Of a stretch of DNA of 64,000 nt, positions 1 to 64,000 are shown in pieces (the first letter of the stretch is position 1; the number at the start of each line of letters is the position of its first letter). The translations under genes were made by a program, and so were the position numbers. Below the pieces are notes generated by a model. The model ran no database searches, was not told the DNA's origin, and saw nothing but the letters and a program-made list of their open reading frames with translations. The stretch comes from Ricinus communis (taxonomy: Eukaryota; Streptophyta; Magnoliopsida; Malpighiales; Euphorbiaceae): NCBI RefSeq assembly GCF_019578655.1, contig NC_063263.1:7574001-7638000 (forward strand), given 5' to 3'.

Positions 1-1569
1 ACCACTACCCTTGGGCAGACATGATGAGCTTAGAGATCGACGGCATTAAGATTGCATAAACCTAATTGATGAGTTCAACTGCTTGTTGCCCTTAACAATA
101 TCTGAAGTGGTTCAAGTGAAGGTGATCGATACATAGATTGATCCTGATGATGAACTGAAATATCAGAAACTAGATGTGTTGCATATAAGTATAATACTTG
201 TAGCTACTAATTTTGGAGTGTGATGATTGTGATTAATAGAATTGAAACCTGCAATTTGCAAAAAGTTCATAGTGAATGTGAATTGAATGTTTTAGGAAAT
301 CTTTAATCAAGATTGAAGGGTGATTCTGATGGATTCATTATCAGACCATTAAAGTACTGAAAACAATTTTCATTTACCAAGTTCAAACTGATACACTGAG
401 ATTATCTATGTTGAAAAATTTAAACAGTAAGAGGATAAAATTTCATTTACCAAGTTGAAATATGGGACTTAAAAAACTCAATGTCATATGCATTAATGGA
501 ATGGTACCTGTATGGATATATATATGTGATGATAGAGATTTGTGTGTAACCAACTTAGCTTCCTTAAAAGCCATATAATTTGTCAGACTGCTATATTCAT
601 TTCCAAGCCATACCTTTCAAGGAAGAATTTGTTTCTCTCATCTTTCAATAAAGATCAGGCCTTTGGCAATTATATTCAAGATCCTTGTCAAGGACCCACT
701 CCATATGCTTACTCCACCTTTGTACTGCCTACATAAAACACATACTAACAATTTTTCTGGCAGAGTTGTGTATTACTGCTTGACAGAAACCTGTCAGAAT
801 ATCAACTCATTATTATTTACTTGACTAATCTTTGAATTACTTAGCCTAAGAAAGCTAAAAATTTCGTCAAAATAACAGGCAGCATCACAGCATATACAAT
901 TAACTAATATGAACTGCTAAACCATAGAGCCAAAAGAAGTGTTTAAAAAATTATGGAAGGATAAATACTGGACATACAAATGTCAATCATGTGATTAGCA
1001 ATAATTAATTTTTTTTCTTGAGAAATCTTTAACACTCTACACTTAAAAGCATCATATGATGAATGATTATGCTTAAAAGGATATGATTAAATACACTAAA
1101 GGATGATATGATTATATGATGAATAAGCATGATATAGATTATTACCATAATTAATGGTCCCGCCATTCACGCCTGGTAAAGGACCACAGCAAAAAAATAA
1201 AAAGAAAAAAGATCAACATCAACCCTATCGGACGTCTTTTGAATCTCTTTACATGATAAATCTTTTAAGCAAGAACAAGAAAAGGGAAAAAAATGACAGA
1301 AAACTTATACATTGTGAAATGGACTAGACCATAGAATAGTTCAAGGGTCAATTTCAATTTTCATGTTTCTTTGAAAAGAAAATAAAAATAAACAATATTT
1401 TGAGAAGTTTTTAGACAGTATCTTTAATCCGTTAAAGTCTGACTGCACTTGTTATTGCATGAACTACGTGCTTTCATGTCCATCCATGGATGGATTAACA
1501 AGCTTTCTTCTCACGTGGGAACATGCACAAACAAAGGCAAGAAATCAGGATGCTACCAAAAAGCTTGTA

Positions 1570-1599
1570 ATATTATTATTATTATTATTATTATTATTT
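1570..1599. repeat. (ATT)n microsatellite
   Basis: An uninterrupted run of about nine to ten ATT units followed by TTTATTTA. It is ordinary plant intergenic low-complexity DNA. Confidence 0.9.
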
Positions 1600-2504
1600 A
1601 TTTATTTTTCCTTGAATGTGATGGGATCTTCGAGTAAAGAGAAGAAAAGGGTATTGGAAACTTTCTTTAAATTTGTATAAATAAATTATGGACTTTCTTT
1701 CATGGGGGTTGCCATGAAGAGAAGGAAGGGCAAATGTGGGTCAAGGTGGGGTCTTTATATATATGGGGTGACAATTTTATTTTCTTTTTCTTAATTAATC
1801 ATCTTTCTTGGATAGCACTTTTTAGTTTGTTTCATTACCTTTTTGAGGTTATAAAAGTCTCTAAGCAATGAGTTAAAGATAAAATATTTTGGCCATTGAA
1901 TTAGTAGCAGGCTGTCCAGTAATGAAGTATTTGTCTTGGAATGGAGAATATTTTACTATTAGTAACAATATATTTGAAGTACAGGAAAAGAATATATATA
2001 TATATATATATGGTTTGCCATAGTTTCCAATTTCTGAATTGATGCCAGTTCAAAAAGCATCAATGAAAATGTCTAAGGAAGAAAAGATGCTAACAATGTG
2101 TTTTGTTTGTCTGTTTCAGGTTGAGTTGTTGATTTTGGCCTCTTTTTCACATCTTCATGTTTTGTATTGCAGGTGTCAAAATTGATTGAAAGACTTTCTG
2201 TGTAATTGGTTTAGAGTCCCAGGGGGCACAGCACAAAACGTTTTAAACACCTACCCCTTATATTATATGAGGAAAAACATGAATTTGCATATTCTTAAGG
2301 ATCTTCATTTCTCAAAGTGGCCCAAAAAGAGAGACAAAGTATAATATTCTTATGAACAAACATGCATTAAAAAGGGCCAATTTGCCTTTCTTGATTAGAG
2401 AGTTTTTAGTTAATATTAAAATATTGTTATTTGAAAGGTAAAAGAAATCCTGTCCTAATCTGGTTTTTTCATGAGGAAGAAGAACTCATCAAATGTACAT
2501 ATAC

Positions 2505-2510
<6 letters not shown>

Positions 2511-2544
<34 letters not shown>
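2511..2544. repeat. (AT)n microsatellite
   Basis: About seventeen AT dinucleotides in a row. A shorter tract of the same type is at 1992-2011, and others are at 4537-4559, 42601-42621, 48953-48975 (a GLYR2 intron) and 57441-57464 (an invertase intron). Small open frames crossing these tracts are not genes. Confidence 0.9.
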
Positions 2545-2547
<3 letters not shown>

Positions 2548-4145
2548 CCTTTCAAAAGAAAAAGATTATTCTTTGCCCACAATTTTGACTGAAAATGACC
2601 CATACCAAAACCAATCTCTCCTAAGAAGAGATGACAATAGTTGCATGTACTTGTTAGGATTCCTGAATGAGCTGGGAAAAAACAAAAATCACATACAGCT
2701 ACTGTCCTACAATGGCTCAACAAATAAAGCAAAAGAGTCTGGTGCTATTAATTGTTGCATGTGCATCTATTAAATCAAGAATCTTGCTTGGGCCTATTCT
2801 TCCATCACAAGCATTCCCAGCTCCCTCTCCCTACTTTTTCTTTCTCAAGCAAGAATCAATTTTCTTTCTTTTACTTTGATCATGCTTAGTAACTAATTTC
2901 CTACATCACAGCATTTGCATTCGCTTTTGTTTTTGTATTTCTTTTCCTTTTAAATTTCAATTTTCTATTACAAATCACCTCTTTCTTTTTTCTTCTTTTA
3001 AAGTTAGCGATCGCATTATCTGATCTGTAATGTAGAACTCCTTCAGTAATAATGTACATTTACAATCGATACCATCTCCTTTCCAAGAAATGGGTTATAA
3101 CTTATTTGTTTTGCCCATGCATGATGATATCTCATTTATAGTTTCATAATCTTCACCTTCTAGTTAGCTCATTTTGTTCCCAGTTTTTTCAGCTGAAAAG
3201 AATTCTAGGGGTTTACCATTAAGACTCTGTTGAGAATAAAATTGGAAAAAGAAGACACTTTCCTTGGAATTAGATTTTCCTGATGCATATCATAAGGGCG
3301 CCAGCAATATATATAATAGCATAATGTGAAATTGACATGATAATTAATCAGCTTATTAAATGAAAAACCAATAGAAATATATACTTTCCATTTTCTGTTT
3401 TTACAGTTCAATTTTGAGGTTATATATTTCTTCTGAAAAATATAAATTTTGTTGTAATGGTTATTAACAATATTCATAAAATGAAAAAAATAAAAGTAAC
3501 TAAAGTGGAAATGTATTTTAAAAAATGAATTACATTACACATAACATCAAAAAAGCTCGATCTTAGAGATTTATCAAAACAATCGTAATTGAGAATAATT
3601 AATGGCTAAATCAAAATATCATTGTGTGGAGTCCAAAATGATGATGATCGATGAACAAAAACTGAAAAGGTACAATAATTTTGAAGGGCAATAAAGATAA
3701 TATATTCGCCTTGAGAAAATCATACCTAGAAAGAACAAAAAGCAAGAGAATTCCCCAACTTTATTGACAAAAAAGAAAGAAAAGGAAATGGTTAAAATTG
3801 GATTGCAAAAAACCAAACTTTTCCTGGCTAATTGCTTTTCATCATTAGGCTGATTATTCGTGACTCTGTGATTATGCAAAAAGGTTTAATTATCAAGAGA
3901 TTCTCCTCTTAATTTGTGACAATCCCTACTTGTTAATCAATTGCTTTGTCTATTCCTTATTGTGAAACATGTTTAGCATGACCTTAATTAATTTGTTAGC
4001 TCTCCTGTAACTTTCACTTTTAGTTTAAATCATTGTAATGAACTACCTTTGCAATGTTGACACCTCAGCTTAAAAAAATAAAATTAATCTTCTAAATACT
4101 CTCAAAATAAATATAACTAAAATCATGATAAAAGTTTTTTTTTTT

Positions 4146-4535
4146 TCTAGTATAATTAAAGTCCCGAAATTGAGTTTTGAGTATGCAACTATATTAAAAT
4201 TCTGAAATAGTATTTTATCATTCGTAAATTTCATACCGAGCACGCTCCATATTACTTTAATTTATTGAATTAGAAAAAAGAATAAATATCCTTGCGACAT
4301 GGTATTATACCAGCAAAAAAAACACAAAAAATAATGTCTTGGGTGTATATACATATTGCATAAGACATTATAGTTTAACTAAGATTTGGAATTTAAATTT
4401 TGAATATGTAGCTCCATTAAAACTTCTAGAGTAATAATTTTATGACCCGCAAGTTTCATATCCAGCACGCTCTAAATTATTTTAAATTACTAAATTAGAA
4501 AAAAGAACAAATATACCTGCAACATAATGACTTGG
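4146..4535. repeat. Imperfect tandem duplication, period about 225 bp
   Basis: Two diverged head-to-tail copies are visible. A landmark GCACGCTC occurs at 4240 and again at 4465, and each copy is followed by a TTAGAAAAAAGAA block. The copies differ by many substitutions and small gaps, so the duplication is old. No coding potential or transposon end was found. Confidence 0.65.
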
Positions 4536-6587
4536 GTATATATATATATATATATATATTACATGAAATAATAGCTAATTACATGAAATATAATGGTTTG
4601 ATTAATTAGCTAGTTGAAGCAAATGCCAAGAATGCAACTGTCTTAATCCAGTAGCTGCACAAGTAGATGGAGGAAAAGAGAAGTTAGTGCAAAATAGGTT
4701 AGTTAGAACCAAGTTATCATTTTCATCTATATTTGTACACTGAGTACGAGAAAGAAAATCAAATTAAGTTTGGGAAATGGTAATCAATTTAAGTTGTTTA
4801 CTTACCAAACTAATTAAAGAATAGAATAGAGAGAAACTTTTTAAATGATCTTTTGAGCATGACACATTAATATTCTTGCAGAGGAGAAAGAGGCCACCCT
4901 AGCTACCCATATATAGTTCTTGTCAAGATTCATTTTAATTTTATTAACTCTTCCCAAAGATTGTATTCCTCCTATTTTTACTCATGTCCTAGCATTACTC
5001 AATTTGTTTAATAGATTTTGCGGTATAAAATATTCATATTTATATTCGTGATAAAACATTTATAATAAGAGGATCGGAATAAAATTTATTGAAGAGTTAA
5101 ATCGAAAGTGTTAAAAATATTGGAATACAATGAAAAATTTAAGAAATAAAAGAACAAAAATCAGAAATTTTAAATAAAAATTTCTATAAAAGTAAAAACT
5201 AAAGTTGTAAGAAATTAGAGTAGCCATTGTTGTTACCCCGCCTCATTCATTGACTTAGAAGAATGTTTAAAAGCTTCAAGAAAGTCATGAATTTGCCAAC
5301 TAATTAAGATATATCTAATTAATCATATACTATTTATTATAGCAAAAAAGATAATCTTTTTTTTAATACTTAAAAACTCAGATTGATAGTACTTTATTAC
5401 AAGAAGACAAGAGTGAGTGGTTGAAGCTTTCCCTTTTGGGATAGTAAGAGGCTAAGAGCAATGCATTGATTATAATAATGCACAGAGAAATAAATTATTT
5501 GAACAGAGTAAAACCTAAATAAAGCAGTGCCAATCCCAATATCCAAGTTTCTTGAAGAAGAGAGATTAAAGATACTGACATTAACTATCATGATTTATCA
5601 TTCCAGCATTGATTCCATAGATATCAAAAAGGTGGAAAAAAGAAAATTAAAGGAAAAAAAAAAAAAGAAAAAAGAACAACCAGAGTTAGCCCTAATTGAT
5701 TTTTCTGGCAGCCACTTCTTTCCTGTATACAAATATGAAAAAACTTGGTTACTGAAACATAAGATTGCACATCCATTATATATATATATGAACTTTCGAA
5801 TGTATGATTTATAAGCTTAAAAGAAAGATTACAACTAAAGGGTTGGCCCTATTTAATTTTTGTGGCTCACCTATAATCTCATGCAATGTTATGTGAAAAA
5901 CCCGTAATTGAAGATTTTACTTAATTATATAAATTAATACCATTAGATTATGTTCATATATGTAAACACAAAAGGGTAGAAAATGGCTGCTTCAGTTCAA
6001 CATTTTGAATGGGTTCTTGAGAAGCATTAGAAGCTTGTACTGAACTTGTTTTGCAGATACTTTCCCAAAACTCAAAAATGGAAAAGTAAAGAAAAGACTG
6101 ATCATATATATTTGTGATCATCAATTTCTTCTTCATCAGTGTACCTACTTAATCATTGTCTCTTTTCTTTTTTCCATTTCTTCTATTTACAACGCTAACG
6201 TTAAGAAATCATTGTGCTTTTCTTTTTATAATTACCATATCCTTTGTCATGTACCATCAAATATTATTATCGGGGTATAATTTCTTATATTTTAATGATA
6301 AAACATAAACCAGCATTTTAACTTCATAATAAAATGTCGATTAGAAATTGATTGTGATTAATATTTTCACTCATAAAAAATTAAATAAAAAAATTCTAAA
6401 ATTTAATTTGCTTTCATCCGTCAAATATCAATATTAATAAAATTTTATTATATTTATAATAATATAAAAAAATTAATAATTTTTATTATACAACCAACGC
6501 CTGAATAAATTACACAATGGAGTAAAGAAGAGACGATTATGGTATTGGCAGTGATGAAGGCAATAAGAGTTACAAAAGGAACTGTGG

Positions 6588-6698
6588 CTGTTTTACGTCA
6601 AGCAATATATGAAGTAACTCCCAATATAACAATAAAAGCAAGACGTGTAGGCGGATCGACTCATCTAGTTCCCGTTGAAATATGATCCATACAAGGAA
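6588..6698 (+). pseudogene. rps7: Plastid rps7 fragment (NUPT)
   Basis: About 111 bp reads as the middle of plastid ribosomal protein S7, with [25 protein letters not shown] and QG blocks in register. The family normally has VEIGSTQG here; this copy has a stop in place of that glycine, and a leucine where GGSTHQ is expected. Neither end of rps7 is present, and the flanks are AT-rich nuclear DNA. It is therefore a short, decayed nuclear insertion of plastid DNA and not an expressed gene. Identification rests on recall of the S7 family. Confidence 0.8.
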
Positions 6699-8640
6699 TT
6701 AATTATATTAATTATATTAATATTTTTAAATAATTTTAAAATTATCATAATATTCTTTCTTTTATTATTAAGAGATAAGGAATATTCTTTTATTTTTGTT
6801 TTAAAATATATAAAAATGTGAAGCAAAATATTCCACTAAATTTTATGCATCAGGAGTGAAAGAGAAGTTAAAAAAAGGTAAATGGGTTGCCCTGGTGGGA
6901 TGTTTTACTCAAAAAATAGTTGCTTAATTGAGGAAGAACATGGCCCAGTTATTTATTCAATTTATCTCAGTAAGGTATCACAATTTTAATCATGACAGAC
7001 AGACTTGTTCATAATATAATAATCTTTTTTGTTATATTGGATTTCTTCAATTCTCTTGAATCTTTTGACTTTCAAGTCGAAACAAAAGAATAATGATTAT
7101 TGTCAGCATTTTATCTTACACTGGTGAGCTCAGTCCTTCTAAAAGATTATCCAAGTTCTTCCCAAGATCATTTTGAAAAAGAAGAATTAATTACGATGAT
7201 AATATCTCAGCCAAAATCATGACATTTCTAGTGGAAAAGCATGCAAGATTCCTGGTGCCCAGTCCTTCTAAAACTTATCTAATTTCTTGTCAAGAATTAT
7301 CTATCGAAGCCCAAATCATGAAATTTGTAGCAGGAAAGCATGTTCCTATGCAATTACTTTTCTGTATGTCACCCCTTTTATGCAACTATATGACCTACCT
7401 TGTCAAATCCTTAAAACCCAGCTCCCTGTGCATTGCTAAAATTTCATCCAAAAGAAAAAAAAAAAATTAAATAAAAGAACTTTCATGTACAATTATTATA
7501 TAGCATAAATATTCCTGTCATAATTTACATCATGTAAAAGGATTTCCAGCTGTAAGGAGGCCCATTAATGTAATATCAGCTTCTTTAGGATTTCAATGTT
7601 TCAGATTTTCTAAATTTTTCTAATTATTTTAGAAGATTTTTTTAAAAAAATACTGACATTTTTAATAAAATAAAATATTTATATCAAATATATTTAGACA
7701 TAGACGAAGCTAAAATGCTTATTTGACATATATTTTATATGCAGTTTTTTTATATTTAAATATTTTATTATAAATTTTAAATCTGACACGACAATTTATT
7801 TTAAATTAAATTTATAACAACAATTTTACCTTAAACGTGTGAAGAATTGAATAACTAAGAGTAAAATAAAAAAATTGCAAAAAGGACGATGCTTTTGATT
7901 CAGATATATAATGATAATCAATAGTTATATCCTTACTTTTGGAATCAAAGAGTCCTACATCACGTCCTATCCTTTGCATTATAATAGAAAAACTATTAAA
8001 AAGAGAATACTTTTCTTCATAAATCTGATCATTGGTCACCCAAATAAAATAAATAAAATCAAATTTGGACTTGTATTATGGACTGCTCTAATCAATCCCA
8101 TATCATAAACCCTTAAAAAAGGGTCTAGGCTTCATCCACTCCTAAAGTCATGAACCAAAGTGAAAGTACACCCACAAATTTAATTTATCAGAAAAAGAAA
8201 AATAAATTACAAATTAATCCAATTATTGTTTGATGAAATTTCAATAAAAATAAAAAAATACGATACAATAGGCATCAATTACGGTGAAATACTCTTAAAT
8301 TTAATTAGTAAAACTATAAATATAAAAATTATAAATCGATATATTTTATGTCGATATGTATCTGTCTAAATTAAGTGAAGTAGATAGAAAAATAATGAAA
8401 ATTGATCAACTTAAACAAAAATGCAAATTCACATACATATAGATTCATGCAATAATACATACACAAGAGATGATTTTCATAGAAAAAAAGAAAAGAGGAA
8501 GGAAGGGGCCATGCAATGCAGCTATATATTGCAAAGGTCACATAAAACCATACAAATGTTAAAATGATCCAATGGACGATAAGTCCAAAGTGGGACCTCC
8601 GAAGAAGACAAAAGGGACCCACAATCCTTTTGCATGAATG
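6699..8640. other. Intergenic region upstream of MYB26
   Basis: AT-rich DNA with no supported gene. Short open frames lack codon bias and family similarity. The 3' part is the distal promoter of the MYB26-like gene. Confidence 0.6.
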
Positions 8641-8648
8641 ACACGTGG
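8641..8648 (+). promoter_or_regulatory. G-box/ABRE-like ACACGTGG
   Basis: ACACGTGG is followed directly by an I-box-like GATAAGG, about 510 bp upstream of the MYB26 start codon. Such cores bind bZIP and bHLH factors in many plant promoters. Function here is inferred from sequence only. Confidence 0.35.
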
Positions 8649-8817
8649 ATAAGGAAGGCCATTAACCCATTGTTAAAAGAAAGCAAAGGGAGGATCCCAT
8701 TCTAAGCCATACATCTCTTACAGTTATGATTCTGCAGCTTTTAGCCTTTTGCCCACAAACCCTAATTTTGGGTCCACTACCATTTCTGTACACCTCTCTG
8801 CATTAAATTTCTCCTTT

Positions 8818-9109
8818 CCTTCTTCTTCTTCTTCTTCTTCTCATCTCCCTTTCCTCCCTCTCTCTCTCTCTCTCTCCTACTCTTCTTGATATCCATGGCA
8901 TCATCACCATTTTAGTTTTCTTCTTCTCTCTTTTTTTTAATATATATATTATGTAAACTTTTCAGGACTAGTACTGGTACTGTTTTGTCCATAACTTTTC
9001 TCTGTACTGCTTTTCTTTTTCTTGCTTTTTTTTCTAAAAAGAATTTTGTTAGCTTTTATATAAACAAAACCCAATACTGATTGTGCTCTGCCATTGGCTG
9101 TAATACTTG

Positions 9110-9111
<2 letters not shown>
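8818..9111 (+). promoter_or_regulatory. Pyrimidine-rich core promoter / 5' leader of MYB26
   Basis: Long CTT and CT runs (about 8818-8875) are followed by a TATATATAT stretch near 8940 and more T/C-rich DNA. This is the composition typical of plant core promoters and 5' leaders. The transcription start cannot be placed from sequence. Confidence 0.4.

Positions 9112-9157
<46 letters not shown>
9112..9157 (+). repeat. (GA)n microsatellite abutting the MYB26 start codon
   Basis: About 23 GA units run without interruption into the ATG at 9158. In the transcript this would be a purine-only 5' leader end. GA repeats are known binding sites for BBR/BPC GAGA-binding factors in plants. A matching CT run lies in intron 1 at 9322-9342. 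Confidence 0.9.
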
Positions 9158-9161
<4 letters not shown>

Positions 9162-10786
9162 GTCATCATTCTTGCTGCAACAAACAGAAAGTTAAGCGAG
9201 GACTGTGGTCACCAGAAGAAGATGAGAAACTCATAAACTACATTTCAACCTATGGCCATGGTTGCTGGAGTTCTGTTCCTAAACATGCTGGTATTATAGA
9301 TATATATGATATGGATATATAACTCTCTCTCTCTCTCTCTCTGACACACACCAACAGATACACAAGTCTTTTCTTTATGATTATTTACCTTTAATAGGTC
9401 AACATCATTGCTTGATTTTTTTTTTCTCTTGATTCACTGCCATACTCCTTTTCTTTATCTCATTATTTATTATCTTGATTGTTTACGAGCTCTAGTTGCT
9501 GTATGTTATATGCTGTTTATAGATTTTGGTTGCTCTTGCACTCTGTTGGTAAATCATATTTCACATTCATATGCATAAATTTCCGTGTGCTTAAACTTTC
9601 TCGTCTCCAAGTTCTACAGCAATAACCTTGCCTTATGCTATGGTGTAGGATTGCAGAGATGTGGAAAAAGCTGCAGATTAAGATGGATTAATTATTTGAG
9701 ACCTGATTTAAAACGTGGAAGTTTTTCTCCTCAGGAAGCTGCTCTAATTGTTGAACTCCATAGCATTCTAGGCAACAGGTACATAGGCTTTATCACATGA
9801 TTATCATATCATCAATATAACTACAAGTGTACCGTAATTAATTTGCTGTCACTGGCTAATTTTTGCAATCTATTTTGAGGATATGGATTAATGAATTCTT
9901 GGACAGATGGGCACAGATAGCTAAGCATCTGCCTGGAAGAACAGATAACGAAGTGAAGAACTTTTGGAATTCAAGCATAAAGAAGAAGCTAATTTCTCAT
10001 GATCATGTTCCAGCTTTAGCTACTTTTGCTGATATTCATAACCCTAATGGCTCTGATCAGGAAGCTGCTTTCTTCTCTCTCGGTGCAAACCCTAATCTTA
10101 TCTTGAGTACTGCTGCTCATCATCAACAAGACCAGCTATACCACCTTCCTTCCCCAACTTCAATGCTACAAAGTTTTGGTCAACAAGGGGATTTCAAACT
10201 CAACCAATTACCCAATAATACTTACAATCTTGATTTGCCTCATTTGGCACCTCATCAAATAATCCCACCACAACCAAATTCTACTTCTTCTCCCTTTGAT
10301 CCAATGTGGGCATTGCCTTATTTACCTCAACACGTTGATCCAAATGGTAATCAAGAAGATCAAATATTGAGCACTGGAATAGTAGGTCCATTGCATTATA
10401 TTGGAGAGAAATTTAATAATGATCAAAGTATTGGATTAATGGGTTATGATCAGAATCAAGTTATGGTGCCTATGATGCCAAAACTTTGTGAGATAATTGA
10501 AGGGAGCAGTACTAGTGTTTGCTGCATCCCATCATCATCATCTTCACAAGAAGTAGTAGTTGACCCACTAGCTAGACTTCCATGTTTTCCATCATCATCA
10601 GGGTGTTATCCGCACGACCCGCACGTGACTGCAAATCAAATGGAGTACATTGATGCTATCATGTCATCACTGCCATCATCTTCATCATCATCATCACTGT
10701 CAGCATTTTCAAATGGTCAATTTGGTGCAAACCCTAATAATAACAATAATAATCTTCCTTCAACCTGCAGCTGGGACAATGCCTAG
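9158..10786 (+). CDS. MYB26: R2R3-MYB transcription factor, MYB26/MS35 type
   Basis: Three exons: 9158-9290, 9649-9778 and 9907-10786, giving 380 residues. The N-terminus [20 protein letters not shown], the R2 repeat (about residues 14-64) and the R3 repeat (about 67-115, with [19 protein letters not shown]) match Arabidopsis MYB26 almost residue for residue as recalled. Introns sit at the two classic R2R3-MYB positions, after KHAG and within the Arg of GNRW. The C-terminal half is rich in Asn, Gln, Pro and Ser and is presumably the activation region. MYB26 is a nuclear regulator of secondary wall thickening in the anther endothecium, needed for anther dehiscence; its loss gives male sterility. 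A paralogue of the MYB67 type is the main alternative. The ATG at 9158 is chosen because it starts the conserved N-terminus; the frame is open upstream through the GA repeat but has no ATG there. Confidence 0.93.
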
Positions 10787-13741
10787 ACATTATATTAGGT
10801 GGGATTGTGTATGGATCGGATGGGTATTATTCATTTGATATAATATATGCATTTATTTCCTGAAATATGCATAAGATGGTGAGATGCAACGCTTATTGGA
10901 AAACCTAAATGTTACTAGTTCAGGAACTCTTCAGTGAGTTATATATATATTCTTACTGAGGTTTCATAAATATATGTGTAGGCTCTTTTGACATGTTTCT
11001 CACCTAAATTATTTTCATGTCAGTAAATTATCCTATACTAAAGTGCCCCATATTTTTCTTATCACTTAATTCCCAAGTCATGTACTTATAGCATTATTTT
11101 TCTTTCCCCATCTCTCTCTCCCTCAATTCTTTCTTTCCTTGGAACTGTTAAAGCTTGGACATTAAATAATGGCCAATCCGTATTACTATATATACATCAA
11201 GTGGTAAGTTTTCAGTAAGATTTCCATGCCATAACATGTGGAAAAGAGTCCTCATTAGAAAAGTTTTTCCATGCTAGAAAATTAATTTTCTTGTTCTTTT
11301 TTTCTTTTTCTTTGCTTAGGAGAAAGGTTATTCTTTCCCAAGATAATGTCATTGATGTGTGCTTCGACAGTGTGTTAAGGCGATAGATTGTGAGGGAGAT
11401 CATATCATGTGCAACTTTTTTTATGGTTAATTTATCATATTTTGGAATTTTGTTAGTATTGAAGATGATTTAGAGTCGACAAGATTAATTATTTATATCA
11501 CAAGTAATTGAAAGAAGTTCAAAAACTGCAAAAACAAGAAAGTTGAAACTCTAATCAAAGCTGAAGTAAAGAAAGGCTTGTCCTAACTACTTGCATAGGT
11601 TACATCAGACATGCATCAGTTATCCCCGTCGCCATAAGCATATAGGAAAGATAAATTGTTCGCCAAAGTCATGGACATGTTTTTATCTTTTTCCACCTTG
11701 TGTCTCTTCCCATGCTACTGCCTCCTCAGAATGTCTTTGATCTTCTTTGTTACGGCCCAGTAGAAATATCAATCTTTAGTAAACGTACATATATATATAC
11801 GCATGCTAATTCTGAAAGAACAGTGTTAAGAACTGCAGTGAAGATGCCACCACAATTTGTCTATAGAGGTTGTCTTAATAGGGGCTTCACCTAGGATTTC
11901 TAGATCACACCCTGGCATAGACGTTTGTCTATAAATTGATGATATAATGTTGTTGAAAACAAGAAGGCAGGCGTCACTGCCACAGTACTGTTAGGACATC
12001 CACCGAAACTACTGAGATAAAAGTTATTTCAGACTGCTGTGCTGTCTTCAAATGATGAGATAATGTTATGGAGGTGGTGGTGGTGTCTCAGTGCCGTAAG
12101 GGGATAAAAGTGTGTAAAAATAACTGAAACATGTAGTTCCTTTCATCATACAACTCATGATGTTCACGTCATTCAGTAGTACTAAGTACTGAACTGCTGC
12201 CAGTGTACTTCTTTCTTTATACAAAAAATACTTGGAAAGAGAGTCACTACTCCCTCCAAACGGAACCTAGCACAGTCGGAACTAAGAAAAGCCTCGATAT
12301 TATATGAAGGAGGACCTGCTGCTTGTGCTTTGGGAGGCAAAGATTAGCCATGTCTAAAGGTACCCATTTAGTATTTTACAAATAACCAGCATGTGTTTTC
12401 TTAAACAATATGACACAGGTTTTAAGTGGGCCTTCCCACTCAAGATTCGTCAACCTTTATTCCTTTTACTGCTTTACAGAAGATCGCTTGTTTACGAAGT
12501 ATAATTGTCAAAATTTGACCCTGCTTTCAATGATTAACATTATTTTTCTGTGATTAGAGGCTCTTCTTACCTTCTAAAAACAATTAAAAAAGGAAAAGGG
12601 TTTATGCCACACCAAAACTCCGAGTAAGCTATTCAATTAAATCTTTACATATCTTTGCTATTAACAAGTCCATATTCTTGGCGTCCCATCAAAGGGGACA
12701 CCGAGACTTAGGGAGGTAAGATCAATTTTGATCCAGTAAATCTCTCACAGTAACCCTATTCACCTACAGTTTAACAAGCCAAAGTGTGTTCGAGCTGCTA
12801 CTCTCTTCCCATTCCAAGATTTAGTGAAGTTTCACGGAAAATGGTTCATGAAATACATGTTTCAGTGCCCAAAACCTGTTCTGTAGAACATGGGCATTAA
12901 TAAGATATGTAATGCTGTTAAATGACTACTCTAAGGCCAGGCCGGGCCGCTTGAGTAGGAACTTAAGTTCCAAGGTCCAAGGATGGCTGACCAAATGGAT
13001 GCACAAAATAGCAGTCATGCCCTACATGCAGGGCCAATTTCTTACACCTCCACAGCACGATCCAAACACAAAACAGTATTATGTGTTGGTGAAGGACTAA
13101 GGCTACAACAACATCATATGAGTAGGTCTGCAAGATACTTGTACTTCAACACAAAAACAGTGATTTTGCTATAAAGCAAGATTGACTCCCACTATTCCAT
13201 TTGTATTATATACTAACTATAAACTTCATCAACCAACTATAAGTATAATGATACCACTAGGAATCATCTTCCGTCACAAGATATCGCTAATGACCATCAT
13301 ATTTGCACCATTGAATACCCGGTTCCCCCAGCGAAAGGGGTATAAGCACTTGATCTGCCTCGGTTGTCTTTCCGGATGGATAGACATAAAACCTATATAA
13401 TTATTTTTTTTCTTTTAGCATTCTAGTAATACAAGTATTTGCAGATCGCTTAAAGATACTTACATCTCGCCCCAAACATGCCAAGACTAGCATTGATGGT
13501 ATGCATAAAGTTACAAGTTCCATCAAATTCATGCAAAAAATTTATGTAGAGATAGACTATCATAAATTGACAAAAAAAAAGTCTGATTCTAAACATCATT
13601 GCAATTTCCTAAAAGAACATTTCGGGTAGGCTAAGCCACCAAAAAGGAGAAGGCTTTTTCTGATTTGCTTACTCGTACAACGACTAAAGGCAGCTTCTAA
13701 ATGTGAAATACTTTGTTCCTGCAGAAAAGCTGACAGAGATG
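10787..13741. other. Intergenic region between convergent MYB26 and bL34m genes
   Basis: It contains the 3' UTRs of both flanking genes. About 11.6-13.7 kb is less AT-rich than most intergenic DNA in the window, but no protein family, tRNA or known microRNA was recognised on either strand. Small frames, for example near 11700-11894 and 12912-13174, show no conserved motif. Confidence 0.5.
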
Positions 13742-15981
13742 CTAAGCAGTAACCCTCGACCGACCTTTTGCTATTCTTCGAGCAATGACTTTCCTACCAC
13801 CCTTGGTTGCCTTGCTGTTCATATACCAATTGCATTAACCAGACAACTTTACAAGTTAATTAAACAAATGTCCATAAACATACTGTGGGTGCATGTGGGT
13901 ACTTGCAAAAGAAGAAGCAGAAAGAACAGATGAAAAACATTATTTTGAAAAGGGCCAAGTAACAGATTTTCAGCAGAAAACCAAAAAAGAAGGTCCTGCC
14001 TATGGCTTGAAATTGTCAACCATAAGCATTACCGCCAGCCATTTTAATGAAAGTAGTATCTCTATAACTTATTGAATCAGGGAAATTACATTGATCTCAA
14101 TAAGAACACCCATGCAAAATGTGGAGATGCCAAAAGTTCTTATTTGTATAACTGAAGTTTTAAAAATCTCAACCTTCCTGAGCTCTGTTTCTCATTGAAA
14201 ATCAAGAGGCAAATGTTTGTGGGAGAGAGAGAAATACCGTGCAAAGAACCCATGATTCCTTTTACGCCTGATGAGGCTAGGTTGGAATGTCCTTTTGGGG
14301 AATAAGAGCATTGGCTCACTTGATGAGTCACCTGAACAGGATAAAATCAGTGCACAAAAATCAAGAGACAAAGCAAAAGGTGCAAATTGGCAGGCTAGCC
14401 CCCTGCAACCTCCAGTCTGAAGTTGTTGTATAGAAGTTAGACATTAAAAAAAGAAGAAGTTAGACAGTCCTGCTTAGCAACAATTTTACTTTTTTATGAC
14501 CAGTTCGATGCCTTCTTTTAAAGACTACATTTCTGCAAACTACAGTTACTGCCATTTAATGATTTAATAAAACATCACAAGCTACAACTGAAATTCATTA
14601 AGAATCCTAGAACAGACATGAGCAGAGACATATATTTGTTAAAAGAGATCAATCCAAAAATAGACCTGAATCAACTTTGAATTTATCAGCTAAAATACTT
14701 GGTCGACTGATATTTTGTCACAATATCAGAAAATGAACAACCTTTTCCCTAACTATACTCATTGTCAAAAATCATAAAATTTCGAACCATGCATCTAAAC
14801 CCTACAAAGTAAGTCCTCTTGCATCATACCCAAAATGCACATGTATCAAGGGAACGTACCAATACATGTCAGTAATCCTTAGCAGCCATCTTAAGCCATT
14901 AAGAAAATTTACCCACTTAAAAAGAGAAATTCACATCTTAAGATCATTCCTTGTCTGCAAATCAGAGATTAAAACAAAAATGCTTCATCTGAAATAGTTG
15001 GAGTTTGAAAATAAAGTCATGCCTTAACAAAATACTTCCAACAAACTTCATTTTGAAACAACACAGTAAATTTTCAATCAGAAGACAGAAGAATCCATAT
15101 ATGGCCACATACAGAAGCAAGTACAATAACCTGATATGAACAACAACATCAATGCACAATAGTTACTTAAGGACAATAGACCACATTTCATATTCTCTTT
15201 ATAAAGTACAAACATGACCTAATTGACCTGTGATTAGACAAAAAGATAAAAATTCCAATATAGATGTTAATTACTCAATAAATGTAGAAAAAAAATGATT
15301 TCTTTTTCTTTCACCATTTTCTTTAAGTCATTATGGAAAGCCTTTAGGAAAAACATTACAAAGTGTTCCTTATCTTTTTCATTAAAAAGTGGAATTTGGC
15401 AGATAAACATTGAAATACGACAGCTCAACGTTCCCTGTAAATGCAATACATCTCAATAACGAAAATAGGGATTTAATTACTACATGAAATAGTTATAAGC
15501 TCAATCGGATAATGTTGACATTCACTAATTTACAATAAATATTTTAAAAAAAATACTCTTTTTGATGCGAGTGAAACTAAAATTGGCAGTAATAACTGAA
15601 TGTTGACATTTCACTGATTTCAATTATAAGATGTTTAAAATTTAACAATTAAAAAAAAGTAGCGTTCCTTCTACCAAGAGTAACTAATTAATTTTTTTTT
15701 TCTAAAAAAAAAAAATAATATTAAAGAGATAGTGAGAGAAAGAAAGTACCATCGGGCAAGAAGAATCGGAGAGAAGGGAGGCCAGAGGGATGCAAGAACC
15801 CTTCATTGGAGAGTCTGGTGATGGAAAGGGTGTCGTTTTGGGGAAAATGGAGAGAGTTTTGAAACTTGGAAATAGAAGGGAAAAGTTGTGGAGTAATTTC
15901 CAGGCTATGAGCTAAAATTTGACGATTTATCATTCGGTTCATAAGTGAGGCTCCGGTGCGAATTAGGGTCTTGGTTGCCAT
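13742..15981 (-). CDS. Mitochondrial large-subunit ribosomal protein bL34 (nuclear-encoded)
   Basis: Three exons on the minus strand: 15981-15750, 14331-14238 and 13814-13742, giving 132 residues. Exon 1 encodes a basic, Ser/Leu-rich N-terminus (MATKTLIRTG...) that fits a mitochondrial presequence, then the plant-specific block GLPSLRFFLPDG. Exons 2 and 3 carry the L34 domain, with MLLFPKRTFQPS, RRKRNHGF, KATKGG and ARRIAKGRSR. L34 is a small, very basic protein that binds 23S-type rRNA in the large subunit. The long N-terminal extension and the PMLLFPKRT junction are typical of the plant mitochondrial form and not the plastid one. All junctions are GT-AG and keep frame. A telo-box and site II motifs lie just upstream, as is usual for ribosomal protein genes. 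As recalled, an L34 gene also neighbours MYB26 in Arabidopsis (AT3G13882 and AT3G13890). Confidence 0.92.
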
Positions 15982-16027
15982 TTTTTGTACGGAAATAATT
16001 TGATCGTTCCTCTTTCTCAATTTGAAT

Positions 16028-16125
16028 AAACCCTAATTTAATTAATCTGTTAGCTTCAAGAGATTGAAGAAACAGAACATCGATTGGGCCTCATTGACCC
16101 CATTATTTTGGGCTCGGAAAGCCCA
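16028..16125 (-). promoter_or_regulatory. Telo-box plus site II cluster in the bL34m promoter
   Basis: AAACCCTAA is at 16028-16036, about 47 bp upstream of the start codon. TGGGCC is at 16085-16090, TGGGCT at 16109-16114 and its inverse AGCCCA at 16120-16125. The combination of telo-box and TGGGCY site II elements is known from plant ribosomal-protein and mitochondrial-protein genes, where TCP factors act. Spacing and orientation support a real promoter. Confidence 0.7.
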
Positions 16126-16129
16126 AAAT

Positions 16130-17144
16130 AGTATTACTTTTTCCAATCCTCAAATTACTAACACACAGTATCTGCCATTTTCTTTTTCCTTCCTTTTCTT
16201 TAATCTTTTAAGTTAATTTTAATTTTTCAATGATTTCATTGTTCAATTTTGAAGATGAATTTCATTGCTTAGAGTTGTATATTTTATAGTAAATTATCTT
16301 TATTTATTTATTTATTTTCTTAAATCTTTTTGAGTTGGTGAGATTAATCCAAAAATCTAGATTTAAAATGATTTCACCTTATCATTAACTTAAAGAATCT
16401 ATACATTAATGATATTGTAATTTAGAAGAAAAGTACTATTAATTAGATTATAAGTTCTCACAAAGATTAAACCTGGTATCATTACAAATATTGCATAATT
16501 GGCAATGTAGCCAGGTGGATATAATTGGGTAACTGTCCCTCACACATTGTTATTACTCTCCTGACATTGGCTTTGGCAATAGTAAATTAAGTTGGATCTT
16601 TGAACATCAAATTTGATAGATTCTTATCCATTATAAATAAGGCAACCCTTTAACACTCAGGAATAGTTTGAACCATTGCATAGGGTGGCATATTATAGTT
16701 TGCTACTAGTGGAAGAGTAAACCACCCCCAAACAACATGCCTTCAGTAAAGTTTGTAGAGACATCTGAACTAAAAGAGCCATAAAAAGCTGAAACTTCAA
16801 ATTCCATCAATGCTCAGGCTGCTATATAAACCAGTCATTTTGTAGTATTCTTTCCATTAGTTCCAGTATCAACAATCATGAAACATATGTTAAGAAGTAA
16901 AAATAGAGGATCCAAATAGAGGAGAGGAAAAAGCAAGGACACTCAATTAGGACCTGCCCATTTTAAATTACATTTGTATAGGCAACTACCAAATACAAAC
17001 CACCCAACTCCACCAAATATGTAATTTGGGAATATAATAAATTAAGGGTAAATTTTAAATTTGGAAAAAAAGAAAGAAAAAGAAGAAAAGCACAAATCAA
17101 GTAATAAACTAATCAATAACTGCAAATGTATACAAAATCGCTGG
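16130..17144. other. Intergenic region between bL34m and SurE-like genes
   Basis: This holds the bL34m distal promoter and the 3' UTR of the SurE-like gene, both read on the minus strand. No additional gene, repeat or RNA was recognised. Confidence 0.55.
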
Positions 17145-20100
17145 TTATTGTTCCCCTTTAAGTGCAGATGAAATCCAATCTGAGGCCGCGATATGGATGT
17201 CCGACTCTATGTGTGGTGAAAGTGATAGAGGAGTTACAGCAACCTAATTTTCCAAATGAACACAATATACCATTCGTCAGAAGCTTGGTAATTTCAAAAA
17301 CTGATTCAAAACCTTTTTAACATCAAATATACCGCGTTTTAACTTACAAATCCATTTTCAAGTGCTCGAAAATCCAGATCCTCATCAGTATCTTCTTGCT
17401 CCTTCTCCAGAAACTAAAAGTTTATTGATACAAATGCCGACTTAGTTCAATAATACAGTTCCATTTCTTCAAGATATATATGAATATGCATAAAGCCTCA
17501 AATTTTAATGGAAAAGGAATACAAACAAGTACCGGGGGGCAAAAACAATCAAAATAAAACAAAATAATGAAACAAAAAGAAAAGAGAGTCAAAGAATAAG
17601 ACTGTGCACAAACATTTCAATTCTATTAAAAAGGTTATCTATTGAGATGCATCCAAAGCAAGTTTCCTGCAATTCCATACTGACTATACAATTTCCAAGC
17701 ATTTAAAGATCTCAATTTAACAGGTATTATTTCATACAAGTTCACTATTTGAAGTGATTGCTGTAGATAACAGATAAGAGAAGCTTTCAACAAAAAGTTT
17801 GAACAAATAAAGCAACTTCAGAATACTAAAGTTTCCTGCTGAAATCTGCAGGTGCTAAAGATATTTAGATTTTGCAAATACAGACTGAAACAAGAAATTA
17901 ATAAATAGAAGTCACTATTGCTACTTGAAAGGCCATAACCACAGGTGTTTCCAAACATAAGGTTAGTAGATGAATCTTCTTTACCTCTAGACGAAAATAC
18001 TTTTTCACCCTGCTGGTATCAGATTTTACTGCAGCCCCAACTGACTCAATCTCCACATTCTTCCTTTGTGTTGTCAAACGGCGAGCTGCACCCTGAGAAA
18101 AGCAAAAGAAAAATACCATCAATATAAAAGGAAGGATGCACAATGATGTCCTTAATAAATAAAGATGCTAATGAAAAGAAATGATGCAATGATTTTTAGT
18201 GAGAGCTACTTACAGCAGCAGAGGCATCTCGACTAAGTTGCGCTAGCTGGATGCCAAGACTTTGTTGATTAGACATAAAATGTCCAGCAGAAGGATGCCG
18301 ATTAGCTGAAACAGCTTGCCAGCTAGGTGAGGATCTCCACATACTTTGCTTAGTCAGTTTAAAACCCTGCCGAGCAGATATACATGCCAAAGAGGGGGAA
18401 ACAAAAGAATATTAGCTGAAAGATAATTCTGAAAGATGACGACGTAGTGGCACCCAGTAAAAGTTAACAACATATATAAAATGGCTAAATAAGCACAAAA
18501 AAAAAAAGACCACTTCCAAGCTCCGCTATTCTTTTGGATCTACAAATAATTCCAAAATTCCTTGCACTTGATTAACGGATAAATTAACCCAAAACTAATT
18601 GGGATAACCATGGTGCAAGCTGCTGATGAAACGCATTGATTTTGTTTGAATCTCGAAATCAACAGTTCAAGCTAATAAACAACATTAATAACTCAGCCCA
18701 GGAAAGCGCGTCTCATCAATCAGCAGTTCAATTCAAAAGCTTAGGCAGCTTCAGATTCTAAGAAAAGTTGACACCTCCAATAAGAAATTCTAAATCTTCT
18801 TTGAAAAAGCCATAAGAAGACAATATAGACATGGATTCCCTCTAAACTCCAAACTTTAAAATGCATGTCTCTCCTAACACCATGCTCCTTGTGGCCATCC
18901 AAACAACCACCCTGATCTAATGTGAGAGAGCATAGTAATTCTTATTTCTAAGACCAAAGATAAACCCCCACAAAAATTTGCCTTCTATAGGTTTTGCTGC
19001 ATAGCAGACGGACCCAGGTAGAACTGCAGAACCACTTTAGCAACCTCATCTTGGTTCAGAGTCAATGAAGTTGTTTAATAAGGACTTTTCCTCAGAAACA
19101 GAAATTTAGCATACAACTATAAATTTATTGTGACCAAATCCAGTTTTAAGGATAAAATAGTCACAAACAGACAAAACTCCATGAATGTACCACAAGCACC
19201 TTCAAATTCTCATTAGAACCAATATAAAAATGCTTACTTTGTTTGTAGACGGAGATGTAGGAATTTCTAGATGCAGAGAGCAACTCTTTGGGAAATTCCC
19301 CTTCTCAATGTCTCTGATAGCAGCATTTATCAATGGCATACATGCTGCAACTGCATCCTTAAAATCATTGTCCTGGCTTTCGTCCTTCTTCCTATAAAGA
19401 TCTAACAATCTTAAGAATTGCTCATCAAGAAGAGCAGAACAGTTAATCCACATCATCAACTCACCAGTTAAGTGATATTGATAAAGATGGGATGCCACAA
19501 ATTAATGCCTCTCGAGCTCCAGCAACAACACCCGAGTAAAACCTGGTGTGTTTAGAAGTGAATAAATTTGCTAGGGGGAAAAGAAAAGATAAATCCCATA
19601 TGGAAGATGTATAATTCCGATTGTTATGACTGAGACAGATGCAAACAAGCAAATGTAACCATCAAAATATGATTTAGAGGATTAGTCCATAAGGATGTAT
19701 TACTGGACTTTCAGACAAAGATAATTTGGCAATGATGTGCAAAGCTCTTCAGAGTGCTTACATGTTATGACCACAACTTGATCCCCGGTTAATTCCACTA
19801 ATCACCTGAACATCAAAATTAAATATAACTTCTCAAGAAATGATAAATACCAAAAGCCATATCTAATCCCAGATATAACAGCATATTAAAGCTAACCAGT
19901 AAAGGCTTTGACCAAGAAAATAGCGCTCCAGATAATGCTAATGAGACACAGTCCACTGGAGTCCCTGAGCGACAAATACGATCACCAAATCCTATTACTA
20001 TGAGCAAACAAAACTAAAAGGCAGACATTCTAGCAGACATTTGTGGCCAACAATATCAAAAGAAACATTTTCTTGTTACCATCTGATAAGTTCTCAGTTC

Positions 20101-21162
20101 CATCATTTCATTACAATTCTAGCCCCAAAACAAAACTCGAAAACTCAAGAGCCACATCACATTTGGAAACATATAAGAAAATTAACTATAGTATTCCATC
20201 TCAAAATAACTTGAGGTTGTTCTGACTTCAGTTTCTACAATTTCATAAAAAACAATTAATATCCTAATTGGTAATTCAACAAAACCAGTCTATAAATTGG
20301 GCAAAAGTGAATAGTGCAAAATTAGAAGACAGTCCTACCTGCAACTTCAAAAGCTGTGGCACCATTCATTTCAACAGAATTCACAGAAATTGTTTCCTGT
20401 AGAGTAACCGAATGACCAGATACTGATTTGTCCCTAAACCAACACAATCAAAAACTAAAGAATCACCAAATGCTACTAATTCAATACTTGAACAGGAAAA
20501 GATAAAAGTTATATCTAACTAAAAAACATAACAAAAATGCAAAAGGAAAGAAAGAGACAACAAGATAAAGATAAAAGTGCAAGAGAGAAAAAGAAGCAAA
20601 AGAGAGCCACATATCCTTATATGCAAATTCAGTCTAAACCATAACAAACTACAATAACAACTAATAAGGAAATCAAAAGAACCCAGTTGGCAGATGATGA
20701 AAATTAATACAAAACACACATACATAACAAAGATTCAAAATCTAAAGGAAACCCATTCCAAGCATATTAAAGAAAACCCATATACCCAAAGAACATAACG
20801 AAAACTAAGCCATCAAAATACAAAACAAAGAAGCAAAAAAAAGAAAGAAAGAAAACCCACGATTGAGGAGCGCAAACATGGACATTGTAAAGGCCTTCAT
20901 GGACCAAAGCGTCGACAAGAGAAAGAAGACCGGGAGACTCAATCCCGTCACCGTTAGTAACCAAAAGAATAGGCTTTGAATTATCTTCAATTTGAGAAGT
21001 ATTTTCAGCAGAAGTCGAAGTAGAAGGCTCATTTGATTTATTATTATCATTGTTATTATTATCATCATTTGCTTCTTCATTACCGCTCTTTCTGTTTAAC
21101 AAAACTTCTTGAAGATTCGTAACCAACCCAGGTGGCAAAAAGTTGTTCTTAACAGAAGTCAT
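17145..21162 (-). CDS. SurE-like phosphatase/nucleotidase
   Basis: Ten exons on the minus strand: 21162-20861, 20433-20339, 19964-19897, 19805-19762, 19542-19465, 19391-19238, 18366-18214, 18092-17985, 17413-17348 and 17243-17145, giving 388 residues. Family blocks appear in order: ILLVTNGDGIESPG (residues 65-78), NVHVCAPQS, KSVSGHSVTL, GTPVDCVSLALSG, ISGINRGSSCGHN, FYSGVVAGAREAL, and a plant-specific tail ending DWISSALKGEQ. SurE enzymes are metal-dependent 5'/3'-nucleotidases or acid phosphatases; the plant substrate is not established. The bacterial TNDDG metal site reads TNGDG here, so one of two adjacent aspartates is missing; as I recall, the Arabidopsis homologue AT4G14930 has the same change. 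An acidic Asn/Asp/Ser-rich insert (about residues 29-62) precedes the domain. The start at 21162 is preferred; an in-frame ATG at 21186 is an alternative. Confidence 0.92.
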
Positions 21163-21250
21163 GATAAAAGATTGAAATTTTGTCAAGAATAGGAGATGGA
21201 TATGGTAGATTGTATTCAGGTGTTTGTGAAGAGAAGAAGAATAATAATCA

Positions 21251-21259
21251 AAACCCTAG
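21251..21259 (-). promoter_or_regulatory. Telo-box-like AAACCCTAG upstream of the SurE-like gene
   Basis: AAACCCTAG lies about 90 bp upstream of the SurE-like start codon, within a purine-rich leader. Telo-boxes are common in 5' regions of housekeeping plant genes. The functional assignment is by motif only. Confidence 0.4.
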
Positions 21260-21682
21260 CGAGAGAAAAGGAAGAGGAAAGGAAAAGGATGGTAATAAGA
21301 GAGCTGAAAGAATGAAAAAGGACAACAGATGTATGGATTATAGACAGACCGGGTCTAACGGAGTTGCAGTTGATAGAAAGAGAGAGAAAATGGATTATTA
21401 TATTTTTAATCATTATTTTATTTTTATTCAAAAGTGAGATAATTATTACAGAGAATAGCTGTTAGAGATAAGCAATGATCAGGTCAAGGGGGAGAGGTAG
21501 AAGATATTACAGTGTTTTTTTCTCCCTTAATTTTAATTTCAATTTTAGCTTTCATTTTTACTTTTATTTTGTCAGTTTTCTTTTTCTTTTTTTGCAACTT
21601 TACAACTATAAATTGTTTGGATTGTATTAGCTTTGATGAAATGTGGCAGAATCTGAAAACTGAGTACACACATGAGATTAAT

Positions 21683-21684
<2 letters not shown>

Positions 21685-21719
<35 letters not shown>
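21685..21719. repeat. (CT)n microsatellite
   Basis: About seventeen CT units in the distal upstream region of the SurE-like gene. Confidence 0.9.
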
Positions 21720-21722
<3 letters not shown>

Positions 21723-24700
21723 CAGATTTGGACAAATTCTTAACTTCAAACTTTACTAGAAAATGAATTACAAATTGCTGACATTTATTGTTATCTACAC
21801 TGCTTTTTCTGTATTTAATTATAAGTGTCCGTTTAAAATTTATAAATTTAAAATTTATATATTTTAATTAGAGTAAAATTAATTTAATATTTTATATAAT
21901 TAAATTTATATAAAATTTATTATAATTAAACTAAATCTAATAAAATAGGAGATTTTTTAAATAATTTCCACATAAATAAATTAATATATTTTATAACATC
22001 AAAATATCTTTTTTAACTTTATTATTTTTATTTTATTTTCTCTTTCATATCTTTTTCTTAAATGAAATAAACTCTTTTATGAATTTAAACTAAATATATA
22101 ATATAGTGTTATTTAAAAGATATTTGTTGTCTCTCTCAAATGGACTATCCTATTTTTATCCATTTTAGATTATAATATAATTTATCTTTTTTATTTATAT
22201 GAGATTTAATGAGTCATAACCTATACAATAACAATAGTCATTTGATTTACATTAGCCATAGAGATAAAATCTCAAATAGCGCAGAGTTAGAAGCTTAAAC
22301 TCAAGACTTCCACATTCTAAGAGTGTTGACACTTGAATTAGATCTAAAATGTTACTTTTTTATTATTACATAAAATACATAAAATATTATTACCTAAAAA
22401 CAAATTTTAATTTTATTACTTTGGAATTATATAATTCAATTATTATGAGTTTTAATATAATATTATATGTTTTTATTTGAATCTTAAAAATTATAAATTA
22501 TAAAGTAAAAATGGATATATAGGCAAATTAAATAAAATTAATATGATGGTTGGTATTTGAAATATCTAAGAAGGGAAATTTAATCAAAGATATCGCCTTT
22601 AAAAAGATTCTTTTAATCTAATATATAAATGAAAAATAGATTATTCTTTTCAGAATCGAGAGAGCAATTTATTTTATTTTTTATTGTAAATTAATAATCC
22701 TTAATAGTATTCTACATTAAGTATCATATAATTATCACAAACAATTAATTTTCACACTTTTCATGTAAAATTGTAGTTTTTAAAGAAAATCTTACCAAAG
22801 GTATTTAAAGAGAAAATAATAAAAGATAATAACATTAACAAAAGAATTTAACTATCAAATTAGTGAGTCCTCTTAATATATTATAGACATACAATACCAT
22901 ATAAATCTATAATAGTTGGTAGTATTTTAATTTAAAAAAAGTATTAACACAATTAAATATTAAATTAATCAAATTATATATCTATATATAAATTAATTTT
23001 TGAGAATTTAATTTTTTTGACACAAGTATTTAATTCTTTACACTTAGAATTTTTATTTTGACATGTGTATTATTTTTGATATATAAGATTGAAGTTTATG
23101 TGCAATTTTATAATATTTTCTATTAATTTGTTAGTTAATAAGTTACATTCCTAATTAAATACTAGCTCTAATTCTAAAAAATAATATATTAATTATTCTA
23201 TAATATTATACTAACCAATAAATAATTTTCTAATCATATAATAATATTAATTCAATCATAAAAAATAGCATATTAACTATATTTTAATATTATATTAACT
23301 AATAAATTAATTTTTAATTAGATAATTTTAGAAAGTAACATTTTAAGTTATATTTTTAATATTATATTCAATAGTAAATTAATTTTTTAATTATATAATA
23401 ACTTTTCAATTCTAAAAATTGTAATATTAATTATAGTATTAAGCTATATAATACTTAAAATAATTAATTTATATTTTTATAATAATTTTATATTGTTACA
23501 TTGATAGAATTTTAAAATTTAAAAAAAAATTAAGAAGGATATAAAAGTTAGTTTGCTATTATTTTTAAAATATTATGAATTAATATTAAATATAATTTAT
23601 CAAATATATAAAGGTATGCCATTTTTAATCAAGCTTTTCTCTTTTTTCTATTTTTTTCCCATTTTATAATGTCTATTAAATTTATTGGCCATTGTGCTGA
23701 TTTTTTATACCATCTTAGGCCAAAGACATTCTTTTTAAAATGTTATGCAAAAAATAAACCGAAATTCAACACTCACATTTTTGTACCAAATTCCCTATCA
23801 TTATACAATAAACACAAAAAAATCAATTACAACTAAAAACATAGCAAATAATATTTGTAGCTATATTAGATGTTGTCCTTGTTCTAGTTGCCACGCTACA
23901 TTATTTTCTTTTCTTTAATGCCTCGATCAATGTGGTATTAACTTTATAGTGATATTTATATAATAATATTTTCATATAATTATATAAGTGTACATTGCAA
24001 TTAAATATAAATAAATTTTATATTATAATAAATTATAAATTTTTTAAATTTCATCATAAATTTTATTTCATCAATTTTATTTATAAAAATTAATCAATAA
24101 AATTAAATATTAGATAAAAAATTTAAACTCAAATATTTATTAAATTATTTTGTTATAGTTACTGACTATAAAAAGATGTCCTAATTTAATATTTTTGAAT
24201 CTAAACGAAACAGGAGTTTGATGTGATTATTTTATTATTACGAAATACATCTTAAAAATAAAATATGCAAAATTAGAAATTAAAATTAAACTGTGACAAG
24301 CAAGTCCAGCTAGTGATTTTGAAAATGAAAGATTGGGATCCAAAATAATTACATGTCAAATAAGAAAGACGTACGTGTCATTAGATTATTGAAGTTCTGA
24401 GTCAGCATTAATGATTGTTGCCAACATGTTCCAGCTTTGTAAGTACAACACTAGAATTTGCCTTAACCCATCTGATTCAATGGATGTTTTAGGGTGGATT
24501 TTGGCAACTTTCTTTACCCTCCTAAATGGTGATATTCTTTTATTTATCCTCTGTTTTAATTATTTTTAATATCTTAGAACAAAAAGGAATCATTTTTGAA
24601 AAAACATTTTCCACGTATATCATTTTCAGAAAACAAAGAAATATCCAATATAATTTTATGCATTTATTAGCATTTCTACTTCAAGTTGACAGTTTTTAAA

Positions 24701-25079
24701 TATTAATGACTTAGTTGAGGTGTAAAGAATAAAGAGGGAGAAAACATTTATCAGAATATCTTTAATAATTTTTATATATTATTAGATTTTTTATTTTAAA
24801 AGAATTATCTAATAAATCCAATAAAGTGAAAAACAATTCCATTTCTTATTCTGAGTTTAATAAATGATTATAAATTTTTAATAAAAAATATAAAGTGAAT
24901 AAATGTATTATAAATTTTTAATATTTTAATATTTATCTTTAGTAAATAAATGAAAATGAAAATAAAGGAATAAAGATTCAATAAATAAATAACAAGAAAT
25001 GGGATAAAGATTTAAATAATACTCTATAACATAAAATATAATCATTAAACATTTACCTATAATAAAAGCTTTCCTAAGA
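21720..25079. other. AT-rich intergenic desert
   Basis: This is very AT-rich DNA of short imperfect A/T motifs. No open frame of useful length, RNA gene or transposon end was recognised. It may contain decayed MITEs that cannot be delimited by eye. Confidence 0.6.
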
Positions 25080-26620
25080 GTGTAGGATTGATAATTGGAG
25101 GCTCAAATGGATTGCTATTAAGCGAACTCACTTCTTGCCCAAGCGATTTCACTTCTATCGCTTGAAATACTATTCCTTATATTTAGGTATGGAATCTCTA
25201 GATATCAAACCGTCGCTTGCTTGAAATACTATTCCTTATATTTAGGTATGGAACCTCTAGATATCAAACTGTCGAGAAGGAGAAGAGATTAGCAATGGCT
25301 GTAACAAGAGATTCAAAAAAGAGACACTTACTGGTTCAACATTAAAGCCAGCCAAAGATGGTAAAGTACTTTATACTGTCTCTGCCTTAAAAAGAAAAGG
25401 TATTACACAAACCCAACAAATTGGCTGGCAGGAACTGGTTTTCGCCCGGGGTCGAAGCTTATTGTGCAGATTCCAAGCTTTATGACCCGGCCTCGGCTGA
25501 CGACTCTAATTCAGAAGAAGAGGTGATCTCGGCACCAGGTCACGATAAAGGACCCTAGAAGCCCAAGGTTTTTATTCCTTCCACAGTCAAAATGAAAATA
25601 CCTTCCAAATTTCTCATAACGCCTTCCCGCCTCCGCCCGATCGCTTTAATCTATTCCCACCTTCACATGTTTCTGGATTACAGGTTGGCTTGCTAGCGTC
25701 TTGCTATTGGCTTTCTAGCTAATACGGCTTTTTTCTAAGGTGAAATTGTTCAATCTGAACTTATACCTTTAAGACTTGAAGCGATCTATATAGATTTCTT
25801 TACTCGGCCAGATCTAACGATAATTTTTCATATTCTTTACCTGGATATAATATAATTATAGTCAATATAACTAGAGCAAGGTCTAGGTCACGAGTTAGGG
25901 CAGTGATTGATAGGCTCCCATCCCTTTCTGCTAGCCCGCATGGAAAGCGAAGCTAACCTGACGGACTACGTCGCTGCTTTAACCTCTATGCTAAGTTTTG
26001 CATATAAAGTTTGCATGGAGGTTGTCAATAGAATCCCTTTTCAAATTGAAATCTTTTTCCATACCGCTACTTTGTCCTGGCATATCCTTGATCCAAGACA
26101 CTAAATTAGCCTAGAAATGGATGCATCTTATTGCTATCTCTCATGACCCTTTTGGTCTCCGGTTTCACTGGAAAATTGGAAGGTCCCATGTTACAACTTT
26201 CATACCAATTCGGTCTATCCGGAATGCATTGGTTAAACATTCTTGGAGCCTGGTCTTGACGCAAAGCAGCCTTTCATTCCCTTGTTTCGTCGTGGCACAC
26301 GAAAGAAGGGCGAGCTGCGATCAAGCAGAAATAGCATAGTAAAGGAATAGGTCAATCGATGATGAGTGAACCTTCCCCGGGAGCCAATCTCCTATCGGTC
26401 CTGCCATCACGTCGCAGAACGAGAGCTTGTGTGGAACCTTTTATTTCTGGCGAAAAACCAAGTTTGTTAGGTTGGTAGAACTAGGACCCGTTGTTTCAGA
26501 CGAGACCTCCTTCCAGGCGGGTAGAGAGAAGCCAAACTGGCCGCAATATCGCCGGAAAGCCAGTGCCAGTAAGCTCTATTCGGCCCAGAGCATTGATTAT
26601 CAACCGAAAAAATTATAAAA
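25080..26620. other. Probable nuclear insertion of mitochondrial DNA (NUMT)
   Basis: Base composition changes abruptly from the AT-rich flanks to a balanced, GC-richer sequence with stretches such as CCCGGGGTCG and CTTCCCCGGGAG, then returns to AT-rich DNA near 26620. The texture is like plant mitochondrial intergenic DNA: long, non-repetitive, few CpG losses, and scattered open frames with no nuclear family match. No mitochondrial gene was identified inside, so the call rests on composition and style. Open frames at 25907-26104, 26121-26339 and 26427-26618 have no recognisable domain. Confidence 0.5.
25161..25274. repeat. 59-bp direct duplication inside the putative NUMT
   Basis: Two near-identical head-to-tail copies start at 25161 and 25220, each opening with CTTGAAATACTATTCC. 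They differ at only a couple of positions, for example GGAATC against GGAACC, so the duplication is fairly recent or was carried in with the inserted DNA. Confidence 0.85.
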
Positions 26621-29600
26621 CTAAATGATCATCTTTATATATAAAAAAAGATACTATTTTATGTTCTCAATTTTGTAGGAAAATAATAAAATAATAAATT
26701 ATTTTTAAATAAATAAATTTTTGTAAATTTTAAAAATAATAAATAATAAATATATAAATAACTATAATGTTATAAATTTATCCATTCACATCATGCCGTG
26801 GAAAGTCCAAACAAACTAAAATCTTAAACTAATATGCTAACTTTTTTTATATGCTAACAATTTTTCAAGCATTTAATCTATGATTTATGCGTAAATATAA
26901 TTTAAATATTATTATAATTCTATTTCCTAATAGTTTTAACCTAATGTCTAGTGTCTAATTTGATCTTTTAGAAATGCTAAATCTTCTTAGTTGAGAGTTG
27001 GGAGAATGCATTTGAAATAGGCATAAAATGTTGCAATGTTTGAGTGAATAAGTTGACAAGGGATTGATTGGTATTGTTATATGTGAGAAGTAAGAAGATT
27101 TTTTCTTAGGATAATTATATTTTTAGTGTATGAACTTGTTAATAAATGACAATCGAATGGTTAAAATTTTAAAATTAATAATTGAATGTTGCAATCTGTA
27201 GAAAAATAACAAATTGGTGTTTTTGGCAGGTGACTTTTAGATTTTTTTAGATTTATACAGGTAGATATAAGAGAGCAAAAATTATTAAATATGTCAAAAT
27301 TAAAATGAATTTATTAGTGATATAGCATTAAAGTAAGTTTTATCTTATATAACTAAATCTCCTTTTCTAATATCTTTTAATCCTCAATTTAGCTGTCTTG
27401 ATCCTTAATCTCCAATTCATGAATCCTAATATTTATTGCACGTAAAATTCTAATAACTTGATAAAAACACGTTTGTATATAATGAACAAATTTATCATTT
27501 TATTATTTTTACAATACATGTCTTTTATTTTTTTATCTCATTTAACATAAAAAAATTTATATTGGTATTTATAATATTTGACATGCTAAAAACACTATTT
27601 TGTTATATTTTCACATGTTGCCATACTTAATTATTAGTTTTAAAAGTTCAACCACTCAATTATTATTCTTTAACAAATTAAAACATCAAAAATATAATTA
27701 TTCATCTCTTCTTTGAATTTCTTTAACTTTTTAAGAAGAGAGCAAAAAATAATAATTTCTTTATTATATATGTCATGGTCTATTAAGCCAATTATGAATA
27801 TGTTTGCCTTTTAAATAATAATAATAATAGTAAGTTAATGAAGTTGGTGGTGTATAACAGAGAGATTCATCTATAGTCAACTTTCACAATCATAATCATT
27901 TATTGCTTTCTTGTTTCTCAATATTTATGTAGTGATAAATTAGTAACAAAGACTTATTAGGTGAGCAAATGTTCATAAAAGATATGAGCAATCCCAATTA
28001 ATTATTACATCAAAGCTGCCTGACTCTTGTTTATAATTTAATGATGACATTTCAAAGGGATTCTCTTTCTCTTTACGTCACAGAGTTGAAGTTTTGCAAA
28101 ATCTTTTAATGCAACCGATTCTGGATTCAACAATTTTAGAGTCCTTTTTCTATGTATGAATATGATTATCTTTCATGCATGGCTTAATTACATCACTAAC
28201 TTCTCCTAATTAAAATTAAAAAAAGTGTATTAATAATACTTTTGCTAATCATTAGTCCAAATTTTTAGGTGAAGTTAAGGGCCAACATGTCTGCTCTCTC
28301 ATGCTTCAAGGCTTTTTCCCTCGATTAGATATGTTCATCGTTTGAACGGATTCACTCAATAAGAATCATTTCTTGGATTTACTTTTCCCTGAAGAACAGA
28401 ACCTAATTCATTAGTGAAATTAGGTTTAAATCATTACAAATATAAACTGAATATATATGATTCCATAACTGTAATTGCTAAAAGCATAGCTTTTATATAT
28501 ATAAGAAAAAATTAAGGTTTAATTGCCTAAAAGAAAATTGTATTCTTTTTTTTACTTCTTCTGTGTTGTGTATGTTGGGTGGATTAGGAAATGGTATAAA
28601 ATGGTATGTTTTGTTTATATTGCTTAGCCAACGATTTATTGATGAACATTATATTTTTTAAAAAAATTTCGTCAGACAAAAGATACTAACAGTAATATTT
28701 TAAAAAATATAAAAAGAATATTATTTTAACTTATATTATTATAAAATCAGGTAGATTTATTATTTATATTTTATATTTTTCTAATTTTTTAAAATTTTAT
28801 TAAAAAAATATCAAAAGTATACTAAAAGATATTAGAATGATATTATATTAATCTGTATTATTATGAAATCAACAAAATAAGATAGATTTATTATTTTTAT
28901 TTTATATTTTTATGTTTGGTATTCATAAATTGAATGATATTATATTTTTTATTTATAGCAACTAGTGTGCTTTTATGACATAAAAAAATGTGTTTCAAAA
29001 AATATACTAAAATATTCTAAAATGCAGTTAAAAGATATATAAAGATATAATTAGAATAAAAGTACAAAAGTCATTTAAGAGTGCCATAAAAATAATAGTT
29101 TTGTATTTATAGTAGCTATTTAATCTTCCATGATAATAAAAATGCGTATAAGGATGAAGAATGAATGTGATATCATAATTTTATTAAAAAATAATATTAA
29201 TAAAATATCAAAAGAATATCATAGTGCAGTATTTAAGAAAATTATATAAATAATTTTTTAAAATTTTAGATTGTAAAATAATACATTTTTGAATTGTATA
29301 TTTTAGGAACTCCTAATTCATTTAGTTTTTCTCGATTTGTTATTTGTGCTCAACATAAAACCAGACATGATATAGTATTAAATTAAAATATTAATAATCA
29401 AAAATTAGATTTAAAGTAAATATCATAATATATAATTAAAATAGATAAAATAAATAAAATTTCTAGATTTTAAAAGAAAGTCGAAACCAATATGTTAATA
29501 TTTTTTCTGGAAAATGTTACGTGGACATTTTTTGGATGTTAAATATGTCAATTAAAATATTGAACTAGCAAGAAATAAAATAAATTTTTTTTATTCAATT

Positions 29601-30802
29601 CTGAATATGTAAAGGAAAAAAAGAAGATAAAATAACATAAGTTAAATTAAATATAGAAATAACCTCATTTCTTTATATTAATAGCTAATAACTATTAAAT
29701 CTTGTGACTCTAATAACAAGAAGATATTCAAAATCCTTAATGAAATTGTAAGTTTTGTTTCAGAATTGGATTGTTCGATCATTTAAGGGTCTGAAACAAA
29801 TTGGGAATACAAGACAGGAGTATAACCTGTAGCAGCCTCAGACATGTCGAAGATAGTTGCACCTGAATCCTCCAAAGAACCTACAAGAAATAAAAACGAA
29901 CGGCACGGATGTTTTACATTCACACTGCCAACAAAGATTTAGATATGCAAAGCAACATTCTTGCAACCATTCTGCAAATTTGAGAGAAGTGAATGCATCG
30001 GTTCACAAAAGTTACAAGAACAAATTATAAGAACTTGCAAGCAGGAGCTCTGGTACAAATAGCCAGTCATGGTTTAGTACATTTCGATTACTATGTGAGC
30101 GATCAAAAAACATCATTGGGAGGAGATTACACTTATTTTTCCTTTTTATAAACATACAATGACTAGGAAACTGAACCTCAAGAATAAATAGGTTTCTGCC
30201 TTCTTCAGGCCCAACTTTAATGAATGACTGGAGAAAATTGCCCACTTTTATGTCTTGCCAATAGTAATCTACTTGTAGTCCTTTTGTCTCACTGTTGGTT
30301 TTGTGTTCAATCTCTTCTGTCTCAGTGTTGGAATAGCTGTCAGGAACTTGGGATCTTTCGCCTCATTGATGTAGTCATTGTCAATCTTTATGGAGGGGAT
30401 GTTCGAAATCTGAGGCCAATTTCCACATTCTCCAGTTTAGACCTTTGTTTCAAGAAAATGCAAATGACATAGCAGTGAGGACAAACAAACACAGAAACAC
30501 AAGGAGTATTTTACTGATTAGATGAAAAATAGTGCAATTCTCCTGGGGCTTTCCAGTTCATCTCATCTCACGACCGACATACAGAATTGAATCAGACTCA
30601 AAGCGAAATTAATATAGTAGCCACAATAGCAGGGGAAAAGTTTGAATTGGAATCCTGTCAGGAATACACATGGAATTAATGAAAAAATGTGACCAGATGT
30701 ACTCTGAAATATGATTTATAGCTTAAAGAAAAGGAAACTTTCAATATGTAATACCTTAGCATGCATGATGAATAGATTGAAAGAAAGAGACTTCTTTTGT
30801 CT
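26621..30802. other. AT-rich intergenic region downstream of NLR remnants
   Basis: No gene is supported. A weak direct repeat of about 131 bp period (TAGATTTATTATTT near 28752 and 28883) hints at decayed repeats. The last kilobase, about 29.75-30.8 kb, is less AT-rich and may include the old 3' UTR of the NLR remnant that ends at 30803. Confidence 0.5.
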
Positions 30803-33800
30803 CACTTGATCTTATGACAATTTATTTCTATGTTGGGATGTGAGAATTCTTGGGCCAATCTTCCCCTCCCTCCTGTTGACACCTCCTTTCTAGCAAAGGA
30901 CATTTCCAGATAGATAGAAAAGAAATGGAGGAGGGCAATCCCTCTTCAGGATTGGACTGGAGGTTAGGGCAGCACTCAATCTCCGATTTTCTAAGAGAAG
31001 TAAGCTGTTGAAGTCCCTTGTAATTCAGAGATATCATATTCTGCATATCTCTAATTATGAGATAGGCAAGCGTGGATGACAGCTGCTCTTGTGGCACAGA
31101 ATGAAGCTGAGGACAGTGGTTGATCTCCAGTTCTCTAAGAGAAGTGAGGTGTTAAAGCCCCTTATAGTCCAGAGACTTGAGATTTCAAGAGACTGAATTT
31201 TAAGAGAGGTAAGAGTGGAGGGCAGCTTCATCTTCCTAGGAAATGATTCCATATCCTCTTCTCTATACCCAGCAATACTAAAGTGCAAAAGCAAGGGGAG
31301 CATTTGCAAACCCCATTGCATTTGGCCGCAGATCAGCTTGTTGCAACTTTCAATATGAAACAATTTTAATTCAGAAGGTAAACCCCCTGCTGGGAATGAC
31401 TTAAGTTTCGTACAATTACAGATACAGAGAGAAGAAAGAGAGGATGGGAGCCCCTTTTTGGGGAATGACTCGAGCTCTGGACAATAAGCTATATGCAGCT
31501 CCATAAGGATAGGGAAAAAGAAGGTGCATAAGTTTAGGTAGCAACTTCAAACTTGAGCAATACCATAAAAACAACAATATTAAATTTGGGGCAAGTAATC
31601 CTCCTTCAGGAAAAGATACTATCTTGCCGCAATTTGAAATTTCCAAGGAAGTGAGAGATGTGAAATCCCCATGAGTTGGTTCAGCTGGACAAATGGATTC
31701 CAGATTTTGACAGTTAATTATGTGAAGTTTCTGCAATCTGGGAAATGACCCTAACGAGCAGCACTTAAGTGAATTACAATCAGTGATATCAATCCTTCCT
31801 ATTCTGGAACAAAGAACACCAAGTAGTATCTTTCTTTCTTGTAGAGAAGTAGGGAGATGAACTCGGAGTGGAATCGACTAATTACGAAACTGTGCTGACC
31901 ATGAGACAATTTCTTTATCACCACATCATGAAAACAATCCTTAAACATGATCCTAACGGTTAATGGAGCCACTGGAAATAAAGGCGCAAGCTGATGACAT
32001 TCCTCAATCTCAAAGTACTGTTAAAGAAGGAAGGTGACTAGGCAGGCCCTCTGTAAGTCGGGGGCATCCTCTTATGCAAAGCTTTTGGGATAGAGGGAAT
32101 CTTGAGCAACTCTGGCGTGTTGAATTTGAAACAGATATTCTTTCTCTAGGGAAAGATATTAAACTTGGGCAACGCCTAATTTCCAAGAAAATGAGAGATG
32201 CGAAGACCCTACGAGTTGCTTCTAGCATGGAAAGGGATTCAATATTTTGACAGCTCTCTATATACAATCTCCTTAATCTAGGAAAGAATTCTAACGGGAA
32301 GCACTTGAGGGTATTATAGCCTCTGATTTCAACATCTTCTAAAGAAAGGGAAAGACGTTCTGTTTTCTTTACTCCCTCAAATAGGAAATCTATGGAGTCG
32401 AATTTGTCAACTTTGCGTTGTCGTGCCCAGTAGACAGTTTCTCCAACTTCACATGACGAGAATTATCTTGCAACAGCATGTTGTCCATCATTGGTGCCCC
32501 TAGAAGTGAAAACACAAGTTGCTGACAATCCACAATCTTAAGTGTTGTTAAAGAAGGAAGGTGACCGGGTACAACCTTTACTAATTTGGGACACGCTCTT
32601 ATGTAAACCTCCTAAAGGAGATGGAATGCTCCATTCTCATCTTTCCACTCTCGCCATTGTGGCATCCTCTCAAACTTCAAAGTTTTCAGGGATCTAAATG
32701 ACTTCTCCATGGACTTGCAATTTCCATGGAATTCAGGACCGACAATCACAATTTTATCAAAAGCTGCAATGTAAAGATCTTCTAGAGATGGTAACTGACC
32801 CAGTGATGGTAAGCAGGAGCAGTATTTGCTTCAAGTGAGTTTCAAGGATACTAAATTCGAGAAAAAAGAGTCTCCTACCCAGCCTGGAACTCTTGTACGG
32901 CCTTAGCCAGAAACTGACATGCGTTCCAAGTTAGTATGAGGTTGTAACTGCTCAAGGACGTCTCTTTCTTGCGGTGAATCATCAGTGTCGCCATCCCATA
33001 CTAGCTTCAACTCCTTAAGGTGCTTCTTACCCTTTAAATTAGCTCTCAGAGCATCCTGCGCATCCACAACAGTTTGAAGCTCCCAAATAGAAAGTTTTCC
33101 CCCCAGATTCTGGAGCTCTCTCTACTCTCTAATGCGAGATCCACTATTTTTCCCCACAATAAAATTAGTTAATATTTGCAGCTTTATCAGTTTTCCCATT
33201 TTCGGTGGCATCTCTTGCAAGCAAGTTTGTCCAATATCAAGATGAAGCAAATTGATTAACCTCATTGTAGATTGGGGTAACTTTTTCACTAATGTTCCTA
33301 AGAATCCAAATATCGCAAATACTTCAAGTTACCAATTGAATTAGGCAATGCAACAAGGCAACTAGAAAACTGCAAGTCTAATAACAACAAATGGTTTCAG
33401 GTAATTTTCTAATTAGCATTCTGGAGAGGTCTGGATATCCTAAATGTTTCAAAATGCTTACTGAATCGAGCAGCTTCTGTGCACCGTCACACCCAGAGAA
33501 AGATAGCACTCTTAGATGCTTTAACCTTCGGATCATATCATGCATTTGCTTATCATCAACGTTCTCAAGCAACGAAAATAAATTTGATGGTAGCAAGGTC
33601 CGTGAAAATTTCGCTCTATATAAATCACGAGGGATTTCAGTCATATTGCATGAATCATCACCTTTTAATTTGAAGTAAAAGTTTGAGGACACCGACACAG
33701 CTAAGTCATTTAGAAGATCATGCATAATGAAGCCAGATTCATCGCCACTTATTGGTTGAAGAAAGGACCTTGATAAGAGATCATGAAAGTATTCATAACC

Positions 33801-33980
33801 TATTTTTTCCATCTCCTTATTTCCTGTGAATTGAACTAGAAAGCCTTCTGCCATCCATAAAAGGACTATTTCCTGTTTCTTAAGTTTACAACCTATAGGA
33901 AATACAGTACAATAGGCAAAGCATCTCTTGAGATGTGTTGGGAGATGTAAATAGCTCAATTTCAGAGCAGGAATTACACA
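30803..33980 (-). pseudogene. CC-NBS-LRR (RPP13-like) remnant B: partial NB-ARC plus LRR
   Basis: The copy begins abruptly in the middle of an NB-ARC domain (VIPALKLSYLHLP, then HLKRCFAYC, LLWMAEGFL, YFHDLLSRSF) and keeps an intact MHD motif (IMHDLLNDLA). The frame is open from about 34007 to 33378 and then breaks. LRR coding continues in several frames down to a family-like C-terminus near 30803. A single-base frameshift after SHIP hides the expected I-E-I-N-C-H-K tail, and several in-frame stops occur. Everything upstream of the RNBS-D region (coiled coil, P-loop, kinase-2, GLPL) is absent because the left end is fused to the LRR of copy A at about 33980. NLRs of this class are cytosolic immune receptors; this copy cannot encode one. 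Confidence 0.85.
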
Positions 33981-36737
33981 TCCACTAACTTGTAGAGTCT
34001 TTAACATAGGTAGCAGTTCTAATGAAAAGCACCCGAGAGAATCACAATTCTAATTTAAATTTCTTCCAAATTAGTGGAAAGATCACCTATTTGCTCTATT
34101 CCCTCTAGCAGGAATTTATTAATTACGAGTCTATGCATCCGATAAGGCAACTTCTCGAGCAAAATGTCTCGAGAATAGTCCATTGTCTTCATTTTGAGGA
34201 AGGTTGGAGTCATTAAGGGTTTAAGTTTTCCATAATCCTTCATTTGAAGAGTTGCTAAAGAAGGAAGGTGAGTAGGGAGGGTCGTTACAAGATTAGGACA
34301 ATTGTTTAAGTACAGCTTTCTAAGGACAGGGAAAGCTATAAGTTCATCATTGTTCACATGGCAATTCCACTCGCACCAATATGTCATCCAAGAAGAATCT
34401 TAAAACCTCAAGGGATCTAAAGGCTGCCATCATAGATGAGCAACTCCTATAGAACTCAGGACTAACAACCTTACCTGCAGTCAATGAAGTGATTGACAAT
34501 TCTTTTAAGGAGGGTAACTGCCAAAAAGATGGCAAAAATGAGCAGCATTGACATTTACCGAATGTCAAGGAGACTACATTTGACAAGGACAAGCCTCCTG
34601 CCCATTCTAGAAATTTTGTAGCATTATAACCAACAATGGAAAGATCTTCTAAGTTAGCATGCGACTGTAATTGTTCAAGTAACACTATTTCCTTTTATGA
34701 AATCCATTTTTTCATCAGCCCATCTCGATTCTAACCCCTTTTAGGTCTTTCTTACTATTCAGATTGGATTTCATAGCTTCTTGAGGATCCACAACATTTT
34801 GAAGATTCCAAACAAAGAGTTCTCCACAGAGATACTGAAGCTCTCCTAGCTTCTTGATGCTAGATCCACATTGTTTTCCTATGAAGAAATCAGTTAATAC
34901 TTGTAGATTCTTTAACCTCCCCAATTGTAATGGCATCTTCTGTAGTTTTGTTTGTCTAATATCAAGGTGATGCAAGTTGATTAGCCTTTCTATTTTGGTT
35001 GGTAATTCAACAAGATGCTTGCACTTGGACAATATTAAAGTCTGCAAGTTATACAAACTATTCACTGATTTAGGCAAATACTGGATGTTCTATGAACATT
35101 CAAATATCGCAGAAGCTTTAAGTTTCCAATTGAACTTTGCAATTCATCTATGCTGGTATATTGAGGTAGAGATAGAGCTCGAAGGCACCTGAGTTTTGGT
35201 AATAAGTCATGAGTCACCTCTTTGTCAATATTTGATGTCTTACCACGTCCATGGAAAACCTAAAGGTATCAAAGTGCGCAAACACTTAGCTTTATAAATG
35301 CCTTGAAGCTTCCTCGATGTGTCCTGATATGTTTTTACATAGGATAAATGGCGAGTCTTCTTATCATTCTTGCTTCGTGAATTTTCACAAACACCCTCCA
35401 ACTGCGAGCAAAACTCTAGCCACAATCATTAATCAGATCAAGCATCATGAAATAAGATTGATGACTTCTTGATTTTCGAAAAAATGACCTGGACACAAGA
35501 TCATGGAAGTACTCCTCAGCTATTTCATTTACCTCCTTGTTCCCTTTAGATTGGACTAGAAAACCTTCTGCCATCCAAAGAAGGATCAAGTCCTCTTTCT
35601 TAAATTTATAGCCCTTAGGGAACAACAAGCAAAGAATCGTTTTACAGGTAAAGGAAGATAATGGTAGCTTAATCTTAGAGCTGGAAGAACATCATGATTT
35701 ACCAAATCCCACATTTCACTCTTTAGTATCTTCTCCCATTCATCCACCTTTCTTTTAGAACGTAGTAGTCCCCCAAGGGCCTTTGTAGTTAAAGGCAAAC
35801 CTTTGCACCTTTTCACGATTTCTCTACCAATAACTTCTAGGATTAATGTTTCTTGGAGTTTCCATTAACAAAAGGATGGTTTGCAAACAAGAACCAACAA
35901 TCATCGGCATTTAATTCTTTTAGATGATGAATTGGAACAGTGCACACGATGGCTGTTACATTTTCATTGCGTGTTGTAACAATGATCTTATGCCCTAGCG
36001 CTCCAGAGTTAAAAGGTTTTTGCAAACTGTTCCAAACAATATACTTATCGTTCTAAATATCATCTAAAACAAGCAAAAATTTCTTATGCACCAATCCCTT
36101 CTGTAGCTCAAGTTGAATTTGATTTAACGTGGTGGCTTCGCAGTTTTTCTAGATGACCTCCTCAAGAACATCTCTCGTTACCTTGCATACATCAAACTCC
36201 TTGGAGACACACATCATTGCTTTGAGATCAAACCATTCTTGCACTCTGCTATCATTGTAGAGAAGTTGAGCAAGATTGGTTTTTTCAACCCCACCCATAC
36301 CCATAATAGAAATAAAATCTATATCGTTGCTACCATTAAATATCACCTTTGTTATAGCTTCCTTATCAGCATCCCTACCATAGACACCAGATTCATCAAC
36401 CAAAGAAGTTGGTATTTTTTGAGAAGATGGTTTCTTTCCATTACCATCTCTCAAACCAAGAGCATCCTTCTGGTTAGCCAAATGTTCAATTTACTCAAGA
36501 ATTTCTTCTAACTTTGTTTTCACTCCCTCTTTAAATGGATTATAGGTAGAGAAGAAGTTCATCACCTTTTTCTTTTGAGATGGAGCTTAGGACTTGATAC
36601 GAGTCATCAGCTTCATAGATGGCATCTTTAAGCTCATCAAGCCATTCTTTCATAGATGGCATCTGCTTCTCCTCTGCATCATCAAAAACTCAAGTTATAT
36701 ATATCATTGTTGTCTGCAACTCCTTAAGCAGTTTATC

Positions 36738-36959
36738 GGGTTAAATGTCCTGCTGGTACCAAACCTTCGCACTTTTTTTCAATTGGTACCAAACCTTCAA
36801 TTTGTTTCTTTTTTATACCACTTCTATTATTTCTGTATCTTCCGCCAGTACCAATGAGGAATCTTGCACTTATTTGCTGATGTGGCTGTCGGATTTATGA
36901 AGGATAACATACCACTTGCCACATCTGTTGCTGACTCAACAAACAGTTATCCAACCCAG
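36738..36959 (+). repeat. Left terminal inverted repeat of the Pack-MULE
   Basis: Aligns to the reverse complement of 37296-37518. Shared blocks include TTGCTGACTCAA, CACTTATTTGCTGATGTGGC and CAGTACCAATGAGGAATC. Confidence 0.9.
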
Positions 36960-36961
36960 TT

Positions 36962-37251
36962 GAACCCAGCTCCACAACTCCATTGGCTGACGGAATACAA
37001 ACCAAAGTCTGCAACCCAAAAATCTGACCCTGTCTAGCCCGTTCACAAGACGACGAAGCTAACCGTTCTAACCCAGCAACCTAGACCGGACTCCCGTTGA
37101 AAAAAGCTTGACCAGGTAACCCACCACCATTAACAAAAGATTGTTGGGGTTGCCAGAGAGCCGAGAGATCGGTATTCATAAAGGCTTCCATGACTGATGC
37201 GTTGTCGTTACTTCATAGATTCATTGTCGGTGCTACTATATAGTCCGTCAT
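36962..37251 (-). pseudogene. Captured MYC2-type bHLH gene fragments inside the Pack-MULE
   Basis: On the minus strand from 37251 the frame reads MTDY, then PTMNL, a stop, DNASVMEAFMNTDLSALW, which is the N-terminus of MYC2-like bHLH factors (MTDY...PTMNLW...DNASxMEAFM). It then jumps without a frame change to SFVNGGGLPGQAFFNGSPV, a stop, [19 protein letters not shown] and [20 protein letters not shown], which belong to the JAZ-interaction/transactivation region of the same family. About 150 residues between the two pieces are missing, as are the bHLH domain and everything after. Both stops sit where the family has Trp, so they are probable TGG to TGA/TAG changes. MYC2 is a nuclear regulator of jasmonate responses and its gene is usually intronless. 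This fragment has no DNA-binding domain and is not expected to make a working protein. Confidence 0.88.
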
Positions 37252-37295
37252 TCCATACAAAGCTAAACAATTTTAATTCAGTGAGATGTTAATTG

Positions 37296-37518
37296 CTGAG
37301 TTGGATAACTGTTTATTGAGTCAGCAACAGATGTGGTAAGTGGTGTGTTATCCTTTATAAATCCAGCAGCCACATCAGCAAATAAGTGACGGATTCCTCA
37401 TTGGTACTGACGGAAGATACATAAATAATATGAGTGGTATCAAAAAGAAACAAATTGAAAGTTTGATACCAATTGGATATAAGTGACCAAAGTTTAGTAC
37501 CAGTGGGGCATTTAACCC
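37296..37518 (-). repeat. Right terminal inverted repeat of the Pack-MULE
   Basis: The inverted partner of 36738-36959, ending CATTTAACCC directly before the 9-bp target duplication. Confidence 0.9.
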
Positions 37519-37647
37519 CAGTTTATCACTGTGTTTTCGACCCTTGAAGAAGTCAAGGACTTAGCGAGAAGCCATCCTATTAAACAAAACATTAAGGAAA
37601 GAAAAGAGAAGAGCTCCTCCTACCAGTGCACTAGCTATGGTTTCTCC

Positions 37648-38907
37648 TCTTTAAAATTGATCAACAATTGATTCTGCCCTAGGGAAAGAAGGCATAGAAA
37701 TATGTTTGACTTACAACCTGCTACAACTTGCTAATTACAAATTATCTTATTGGTAGAAAATCCAAATACTATGCTACAACTTAATTAATTAATTTAATTG
37801 GTATTTTTTACTCATATGATTATTACAAACTTCCACCTACTGATTCCAATTCTCAAAAGTGCTTACGAGATTTCCATGTTTTTACACTCTTATACTTCCC
37901 ATAACATCAATCTTGACCCTAGTTGCTGTAGCGTTTGTTCATTCCATTAATCTTTTGTATCTCACTCAATTACAATTTGTTTTGTTTAATATTATTTAAA
38001 ATTTTATTTTAAATCAATATTAAAATCTTAATACAATTAAACTTTTAAAATTAGATTTATATTTAATAAATTATTGATATTTTTATTATTAATAAAATTA
38101 ATTAATAAATGACTTAGTTAATCTAATTAACTAAATAATCAATAAAATTATTTTAATAAATTTACTTATATATATATTTATAACAATATAATAGTAAAAT
38201 TATAAAAATTTATAAAACATAAGTAAAATACAAAAAATAAAATACAAGGAAAATCGTTGAATTTAAACAAAAATTTTATTTTTTAAATTTAAAATTTCTC
38301 AAAATGCTATTTAAAATAAAAATCAGATGCTCCAAGTCCGTTAGTAATTCTCATATAAATACAAGGGTACGTACTCTATGCTTTAAAAAAAAGAAAAAAA
38401 AGACTCGAACGCATGGCTTCAGAAGCCTTAATTTTAACAAAGATTTGTCTTTTTCGTAGAAAGCTTATGATTATGAACGTCGAAAAGGCAGCCATGAAAT
38501 TGCAGAGAATGGGAATAACAGTATAAACTGGTAGAGATTGTGGAATTCGATACAAGTTTGATTCTGTGGATTATGTGCCAACACTAATATCTAAACCATA
38601 CTGCATACTCCATTTTTTTCTTTTCACTAAAAATTCTCACTATTTCACTGTGCAAAGAAACCAATTGTCCTAAGCCCAGGCATTGAAAAAATTCCAATAC
38701 TATACTGTAATATTTGCATTTTCAGATTACAAAAACCATTCCGTCACCAAGTCAAGTCAACCTCTCACATTTAGCAGAGAAGGTTGGCAACAACAGAATA
38801 GCAGTAGCTTCTTGAAAACAACCTACTCTTACTTAATCATGAAGAGGAAATCTCTTTCATTTCAAACATCCCGCTTGGAAATCCATGCCTACTGAAAACA
38901 TTCTCCT
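37648..38907. other. Intergenic region between NLR remnant and RRM gene
   Basis: AT-rich DNA, probably including the old NLR promoter (left) and the 3' UTR of the RRM gene (right, about 38.6-38.9 kb). No further gene was recognised. Confidence 0.5.
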
Positions 38908-41558
38908 TCACTTTTGGTAGGGATGGTACCTTCCTGTAACAGCACTACCACCATTGTCACCGCCTACATATCCCCTACTACTCCCATGACTGCCGTTACC
39001 AGCACCACCACCACTTCCATATCCCTTAACACTGCCAAAACTACCACTCTCACTGCTTCTTCCAAATCCTTTACCACCACCGCCATATCCTGCAGTGGGA
39101 CCATAACCACTTGTGGTACCATACCCACTGCCTCCATATCCCCCGCTACCAAACATCATGGGACTACCATACCCGAATCCATAACCATATCCACCATAGC
39201 CACCATAAAAACCATTACTGCTTCCATAGCCTCCACCGTAGCCTCCATAACCACTGTAGCCACCATAACCACTATATGCACCATAACCTCGACCCATTTT
39301 TCCACCATACAGACCCCCTGAATTATGGCCAGCACCATAGCCACCTGCACCATTGCTGAATCCAGTGTGATACTTTCCACTGGAGCCATAATCACCACCA
39401 TTTCTCTTTGGTACAGCCTTCTTGATTTCCACCTAATTTGTAACAAGGACTTAAGTTGTAAATATTTCATTTGAAAAACTATCAACAATAGTACCAATTT
39501 TCTAACAACTTTAGTTTACCCGTTTTCCTCCAAGTTCATGTGTCCTGCCAGTTGAAAAGATCTGTTCAACAGAATCTTCAGTCTCAAATGTGACAAAGCC
39601 AAAGCCCCTAGATCGTCCAGTTTTATGATCCAGCATTATCTGGTGCTCAACAATGTTGCCATAGACAGAAAAATACTCCCCCAGTTCATCTGTGAAAAAG
39701 AGCCATATAGTCAAAAGAGGGTATCATTTAGCTTCTTACAAAGGAGATAATATAACATGACAGCTGAACTCTACCTTCAGTCAGAGTTGGTGGTATTCCA
39801 CCAACAAAAATTTTCCTGGCTCTTACAACTCCTTTAACCTCCATTTCCTCCCTCGGAACTGTCCTCTTTACTTCAACCTGGCATAAGAATGCACTACAAT
39901 AAGCTCCAAAAAACTGAAATTTTAATCACTCATAAGGTGGGAAAAAAGAAGCAAATAAATTATTGGAAACTTTAACGTCCTATTTAATGAAGGAGCGGGA
40001 GTATTACCGCTCTGTCATCAATGATATGGTCTTCCTCCAAAACCCTATCAGCAGCTGCCAGGTCAGCAAATGTTACAAATCCAAAACCCCTTGGCCTTCC
40101 AGAATGTCTATCCCTCATAATAACAGAGTCTGTGATTTCTCCAAACTTACTGAAGTAACTAGTGAATGTTTCTGAAACCAGATCAACATGAACAATATAA
40201 GTGATAGGAGGAGAGTGGATGCTGGATTAAGAGAATCTAACGGCCAAAAATAGAAATGGGCACCTTGTCTATGTGGTACAGATGTTTACAAAGGGGGAAA
40301 GGTTAGATAAACTGCTTTACCAGTAAATATTATGCTTCTACTTTTTACGCACACCTATAGTTATAGTTTTATCAACATCAAGCTCTTGAGGAAATAGAAA
40401 GCATCCATCAGTAGTTAATGTTTCATCTAATTTGCTTTTCTTTTTGCTCGAGGTGAGTTTCATAAATGGCATAAGTGTGTTGCGGTAAGGCACTGAGCAT
40501 CAAAAGCTTGATTTTAAGCTCTGTATCTCAATTTAGCTTTCTGAAAATCAGCAGACTGCAGATTTTTCTGGAAAGTTAAGACCCCATAAAGCCTAACTTC
40601 AGTTTAATCCAGTATAAAAACCGATAACAAGGGATATGATGAAGAAAGATAAGTCCTCTGCTATATCCATGCCAGAAAACAGTAACCCATGAAACACAAC
40701 TATCCATTGCACCCCAAAGACCAAAGTAGAAAATTCCTCATTGGGTGAAGAGCATTGAAATTTCTAGCGCAAATGACAATGTCTGAAACTCTAAGAAAGC
40801 ATGTAACTAGTTCTTAAATAAAGTTATTCTTTAAGAAATTACCAAGCAGGAGTGAGAAGTTTGGATCACAAGTTTTCTACTAAAAACTTTTGGCCAACCT
40901 TAATATTGTTTCCCAACACTTTAATTAAATGGCTAAACTGCGTGCCTACTACCCAGAAAATAACCTATATAATGTTCCCATTCTTTGACAAAGTAAAACA
41001 ACAATCAAAGCAACTTGATAAAATATTTGTGATATATGGAATTAGAATAACACAGGGTTCTAAATCAGCAATTACAATCAAAATCATTGTCCTTCACAGA
41101 ATGTGAAACAAACAAGAATGTTATATTAATATAACTCATGAAAGAAAAAGAAAAAGAAAAGAAAGCATTTACCTTCAGTAGTTTCCCAAGAGATACCACC
41201 AACAAAGAGTTTTCTACCGGCAACAATAACACAATTATTAATTATAATCTCTCCATTCAAAGCTCTAACTTTCGGGCTGTGAAACCCTAAACATCTACTA
41301 CAAAACTAACTAACCAACTAACCCTTGAGAAGAATCAGAAGAAGAATTATCACGAGTCTGATTAAAAGTTAGGGATTGCCTTCTCCCATTGCCACCTGCA
41401 CCGCCTAATTCATGTTGATTTTGATGATGATCCTGTTGGTGTTGTTGATTATCATCGTAATAATCATCCTCTTCTTCTTCTTCGCCATTACAGGCTACAA
41501 TATTGTTATCTTCAAACTGAGTTCGTCGTTGTTGTGCTTGTGGATAATCGTAATCCAT
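38908..41558 (-). CDS. hnRNP-like RNA-binding protein: two RRMs and a Gly/Tyr-rich tail
   Basis: Six exons on the minus strand: 41558-41323, 41213-41173, 40171-40008, 39877-39775, 39689-39520 and 39432-38908, giving 412 residues. An acidic Gln/His/Asn-rich N-terminus (1-78) precedes RRM1 (about 80-155; RNP2 KLFVGGISW, RNP1 RGFGFVTF) and RRM2 (about 169-245; RNP2 KIFVGGIPP, RNP1 RGFGFVTF). The last exon encodes a low-complexity tail of GYGG, GSGG and SGYG repeats ending GRYHPYQK. This is the plant hnRNP A/B-like (RBGD) architecture; AT3G13224 is the closest protein I recall. Such proteins bind RNA in the nucleus and take part in splicing and stability control, and their tails drive condensation. 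The R-Y-H-P-Y end resembles a PY-type nuclear import signal. Exon 2 is only 41 bp. All junctions are GT-AG. Opposite-strand frames over the tail are shadows of its repeats. Confidence 0.93.
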
Positions 41559-41807
41559 TGATTCTTGATTGTTTTGTCGTTGCCTAACTTTTAAAACTAG
41601 AGAAAACAATAATATTTGAAACTTAGAATTTGAAAGTGAAGCTATACAAAACGCCCGATCATTCAGTTGGAGATGAGACTGTAAACAGTGAATCAAGAAT
41701 TTAGAAACCCTCACTAGCCTAGGGTTTTTCAGAGAGGGAAATAAAATAAGGTCTTTTCGCTTTCTGATTTTTTTCTTTTGTGTTGCAGAGTAATCCCAAG
41801 TCCCCCG

Positions 41808-41839
41808 TAAACGCTGCCGTTACCAGTAAACGACGTCGT
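41808..41839 (-). promoter_or_regulatory. Paired palindromic AAACGnnGnCGT motifs upstream of the RRM gene
   Basis: AAACGCTGCCGTTA (about 41808) and AAACGACGTCGT (41828-41839) lie some 250-280 bp upstream of the start codon. Closely similar palindromes occur between the FHA and GLYR2 genes. A telo-box-like CTAGGGTTT (about 41717-41725) lies nearer the start. Role inferred from recurrence only. Confidence 0.45.
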
Positions 41840-41849
41840 GGAAAGGAAA

Positions 41850-44566
41850 TGCTTTGCTGAAAGGAAAAAGTCCAATATCTCATCATGCGCTTTTGGAGGC
41901 TCAAAACAAAATGCATGAGAAATATAATTTATAGCGACAAAAGAGATGCGCACATATATGACTCAAATATAGTCATGCAATTATCTTTTTATTTATATAT
42001 ATTGCACAGTGTTATTATTTTTATTATAAAATTAAAACTATAAATATAGTAAAAATTTTAATATTTATTATTATAATATTTTTTAAAAAATAATTAATTA
42101 AATATTTTTATATATTATAATATTTTATTAATATAATAATATAAAATTATTTTAAAAATATATATTAATTAATTTTAGTATTTTATAAATTAATATTACC
42201 AATATAATTGTTATTATTATTTTTTAAAATTAAAAATTTATTGTATAATTAAAAAATTTATTATTAAATATTATATTAAAAATATAATCTAAAATATTAT
42301 TTCTAAAATCAAAATAATGATCTAATTAATAAATTAATTCATTAATTAATAATATTAAAATATAATTAATATACTATTTTTTAAAATAAAATTAATAATC
42401 ATTATCTATTTAGAAAATTATTTATTAATTGATAAATATTAAAATATTATTTTTTTAAATTAGTTGAAATAACATTAAATATAATTAATATGTTATTTTT
42501 TTAAATTAGACTAAAGAATATAATTTATTAATAAAAAATTTATAAAATTATAAAATTATATATAAATTTAAATTTTATAAATTAAAAATAAATAAATAAA
42601 TATATATATATATATATATATTAAAATAAAAAATTTATGATTTAAAAATTAAACACATATATTAAAGAATTTAGATTTTAGAAATTGATATATATAGATA
42701 CTGATGATGTAATGTACAATTCTGCACTTGAGGTGTGTATACATTTAAAAGCAAAATCTGCATTTAGATGAATTAGCGAGTAGCATATTGGTAATTTCAC
42801 TTGTAAGTCTCCCTTTCTACCATCCATCATAATCGATGGGATGTGTATTATTTTTTCAGTAAAAGATAAAAATACAAATAATAAGTAGCCTACTTGCACA
42901 TACAATTCTACTATAATCGGTTCAAATACAAAACCCATTACCTCTATCTAGAATTCTTCAGAAATAGCTCTCTTCTTATTTTATATTTTCTCATATTTTC
43001 TCCTCTACTATGGTCAAAATAATTTCAATTTTGTCCTGCTCTATTATGTTGTTAATCAAATAATTTCCTTATTCAATATCTTAGTTGAGTTTAATTATTT
43101 AGATCCAACCATAGATCTCATTCTCTCTTCATCATTTTGTATTTTGGTGAAGGAGTTTTGATTTGTTGAAATAATAATGATCCTGCAAGATCTCAATTGA
43201 AAACTTTTTATTTGATGCAGAGCCAAGACAATTTAGTCAATCTTGTTGAAATCCTTAAGAGTTATGGTGTTTCTTCCACCCATGTGAAGCTCCTTAGAAA
43301 GACCACATCAGAGATTCAAATCTATTGAAAATCATTTTGAAAGAACATTAGATTTACAATAGATCCGTCTATGAGTTCTTATTATAATTATTATCCTAGC
43401 TTTTGGTGAATCTTTTTGTGCTTTCTTTGATCCTCCTTAAGTGGGTGTACTAGATTGTTTAATAATATAGACTTATTCAAATTACGGTTCGTCTAAGTTC
43501 TAAATTTCTTTTAAGTTAAAAACTGAACTCCTAACAATTAAATTTAAAATTTTGAAAAGCCTCGATTTGTAATTAAAATATATATTTTCATATATAATTT
43601 TTGAATACACTAAATTTATAGACTAAACTAAGGACAAGAATAAATTTGATATCTTCGGATAATTCATCTTAATAATATCAATTTAAGAAGTCTATAATCG
43701 GATTTGGGCGAGTTCGAGTTTGATTTTTGATACTAGTGATGTATTCAAATATAGTGCAAATTTTTATTATTTGCAAGTAATAGGTACTCATTTAATATTA
43801 ATATTTTACTTATATTTTAAATTTTTATTTGATTGATTTATGTTTTATAATTTTTTTAATAATAAAATATTTTATTAATTTAATTCTTATTTTCTAATTT
43901 CATTAGTATTTATACATTTAAATGAATTTATTAATCAGGTATTTGTCTTATTATCAAAATTTATTTATACAAATAGATTTTAGCGGATACAACACACTCT
44001 GAGCATATTCAACAAGGAAACAGATTTAAAGTAAATTCGAGTAAATATATTTTAATATATTTGAATTCAGATACCTTATATTAAGCGAATATCTCTAACT
44101 TCTTGCAATTCATAAATTGAACTTAAAAAACATAACTTTTTGACTTGGTAAAATATATATATAGAGTCCAAAAATTCAGACGTTTTAGATGCAAATGGAT
44201 GTTTGTTATATTAAAATTTCAATCATAAGTCTATAACTTTGTGTGTTAAATTTCGATTATTCCAATTATGGATGTACGATTTGCATATGTTTCAAAGAGT
44301 TGAAATTCGACATCATATTGGCATCCAAAATTTTTCCTGCAGCATTACTGTGGCAGTAGTCAAACTTCTGAGAGTAAAACGAGCTGAACAAAGTAGAGTT
44401 AACTAAACAGGAAATTTCAGAGTAGACTGGAAACATTACACCAACAATATTTTACAAAGCACAAAAGAACAAAATAATTACACCTACACAACTGAATATA
44501 TGTTAGCAGTAAAGCTACGCATCTAACAATGTCGGCCAGAATTATGCGCGTTCCTTATAACTGCAA
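41850..44566. other. AT-rich intergenic region
   Basis: About 41.95-42.7 kb is almost pure A/T with a (TA)n run at 42601-42621. No gene was recognised. A short open stretch near 43219-43327 was considered as a gene fragment and rejected. The segment next to 44567 probably includes the 3' UTR of the FHA gene. Confidence 0.55.
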
Positions 44567-45639
44567 TTAATCCTCTAGCTCCTCCTCCTCCTCATCAGTA
44601 AATTCTTCTTCCTCTTCATCACTTTCTCCTCCATTTTCCTCCTCCTCCTCGTCAGCATCATTCACAATAAACCCTCCAAGTGTTTCATCATCCTCATCAT
44701 TATCTATGGACATAGTTTTCTTCTGCAAAGAGTCTTTCTTTCTTGCTGTATCTTTACAAGTTTTGGTTTTATTTTTTCTATCCTTTGATCTTGTTGAGTA
44801 TTTTGATCTCTCAACCTTGCTTATTTTCCCAACAATTACCTTATCCTCTTCACTCTCACCACTCCAGTCGTCGTCATCGTCATCATAATTGTCTCCACTT
44901 TTCTTTTCTCTCTTTCTCTTTTTGTTGTTCTCAAACCTCTCATCATCATCTTCACTATCTTGCTCAGGTTCTTCAATGAACCAATCCCAATTGTTGGCAT
45001 CCTTAATTCTTTGCTTTGGATAGCAATCAAACTCGTGCCCAATTACAAGAAATCCAAACTCTGCAATCCCCAGATAAAAAAAAATTGCATGATCGATAAT
45101 TAAAAGAACGACATTATAATCACTAATTTGAAGTAAATATCTAGAAAATGACAAACCTTTGACAGGGTCAATCTGTGAAAGATTATTTCTTTCTAAATTC
45201 TCACTCTCCAAATCATTTTCTTCTGCCAATCCAACATCAGATTATTTCATCAATTAAAGAAACTACTATAGAACTGACGTCAAAAACAGCTAAGAACAAA
45301 CAAACCTTTAACCGCTCCAATTTTTTTGAGATTGAACCAAACAGGATTTTGGCTAGAAATGCAGAACCAGTCACCGGCACCCACCTCACCTTTATCGAAC
45401 TTTCTGAAAACCTTAATATCTCTTTCGCTTTCACCGCTTTTTCTTACCCAAAGTGGGTTCTTTCCAATAACTTGAAATGAAACCCTAGGTTCTGTTTGAT
45501 TGTTTTCAGTTTTAAATAAAACGTGACGGCGAGACACTGTTCTGTCTTTGGTGTTATAACCTAAACCTCTCCCAAACACTGTCTCGAAACCGTCGCTTTC
45601 AACCTCAATTCTCGAGCCATCGTCTCCTTCAATCTCCAT
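44567..45639 (-). CDS. FHA-domain protein with acidic C-terminal tail
   Basis: Three exons on the minus strand: 45639-45306, 45222-45157 and 45060-44567, giving 297 residues. The N-terminal FHA domain (about residues 10-90) shows the expected GRG (23-25) and SRRHV (36-40) motifs, then FQVIGKNPLWV. FHA domains bind phosphothreonine peptides. The middle has a conserved-looking block FGFLVIGHEFD and NWDWFIEEP. The tail alternates Asp/Glu runs with Lys/Arg clusters (KKRKREKK, RSKDRKNK), resembling nuclear, chromatin-associated plant proteins. AT3G02400 is a comparable Arabidopsis SMAD/FHA protein as recalled; its precise role is not known to me. The gene is divergent from GLYR2 with 207 bp between start codons. 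Frames on the plus strand over the acidic tail are artefacts of repeated GAA/GAT codons. Confidence 0.88.
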
Positions 45640-45846
45640 AGTAGTAGCGAAAAGGGAAAAGACGCAGTCGAAACTTGAAATTAAAAACGTTTCTTTTTTG
45701 GAATGGCGGTTCAGCAAACGATGTCGTTTTAATCTGAAACGATGGCGTTTGGTATCTGGCTCTATCTCTTTGTTTATCCTTTTAAAAACATTGCACAAAA
45801 ATTCTATTTCTTGTCACAGCTGTTGAAACATCGCAAGGAAAAAAAC
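45640..45846. promoter_or_regulatory. Short bidirectional promoter between FHA gene and GLYR2
   Basis: Only 207 bp separate the two divergent start codons. Two imperfect palindromes of the form AAACGATGNCGTTT lie 21 bp apart at 45716-45729 and 45737-45750. The second contains an ATG (45742) in frame with GLYR2, so the true GLYR2 transcription start must be downstream of or within this element. No TATA box is obvious on either strand. Confidence 0.65.
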
Positions 45847-48800
45847 ATGACATTGCTAGTGAAGATTAACAACAGTCACTCCTTGCTATCAACAATGTGC
45901 TCAAGCTTTTGTCCTCAACTTCCCAGTCACCTTAGAGCAATACCCATTTCTTCTTTCCTCACTAGACAATCCTTCAAAGCTTTTTCTGTCAGTGCTTCAG
46001 TTAAAGGTAATTTCATTCTCAGTCATATCTTGAGTTGATGGTTCTTTCAGGATCAATCTTTCTTGCTTTTGTCCAGTTCTCTTTTTTTTTTTTTTTTTCT
46101 TTTTCTATTGCCGTCTATTGGTCTGGACTCTTGAGAGTCCAAATAGTTTTGTCATGATTTTTTAATTTCTGGAGTTAACTTATCTTTCATGCATACCATT
46201 TATGTGTTTGTTGAATTGTCCCCTCTTAAGCTGAAGCTTGTTGTGAATCTGCAGCTGATGGATCATCCACACGTGTTGGCTTTCTTGGTATGGGAATTAT
46301 GGGTACCCCCATGACACAGAATCTCATAAAAGCTGGGTACGATGAGCAAAGAGAACTTTTAACATAATATCGTTCTATTTATATAAAACAAATGTTGTTT
46401 ATCACTACAAACTGATAATAGTTTATTCAAAATTACAAAAGACTTATTCTTAATTGAAATGCAAATTTCATTTTCTCCATTGCCTACCATACAAGAAACA
46501 TAGAAATAAATTGGCAGTTAAGACATGTTAGAGAATTTATATCATCTAGAGTTTAACCATGCTTTTGCATCTTGTAGATGTGATGTGACTGTTTGGAATA
46601 GGACCAAGAGCAAATGCGATCCTCTCATCAGCTTAGGTGCAAAGTAAGTACCAAACACAGCGCATCAGATATTTTCTTCTTTTGATCTTCACATGATTAT
46701 GGCATAAACCAGAACTTGGATGAACGTTAGTAAGAAGCAAACTTGATTGTTGACATTGTTTAGGCCATTTAGACAGTACTCTAAGCAGTTTACTGTGCTG
46801 AAATAAAGCTAATTTGTCACATTACCAAATATAAATGAGAATACAAGGGGTTATGCATGTTTGTTTTCTCATGCTTATTTATGTTTTTTCCTTGTCTACT
46901 ACTTAGATTTATATTATCCTTTTGGAGAAAGCTCACGTCCTTTGTTTAGCATGACTTGAAAACATTATTTACTCTACAGAACTTCATTTAGGGAGAGCAA
47001 GCATCTGTCACAAGGCTGAAAGGGGAGATCTTATAGTTATTTATTTCTCTTGCTTTCCCCTATTGCAGTTTTAACTTGATATTTAAAACTCGATACCATT
47101 ATTGACGCTTGTTCTTCTGGGATGTCATGGTAAAGCAAGGTTGTGATTGTGCATCATCTTAACATAATAACATGAATTCAGAGAATTACTTTCCAAATTT
47201 GATTACACTTGCTTCACCTTGTTAAACTTCATATACCACAAAGCTAGCTAGGTGTTGTTGCTCTTGGGCTTTCATCTATAATCATTCACAATTGAATCTC
47301 AGAGAGAACATTTCACATGGATAGTTATTCATTGATGCAGATATAGACCTTCTCCTGAAGAAGTAGCTGCTGCCTCTGATGTCACATTTGCCATGCTTGC
47401 TGATCCTGAAAGTGCAGTGCGTATGTTTTTTGATATAGTCAATTGCTTGTCATGCTCTTATGCATCGTATCTTACAGCTGCTTTGTTCCAGGTGGAGGTT
47501 GCATGTGGAAAGAATGGAGCAGCAGGTGGTATGGGCCCAGGGAAAGGGTACTACTTCCTTCTTTTCTCTCATGATAGTATTTTGTGCTCTTATGGTCATC
47601 TACAACATTAGAATGCAGATACTTGTTAAGTTTGCAGTTCTATTGGCATTCATGGAGCAGTATAATCCTGCAAATTTTCAAAGTTGCCTGTATATAGTTC
47701 TTGAAGCTTGCTAGCTTTTTCATAAAGGGCAATGCATATAGCTACAGGTCACAAGCTGTCAATTTACTAGAAGTGGCCTTCAGTATATTTCCTCTTTTTT
47801 TTTTTCAAATAGTTTCCTTAATTATATCACTTCTTTTTCAAATAGTTTCCTTAATTATATCACTTCTTTTTCAAATTGTTATCCTGTCCTTCCTAACTCA
47901 GTTCTACCTATACACTAATGCTAGGTATGTAGATGTTTCAACTGTTGATGGAGGTACTTCTAAATTGATTGGTGGGCACATCAAAGCTACCGGGGCATCA
48001 TTTTTGGAGGTGAAAATACCTTCTTATTGTGACTGAGATATTCACTTAATTGATTAGAATCAATTGACAATAGTATTCAAAGGGATACTCCTTTTAAGGT
48101 CTAAATCTTTTCCTATAGGCTCCTGTTTCCGGCTCTAAAAAACCAGCAGAAGATGGGCAGCTTATATTTCTTACTGCAGGTAAGAGTTGGCTGTTCTTAT
48201 AATCCAAAATGCTCAAATATGTCGCCTGTAGGGGCAATAACATAGTTATGGTCGGATCAAAGCAGGATCTTGGGAAGCATATGGATGGTCCTAGTGTTAA
48301 ACATTTTTGCGTAAAATGTCTGCTCTTTGGACTCGAGCCCACATGCTTGTGCTTGGACTCTACAGAAATTGTTTCGTGCACATTTAAAATTATTGAAATA
48401 TCTGGAAATTTCTTTTCCAGTATAATCAAGATGGCAGTTAATGAGCTTTAAATTTTTCCTGCAATTTTTGTTTTTGTCTTGTATTTCTTATGATATAAAC
48501 TATAATCTTTTAATCTGTGTTCCATAACACAGTGAATGGCCTAGTAGAAACTGAAGCATAAGGTGCCATCTTTCAGGTGACAAACCTCTGTATGAAATAG
48601 TGGCTCCATTCTTAGACATCATGGGGAAGGTACCTTGGTTTTTCTCTGTTACCCAGGAATGTCAACTCTGCTACTGTTTTACATAGATTTGTAATTTTAT
48701 CCAGTCAAGATTTTACCTTGGAGATGTCGGAAATGGCGCTGCAATGAAACTCGTTGTCAACATGATCATGGGAAGGTTATAAAGAGTTCCTTCCCTGTTG

Positions 48801-49666
48801 ATTGCTTTTATTTTGTACTTGCACTGATTGACATTATGACTCCTGCTGTTTTCCACAATTTGCAGTATGATGGCAACATTTTCTGAAGGGATTCTTCTGG
48901 GTGAAAAAGTTGGACTCGACCCGAATGTAATAGTTGAGGTATTCCATACCTACATATATATATATATATATATATCTTATTAGGTCATATTTTCTGCCAC
49001 ATTTTCAATAAATTACAAGCATGTTGGACTCTTCCTTTTACTTTTGTGGGATTACTGCTATTCAAATATCTCCTCGTTTTCTTTTACTTGTTGTGTCAAG
49101 CAAATTTTCTCTCTTATTCCCATTCTTTGCTTTATAAGACACTGCGTGCATAGGACCATAGTTGAATAACTGTGACAGGTTAAAACCCTGTCACCCTGTT
49201 TGGAAATGGCATATGCTGTTTCTCTTATTTTGATTGTCATCTGTCTTATCAAGTATTTTTTTTTCTCTTTCTGAATCTTTGTTGAATCTTCTTTTCTGAA
49301 ATTTTCTTATATTGGTGGTATTACAGGTAGTGTCACAGGGTGCCATTAGCGCACCAATGTACTCCATGAAAGGTCCATCTATGATCAAATCTATCTATCC
49401 TACCGCGTTTCCTTTAAAGCATCAGCAAAAGGTTTGTAATTGATTAAGTCGCTTGCACTATTTAAAATCAAACTGATGATCTCAAAATAAAGTTCTGATG
49501 CTGTCAGGACTTGAGACTTGCTCTTGGATTGGCAGAATCTGTTTCTCAACCAACCCCAATTGCTGCAGCTGCAAATGAACTGTACAAGGTAGCTAAAAGT
49601 CATGGCCTGAGTGATAGTGATTTTTCTGCCGTGATCGAAGCATTGAAAGTCAAATTGCAGTCCTGA
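45847..49666 (+). CDS. GLYR2: Glyoxylate/succinic semialdehyde reductase 2, plastidial
   Basis: Twelve exons: 45847-46006, 46255-46336, 46578-46643, 47341-47416, 47492-47547, 47925-48009, 48119-48179, 48577-48629, 48705-48775, 48866-48938, 49327-49431 and 49508-49666, giving 348 residues. A Ser/Leu-rich N-terminus (1 to about 53) fits a transit peptide. The NADP(H)-binding Rossmann start GFLGMGIMG is at 62-70, followed by VWNRTKSKCDPL, the APVSGSKKPAEDG substrate loop (from 176) and GNGAAMKLVVN with the catalytic Lys at 228. The C-terminal helical domain follows. The enzyme reduces glyoxylate to glycolate and succinic semialdehyde to gamma-hydroxybutyrate, detoxifying aldehydes. The sequence matches Arabidopsis GLYR2 (AT1G17650) closely throughout. 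Starts at 45742 and 45895 are alternatives; 45847 gives a compact transit peptide. Exon 4 uses a weak GTGCGT donor. Confidence 0.94.
47802..47880. repeat. 33-bp minisatellite in GLYR2 intron 5
   Basis: About two and a half head-to-tail copies of a 33-bp unit. CAAATAGTTTCC starts at 47806 and 47839, and a diverged CAAATTG at 47872. A small open frame spans it but is not conserved coding sequence. Confidence 0.85.
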
Positions 49667-50587
49667 GAAGAATACAACACTTTCTTCTCCGCACGTACGA
49701 GAACTGTTTATCTTCAGGATGCTGTGTTTTTCCAGGGTCTAAATGAAAGTTGGTCGTAAGGTCTTCAGCAATAAGTGTGCACTTTCCATTTTGCCATTTT
49801 CACGAATTCTTTTTGGCGGTTGGTCCTTGTAATCCAGTGTTTGTATCATGTTCATGCACGCCTAACACCATTTGCAATGCAAGGCTACCAATTAAAAAGC
49901 ACCACAAATGTTCAATTTTTTTCTTGATTGATAGTAAAATACTATACAAATTAGATTTAAAAATTTCAATTTTAAGTTATTATTTAAAATTAATTGCATT
50001 TTAACTAATATAAAATATCTAAAACTAATAATTATTCATTAAAACATGTACTTCAACAATTAAAGATCTTATATTTCTTATACTTAATTCTTAGTTGGAA
50101 ATATATGCCGTTTTAATATTTTAATTTTTATTAACAATGTATATCAAGCTCATTGATAATATGTAAAAAAATATATAAAACTAAAATAATATACTGAAGA
50201 CTTTTTCTGACAAGAATATAATAAAGACATTTAAACTATTTAGAAGTATATATAGCGACATTATATGTCTGAAATATTTTTAGTTTATAATAATTTATAT
50301 TACTTAATAAATTGTTGTACAACATGTCGTATTGATTGAGAAAGGTATTACTGTAATTGCAAACTCTTTGTTGGAGCGTGCAATCCAACTAATCGAGACC
50401 GTGCGTGTGCAGCGTGTGCACCGAAAACTATTACTAAGAAAAATATAAAAAATGATTTGAGCATTTGATTGGAACGCGCGCTCGCACCTCACTCCGCATT
50501 TTCCCTCGTTTTCCAGGATCTGTCCGCTCTTTCCTTTCCATTTTCTCTTTTCCCAAACAGCCTCCTTAAATCCAAAAAAAAAAAAAC
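49667..50587. other. Intergenic region between GLYR2 and NAP1
   Basis: Contains the GLYR2 3' UTR (to about 49.9 kb), AT-rich DNA, and the NAP1 promoter and leader, which is C/T-rich at about 50500-50575 and ends in an A-run before the ATG. No separate gene was recognised. Confidence 0.6.
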
Positions 50588-53500
50588 ATGAGTAACGACA
50601 ACAAGGACGGTTTTACTATGTCCGGTGTGGACGCGTCCCTCCCTGCTGCCGCTGCCGGTAAAATAATCGTATTTGTTTAATCATGTGTTTTTTCTTAATT
50701 AGCAGCAAAATCCCTAATTTGACACCCTTAACTTTTCTTTTAATTCTCTCATTAATCTAAAGTTATATTGATCCTGTTTCTTATGAATTTGTTAGTAATT
50801 ACTGAAATCAAACGAAATATCAGTCTCTCTGCGTCTTTTGTTTTCATGTACATTTGTTGTGTGAATTGAAATGTATTAAATGTTTGAACTTCAAACTTTA
50901 CTCTGTATGTCTTTTTGTTGTGTACAGCTCTTAGTGCAGAGGATCGCGCTGATCTTGTTAATGCTCTCAAGGCAAGTATTTTCGGGGAGAATTTTATGCT
51001 TTTTAATGAGAAAAATTGTATAGCTGTTAGTGGTGCTAAAGAGAATATTATTCATTTTGTGAATGTGGAAAGAATTGAAATTCAACTACTTCACTGTTTA
51101 ATTTTAAAAAGCAAATGGGATGTTTTTCATTCCTTGCCAGATGGTTGCTTTATTTTCCCACATTTATTGTTCTGATCACATTGTTTTGGTGTTTCCTTTT
51201 TGCAGAATAAACTTCAGAGTTTGGCTGGACATCACTCAAATGTTCTTGAAACTCTGTCTCAAAATGTCAGGAAGCGTGTTGAGTTTCTGCAGGAGATTCA
51301 GGTTTGGTTGGAGCTTCCAGCTTTATTATTAGTTTTATTTTGGAGTAATTGTTCCGTTTAATGTCAATACTTTCCCATTAGTTGTTGATTACATGGATAG
51401 TGTGTACTGCCTTATGTGTTTCATTTCATGAGCTGATGTTTAAACTTTAAAACGGGTGAGTTCCTATTCATTACTTGACTTAACAATGAGAAATAGTTTA
51501 AAATATGGGCTCTATATTACCATGTATTCTTTTTGTTTTTGTTTTTGTTTTTCACTCCTAAGGAGAAGAGGGAGGGAAGTTCTAGATTTACCGTGTGCGT
51601 TCTAAATGATTAGCTTTCTGAAACTCTATGTTTTGTATGATGTGAAATTAATGTCGATTGCAAGTTAATTCAAGGGACCTGTGATGAGAAGGAAAACTAT
51701 GTGCAGGACTAGAGGAGAAACTGATAGTACTTTGATACAGTACAGATTGAAAAGTCTTTCTACTCATACTGCTACAGTGGGAGATTTCCAGTAATTGATA
51801 ATTTTTTATTTCAGACCTAATCTTTCATGTAAATGTCTTGTCTTATGCCCTAGCTAGTTAGAATGGATGAAGTGATAGAATAATACATATTTTATGTTGT
51901 TGAGATTTGTGTTGTTGGGGCTAAGAATTTCGTTATGCACTTTCTATGGTTTTGGTGAATCTAAATGCGACATATGTTGAAATCGGGGTGATTCTTTTAG
52001 GCCTTTCCTTTGCATACAGGACATATTTGCATATAGGGTGCATTATATTAGTGCCACAATACACTGCAGATTGGGGTTAGGGGTTCAATCTTTTCCACTC
52101 TCTTCCTTTCTACTGAATGTTCATGCATCATTGATTTTCTTCATGGTCTTTAGCATGCATCTGCAATTGATGTAAAATACACACATTGATATCTTATCTC
52201 TTATTACTAAAAGATAGATAGAAAGATTAATTATGCTTATGAAATTTTCAGAGCCAACATGATGAGCTTTTGGCAAAGTTTATTGAGGAAAGAAGGGCTT
52301 TAGAAGCTAAATACGAGAAACTTTATGAACCACTGTACACAAAGGTATGTCAGTTGGTATTGCCTGGCAGAAGATTTTTATTAGTTACTGGTCCCTATGC
52401 TAAAATCATTATATTGTTTCTGTTGTAGTAGTTGTAGTTTGAGTTTAGCATATGGTCAAATTAGTGTGCATTGCTCTTATTGACAAGGTTCGCCAGTTCA
52501 TCCATGTTGCTTAATTTAATTTTGTTGTGCACTTGCAGAGATTTGAGATTGTGAATGGTGTGAAAGAAGTTAAGGGGATTCCAAATGAAGTCGGAACAAA
52601 TCAAGAAGGGGACAAAGCTACAGAAGGTAGTGATCTCAGAAAAGAGATATGATGGCATTTTATCGTTGTTATTGTTAACTTGACATGTAATTGAGTTTTT
52701 GATGCAGAGAAAGGCGTTCCTGATTTCTGGCTCACTGCAATGAGAACTAATGAAGTAGTGGGAGAGGAGGTAATTGGATGACGCAAGGCATGGTTTTCTT
52801 CTATTTGTTGACCTGATTGTGACAATATTATACGTTGATTCTTGGAATAGATTACAGAGCGCGATGAAGGAGCTCTGAACTTTCTTAAAGATATTAAATG
52901 GCATAGGATTGATGACCCTGAGGGTTTTAAGCTGGAGTTTCATTTTGATCCTAATCCCTACTTCAAAAATCCTGTCCTGACAAAGGCGTACCACCTGATT
53001 GATGATGATGATGATCCAATCTTGGAGAAAACAATTGGGTATTTTATTAGTGTTTTACTGAAAACTTTTTGCTATTTTCCTCTCTATTTTTCTTATTATG
53101 TCATGGCATTTTGTAGGACGGATATCGAATGGTTTCCTGGTAAATGCTTGACAAAAAAGATCCTGAAGAAGAAACCAAGAAAGGGATCAAAGAATGCCAA
53201 ACCCATCACAAAAACTGAGAATTGTGCGAGTTTCTTTAATTTCTTTAACACTCCTCAGATACCTGAAGAGGAGGATGACCTGGATGAAGATGCTGTAAGT
53301 TATGCCATTTTACTCTCTAGGATACCACTATGATGATATATTTGCATTCTTTATCTCTTAGATTTATACATTGACAGGTTGAGGAAATCCATGATAGAAT
53401 GGAGCAGGATTACAATGTTGGGTGAGTACCAATTTCATCATGAAACTGTTTGAGTTGTGTTCATCTACTGTTTTGTTGATTGGAGCAATTTTTTGTTGGT

Positions 53501-53975
53501 CCTGCGGCACTTGCCTTGTAGCACTACCATTCGAAACAAAATCATTCCTCATGCTGTGTCATGGTTTACTGGAGAGGCTGTTGAAGGTGGTGAGTTAGAT
53601 GAAGAAGATGACGATGACGATGATGATGACGAAGGCCTTGATGATGAAGAAGATGAAGGAGAAGATGATGAGGATGATGATGAAGTTAAAAAAGGCAGGA
53701 AGAAGGTATAACGTTTTTTTTTTTTGGTATTCTTCCAATTTTGCATTTGAATTTTAAGATGAATTCCAATTATTTGTAGTTTGTTAATATTATTATTTGA
53801 CACTTGCATTTTAATGTTATTACCTAAGGTGAGTTGTTTATATTTGTTCTACATTTGAGATTCTCAACTGTTGTTTATGAATCATTTCTGGTCTTTTGAG
53901 TTGCAGAAGAGTGGAAGAGCAGTGAGTGGGAAAAATCAGCAGGGTGAGCGTGCTCCTGAGTGCAAGCAACAGTAG
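50588..53975 (+). CDS. NAP1: Nucleosome assembly protein 1 (NAP1) histone chaperone
   Basis: Eleven exons: 50588-50657, 50928-50971, 51206-51301, 52252-52344, 52539-52626, 52708-52769, 52851-53038, 53117-53294, 53378-53421, 53522-53705 and 53907-53975, giving 371 residues. Typical blocks are [66 protein letters not shown] and [15 protein letters not shown] long Asp/Glu tract and a basic KKGRKK patch precede the C-terminal CKQQ, a CaaX box as in Arabidopsis NAP1;1, which is reported to be farnesylated. NAP1 shuttles H2A-H2B dimers and helps nucleosome assembly, cell proliferation and DNA repair. Intron 2 (50972-51205) has a GC donor (AAG|GCAAGT); the flanking coding sequence [10 protein letters not shown] is family-like, so the junction is secure. 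Which NAP1 paralogue this is cannot be told. Confidence 0.93.
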
Positions 53976-56353
53976 TATAGGTTCAGCTCAAAGTCTGAAT
54001 GGAGGCTGGGCAGGCAGCATCAACAGTGGCCTAGTATATGAAAATTTTGAGGCATTGGCATTGCTTCTCATCAGCCATGTATATATCAGCAGTTATATCA
54101 TTTTTCTTCTCTCTTTTCTCCTCCTTTCAGGATGTCTAGTTTGTCCGAGTCCTGGTAATGGTATTAAGGTTGCAAAAAGGTGTGGATTTCAATCGTATAA
54201 AAATTATAGACATCGGAATGTATTTCTTTTGAGTTGGTATGCGATCCGATTTTTTTTATCTGAATGGATCTTGTCATCGCCTCTCACTGGGAAGATAATT
54301 ATTTTTCAACTTTTTCTGTTCTTATTCTTGAATTGCCCTGATAATTTTGACAACATGGACATTTTTCTAAAAGAACTTTGATAGTTGTCCTACAATTCTC
54401 TACTCTCAATCATTGCGAGTTGCTACCACACATTTATTATCTAAATTTTGCGAAATGCAACCATTGCTAGTAGTATTGAACATAACATGAGATTTTTCAA
54501 CTGACAACAATCCTAACCATACTGTCTTAACCTCACAAATATTTGGCTGAAAGAGTATATTTGTGCGGGCAAAAGTTGAGTCTGGATTTTTTAATTTTTT
54601 AATAATTTTATTCAATTATTTTAAAATTTAAAATAAATATTTATATTTATAATTTATTTTTACAAACACCAACTTTTAAATTTTTTTAATAAAAATGACG
54701 TGACAAGTTAATTCTGTTTATTTTTGTAAATTAATAAAAAAATTATTTTATTTAGATGTAAAATATGTGAAAAGATATATATACATGAGAATTTTAATTG
54801 TTATATTATTAAGTTTAGGATTAATTATTCTTACTAATTCGTATTATTATTTTTTTAGTAAGCATAGTCAACTTCTCACATCATTTTTTTTACTGTAAAA
54901 TTTTTAAAATTATCATTAGAAAATATTTTTAAAAATATATTAAAAAATATTTATTTATTTTAAAAATTTAAAATAATTAAATAAAATTATTAAAATATAT
55001 AATATTCAGAATTTAATTTATAATAATTCTTTTTTTGCCAAACTATTGAAGTCCATTATGGTTTCTTAGCTTTAGTGATTTTTAATGAGCAGCTGTAAAT
55101 GCTCGAGAAAGACAACGGGAGACTCGACTATGCACCAAAGTCATCTTTATTTCCAAAGTTCAGCAACGTTTTCCGATGTAAATCAACCATGCCAAAGGTT
55201 GACCTTTAATTACTCGTATATTTAAAATTAAATAAAAGTTATAATTATTAGAAAGTGATAATCTAATGAATGTCTAAATACTAATTTTTTGTTAAACTTA
55301 ATATTTAATTTTATTGATGGAATAATATAAACTAAAAATAAATTATGTTAATATTTTTACCATATTATACAAATAAAATTGATAAGAGATAAAATAATAC
55401 TGCAGTAAAATAAAACATAACATAATATATATATTTTAAAATTATATATATAAATATTACTATATAATAGAGTATCTTCTCAAGGGACTTAAAAAGTTTT
55501 AAACTTATTACAATATAAAGTTTATTTCTATTTATAACTGGGCCAATTTGAAACCGTAATTTTCTTTTTCACTATATAAAAATTATTTTTATATTCGATA
55601 GAGAAGTATTATTGAATAGTTAAAAATTTAGGAATAAATATAAAAAATACTTTGTAAATTTATTTTTTAATTTCTTTAAATAAAAATAAATGCACTATAA
55701 ATCGTGACAAAAATAAATATTTTATTATAACAATTAAATTTAATCACCATTTTAGTCGGTCATTATTATTGCATTCTTCATATTTAATAATATAAATTTA
55801 AAACTTATCAATTTATAATGTCATTATTTGACCATTAAATCGAAATGGAATCAATAACTGTTTTATAGTAATTGAATAGTTAAATAATCAAATTAAAAAT
55901 TGTTAAGCTCTAATTAACTTAAATTATAAAACACATGTCATATAATAATAATAACTTATTAAAATTAATATAGCTAAATCGTTGCGGAAAGAATGATTTA
56001 TAATTATGTACTTTTTCTTAATCTAGAAAAACACATAAAGTTGTGAAAGATTTTATACTTTTCTCTAAAACTTATGAACAAAAAAACAAAACATATTTCA
56101 AACTTAGCAATAGATATATTGTATCTCCGGGTAATTTCTAATTCTGGCACTACATTGGAAAATAGAAATCCATGTGATTCCCTTATCACAACATAGAAAC
56201 ATTACGAGTAGAAAAACAAGCATAACCAAAAATCATAATCAATGGATAACAACAGAATTCCTAACTTTCTGACCATAGAAATATTAGTTCAAATCAATAC
56301 AGAATACATGTTTCTTTAATTCTTATCTCCCCACATCTCAATTCTCTCCTTTC
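53976..56353. other. Intergenic region between convergent NAP1 and invertase genes
   Basis: The NAP1 3' UTR (about 53976-54400) leads into AT-rich DNA with no gene. The invertase 3' UTR lies at the right end. No RNA gene or transposon was recognised. Confidence 0.55.
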
Positions 56354-59300
56354 TCAATTGATTTTAGCCTTCTTCATACTCCAAGCACTCAATCTTGTTA
56401 TGGTGACACTTTCACTTCCATTATTAAAAGCATACAAGCTGGCGGCCTCATTTATAGCCAATTCTGGATAAACTCTTGCTGTAATGCAACTCTTTCCTTT
56501 CCCACCAAAGCTCTCCACTATTGAATGATCAATCTGTAAAACAGGACCAATTTTAAGTGCACCAAGACAAAAATAAGCTTATAAAAAGAAGACGGTCATA
56601 ACCTACAGCTTGATAAACAAAAACTTTTGGAGTTAGGAAACCATAGCCTAACTAATAGTTTTTGGAATCTTGATGAATGATAGTATAACCTTACTCTAAA
56701 TGATTATGTTCTCATGTTGTCACATTAATTAAATAAACTCACCAAGCATCTTAAGGACAGCTCCTCATGAAGGGGATCAACATCCAAAAAGGTCCCATAA
56801 ATTGTCTTATTAGTAGTAGGATTCAATGAAGACCTGCAACATAATCATAAAAATAAAAAGCACAAGACGAGCAAGGGTTTGGGTAAGATTAGATGGCTTG
56901 AGAAGTATGCCAAAGAATTAAGAAAAAAATATATGATATGGACATAACAGAACCTGCTTTGGTCACTGCACATGAGCACCACATATTTGTTCTGGACTTT
57001 GAATATTCTAAAGAAAATTGATGTGTGCTCTTGCATTCCTTTTAAAGCAAATACATGCAACCCAAATGGACCTAAACTTCCTTTAACTGATGCACCCTTT
57101 TGGCTACATAGCATTTGTGGGTTTATCTGAGTTACATCTTGGTTCAGCACTTCTATTTTTTCAATGTTTGCTACCCTAAATGAAATCTCCACATCTGCCT
57201 GTTTACATGAGAAACATGTATAAGGTAGGCACAGTCACTAATTATTTGGTAAAATGTCATGTGACAATGACTTGCCTGTGCTGCCGTGACCCCAGAAACT
57301 TCAAGCAAGGACCCTCCTTCAAGGACTTTTAGAGGCAAGTGGACTGGATTCACGCGAAGCTTTTCAATTTCCTCTATTGGCCATTGCACCAGTTGCTTTC
57401 TTGATTTGTCAAGCAAAATAACTCTTGGAACCCCCTGTCAGTATATATATATATATATATATATAGAGTTTTAATTTTGAAGAATGTGATGATATACGAG
57501 TGTCCCTTTGCAGTGGAGGAGATTAAATATTAGAATTTTCATGTCATATAGTGCCATAGGTTAAAATTAATAAATAGGTATATTCCTGTCATAGATTTCT
57601 TATGTGTTAAAACAATAAAAAAAAAAAATAGAAGTGGTAGAGTTCATTTTGGAAGGCAATTTAAAGTTAATAGCACAAGACTTTGTGAAGGAGCATGGCA
57701 ACTACCACTTAGCAATAATAAGATGTACTTTGCAGGTTGCAGGTTAGATTGCAAGAACAAATTAATTACAATTATTACCTGAAGTCCAGCCCAACCCTTC
57801 TTGATATCATCATCAACACTCGAAGATTCAGCTATCCATGCCCACAATATCCTTCTCTTCTTATCACGATCAAAGAAAGATTTTGAAGCATAAAATTTCC
57901 CATAATCAAATCTTAATCCCCCATCACCACTGATTGATCCAGTATCTGGAGTATAAACATCCTCAACACCATCATACTCTCCAATAGCATAGTAATCCTG
58001 ATTTATATCAAATAAACTCGCTTTAAGTACATATTTAATATCAGGTCCAAGATTCGATAAATCAACTCCAGTATTTGTATTAATTGCTACCGGAAAGAAA
58101 TCCGGGCATTCCCACATACCGGTGCCCTCTACTTCATAGATTGGACGTTCCGCTTGGACCCAATTAACAAAATCTTTACTTCTATAAATAATTCCTAATC
58201 CCTTAGTCTTATTTTTGCTTCCAATGACTACTCTCCAACTTCCATCAATACCTTTCCAAGCTGTAGTTGGGTCTCTAAATGAAGAAGCCTCGATTTGGTT
58301 TTGGGAAGTGGGTGCCATTAGTGGGTTTTCCGCTAACTTCACCCATTCAATAAGGTATGGATCAGATGAGTTTTTGGGCAAGGCCAGGTTCTGGACTTGT
58401 TGGTTTAATGGGTCAATTCCTGTATAGAGAATGGCAGGAGTGCCATCTGGCAGAATTGTGGCTGAACCAGAAAAGGCGCCATTGATATCAGCTTGCTGAG
58501 ATGGGTAAATGGCTGGTTCATGCGGGGTCCAATTAACAAGATCTTCTGATGTTGAGTGGCCCCATTCAATGTTTCCCCACACTGCACCTTTAGGATTGTA
58601 TTGGTAGAACAGATGGTAAATTCCATTGTAAATCATTGGCCCTGCAAATATTAAGATTTACTAATTACTTTTCTAGGATTTGCTTGCACTATAACTAAAT
58701 AGCCTACTATACCCCTTCAAGATTTCTTTTCTCTTTTTTCTTTTTTGGTAAACTTCTTTTTTCCTTTTAACTCTTCTGACTGAAAAAAGACTCACTTTTC
58801 ATTAATTAATATAAATGTTATTATATATAATTATTTTTTCCATTTTATATCTTAAGATTTTAATTTTATAAAGTTTTTGAAAATATTTTAAATCAATATA
58901 CTAATTAAAATAATCTATAGTTTTTAATTCGAATATAAATTGAAAGTGGAAGATTCTTGGGACGTAGTGGTGGGGAATATAAAATAAAAGCAAAATAATT
59001 AAACAATACCCGAAAGAAAGAAAGAAAGAAAAGAATAAAAAAAGGAACATTTAGTGCATGCAGATGACTTGGATTATGAAATTCCAAAACAAAAGGTGAA
59101 TTTGCCTTTTTAACTTGTTTGTTTCAGGGTTAAATATAGTTATATTTAAGGATTAAATATATTTAATTTAAATTTTTTTTAATAAATAGCTCTCTAAATT
59201 TATATATAAAAAATAAAATATATATCCAATTTAAATATTATTAAAAAATATAATAACGTTAGATTTTTAGATATTAATTGAATTATAAAAATAAAAAACG

Positions 59301-60267
59301 TGTCTGTAAAATTTAAAATTCGAATTTAATTGATCTTATTGAGTATGTTATACTATTTTTAAATTAATTTATTATACACCAACAAACACAATATAGATTT
59401 CAATAAGTACTTAAAAATTATTTGACTTATTTAACTTTTTAGAAAGTTGAATTAGACTTATTTAATATTTTTTATTTTTAGATTAATTAAATGTAAATTT
59501 TAAATGTTTCAAACTACTTTTTGATGAGTAACTAGATATTTTATCAATAAATTAATAAAATAAATATTATTTTTAATTTTATAATTCAATTAAAATCTAA
59601 GAATCTAATGCTATTTTACTTTAAAAAAATAAATTAAATATATTTAATTATTAAACACAAATTTATATAACTATTTATTGAAAAAATTTAAATTGAATGT
59701 ATTCAATGTAACACCTAAATTTACCATTTGTTGTTTTTATAACATAAACTAAGAATTAATGAATGTTAACTTCCAAAGAAAAGAAAATGCTGAGATTAAT
59801 TATTCAAGTCGCCGTCATTAGTTCCTAGAATGGATATTTAATGGATGACCCGAAATTGTAAGATCAAATACCCTAAAAAGAATAGAAAAGAACTCACCAT
59901 TTGGATCTGATTGCCACATTTGACCATTTCACAACCAAGAAATTAGCAATTGACAAAAGCAAGAAAAAAAGAACAAACTGTCAGAGAAAAACATCACAAG
60001 AAAAAAATAATCAAAAGTTAGAAGAAATACCAAAACTTTCCAAGAAAGATAAAGACAGAGAACTATAAACATACCGTTCATCCAGTTCTTTGGAGGCTGA
60101 AAGTGAAAGGCAGTTCTATAAGGTTGACCTGTTGCAGTAATAGCAAATTCAGGAATTTGAAGAGTTTGGGAAATATGATCGGAAGCTTCAAGCTCAAAAA
60201 CTCCATAGCCAAGAAAGAGAGCAGAGAAGAAGAAAAGCCTCAAAGAAACAGAGATGGCGATGGCCAT
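56354..60267 (-). CDS. CWINV: Cell-wall invertase (acid beta-fructofuranosidase, GH32)
   Basis: Seven exons on the minus strand: 60267-60075, 59906-59898, 58641-57779, 57434-57276, 57198-56954, 56833-56743 and 56533-56354, giving 579 residues. A hydrophobic signal peptide (1 to about 27) marks secretion. The catalytic motif WMNDPNGP places the nucleophile at Asp65, encoded by the conserved 9-bp mini-exon; FRDP gives the transition-state Asp191 and WECPDF the acid/base Glu245. Pro after WEC points to the cell-wall form, since vacuolar enzymes have WECVDF. The C-terminal GH32 beta-sandwich is complete, with FLDVDPLHEELSLRC and IDHSIVESFGG. The enzyme cleaves apoplastic sucrose to glucose and fructose and feeds sink tissues. 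Intron 4 (57199-57275) has a GC donor (CAG|GCAAGT). Intron 2 (58642-59897) holds a foldback repeat and intron 3 a (TA)n tract at 57441-57464. Confidence 0.94.
59148..59713. mobile_element. Foldback/MITE-like inverted repeat in invertase intron 2
   Basis: The left arm (about 59148-59302) matches the reverse complement of the right arm (about 59570-59713). Shared blocks include CAATTTAAATTTTTT, AATAAATAG, and a TTAGAT(T/C)(T/C)TTAGAT block followed by AATTGAATTATAAAA. The arms are diverged and very AT-rich. No transposase or clear target duplication was found. It lies wholly within the intron. Confidence 0.65.
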
Positions 60268-60335
60268 AGTTTATAGTATATAGTTTTAGTTTAAAATGAT
60301 TGATGAGGATGTTAAGTCCAGAGCTTCAAGGTATT

Positions 60336-60344
60336 TATTTTATA
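60336..60344 (-). promoter_or_regulatory. Candidate TATA box of the invertase gene
   Basis: On the minus strand this reads TATAAAATA, 69 bp upstream of the start codon. Position and sequence fit a plant TATA box with a short leader. Confidence 0.5.
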
Positions 60345-61010
60345 GGAGAGTATTTGGTGGAATCATCGCTGCAAATAATATTTCTAAAATCTTATATTTG
60401 CTGGGTCACATGAAATTTCTTAGATTTAATAGATGACTAATGAAAGAAATGGCATGGGTACATTAGTTATCCCCTTGAATGTGCATACATTGTTGGTAGT
60501 AAATATAATACTTTATGTTGCTGCTGATCACTAAGTCACTGTTTTATGAATAATAAATACTACTTTCTTGGAGACATTAACCACTCATGACCCAGTCTCC
60601 CTTAGCTTGGAGTTTCCTGTCACTGGTTTTCTAGTTTTTTTCTTAAGGTTCTTAGCTCATGAGCCTAGTCTCCTCTTCCTCGAGTTGTCTTTTGAGTGCA
60701 TTTTACTGTCTTAGTTTCTTGGCTATTACCCAGATATATTTTCCGAGATTTGTTCATGTATTAGCTTGCTTTTTCCATACTTTGAGATTGTCTTATTGAC
60801 TTTACTGTCTGCAAATTACTACAATGGAAGATGAAGAGAATAAGTCTGATGGTGGGTGGGGTATCATGCAAGATATCATTCAGAGCACAGAAATTTGCAG
60901 TGTTCATAGCAAATTCTTGAGCTTCACTGTGATCCAAATATGGTAAGTCATCTTTCATGAAAAATTTTAGTAGGAAAGGTGTTAGGAAAAGAGAGATTAT
61001 TGGGTAAATT
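60345..61010. other. Invertase upstream region
   Basis: No gene is supported. A minus-strand open frame at 60761-61030 has no recognisable domain and runs into the MITE on its right. Confidence 0.5.
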
Positions 61011-61216
61011 CGGTCTACTACGTCATCCATAGAACAAACTAATTACATAGTGACATATAATATTTTTTTTTAGGCGTTGTAATTATATTGGTTGATTTTT
61101 TAATCATGGGTGGTTAATAGCAATAAACTAACCAACCAATATAATTATAACACCTAATAAAAAATGTCATGTATAACTGTATAATTGGTTTTGTCTACGG
61201 ATGACGTGATAGACCG
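61011..61216. mobile_element. MITE with about 90-bp terminal inverted repeats
   Basis: The left arm opens CGGTCTACTACGTCATCC and the right arm closes with the inverse (GGATGACGTGATAGACCG). The arms also share TTATAATTATATTGGTTG-type blocks around a short loop near 61100-61120, so the whole 206 bp can fold as a hairpin. It has no coding capacity. The target duplication is not clear, so the superfamily is left open. Confidence 0.75.
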
Positions 61217-61737
61217 AGTCTGTCTAGTAATTTCTCGTTAGAGAAAAGGAAAATATTGATTTGTGAATAAAAACTATTATGGGAATAAGAAATAGTTTAG
61301 CAGAAATAATAGTGTTATTTAGTGATAGAACTAACAAGTCTTGTTGTAAACAAGGGTTTCAAGATTTTGTAAGGGGTCCTAAATTTTTTGGTCATTCAGT
61401 TGATGCCTGTGGTAAAGGTAGCAATTATCCTTGATAGAATATGAGAAAAAAATGCCTGTGATTAATTCAAGAGATCTCAGTAAAATTCGAAATTATAAAA
61501 AGAACTAAGAGAATAAACCTAAAACCTAAACTATGGATGGAAAGATTAATTAGAGTCCAAACCCAATATTATAATAAAGAGGATATAAAACCTTAATAAA
61601 TATAAAAGATATAAATGGATAACTTTCCTATCACTGTTTTAGCTGATCATTTTCTCTTAAACTCTTTCAGAATTTGTCGGATCCATCAATACTTTTGCAA
61701 GTAGTGTTGGAATTAAGAGAAGAAAATGCACTATTGA
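61217..61737. other. Short intergenic segment between two foldback elements
   Basis: AT-rich, with no gene or repeat recognised. Confidence 0.5.
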
Positions 61738-63150
61738 AGAAAGGGTAAAGGGCTAAAATGCCAATTTACTCCTTAAACTTGGAACCAATAGACAATTAGC
61801 TTATATTTTAATTATTTAGTAAATTTACCAAACAATTTGAAAGATGGTCAATTCAGCTATCAAAGGACTTACTAAATGCAAAAAATTCAATTTGGTCCTT
61901 GAACTACATACTTAATGTCAAATTATATAAAAATAGATTTTTGTTGAATTAAAGAAAAATTATTTGATTTTAATATAATTTGTTGAGTTAAAGTAAAATT
62001 ATTTGGTTTTATTATAATTTACTCACATTATTTAACAAAAATAATTTGATAATATTTTTAATTAAAAAATTTAAATTAAATAATATTATCAAACTCATAT
62101 AAAATATTTATTTTACAAAATTATAATAAAATCTTACATTTCAAAACCATTTAATCTTAATTTCTAATAAAAAATAATGACATAATTCTTTAGTATATGA
62201 ATCGGTCTCGAATTTTCACTTAGTGAGAGCACTGAGATAACGAGTCAATCGTTCAACTGGGTTAGATGTTCAACCATTAGATCATATAAAATATGACTTA
62301 ATATTTATAAAATTATTGTATTTAATAATACCAAAATTTATATAATTCATATAATATTAATTTATCTCTTATAACAAAAATTAAGTTATCATAATTGATA
62401 ATTATTAGTTAAATATATTATAGAAAATATTAAATATTTAAAACTAAAAATAGAATTGCATATCACATGATATTTATGACTTAAATGAAAAAATAATGTA
62501 TTATGAAATATTTTAGCAATGTAAAATTTAGAATATGTTAGTTTAACTGGTTTCAAAGACAAATGGTATTTTAACTCCAACTAACAGTTGGGTCTCTTTA
62601 AATTTTTGTTGGATATATAATAAATATATCGTGGTATTATTTCATGTTTGCTTTATAGAAGCCATAAATTTTATGTGATATGTTATTCTATTTTTTATTA
62701 AAAATATTTTGATAATATTTGTTAGCAATAACTATCAATTGTGATAATTTATAATATTTATAAAATTATATGAAAAATTTTAAAAATTAAAGAAAATATT
62801 TCAAATAAGTTTTGGCAATATATTAAATTAAATCAATAATCTTATATGAGTTTGTAATATTATTTAATTTAAATTTTATAATTAAGAATATAATTTAATT
62901 ATTTTTGTCAAATAATAAGAATGATTATATTAAAATTAAATAATTTTATTCTAGTTCAATATAAAATTATTTTTATATAATTTGACATTTATTATGAAGT
63001 TTTTATACATTACATTTGAGCTCAAAGTTCAATCAAAGGGTATCAAAACTTCAATTCGAATAACAAATGGCAACTTCTTGAAATCAACAAATTTAAGAAT
63101 CAAAAAATAAAATGTAAAAGGCTCAAATATGACTATTGTTTACCCTTTTT
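61738..63150. mobile_element. 1.4-kb element with long, diverged inverted arms
   Basis: The ends read AAGGGTAAAGGGCTAAAATG on the left and, on the right as reverse complement, AAAGGGTAAACAATAG. Arms of roughly 370-400 bp match in inverted order through blocks such as ATGTCAAATTATATAAAAAT, TTTAAATTAAATAATATTA and AAACTCATATAA. Divergence is high, so insertion is old. The core (about 62160-62760) has no transposase or recognisable captured gene. Long TIRs suggest a Mutator-like or Foldback relative; no target duplication was found. Confidence 0.6.
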
Positions 63151-64000
63151 GGTTATGTTTATTTTAGGGTTACAATATTCCCAAGAATATTTTAGATTTA
63201 GATTTTATTGTGAAGAAAATAATGTGTACATAAAAGATAAAGTTTTTGAATGTAATGTTAAAATGGAACATTTCCAATTAAAGACATTTATTTGTTCATA
63301 AAGGGTATTTTCCAATTCACTTGTGTCCAAATTTATTGATACCGCTAATAGTTTTGGAAGTTGAATCTCAAATAAAGTTCGATCGCTGCAAAATCGGTTT
63401 TGTCGGGTAGATGACGAGATATAGAGTTCTCTACTCTTTATCAAATCATCCAAAACTCGTCGAAATTGACTAGAATTAAAAAAATTAAATAATGAGACTA
63501 TTTTTCTCTTTTTAACTTTTCTCTCCAAATTCTATAAAAATTGATATGACTAGTCTTGGATGAAAGATAAGTTAGCAGTGAATAGAATGGTGGTGGAATG
63601 GCAACCAATTAACACTAAATGAATAAATAATAATTATTTAATTAACGATGTTAGTGAATTTAGATGTAAATTATTAATGTTTTAATTCTGAGAGTACTAA
63701 AATGTTACCAAAAAAAACCATACAACTTCTTGCGTTGGAAGGTGAAATCACATTGTTAATTTTTATATTTTCCTTTTTCCCTGATTGGCTAATTTTGCTA
63801 TATGTCAATCTTCATTTATAAAGTAATTAAATTGAAACACAAGTGAAGTTGAATAATTAATGTGAAATAATAATAACTCTAGCCAAAGTAATAACTCTAG
63901 CATCACTGTTTGGCTTGATAGATGGTTGCTTAATATTTCTCTGATTTCTTTTGACTCTAGAAACATTGATTTGATGGATCAATTTAAAAAAGTGGTGGAT
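63151..64000. other. Intergenic region at right edge
   Basis: No gene is supported. The last 120 bases stay open in one plus-strand frame (ITVWLDRWL...), faintly like the end of plant LINE-type reverse transcriptase ORFs, but the piece is too short to call. Confidence 0.4.

Follow-up and report, generated by a model that had tools for sequence, protein, structure and literature searches.

A castor Pack-MULE carrying the 5′ part of MYC2, probably captured once and later shortened by 417 bp in one copy

A Pack-MULE of castor (Ricinus communis) carries the 5′ part of MYC2, a piece that was very probably acquired once, by template-switching gap repair; 417 bp of the piece are absent from the copy described here, and none of the three copies found retains an open frame. 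This copy lies in a 64,000-nucleotide stretch of DNA, referred to below as the window. Its interval 36738-37518 is a genuine Pack-MULE carrying castor MYC2 sequence, and the 417-bp absence is likely a loss that followed capture, as judged from the sequences of three copies and the parent gene.

Long TIRs and a target-site duplication (TSD) of about 9 bp, both features of Mutator-like elements (MULEs), were present in the window element (Table 1), and its two TIRs were about 88% identical. As expected of a Pack-MULE, a host gene fragment was found between the TIRs without a transposase, and MYC2 codons filled the core. The 781-bp Mutator-like element with TIRs proposed in the initial annotation was confirmed by arms of 222 and 223 bp and a perfect 9-bp TSD.

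Table 1. Coordinates in the window of the element, its captured sequence and the surrounding NLR-type gene pieces.
Feature	Position	Strand	Basis or remark
Left target-site duplication, CAGTTTATC	36729..36737		Sequence
Non-autonomous Mutator-like element (Pack-MULE), 781 bp, GGGTTAAATG...CATTTAACCC	36738..37518		Same TIRs at many other genome sites
Left TIR, 222 bp	36738..36959	+	Arm-versus-arm alignment
Capture end; TIR and MYC2 share CAACTCAG in both sister copies, window reads CAACCCAG	36952..36959
MYC2 codons 177-239, later half of bHLH-MYC_N domain	36952..37140	-
Join lacking 417 bp (codons 38-176); 2-bp TC microhomology	37139..37141	-	Comparison with parent and both sisters
MYC2 codons 1-37	37141..37251	-
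33 nt of MYC2 locus 5′ of ATG, reaching the other capture end	37252..37284	-
Sub-terminal transposon sequence common to other family members	37285..37295
Right TIR, 223 bp	37296..37518	-	Arm-versus-arm alignment
Right target-site duplication, CAGTTTATC	37519..37527		Perfect 9-bp match to left copy
Decayed NLR-type gene split by the element	36152..37650	-	ORF and domain scan
N-terminal ORF of NLR-type gene	37650-37561	-	Label from reading alone
Rx_N	36689-36543	-	27.9 bits, cut-off 27.7
NB-ARC	36490-36152	-	Domain scan; LRR pieces beyond
LRR	35089-34718	-
Winged helix with LRR	34049-33381	-
Weak R13L1-type LRR	31546-31058	-	Below cut-off

In a minus-strand translation starting at the ATG at 37251, MYC2 residues 1-37 were followed in the same frame by residues 177-239; the absent residues 38-176 correspond to 139 codons (417 bp), in frame. 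The reading was interrupted by two in-frame stops (TGA at 37215-37213 and TAG at 37083-37081), both of which are tryptophan in the parent. With X at the stops, the read-through peptide matched MYC3 structures (E 2.4e-20, 4rru) and Pfam bHLH-MYC_N (profile positions 85-164 of 181, E 5.4e-18), and 325 of 333 aligned bases of the capture were identical to the castor MYC2 gene. A MYC2-type capture on the minus strand, as first proposed, was thus borne out. The initial annotation had also described an in-frame fusion of the N-terminus across a gap of about 150 residues. The frame is indeed kept across the join and the gap is present, but the two stops had been overlooked and the gap measures 139 residues.

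The second piece had been read as part of the JAZ-interaction and transactivation region. By residue count, D94 of Arabidopsis MYC3 would lie in GWGDGYYKG, which was aligned to the castor protein (castor D111) and falls inside the missing part. PMC4466561 places the MYC3 D94N mutation within the JAZ-interacting domain and gives the activation domain of MYC2 as residues 149-188. By residue count, the window copy would lack the segment bearing the D94-equivalent JAZ-contact residue together with part of the activation domain, so that the earlier reading would hold for some of the activation domain but not for the JAZ-contact segment.

A genome search with the whole element (315.5-Mb assembly, 140 contigs) yielded 107 matches, and 40 of 332 candidates were scored. 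The parent gene and further element copies, for which such a search had been suggested, were both found, in the form of one parent and two sisters. The window corresponds to C8:7574001-7638000, and the parent MYC2 is on another chromosome (C5:28540053-28540802; L009, 6 kb around the gene), where the core alone matched and no TIR match was seen within L009. The parent has an open 663-codon frame with bHLH-MYC_N, HLH and ACT-like domains, and its protein is 100% identical to transcription factor MYC2 [Ricinus communis]. Among castor MYC genes, comparison was confined to this one MYC2 locus.

MYC2 sequence was present in at least three TIR-flanked places: the window, C5:8694518-8695722 (L010) and C9:8625699-8626901 (L011). 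Each sister is a 1201-bp element holding one unbroken 750-bp MYC2 stretch, from 33 nt 5′ of the ATG to codon 239, with 715/750 (C5) and 708/750 (C9) bases identical to the parent. The sisters have their own 9-bp TSDs (GCCATGCTC and GAGCAAAGA), and the TSD is perfect in all three MYC2-carrying copies. When the copies and the parent were aligned, the capture ends were identical in all three, and the 417-nt gap was confined to the window copy, which also has a 3-nt difference in the transposon part beside one capture end. The captures stop at codon 239, short of the parent HLH domain (486-532). An open frame with MYC_N and bHLH domains, as expected of a MYC2-type bHLH gene, is absent from all three, which contain in-frame stops (two in the window, four in the C5 and six in the C9 copy); the TAG at codon 57 of the window copy occupies a position that is also a stop in the C9 copy. 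An ORF whose first ATG is at L023 6437 begins about 0.7 kb downstream of the C5 sister (L023 4522-5722), the MYC2 piece of which points the same way.

The window element and the NLR-type gene that it splits are on the same strand, the MYC2 piece being sense to the gene. After removal of the element and one TSD, the rejoined empty site read ...RKHSDKLLKELQ... without a change of frame, flanked on both sides by stops. The frame across this site was ...VLDFFKGRKHSDKLLKELQ..., and the NB-ARC piece was in another frame. The insertion may have come before or after decay of the gene. Further NLR-type pieces in broken frames were seen on the minus strand at 31000-35100, possibly from two decayed NLR genes in tandem, and a glycine-rich long ORF was seen at 38908-39432, also on the minus strand.

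Differences from the parent were largely C>T and G>A changes (5/8 in the window, 25/35 in the C5 and 29/42 in the C9 copy), a predominance expected of methylated transposon DNA. Between copies, the TIRs differed more than the captures in the window-C5 (8.7% versus 4.8%, p 0.047) and window-C9 (10.3% versus 5.7%, p 0.026) pairs; the values for C5-C9 were 10.0% and 8.1% (p 0.29). This excess divergence of the TIRs is unpredicted by a single capture with equal decay; exchange among the TIRs is one possible cause, and conversion by the parent another. Rough divergence ages of 1.6-8.3 million years (at rates of 7e-9 to 1.5e-8 substitutions per site per year) were set aside, as the copies disagree. 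Raw dN/dS against a flat null was 0.50 (window), 0.49 (C5) and 0.29 (C9). With a spectrum-matched null, the C5 and window copies fitted neutrality, and in the C9 copy 21 of 42 changes were synonymous versus 12.0 expected (P 0.002). The private changes of the C9 copy gave a similar result (15 of 34 synonymous versus 9.5 expected, P 0.026), and its stops were also above expectation (6 versus 3.2).

The join in the window copy had originally been taken for two joined fragments, a rearranged capture. That reading did not survive the comparison with the sisters, both of which carry the 750-bp piece unbroken and bounded at the same two points, and the join is therefore best read as a later loss of 417 bp. 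Had two separate captures, or one skipping repair event, set the MYC2 pieces side by side, the 1201-bp copies would have to be independent captures. Such a history would accommodate the in-frame join, the larger between-copy differences in TIRs than in captures, and the finding that, among the three copies, the window copy is most similar to the parent. The lower divergence of the window copy was non-significant on shared columns (8/333 versus 12 and 17/333, p 0.50 and 0.10). The identical outer ends in all three copies, with the middle kept in two, speak against such a history. We consider it very improbable in either form; two independent captures in particular were rejected on the shared ends and the continuity of the sisters.

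Two further readings concern function. A MYC2-like coding product was rejected on account of stops in all three copies, and MYC2-like protein from the element is not expected on the basis of these frames. Selection of the copies as a short protein or microprotein would agree with the frame preserved across the window join and with the synonymous excess, which is seen in the C9 copy only; the in-frame stops of every copy argue against it, and we regard it as extremely improbable. The initial annotation had also suggested that the element could supply small RNAs against its parent. According to a review (PMC13317346), siRNA effects of captured fragments on donor genes occur in maize. In castor, read-through RNA would form a TIR hairpin and give MYC2-matching siRNAs that lower MYC2. 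Exact matches to the MYC2 locus were found for 179/761 21-mers of the window copy, 225/1181 of the C5 copy and 218/1181 of the C9 copy, and the predicted fold of the 781-nt RNA is strong (-405.7 kcal/mol, z -25.7; 0/20 shuffles as low). However, the predicted hairpin stem is the TIR, with MYC2 in the loop, and the window piece runs sense to the surrounding NLR-type gene. PMC13317346 also notes that silencing depends on how important the donor gene is, and that for essential donors it may be eliminated by purifying selection. Sequence identity would make a small-RNA link to jasmonate signalling possible in principle, but that the copies act as a source lowering MYC2 seems very unlikely. Slightly less likely again would be a wider version, in which three dispersed copies together supply a lasting pool of small RNAs matching MYC2 and the transposon family tunes the jasmonate master regulator, the window part being under the promoter of a disease-resistance-type gene.

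Under a single capture followed by loss, the events would have run as follows. During gap repair at an element of the TIR family, synthesis would have switched at the shared CAACTCAG from the end of the TIR to MYC2, run through 750 bp of it (codon 239 to 33 nt before the ATG) and switched back. The product reached at least three places, as the copies and their own 9-bp TSDs attest, presumably moved by a family transposase. A 2-bp TC match would then have been the site of a 417-bp loss from the window copy, likely during a further round of repair, and the in-frame character of this loss is taken as chance. This copy now lies within an NLR-type gene, in its N-terminal part, and the gene has stops and frame shifts. 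The copies would since have decayed largely without constraint, mostly by C>T and G>A changes.

The breakpoints were compared with a progenitor sub-terminal string (...CCAACTCAGCAATTAACAACATCTCAACCCC...) merged by hand from the rows of other TIR-family members. Against it, CAACTCAG (8 bp) was common to TIR and MYC2 at one end and TCA (3 bp) at the other. Among 400,000 random TE-MYC2 junctions, matches of at least 8 bp arose in 0.03%, of at least 3 bp in 6% and of at least 2 bp in 18%; the 3-bp and 2-bp microhomologies are within chance. CAACTCAG was present in 5 of 17 arms of other listed family members, the rest having CTAGTCAG, CAAGTCAG or a different form, and the CAACTCAG-bearing arms were without the ACATCTCA that yields the 3-bp match at the other end. 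The progenitor is therefore uncertain, and the microhomologies, given here as at most 8 and 3 bp, may in fact be shorter. In the three MYC2-carrying copies, the arm opposite the CAACTCAG capture end has CAACTCAG (window), CAACTTAG (C5) and CAACTCAA (C9); CAACTCAG is thus likely to be ancestral. The microhomology at the capture ends would fit template switching during gap repair or replication. Gap repair and template-switching models are discussed for Pack-MULEs and Pack-TIRs in PMC8277862.

Remains of a MULE transposase with SWIM were found in two elements of 5.2-5.5 kb with the same TIRs (L012 610-6072 and L013 604-5804), both scanned in pieces. L012 gave PF10551 at 37.5 bits (cut-off 27.6) and PF04434 at 19.7 bits (cut-off 19.6); L013 gave PF04434 at 28.2 bits and PF10551 at 24.6 bits, below cut-off. 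Transposase-carrying elements with these TIRs are likely the kind of helper involved, the reading frames of L012 and L013 themselves being broken. Three other elements of about 0.9-1.3 kb (L015, L016 and L022) have the same TIRs and other insides, and one arm of each leads into a similar AACAAAAAC... stretch.

The set is unusually complete, comprising the parent, two copies in which the capture is unbroken, one shortened derivative and the locus into which that derivative inserted, and the capture ends can be read to within a few bases. For these reasons it offers a clean plant example for models in which Pack-MULEs are born by repair. It also lends itself to testing if small RNAs directed at a parent gene arise from a captured fragment of a master regulator; taken alone, the castor element leaves the view of jasmonate signalling unchanged. 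A literature search for Pack-MULE or gene capture together with MYC2 returned a sole match, which by its title concerns promoter motifs.

Like the Pack-MULEs of rice, Arabidopsis, maize and other plants, the castor element has long TIRs, a 9-bp TSD and a host fragment without transposase. It resembles them further in having its parent gene elsewhere, several copies, mostly broken frames and an insertion near a gene start, for which Pack-MULEs have a preference. It is particular in deriving from the jasmonate regulator MYC2 and in having one copy of three that is short of 417 bp, but these are not differences in kind, and the element is an ordinary instance of a well-known kind of gene capture. 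Pack-TIRs, as described in PMC8277862, likewise show microhomology at capture breakpoints, and multicopy cases have spread with distinct TSDs. In the animal survey reported there, gap filling is the preferred explanation of single-copy cases, and multicopy cases are ascribed rather to fork stalling with template switching; compared with those animal Pack-TIRs, the castor element is a plant MULE present in three copies, and it would fit either process alike. In its shortened form, the window copy resembles the internal deletion derivatives of the Ds/dSpm type, but the part lost is captured host sequence, not transposase. In those non-autonomous DNA transposons, a shorter copy arises from a longer one by internal loss.
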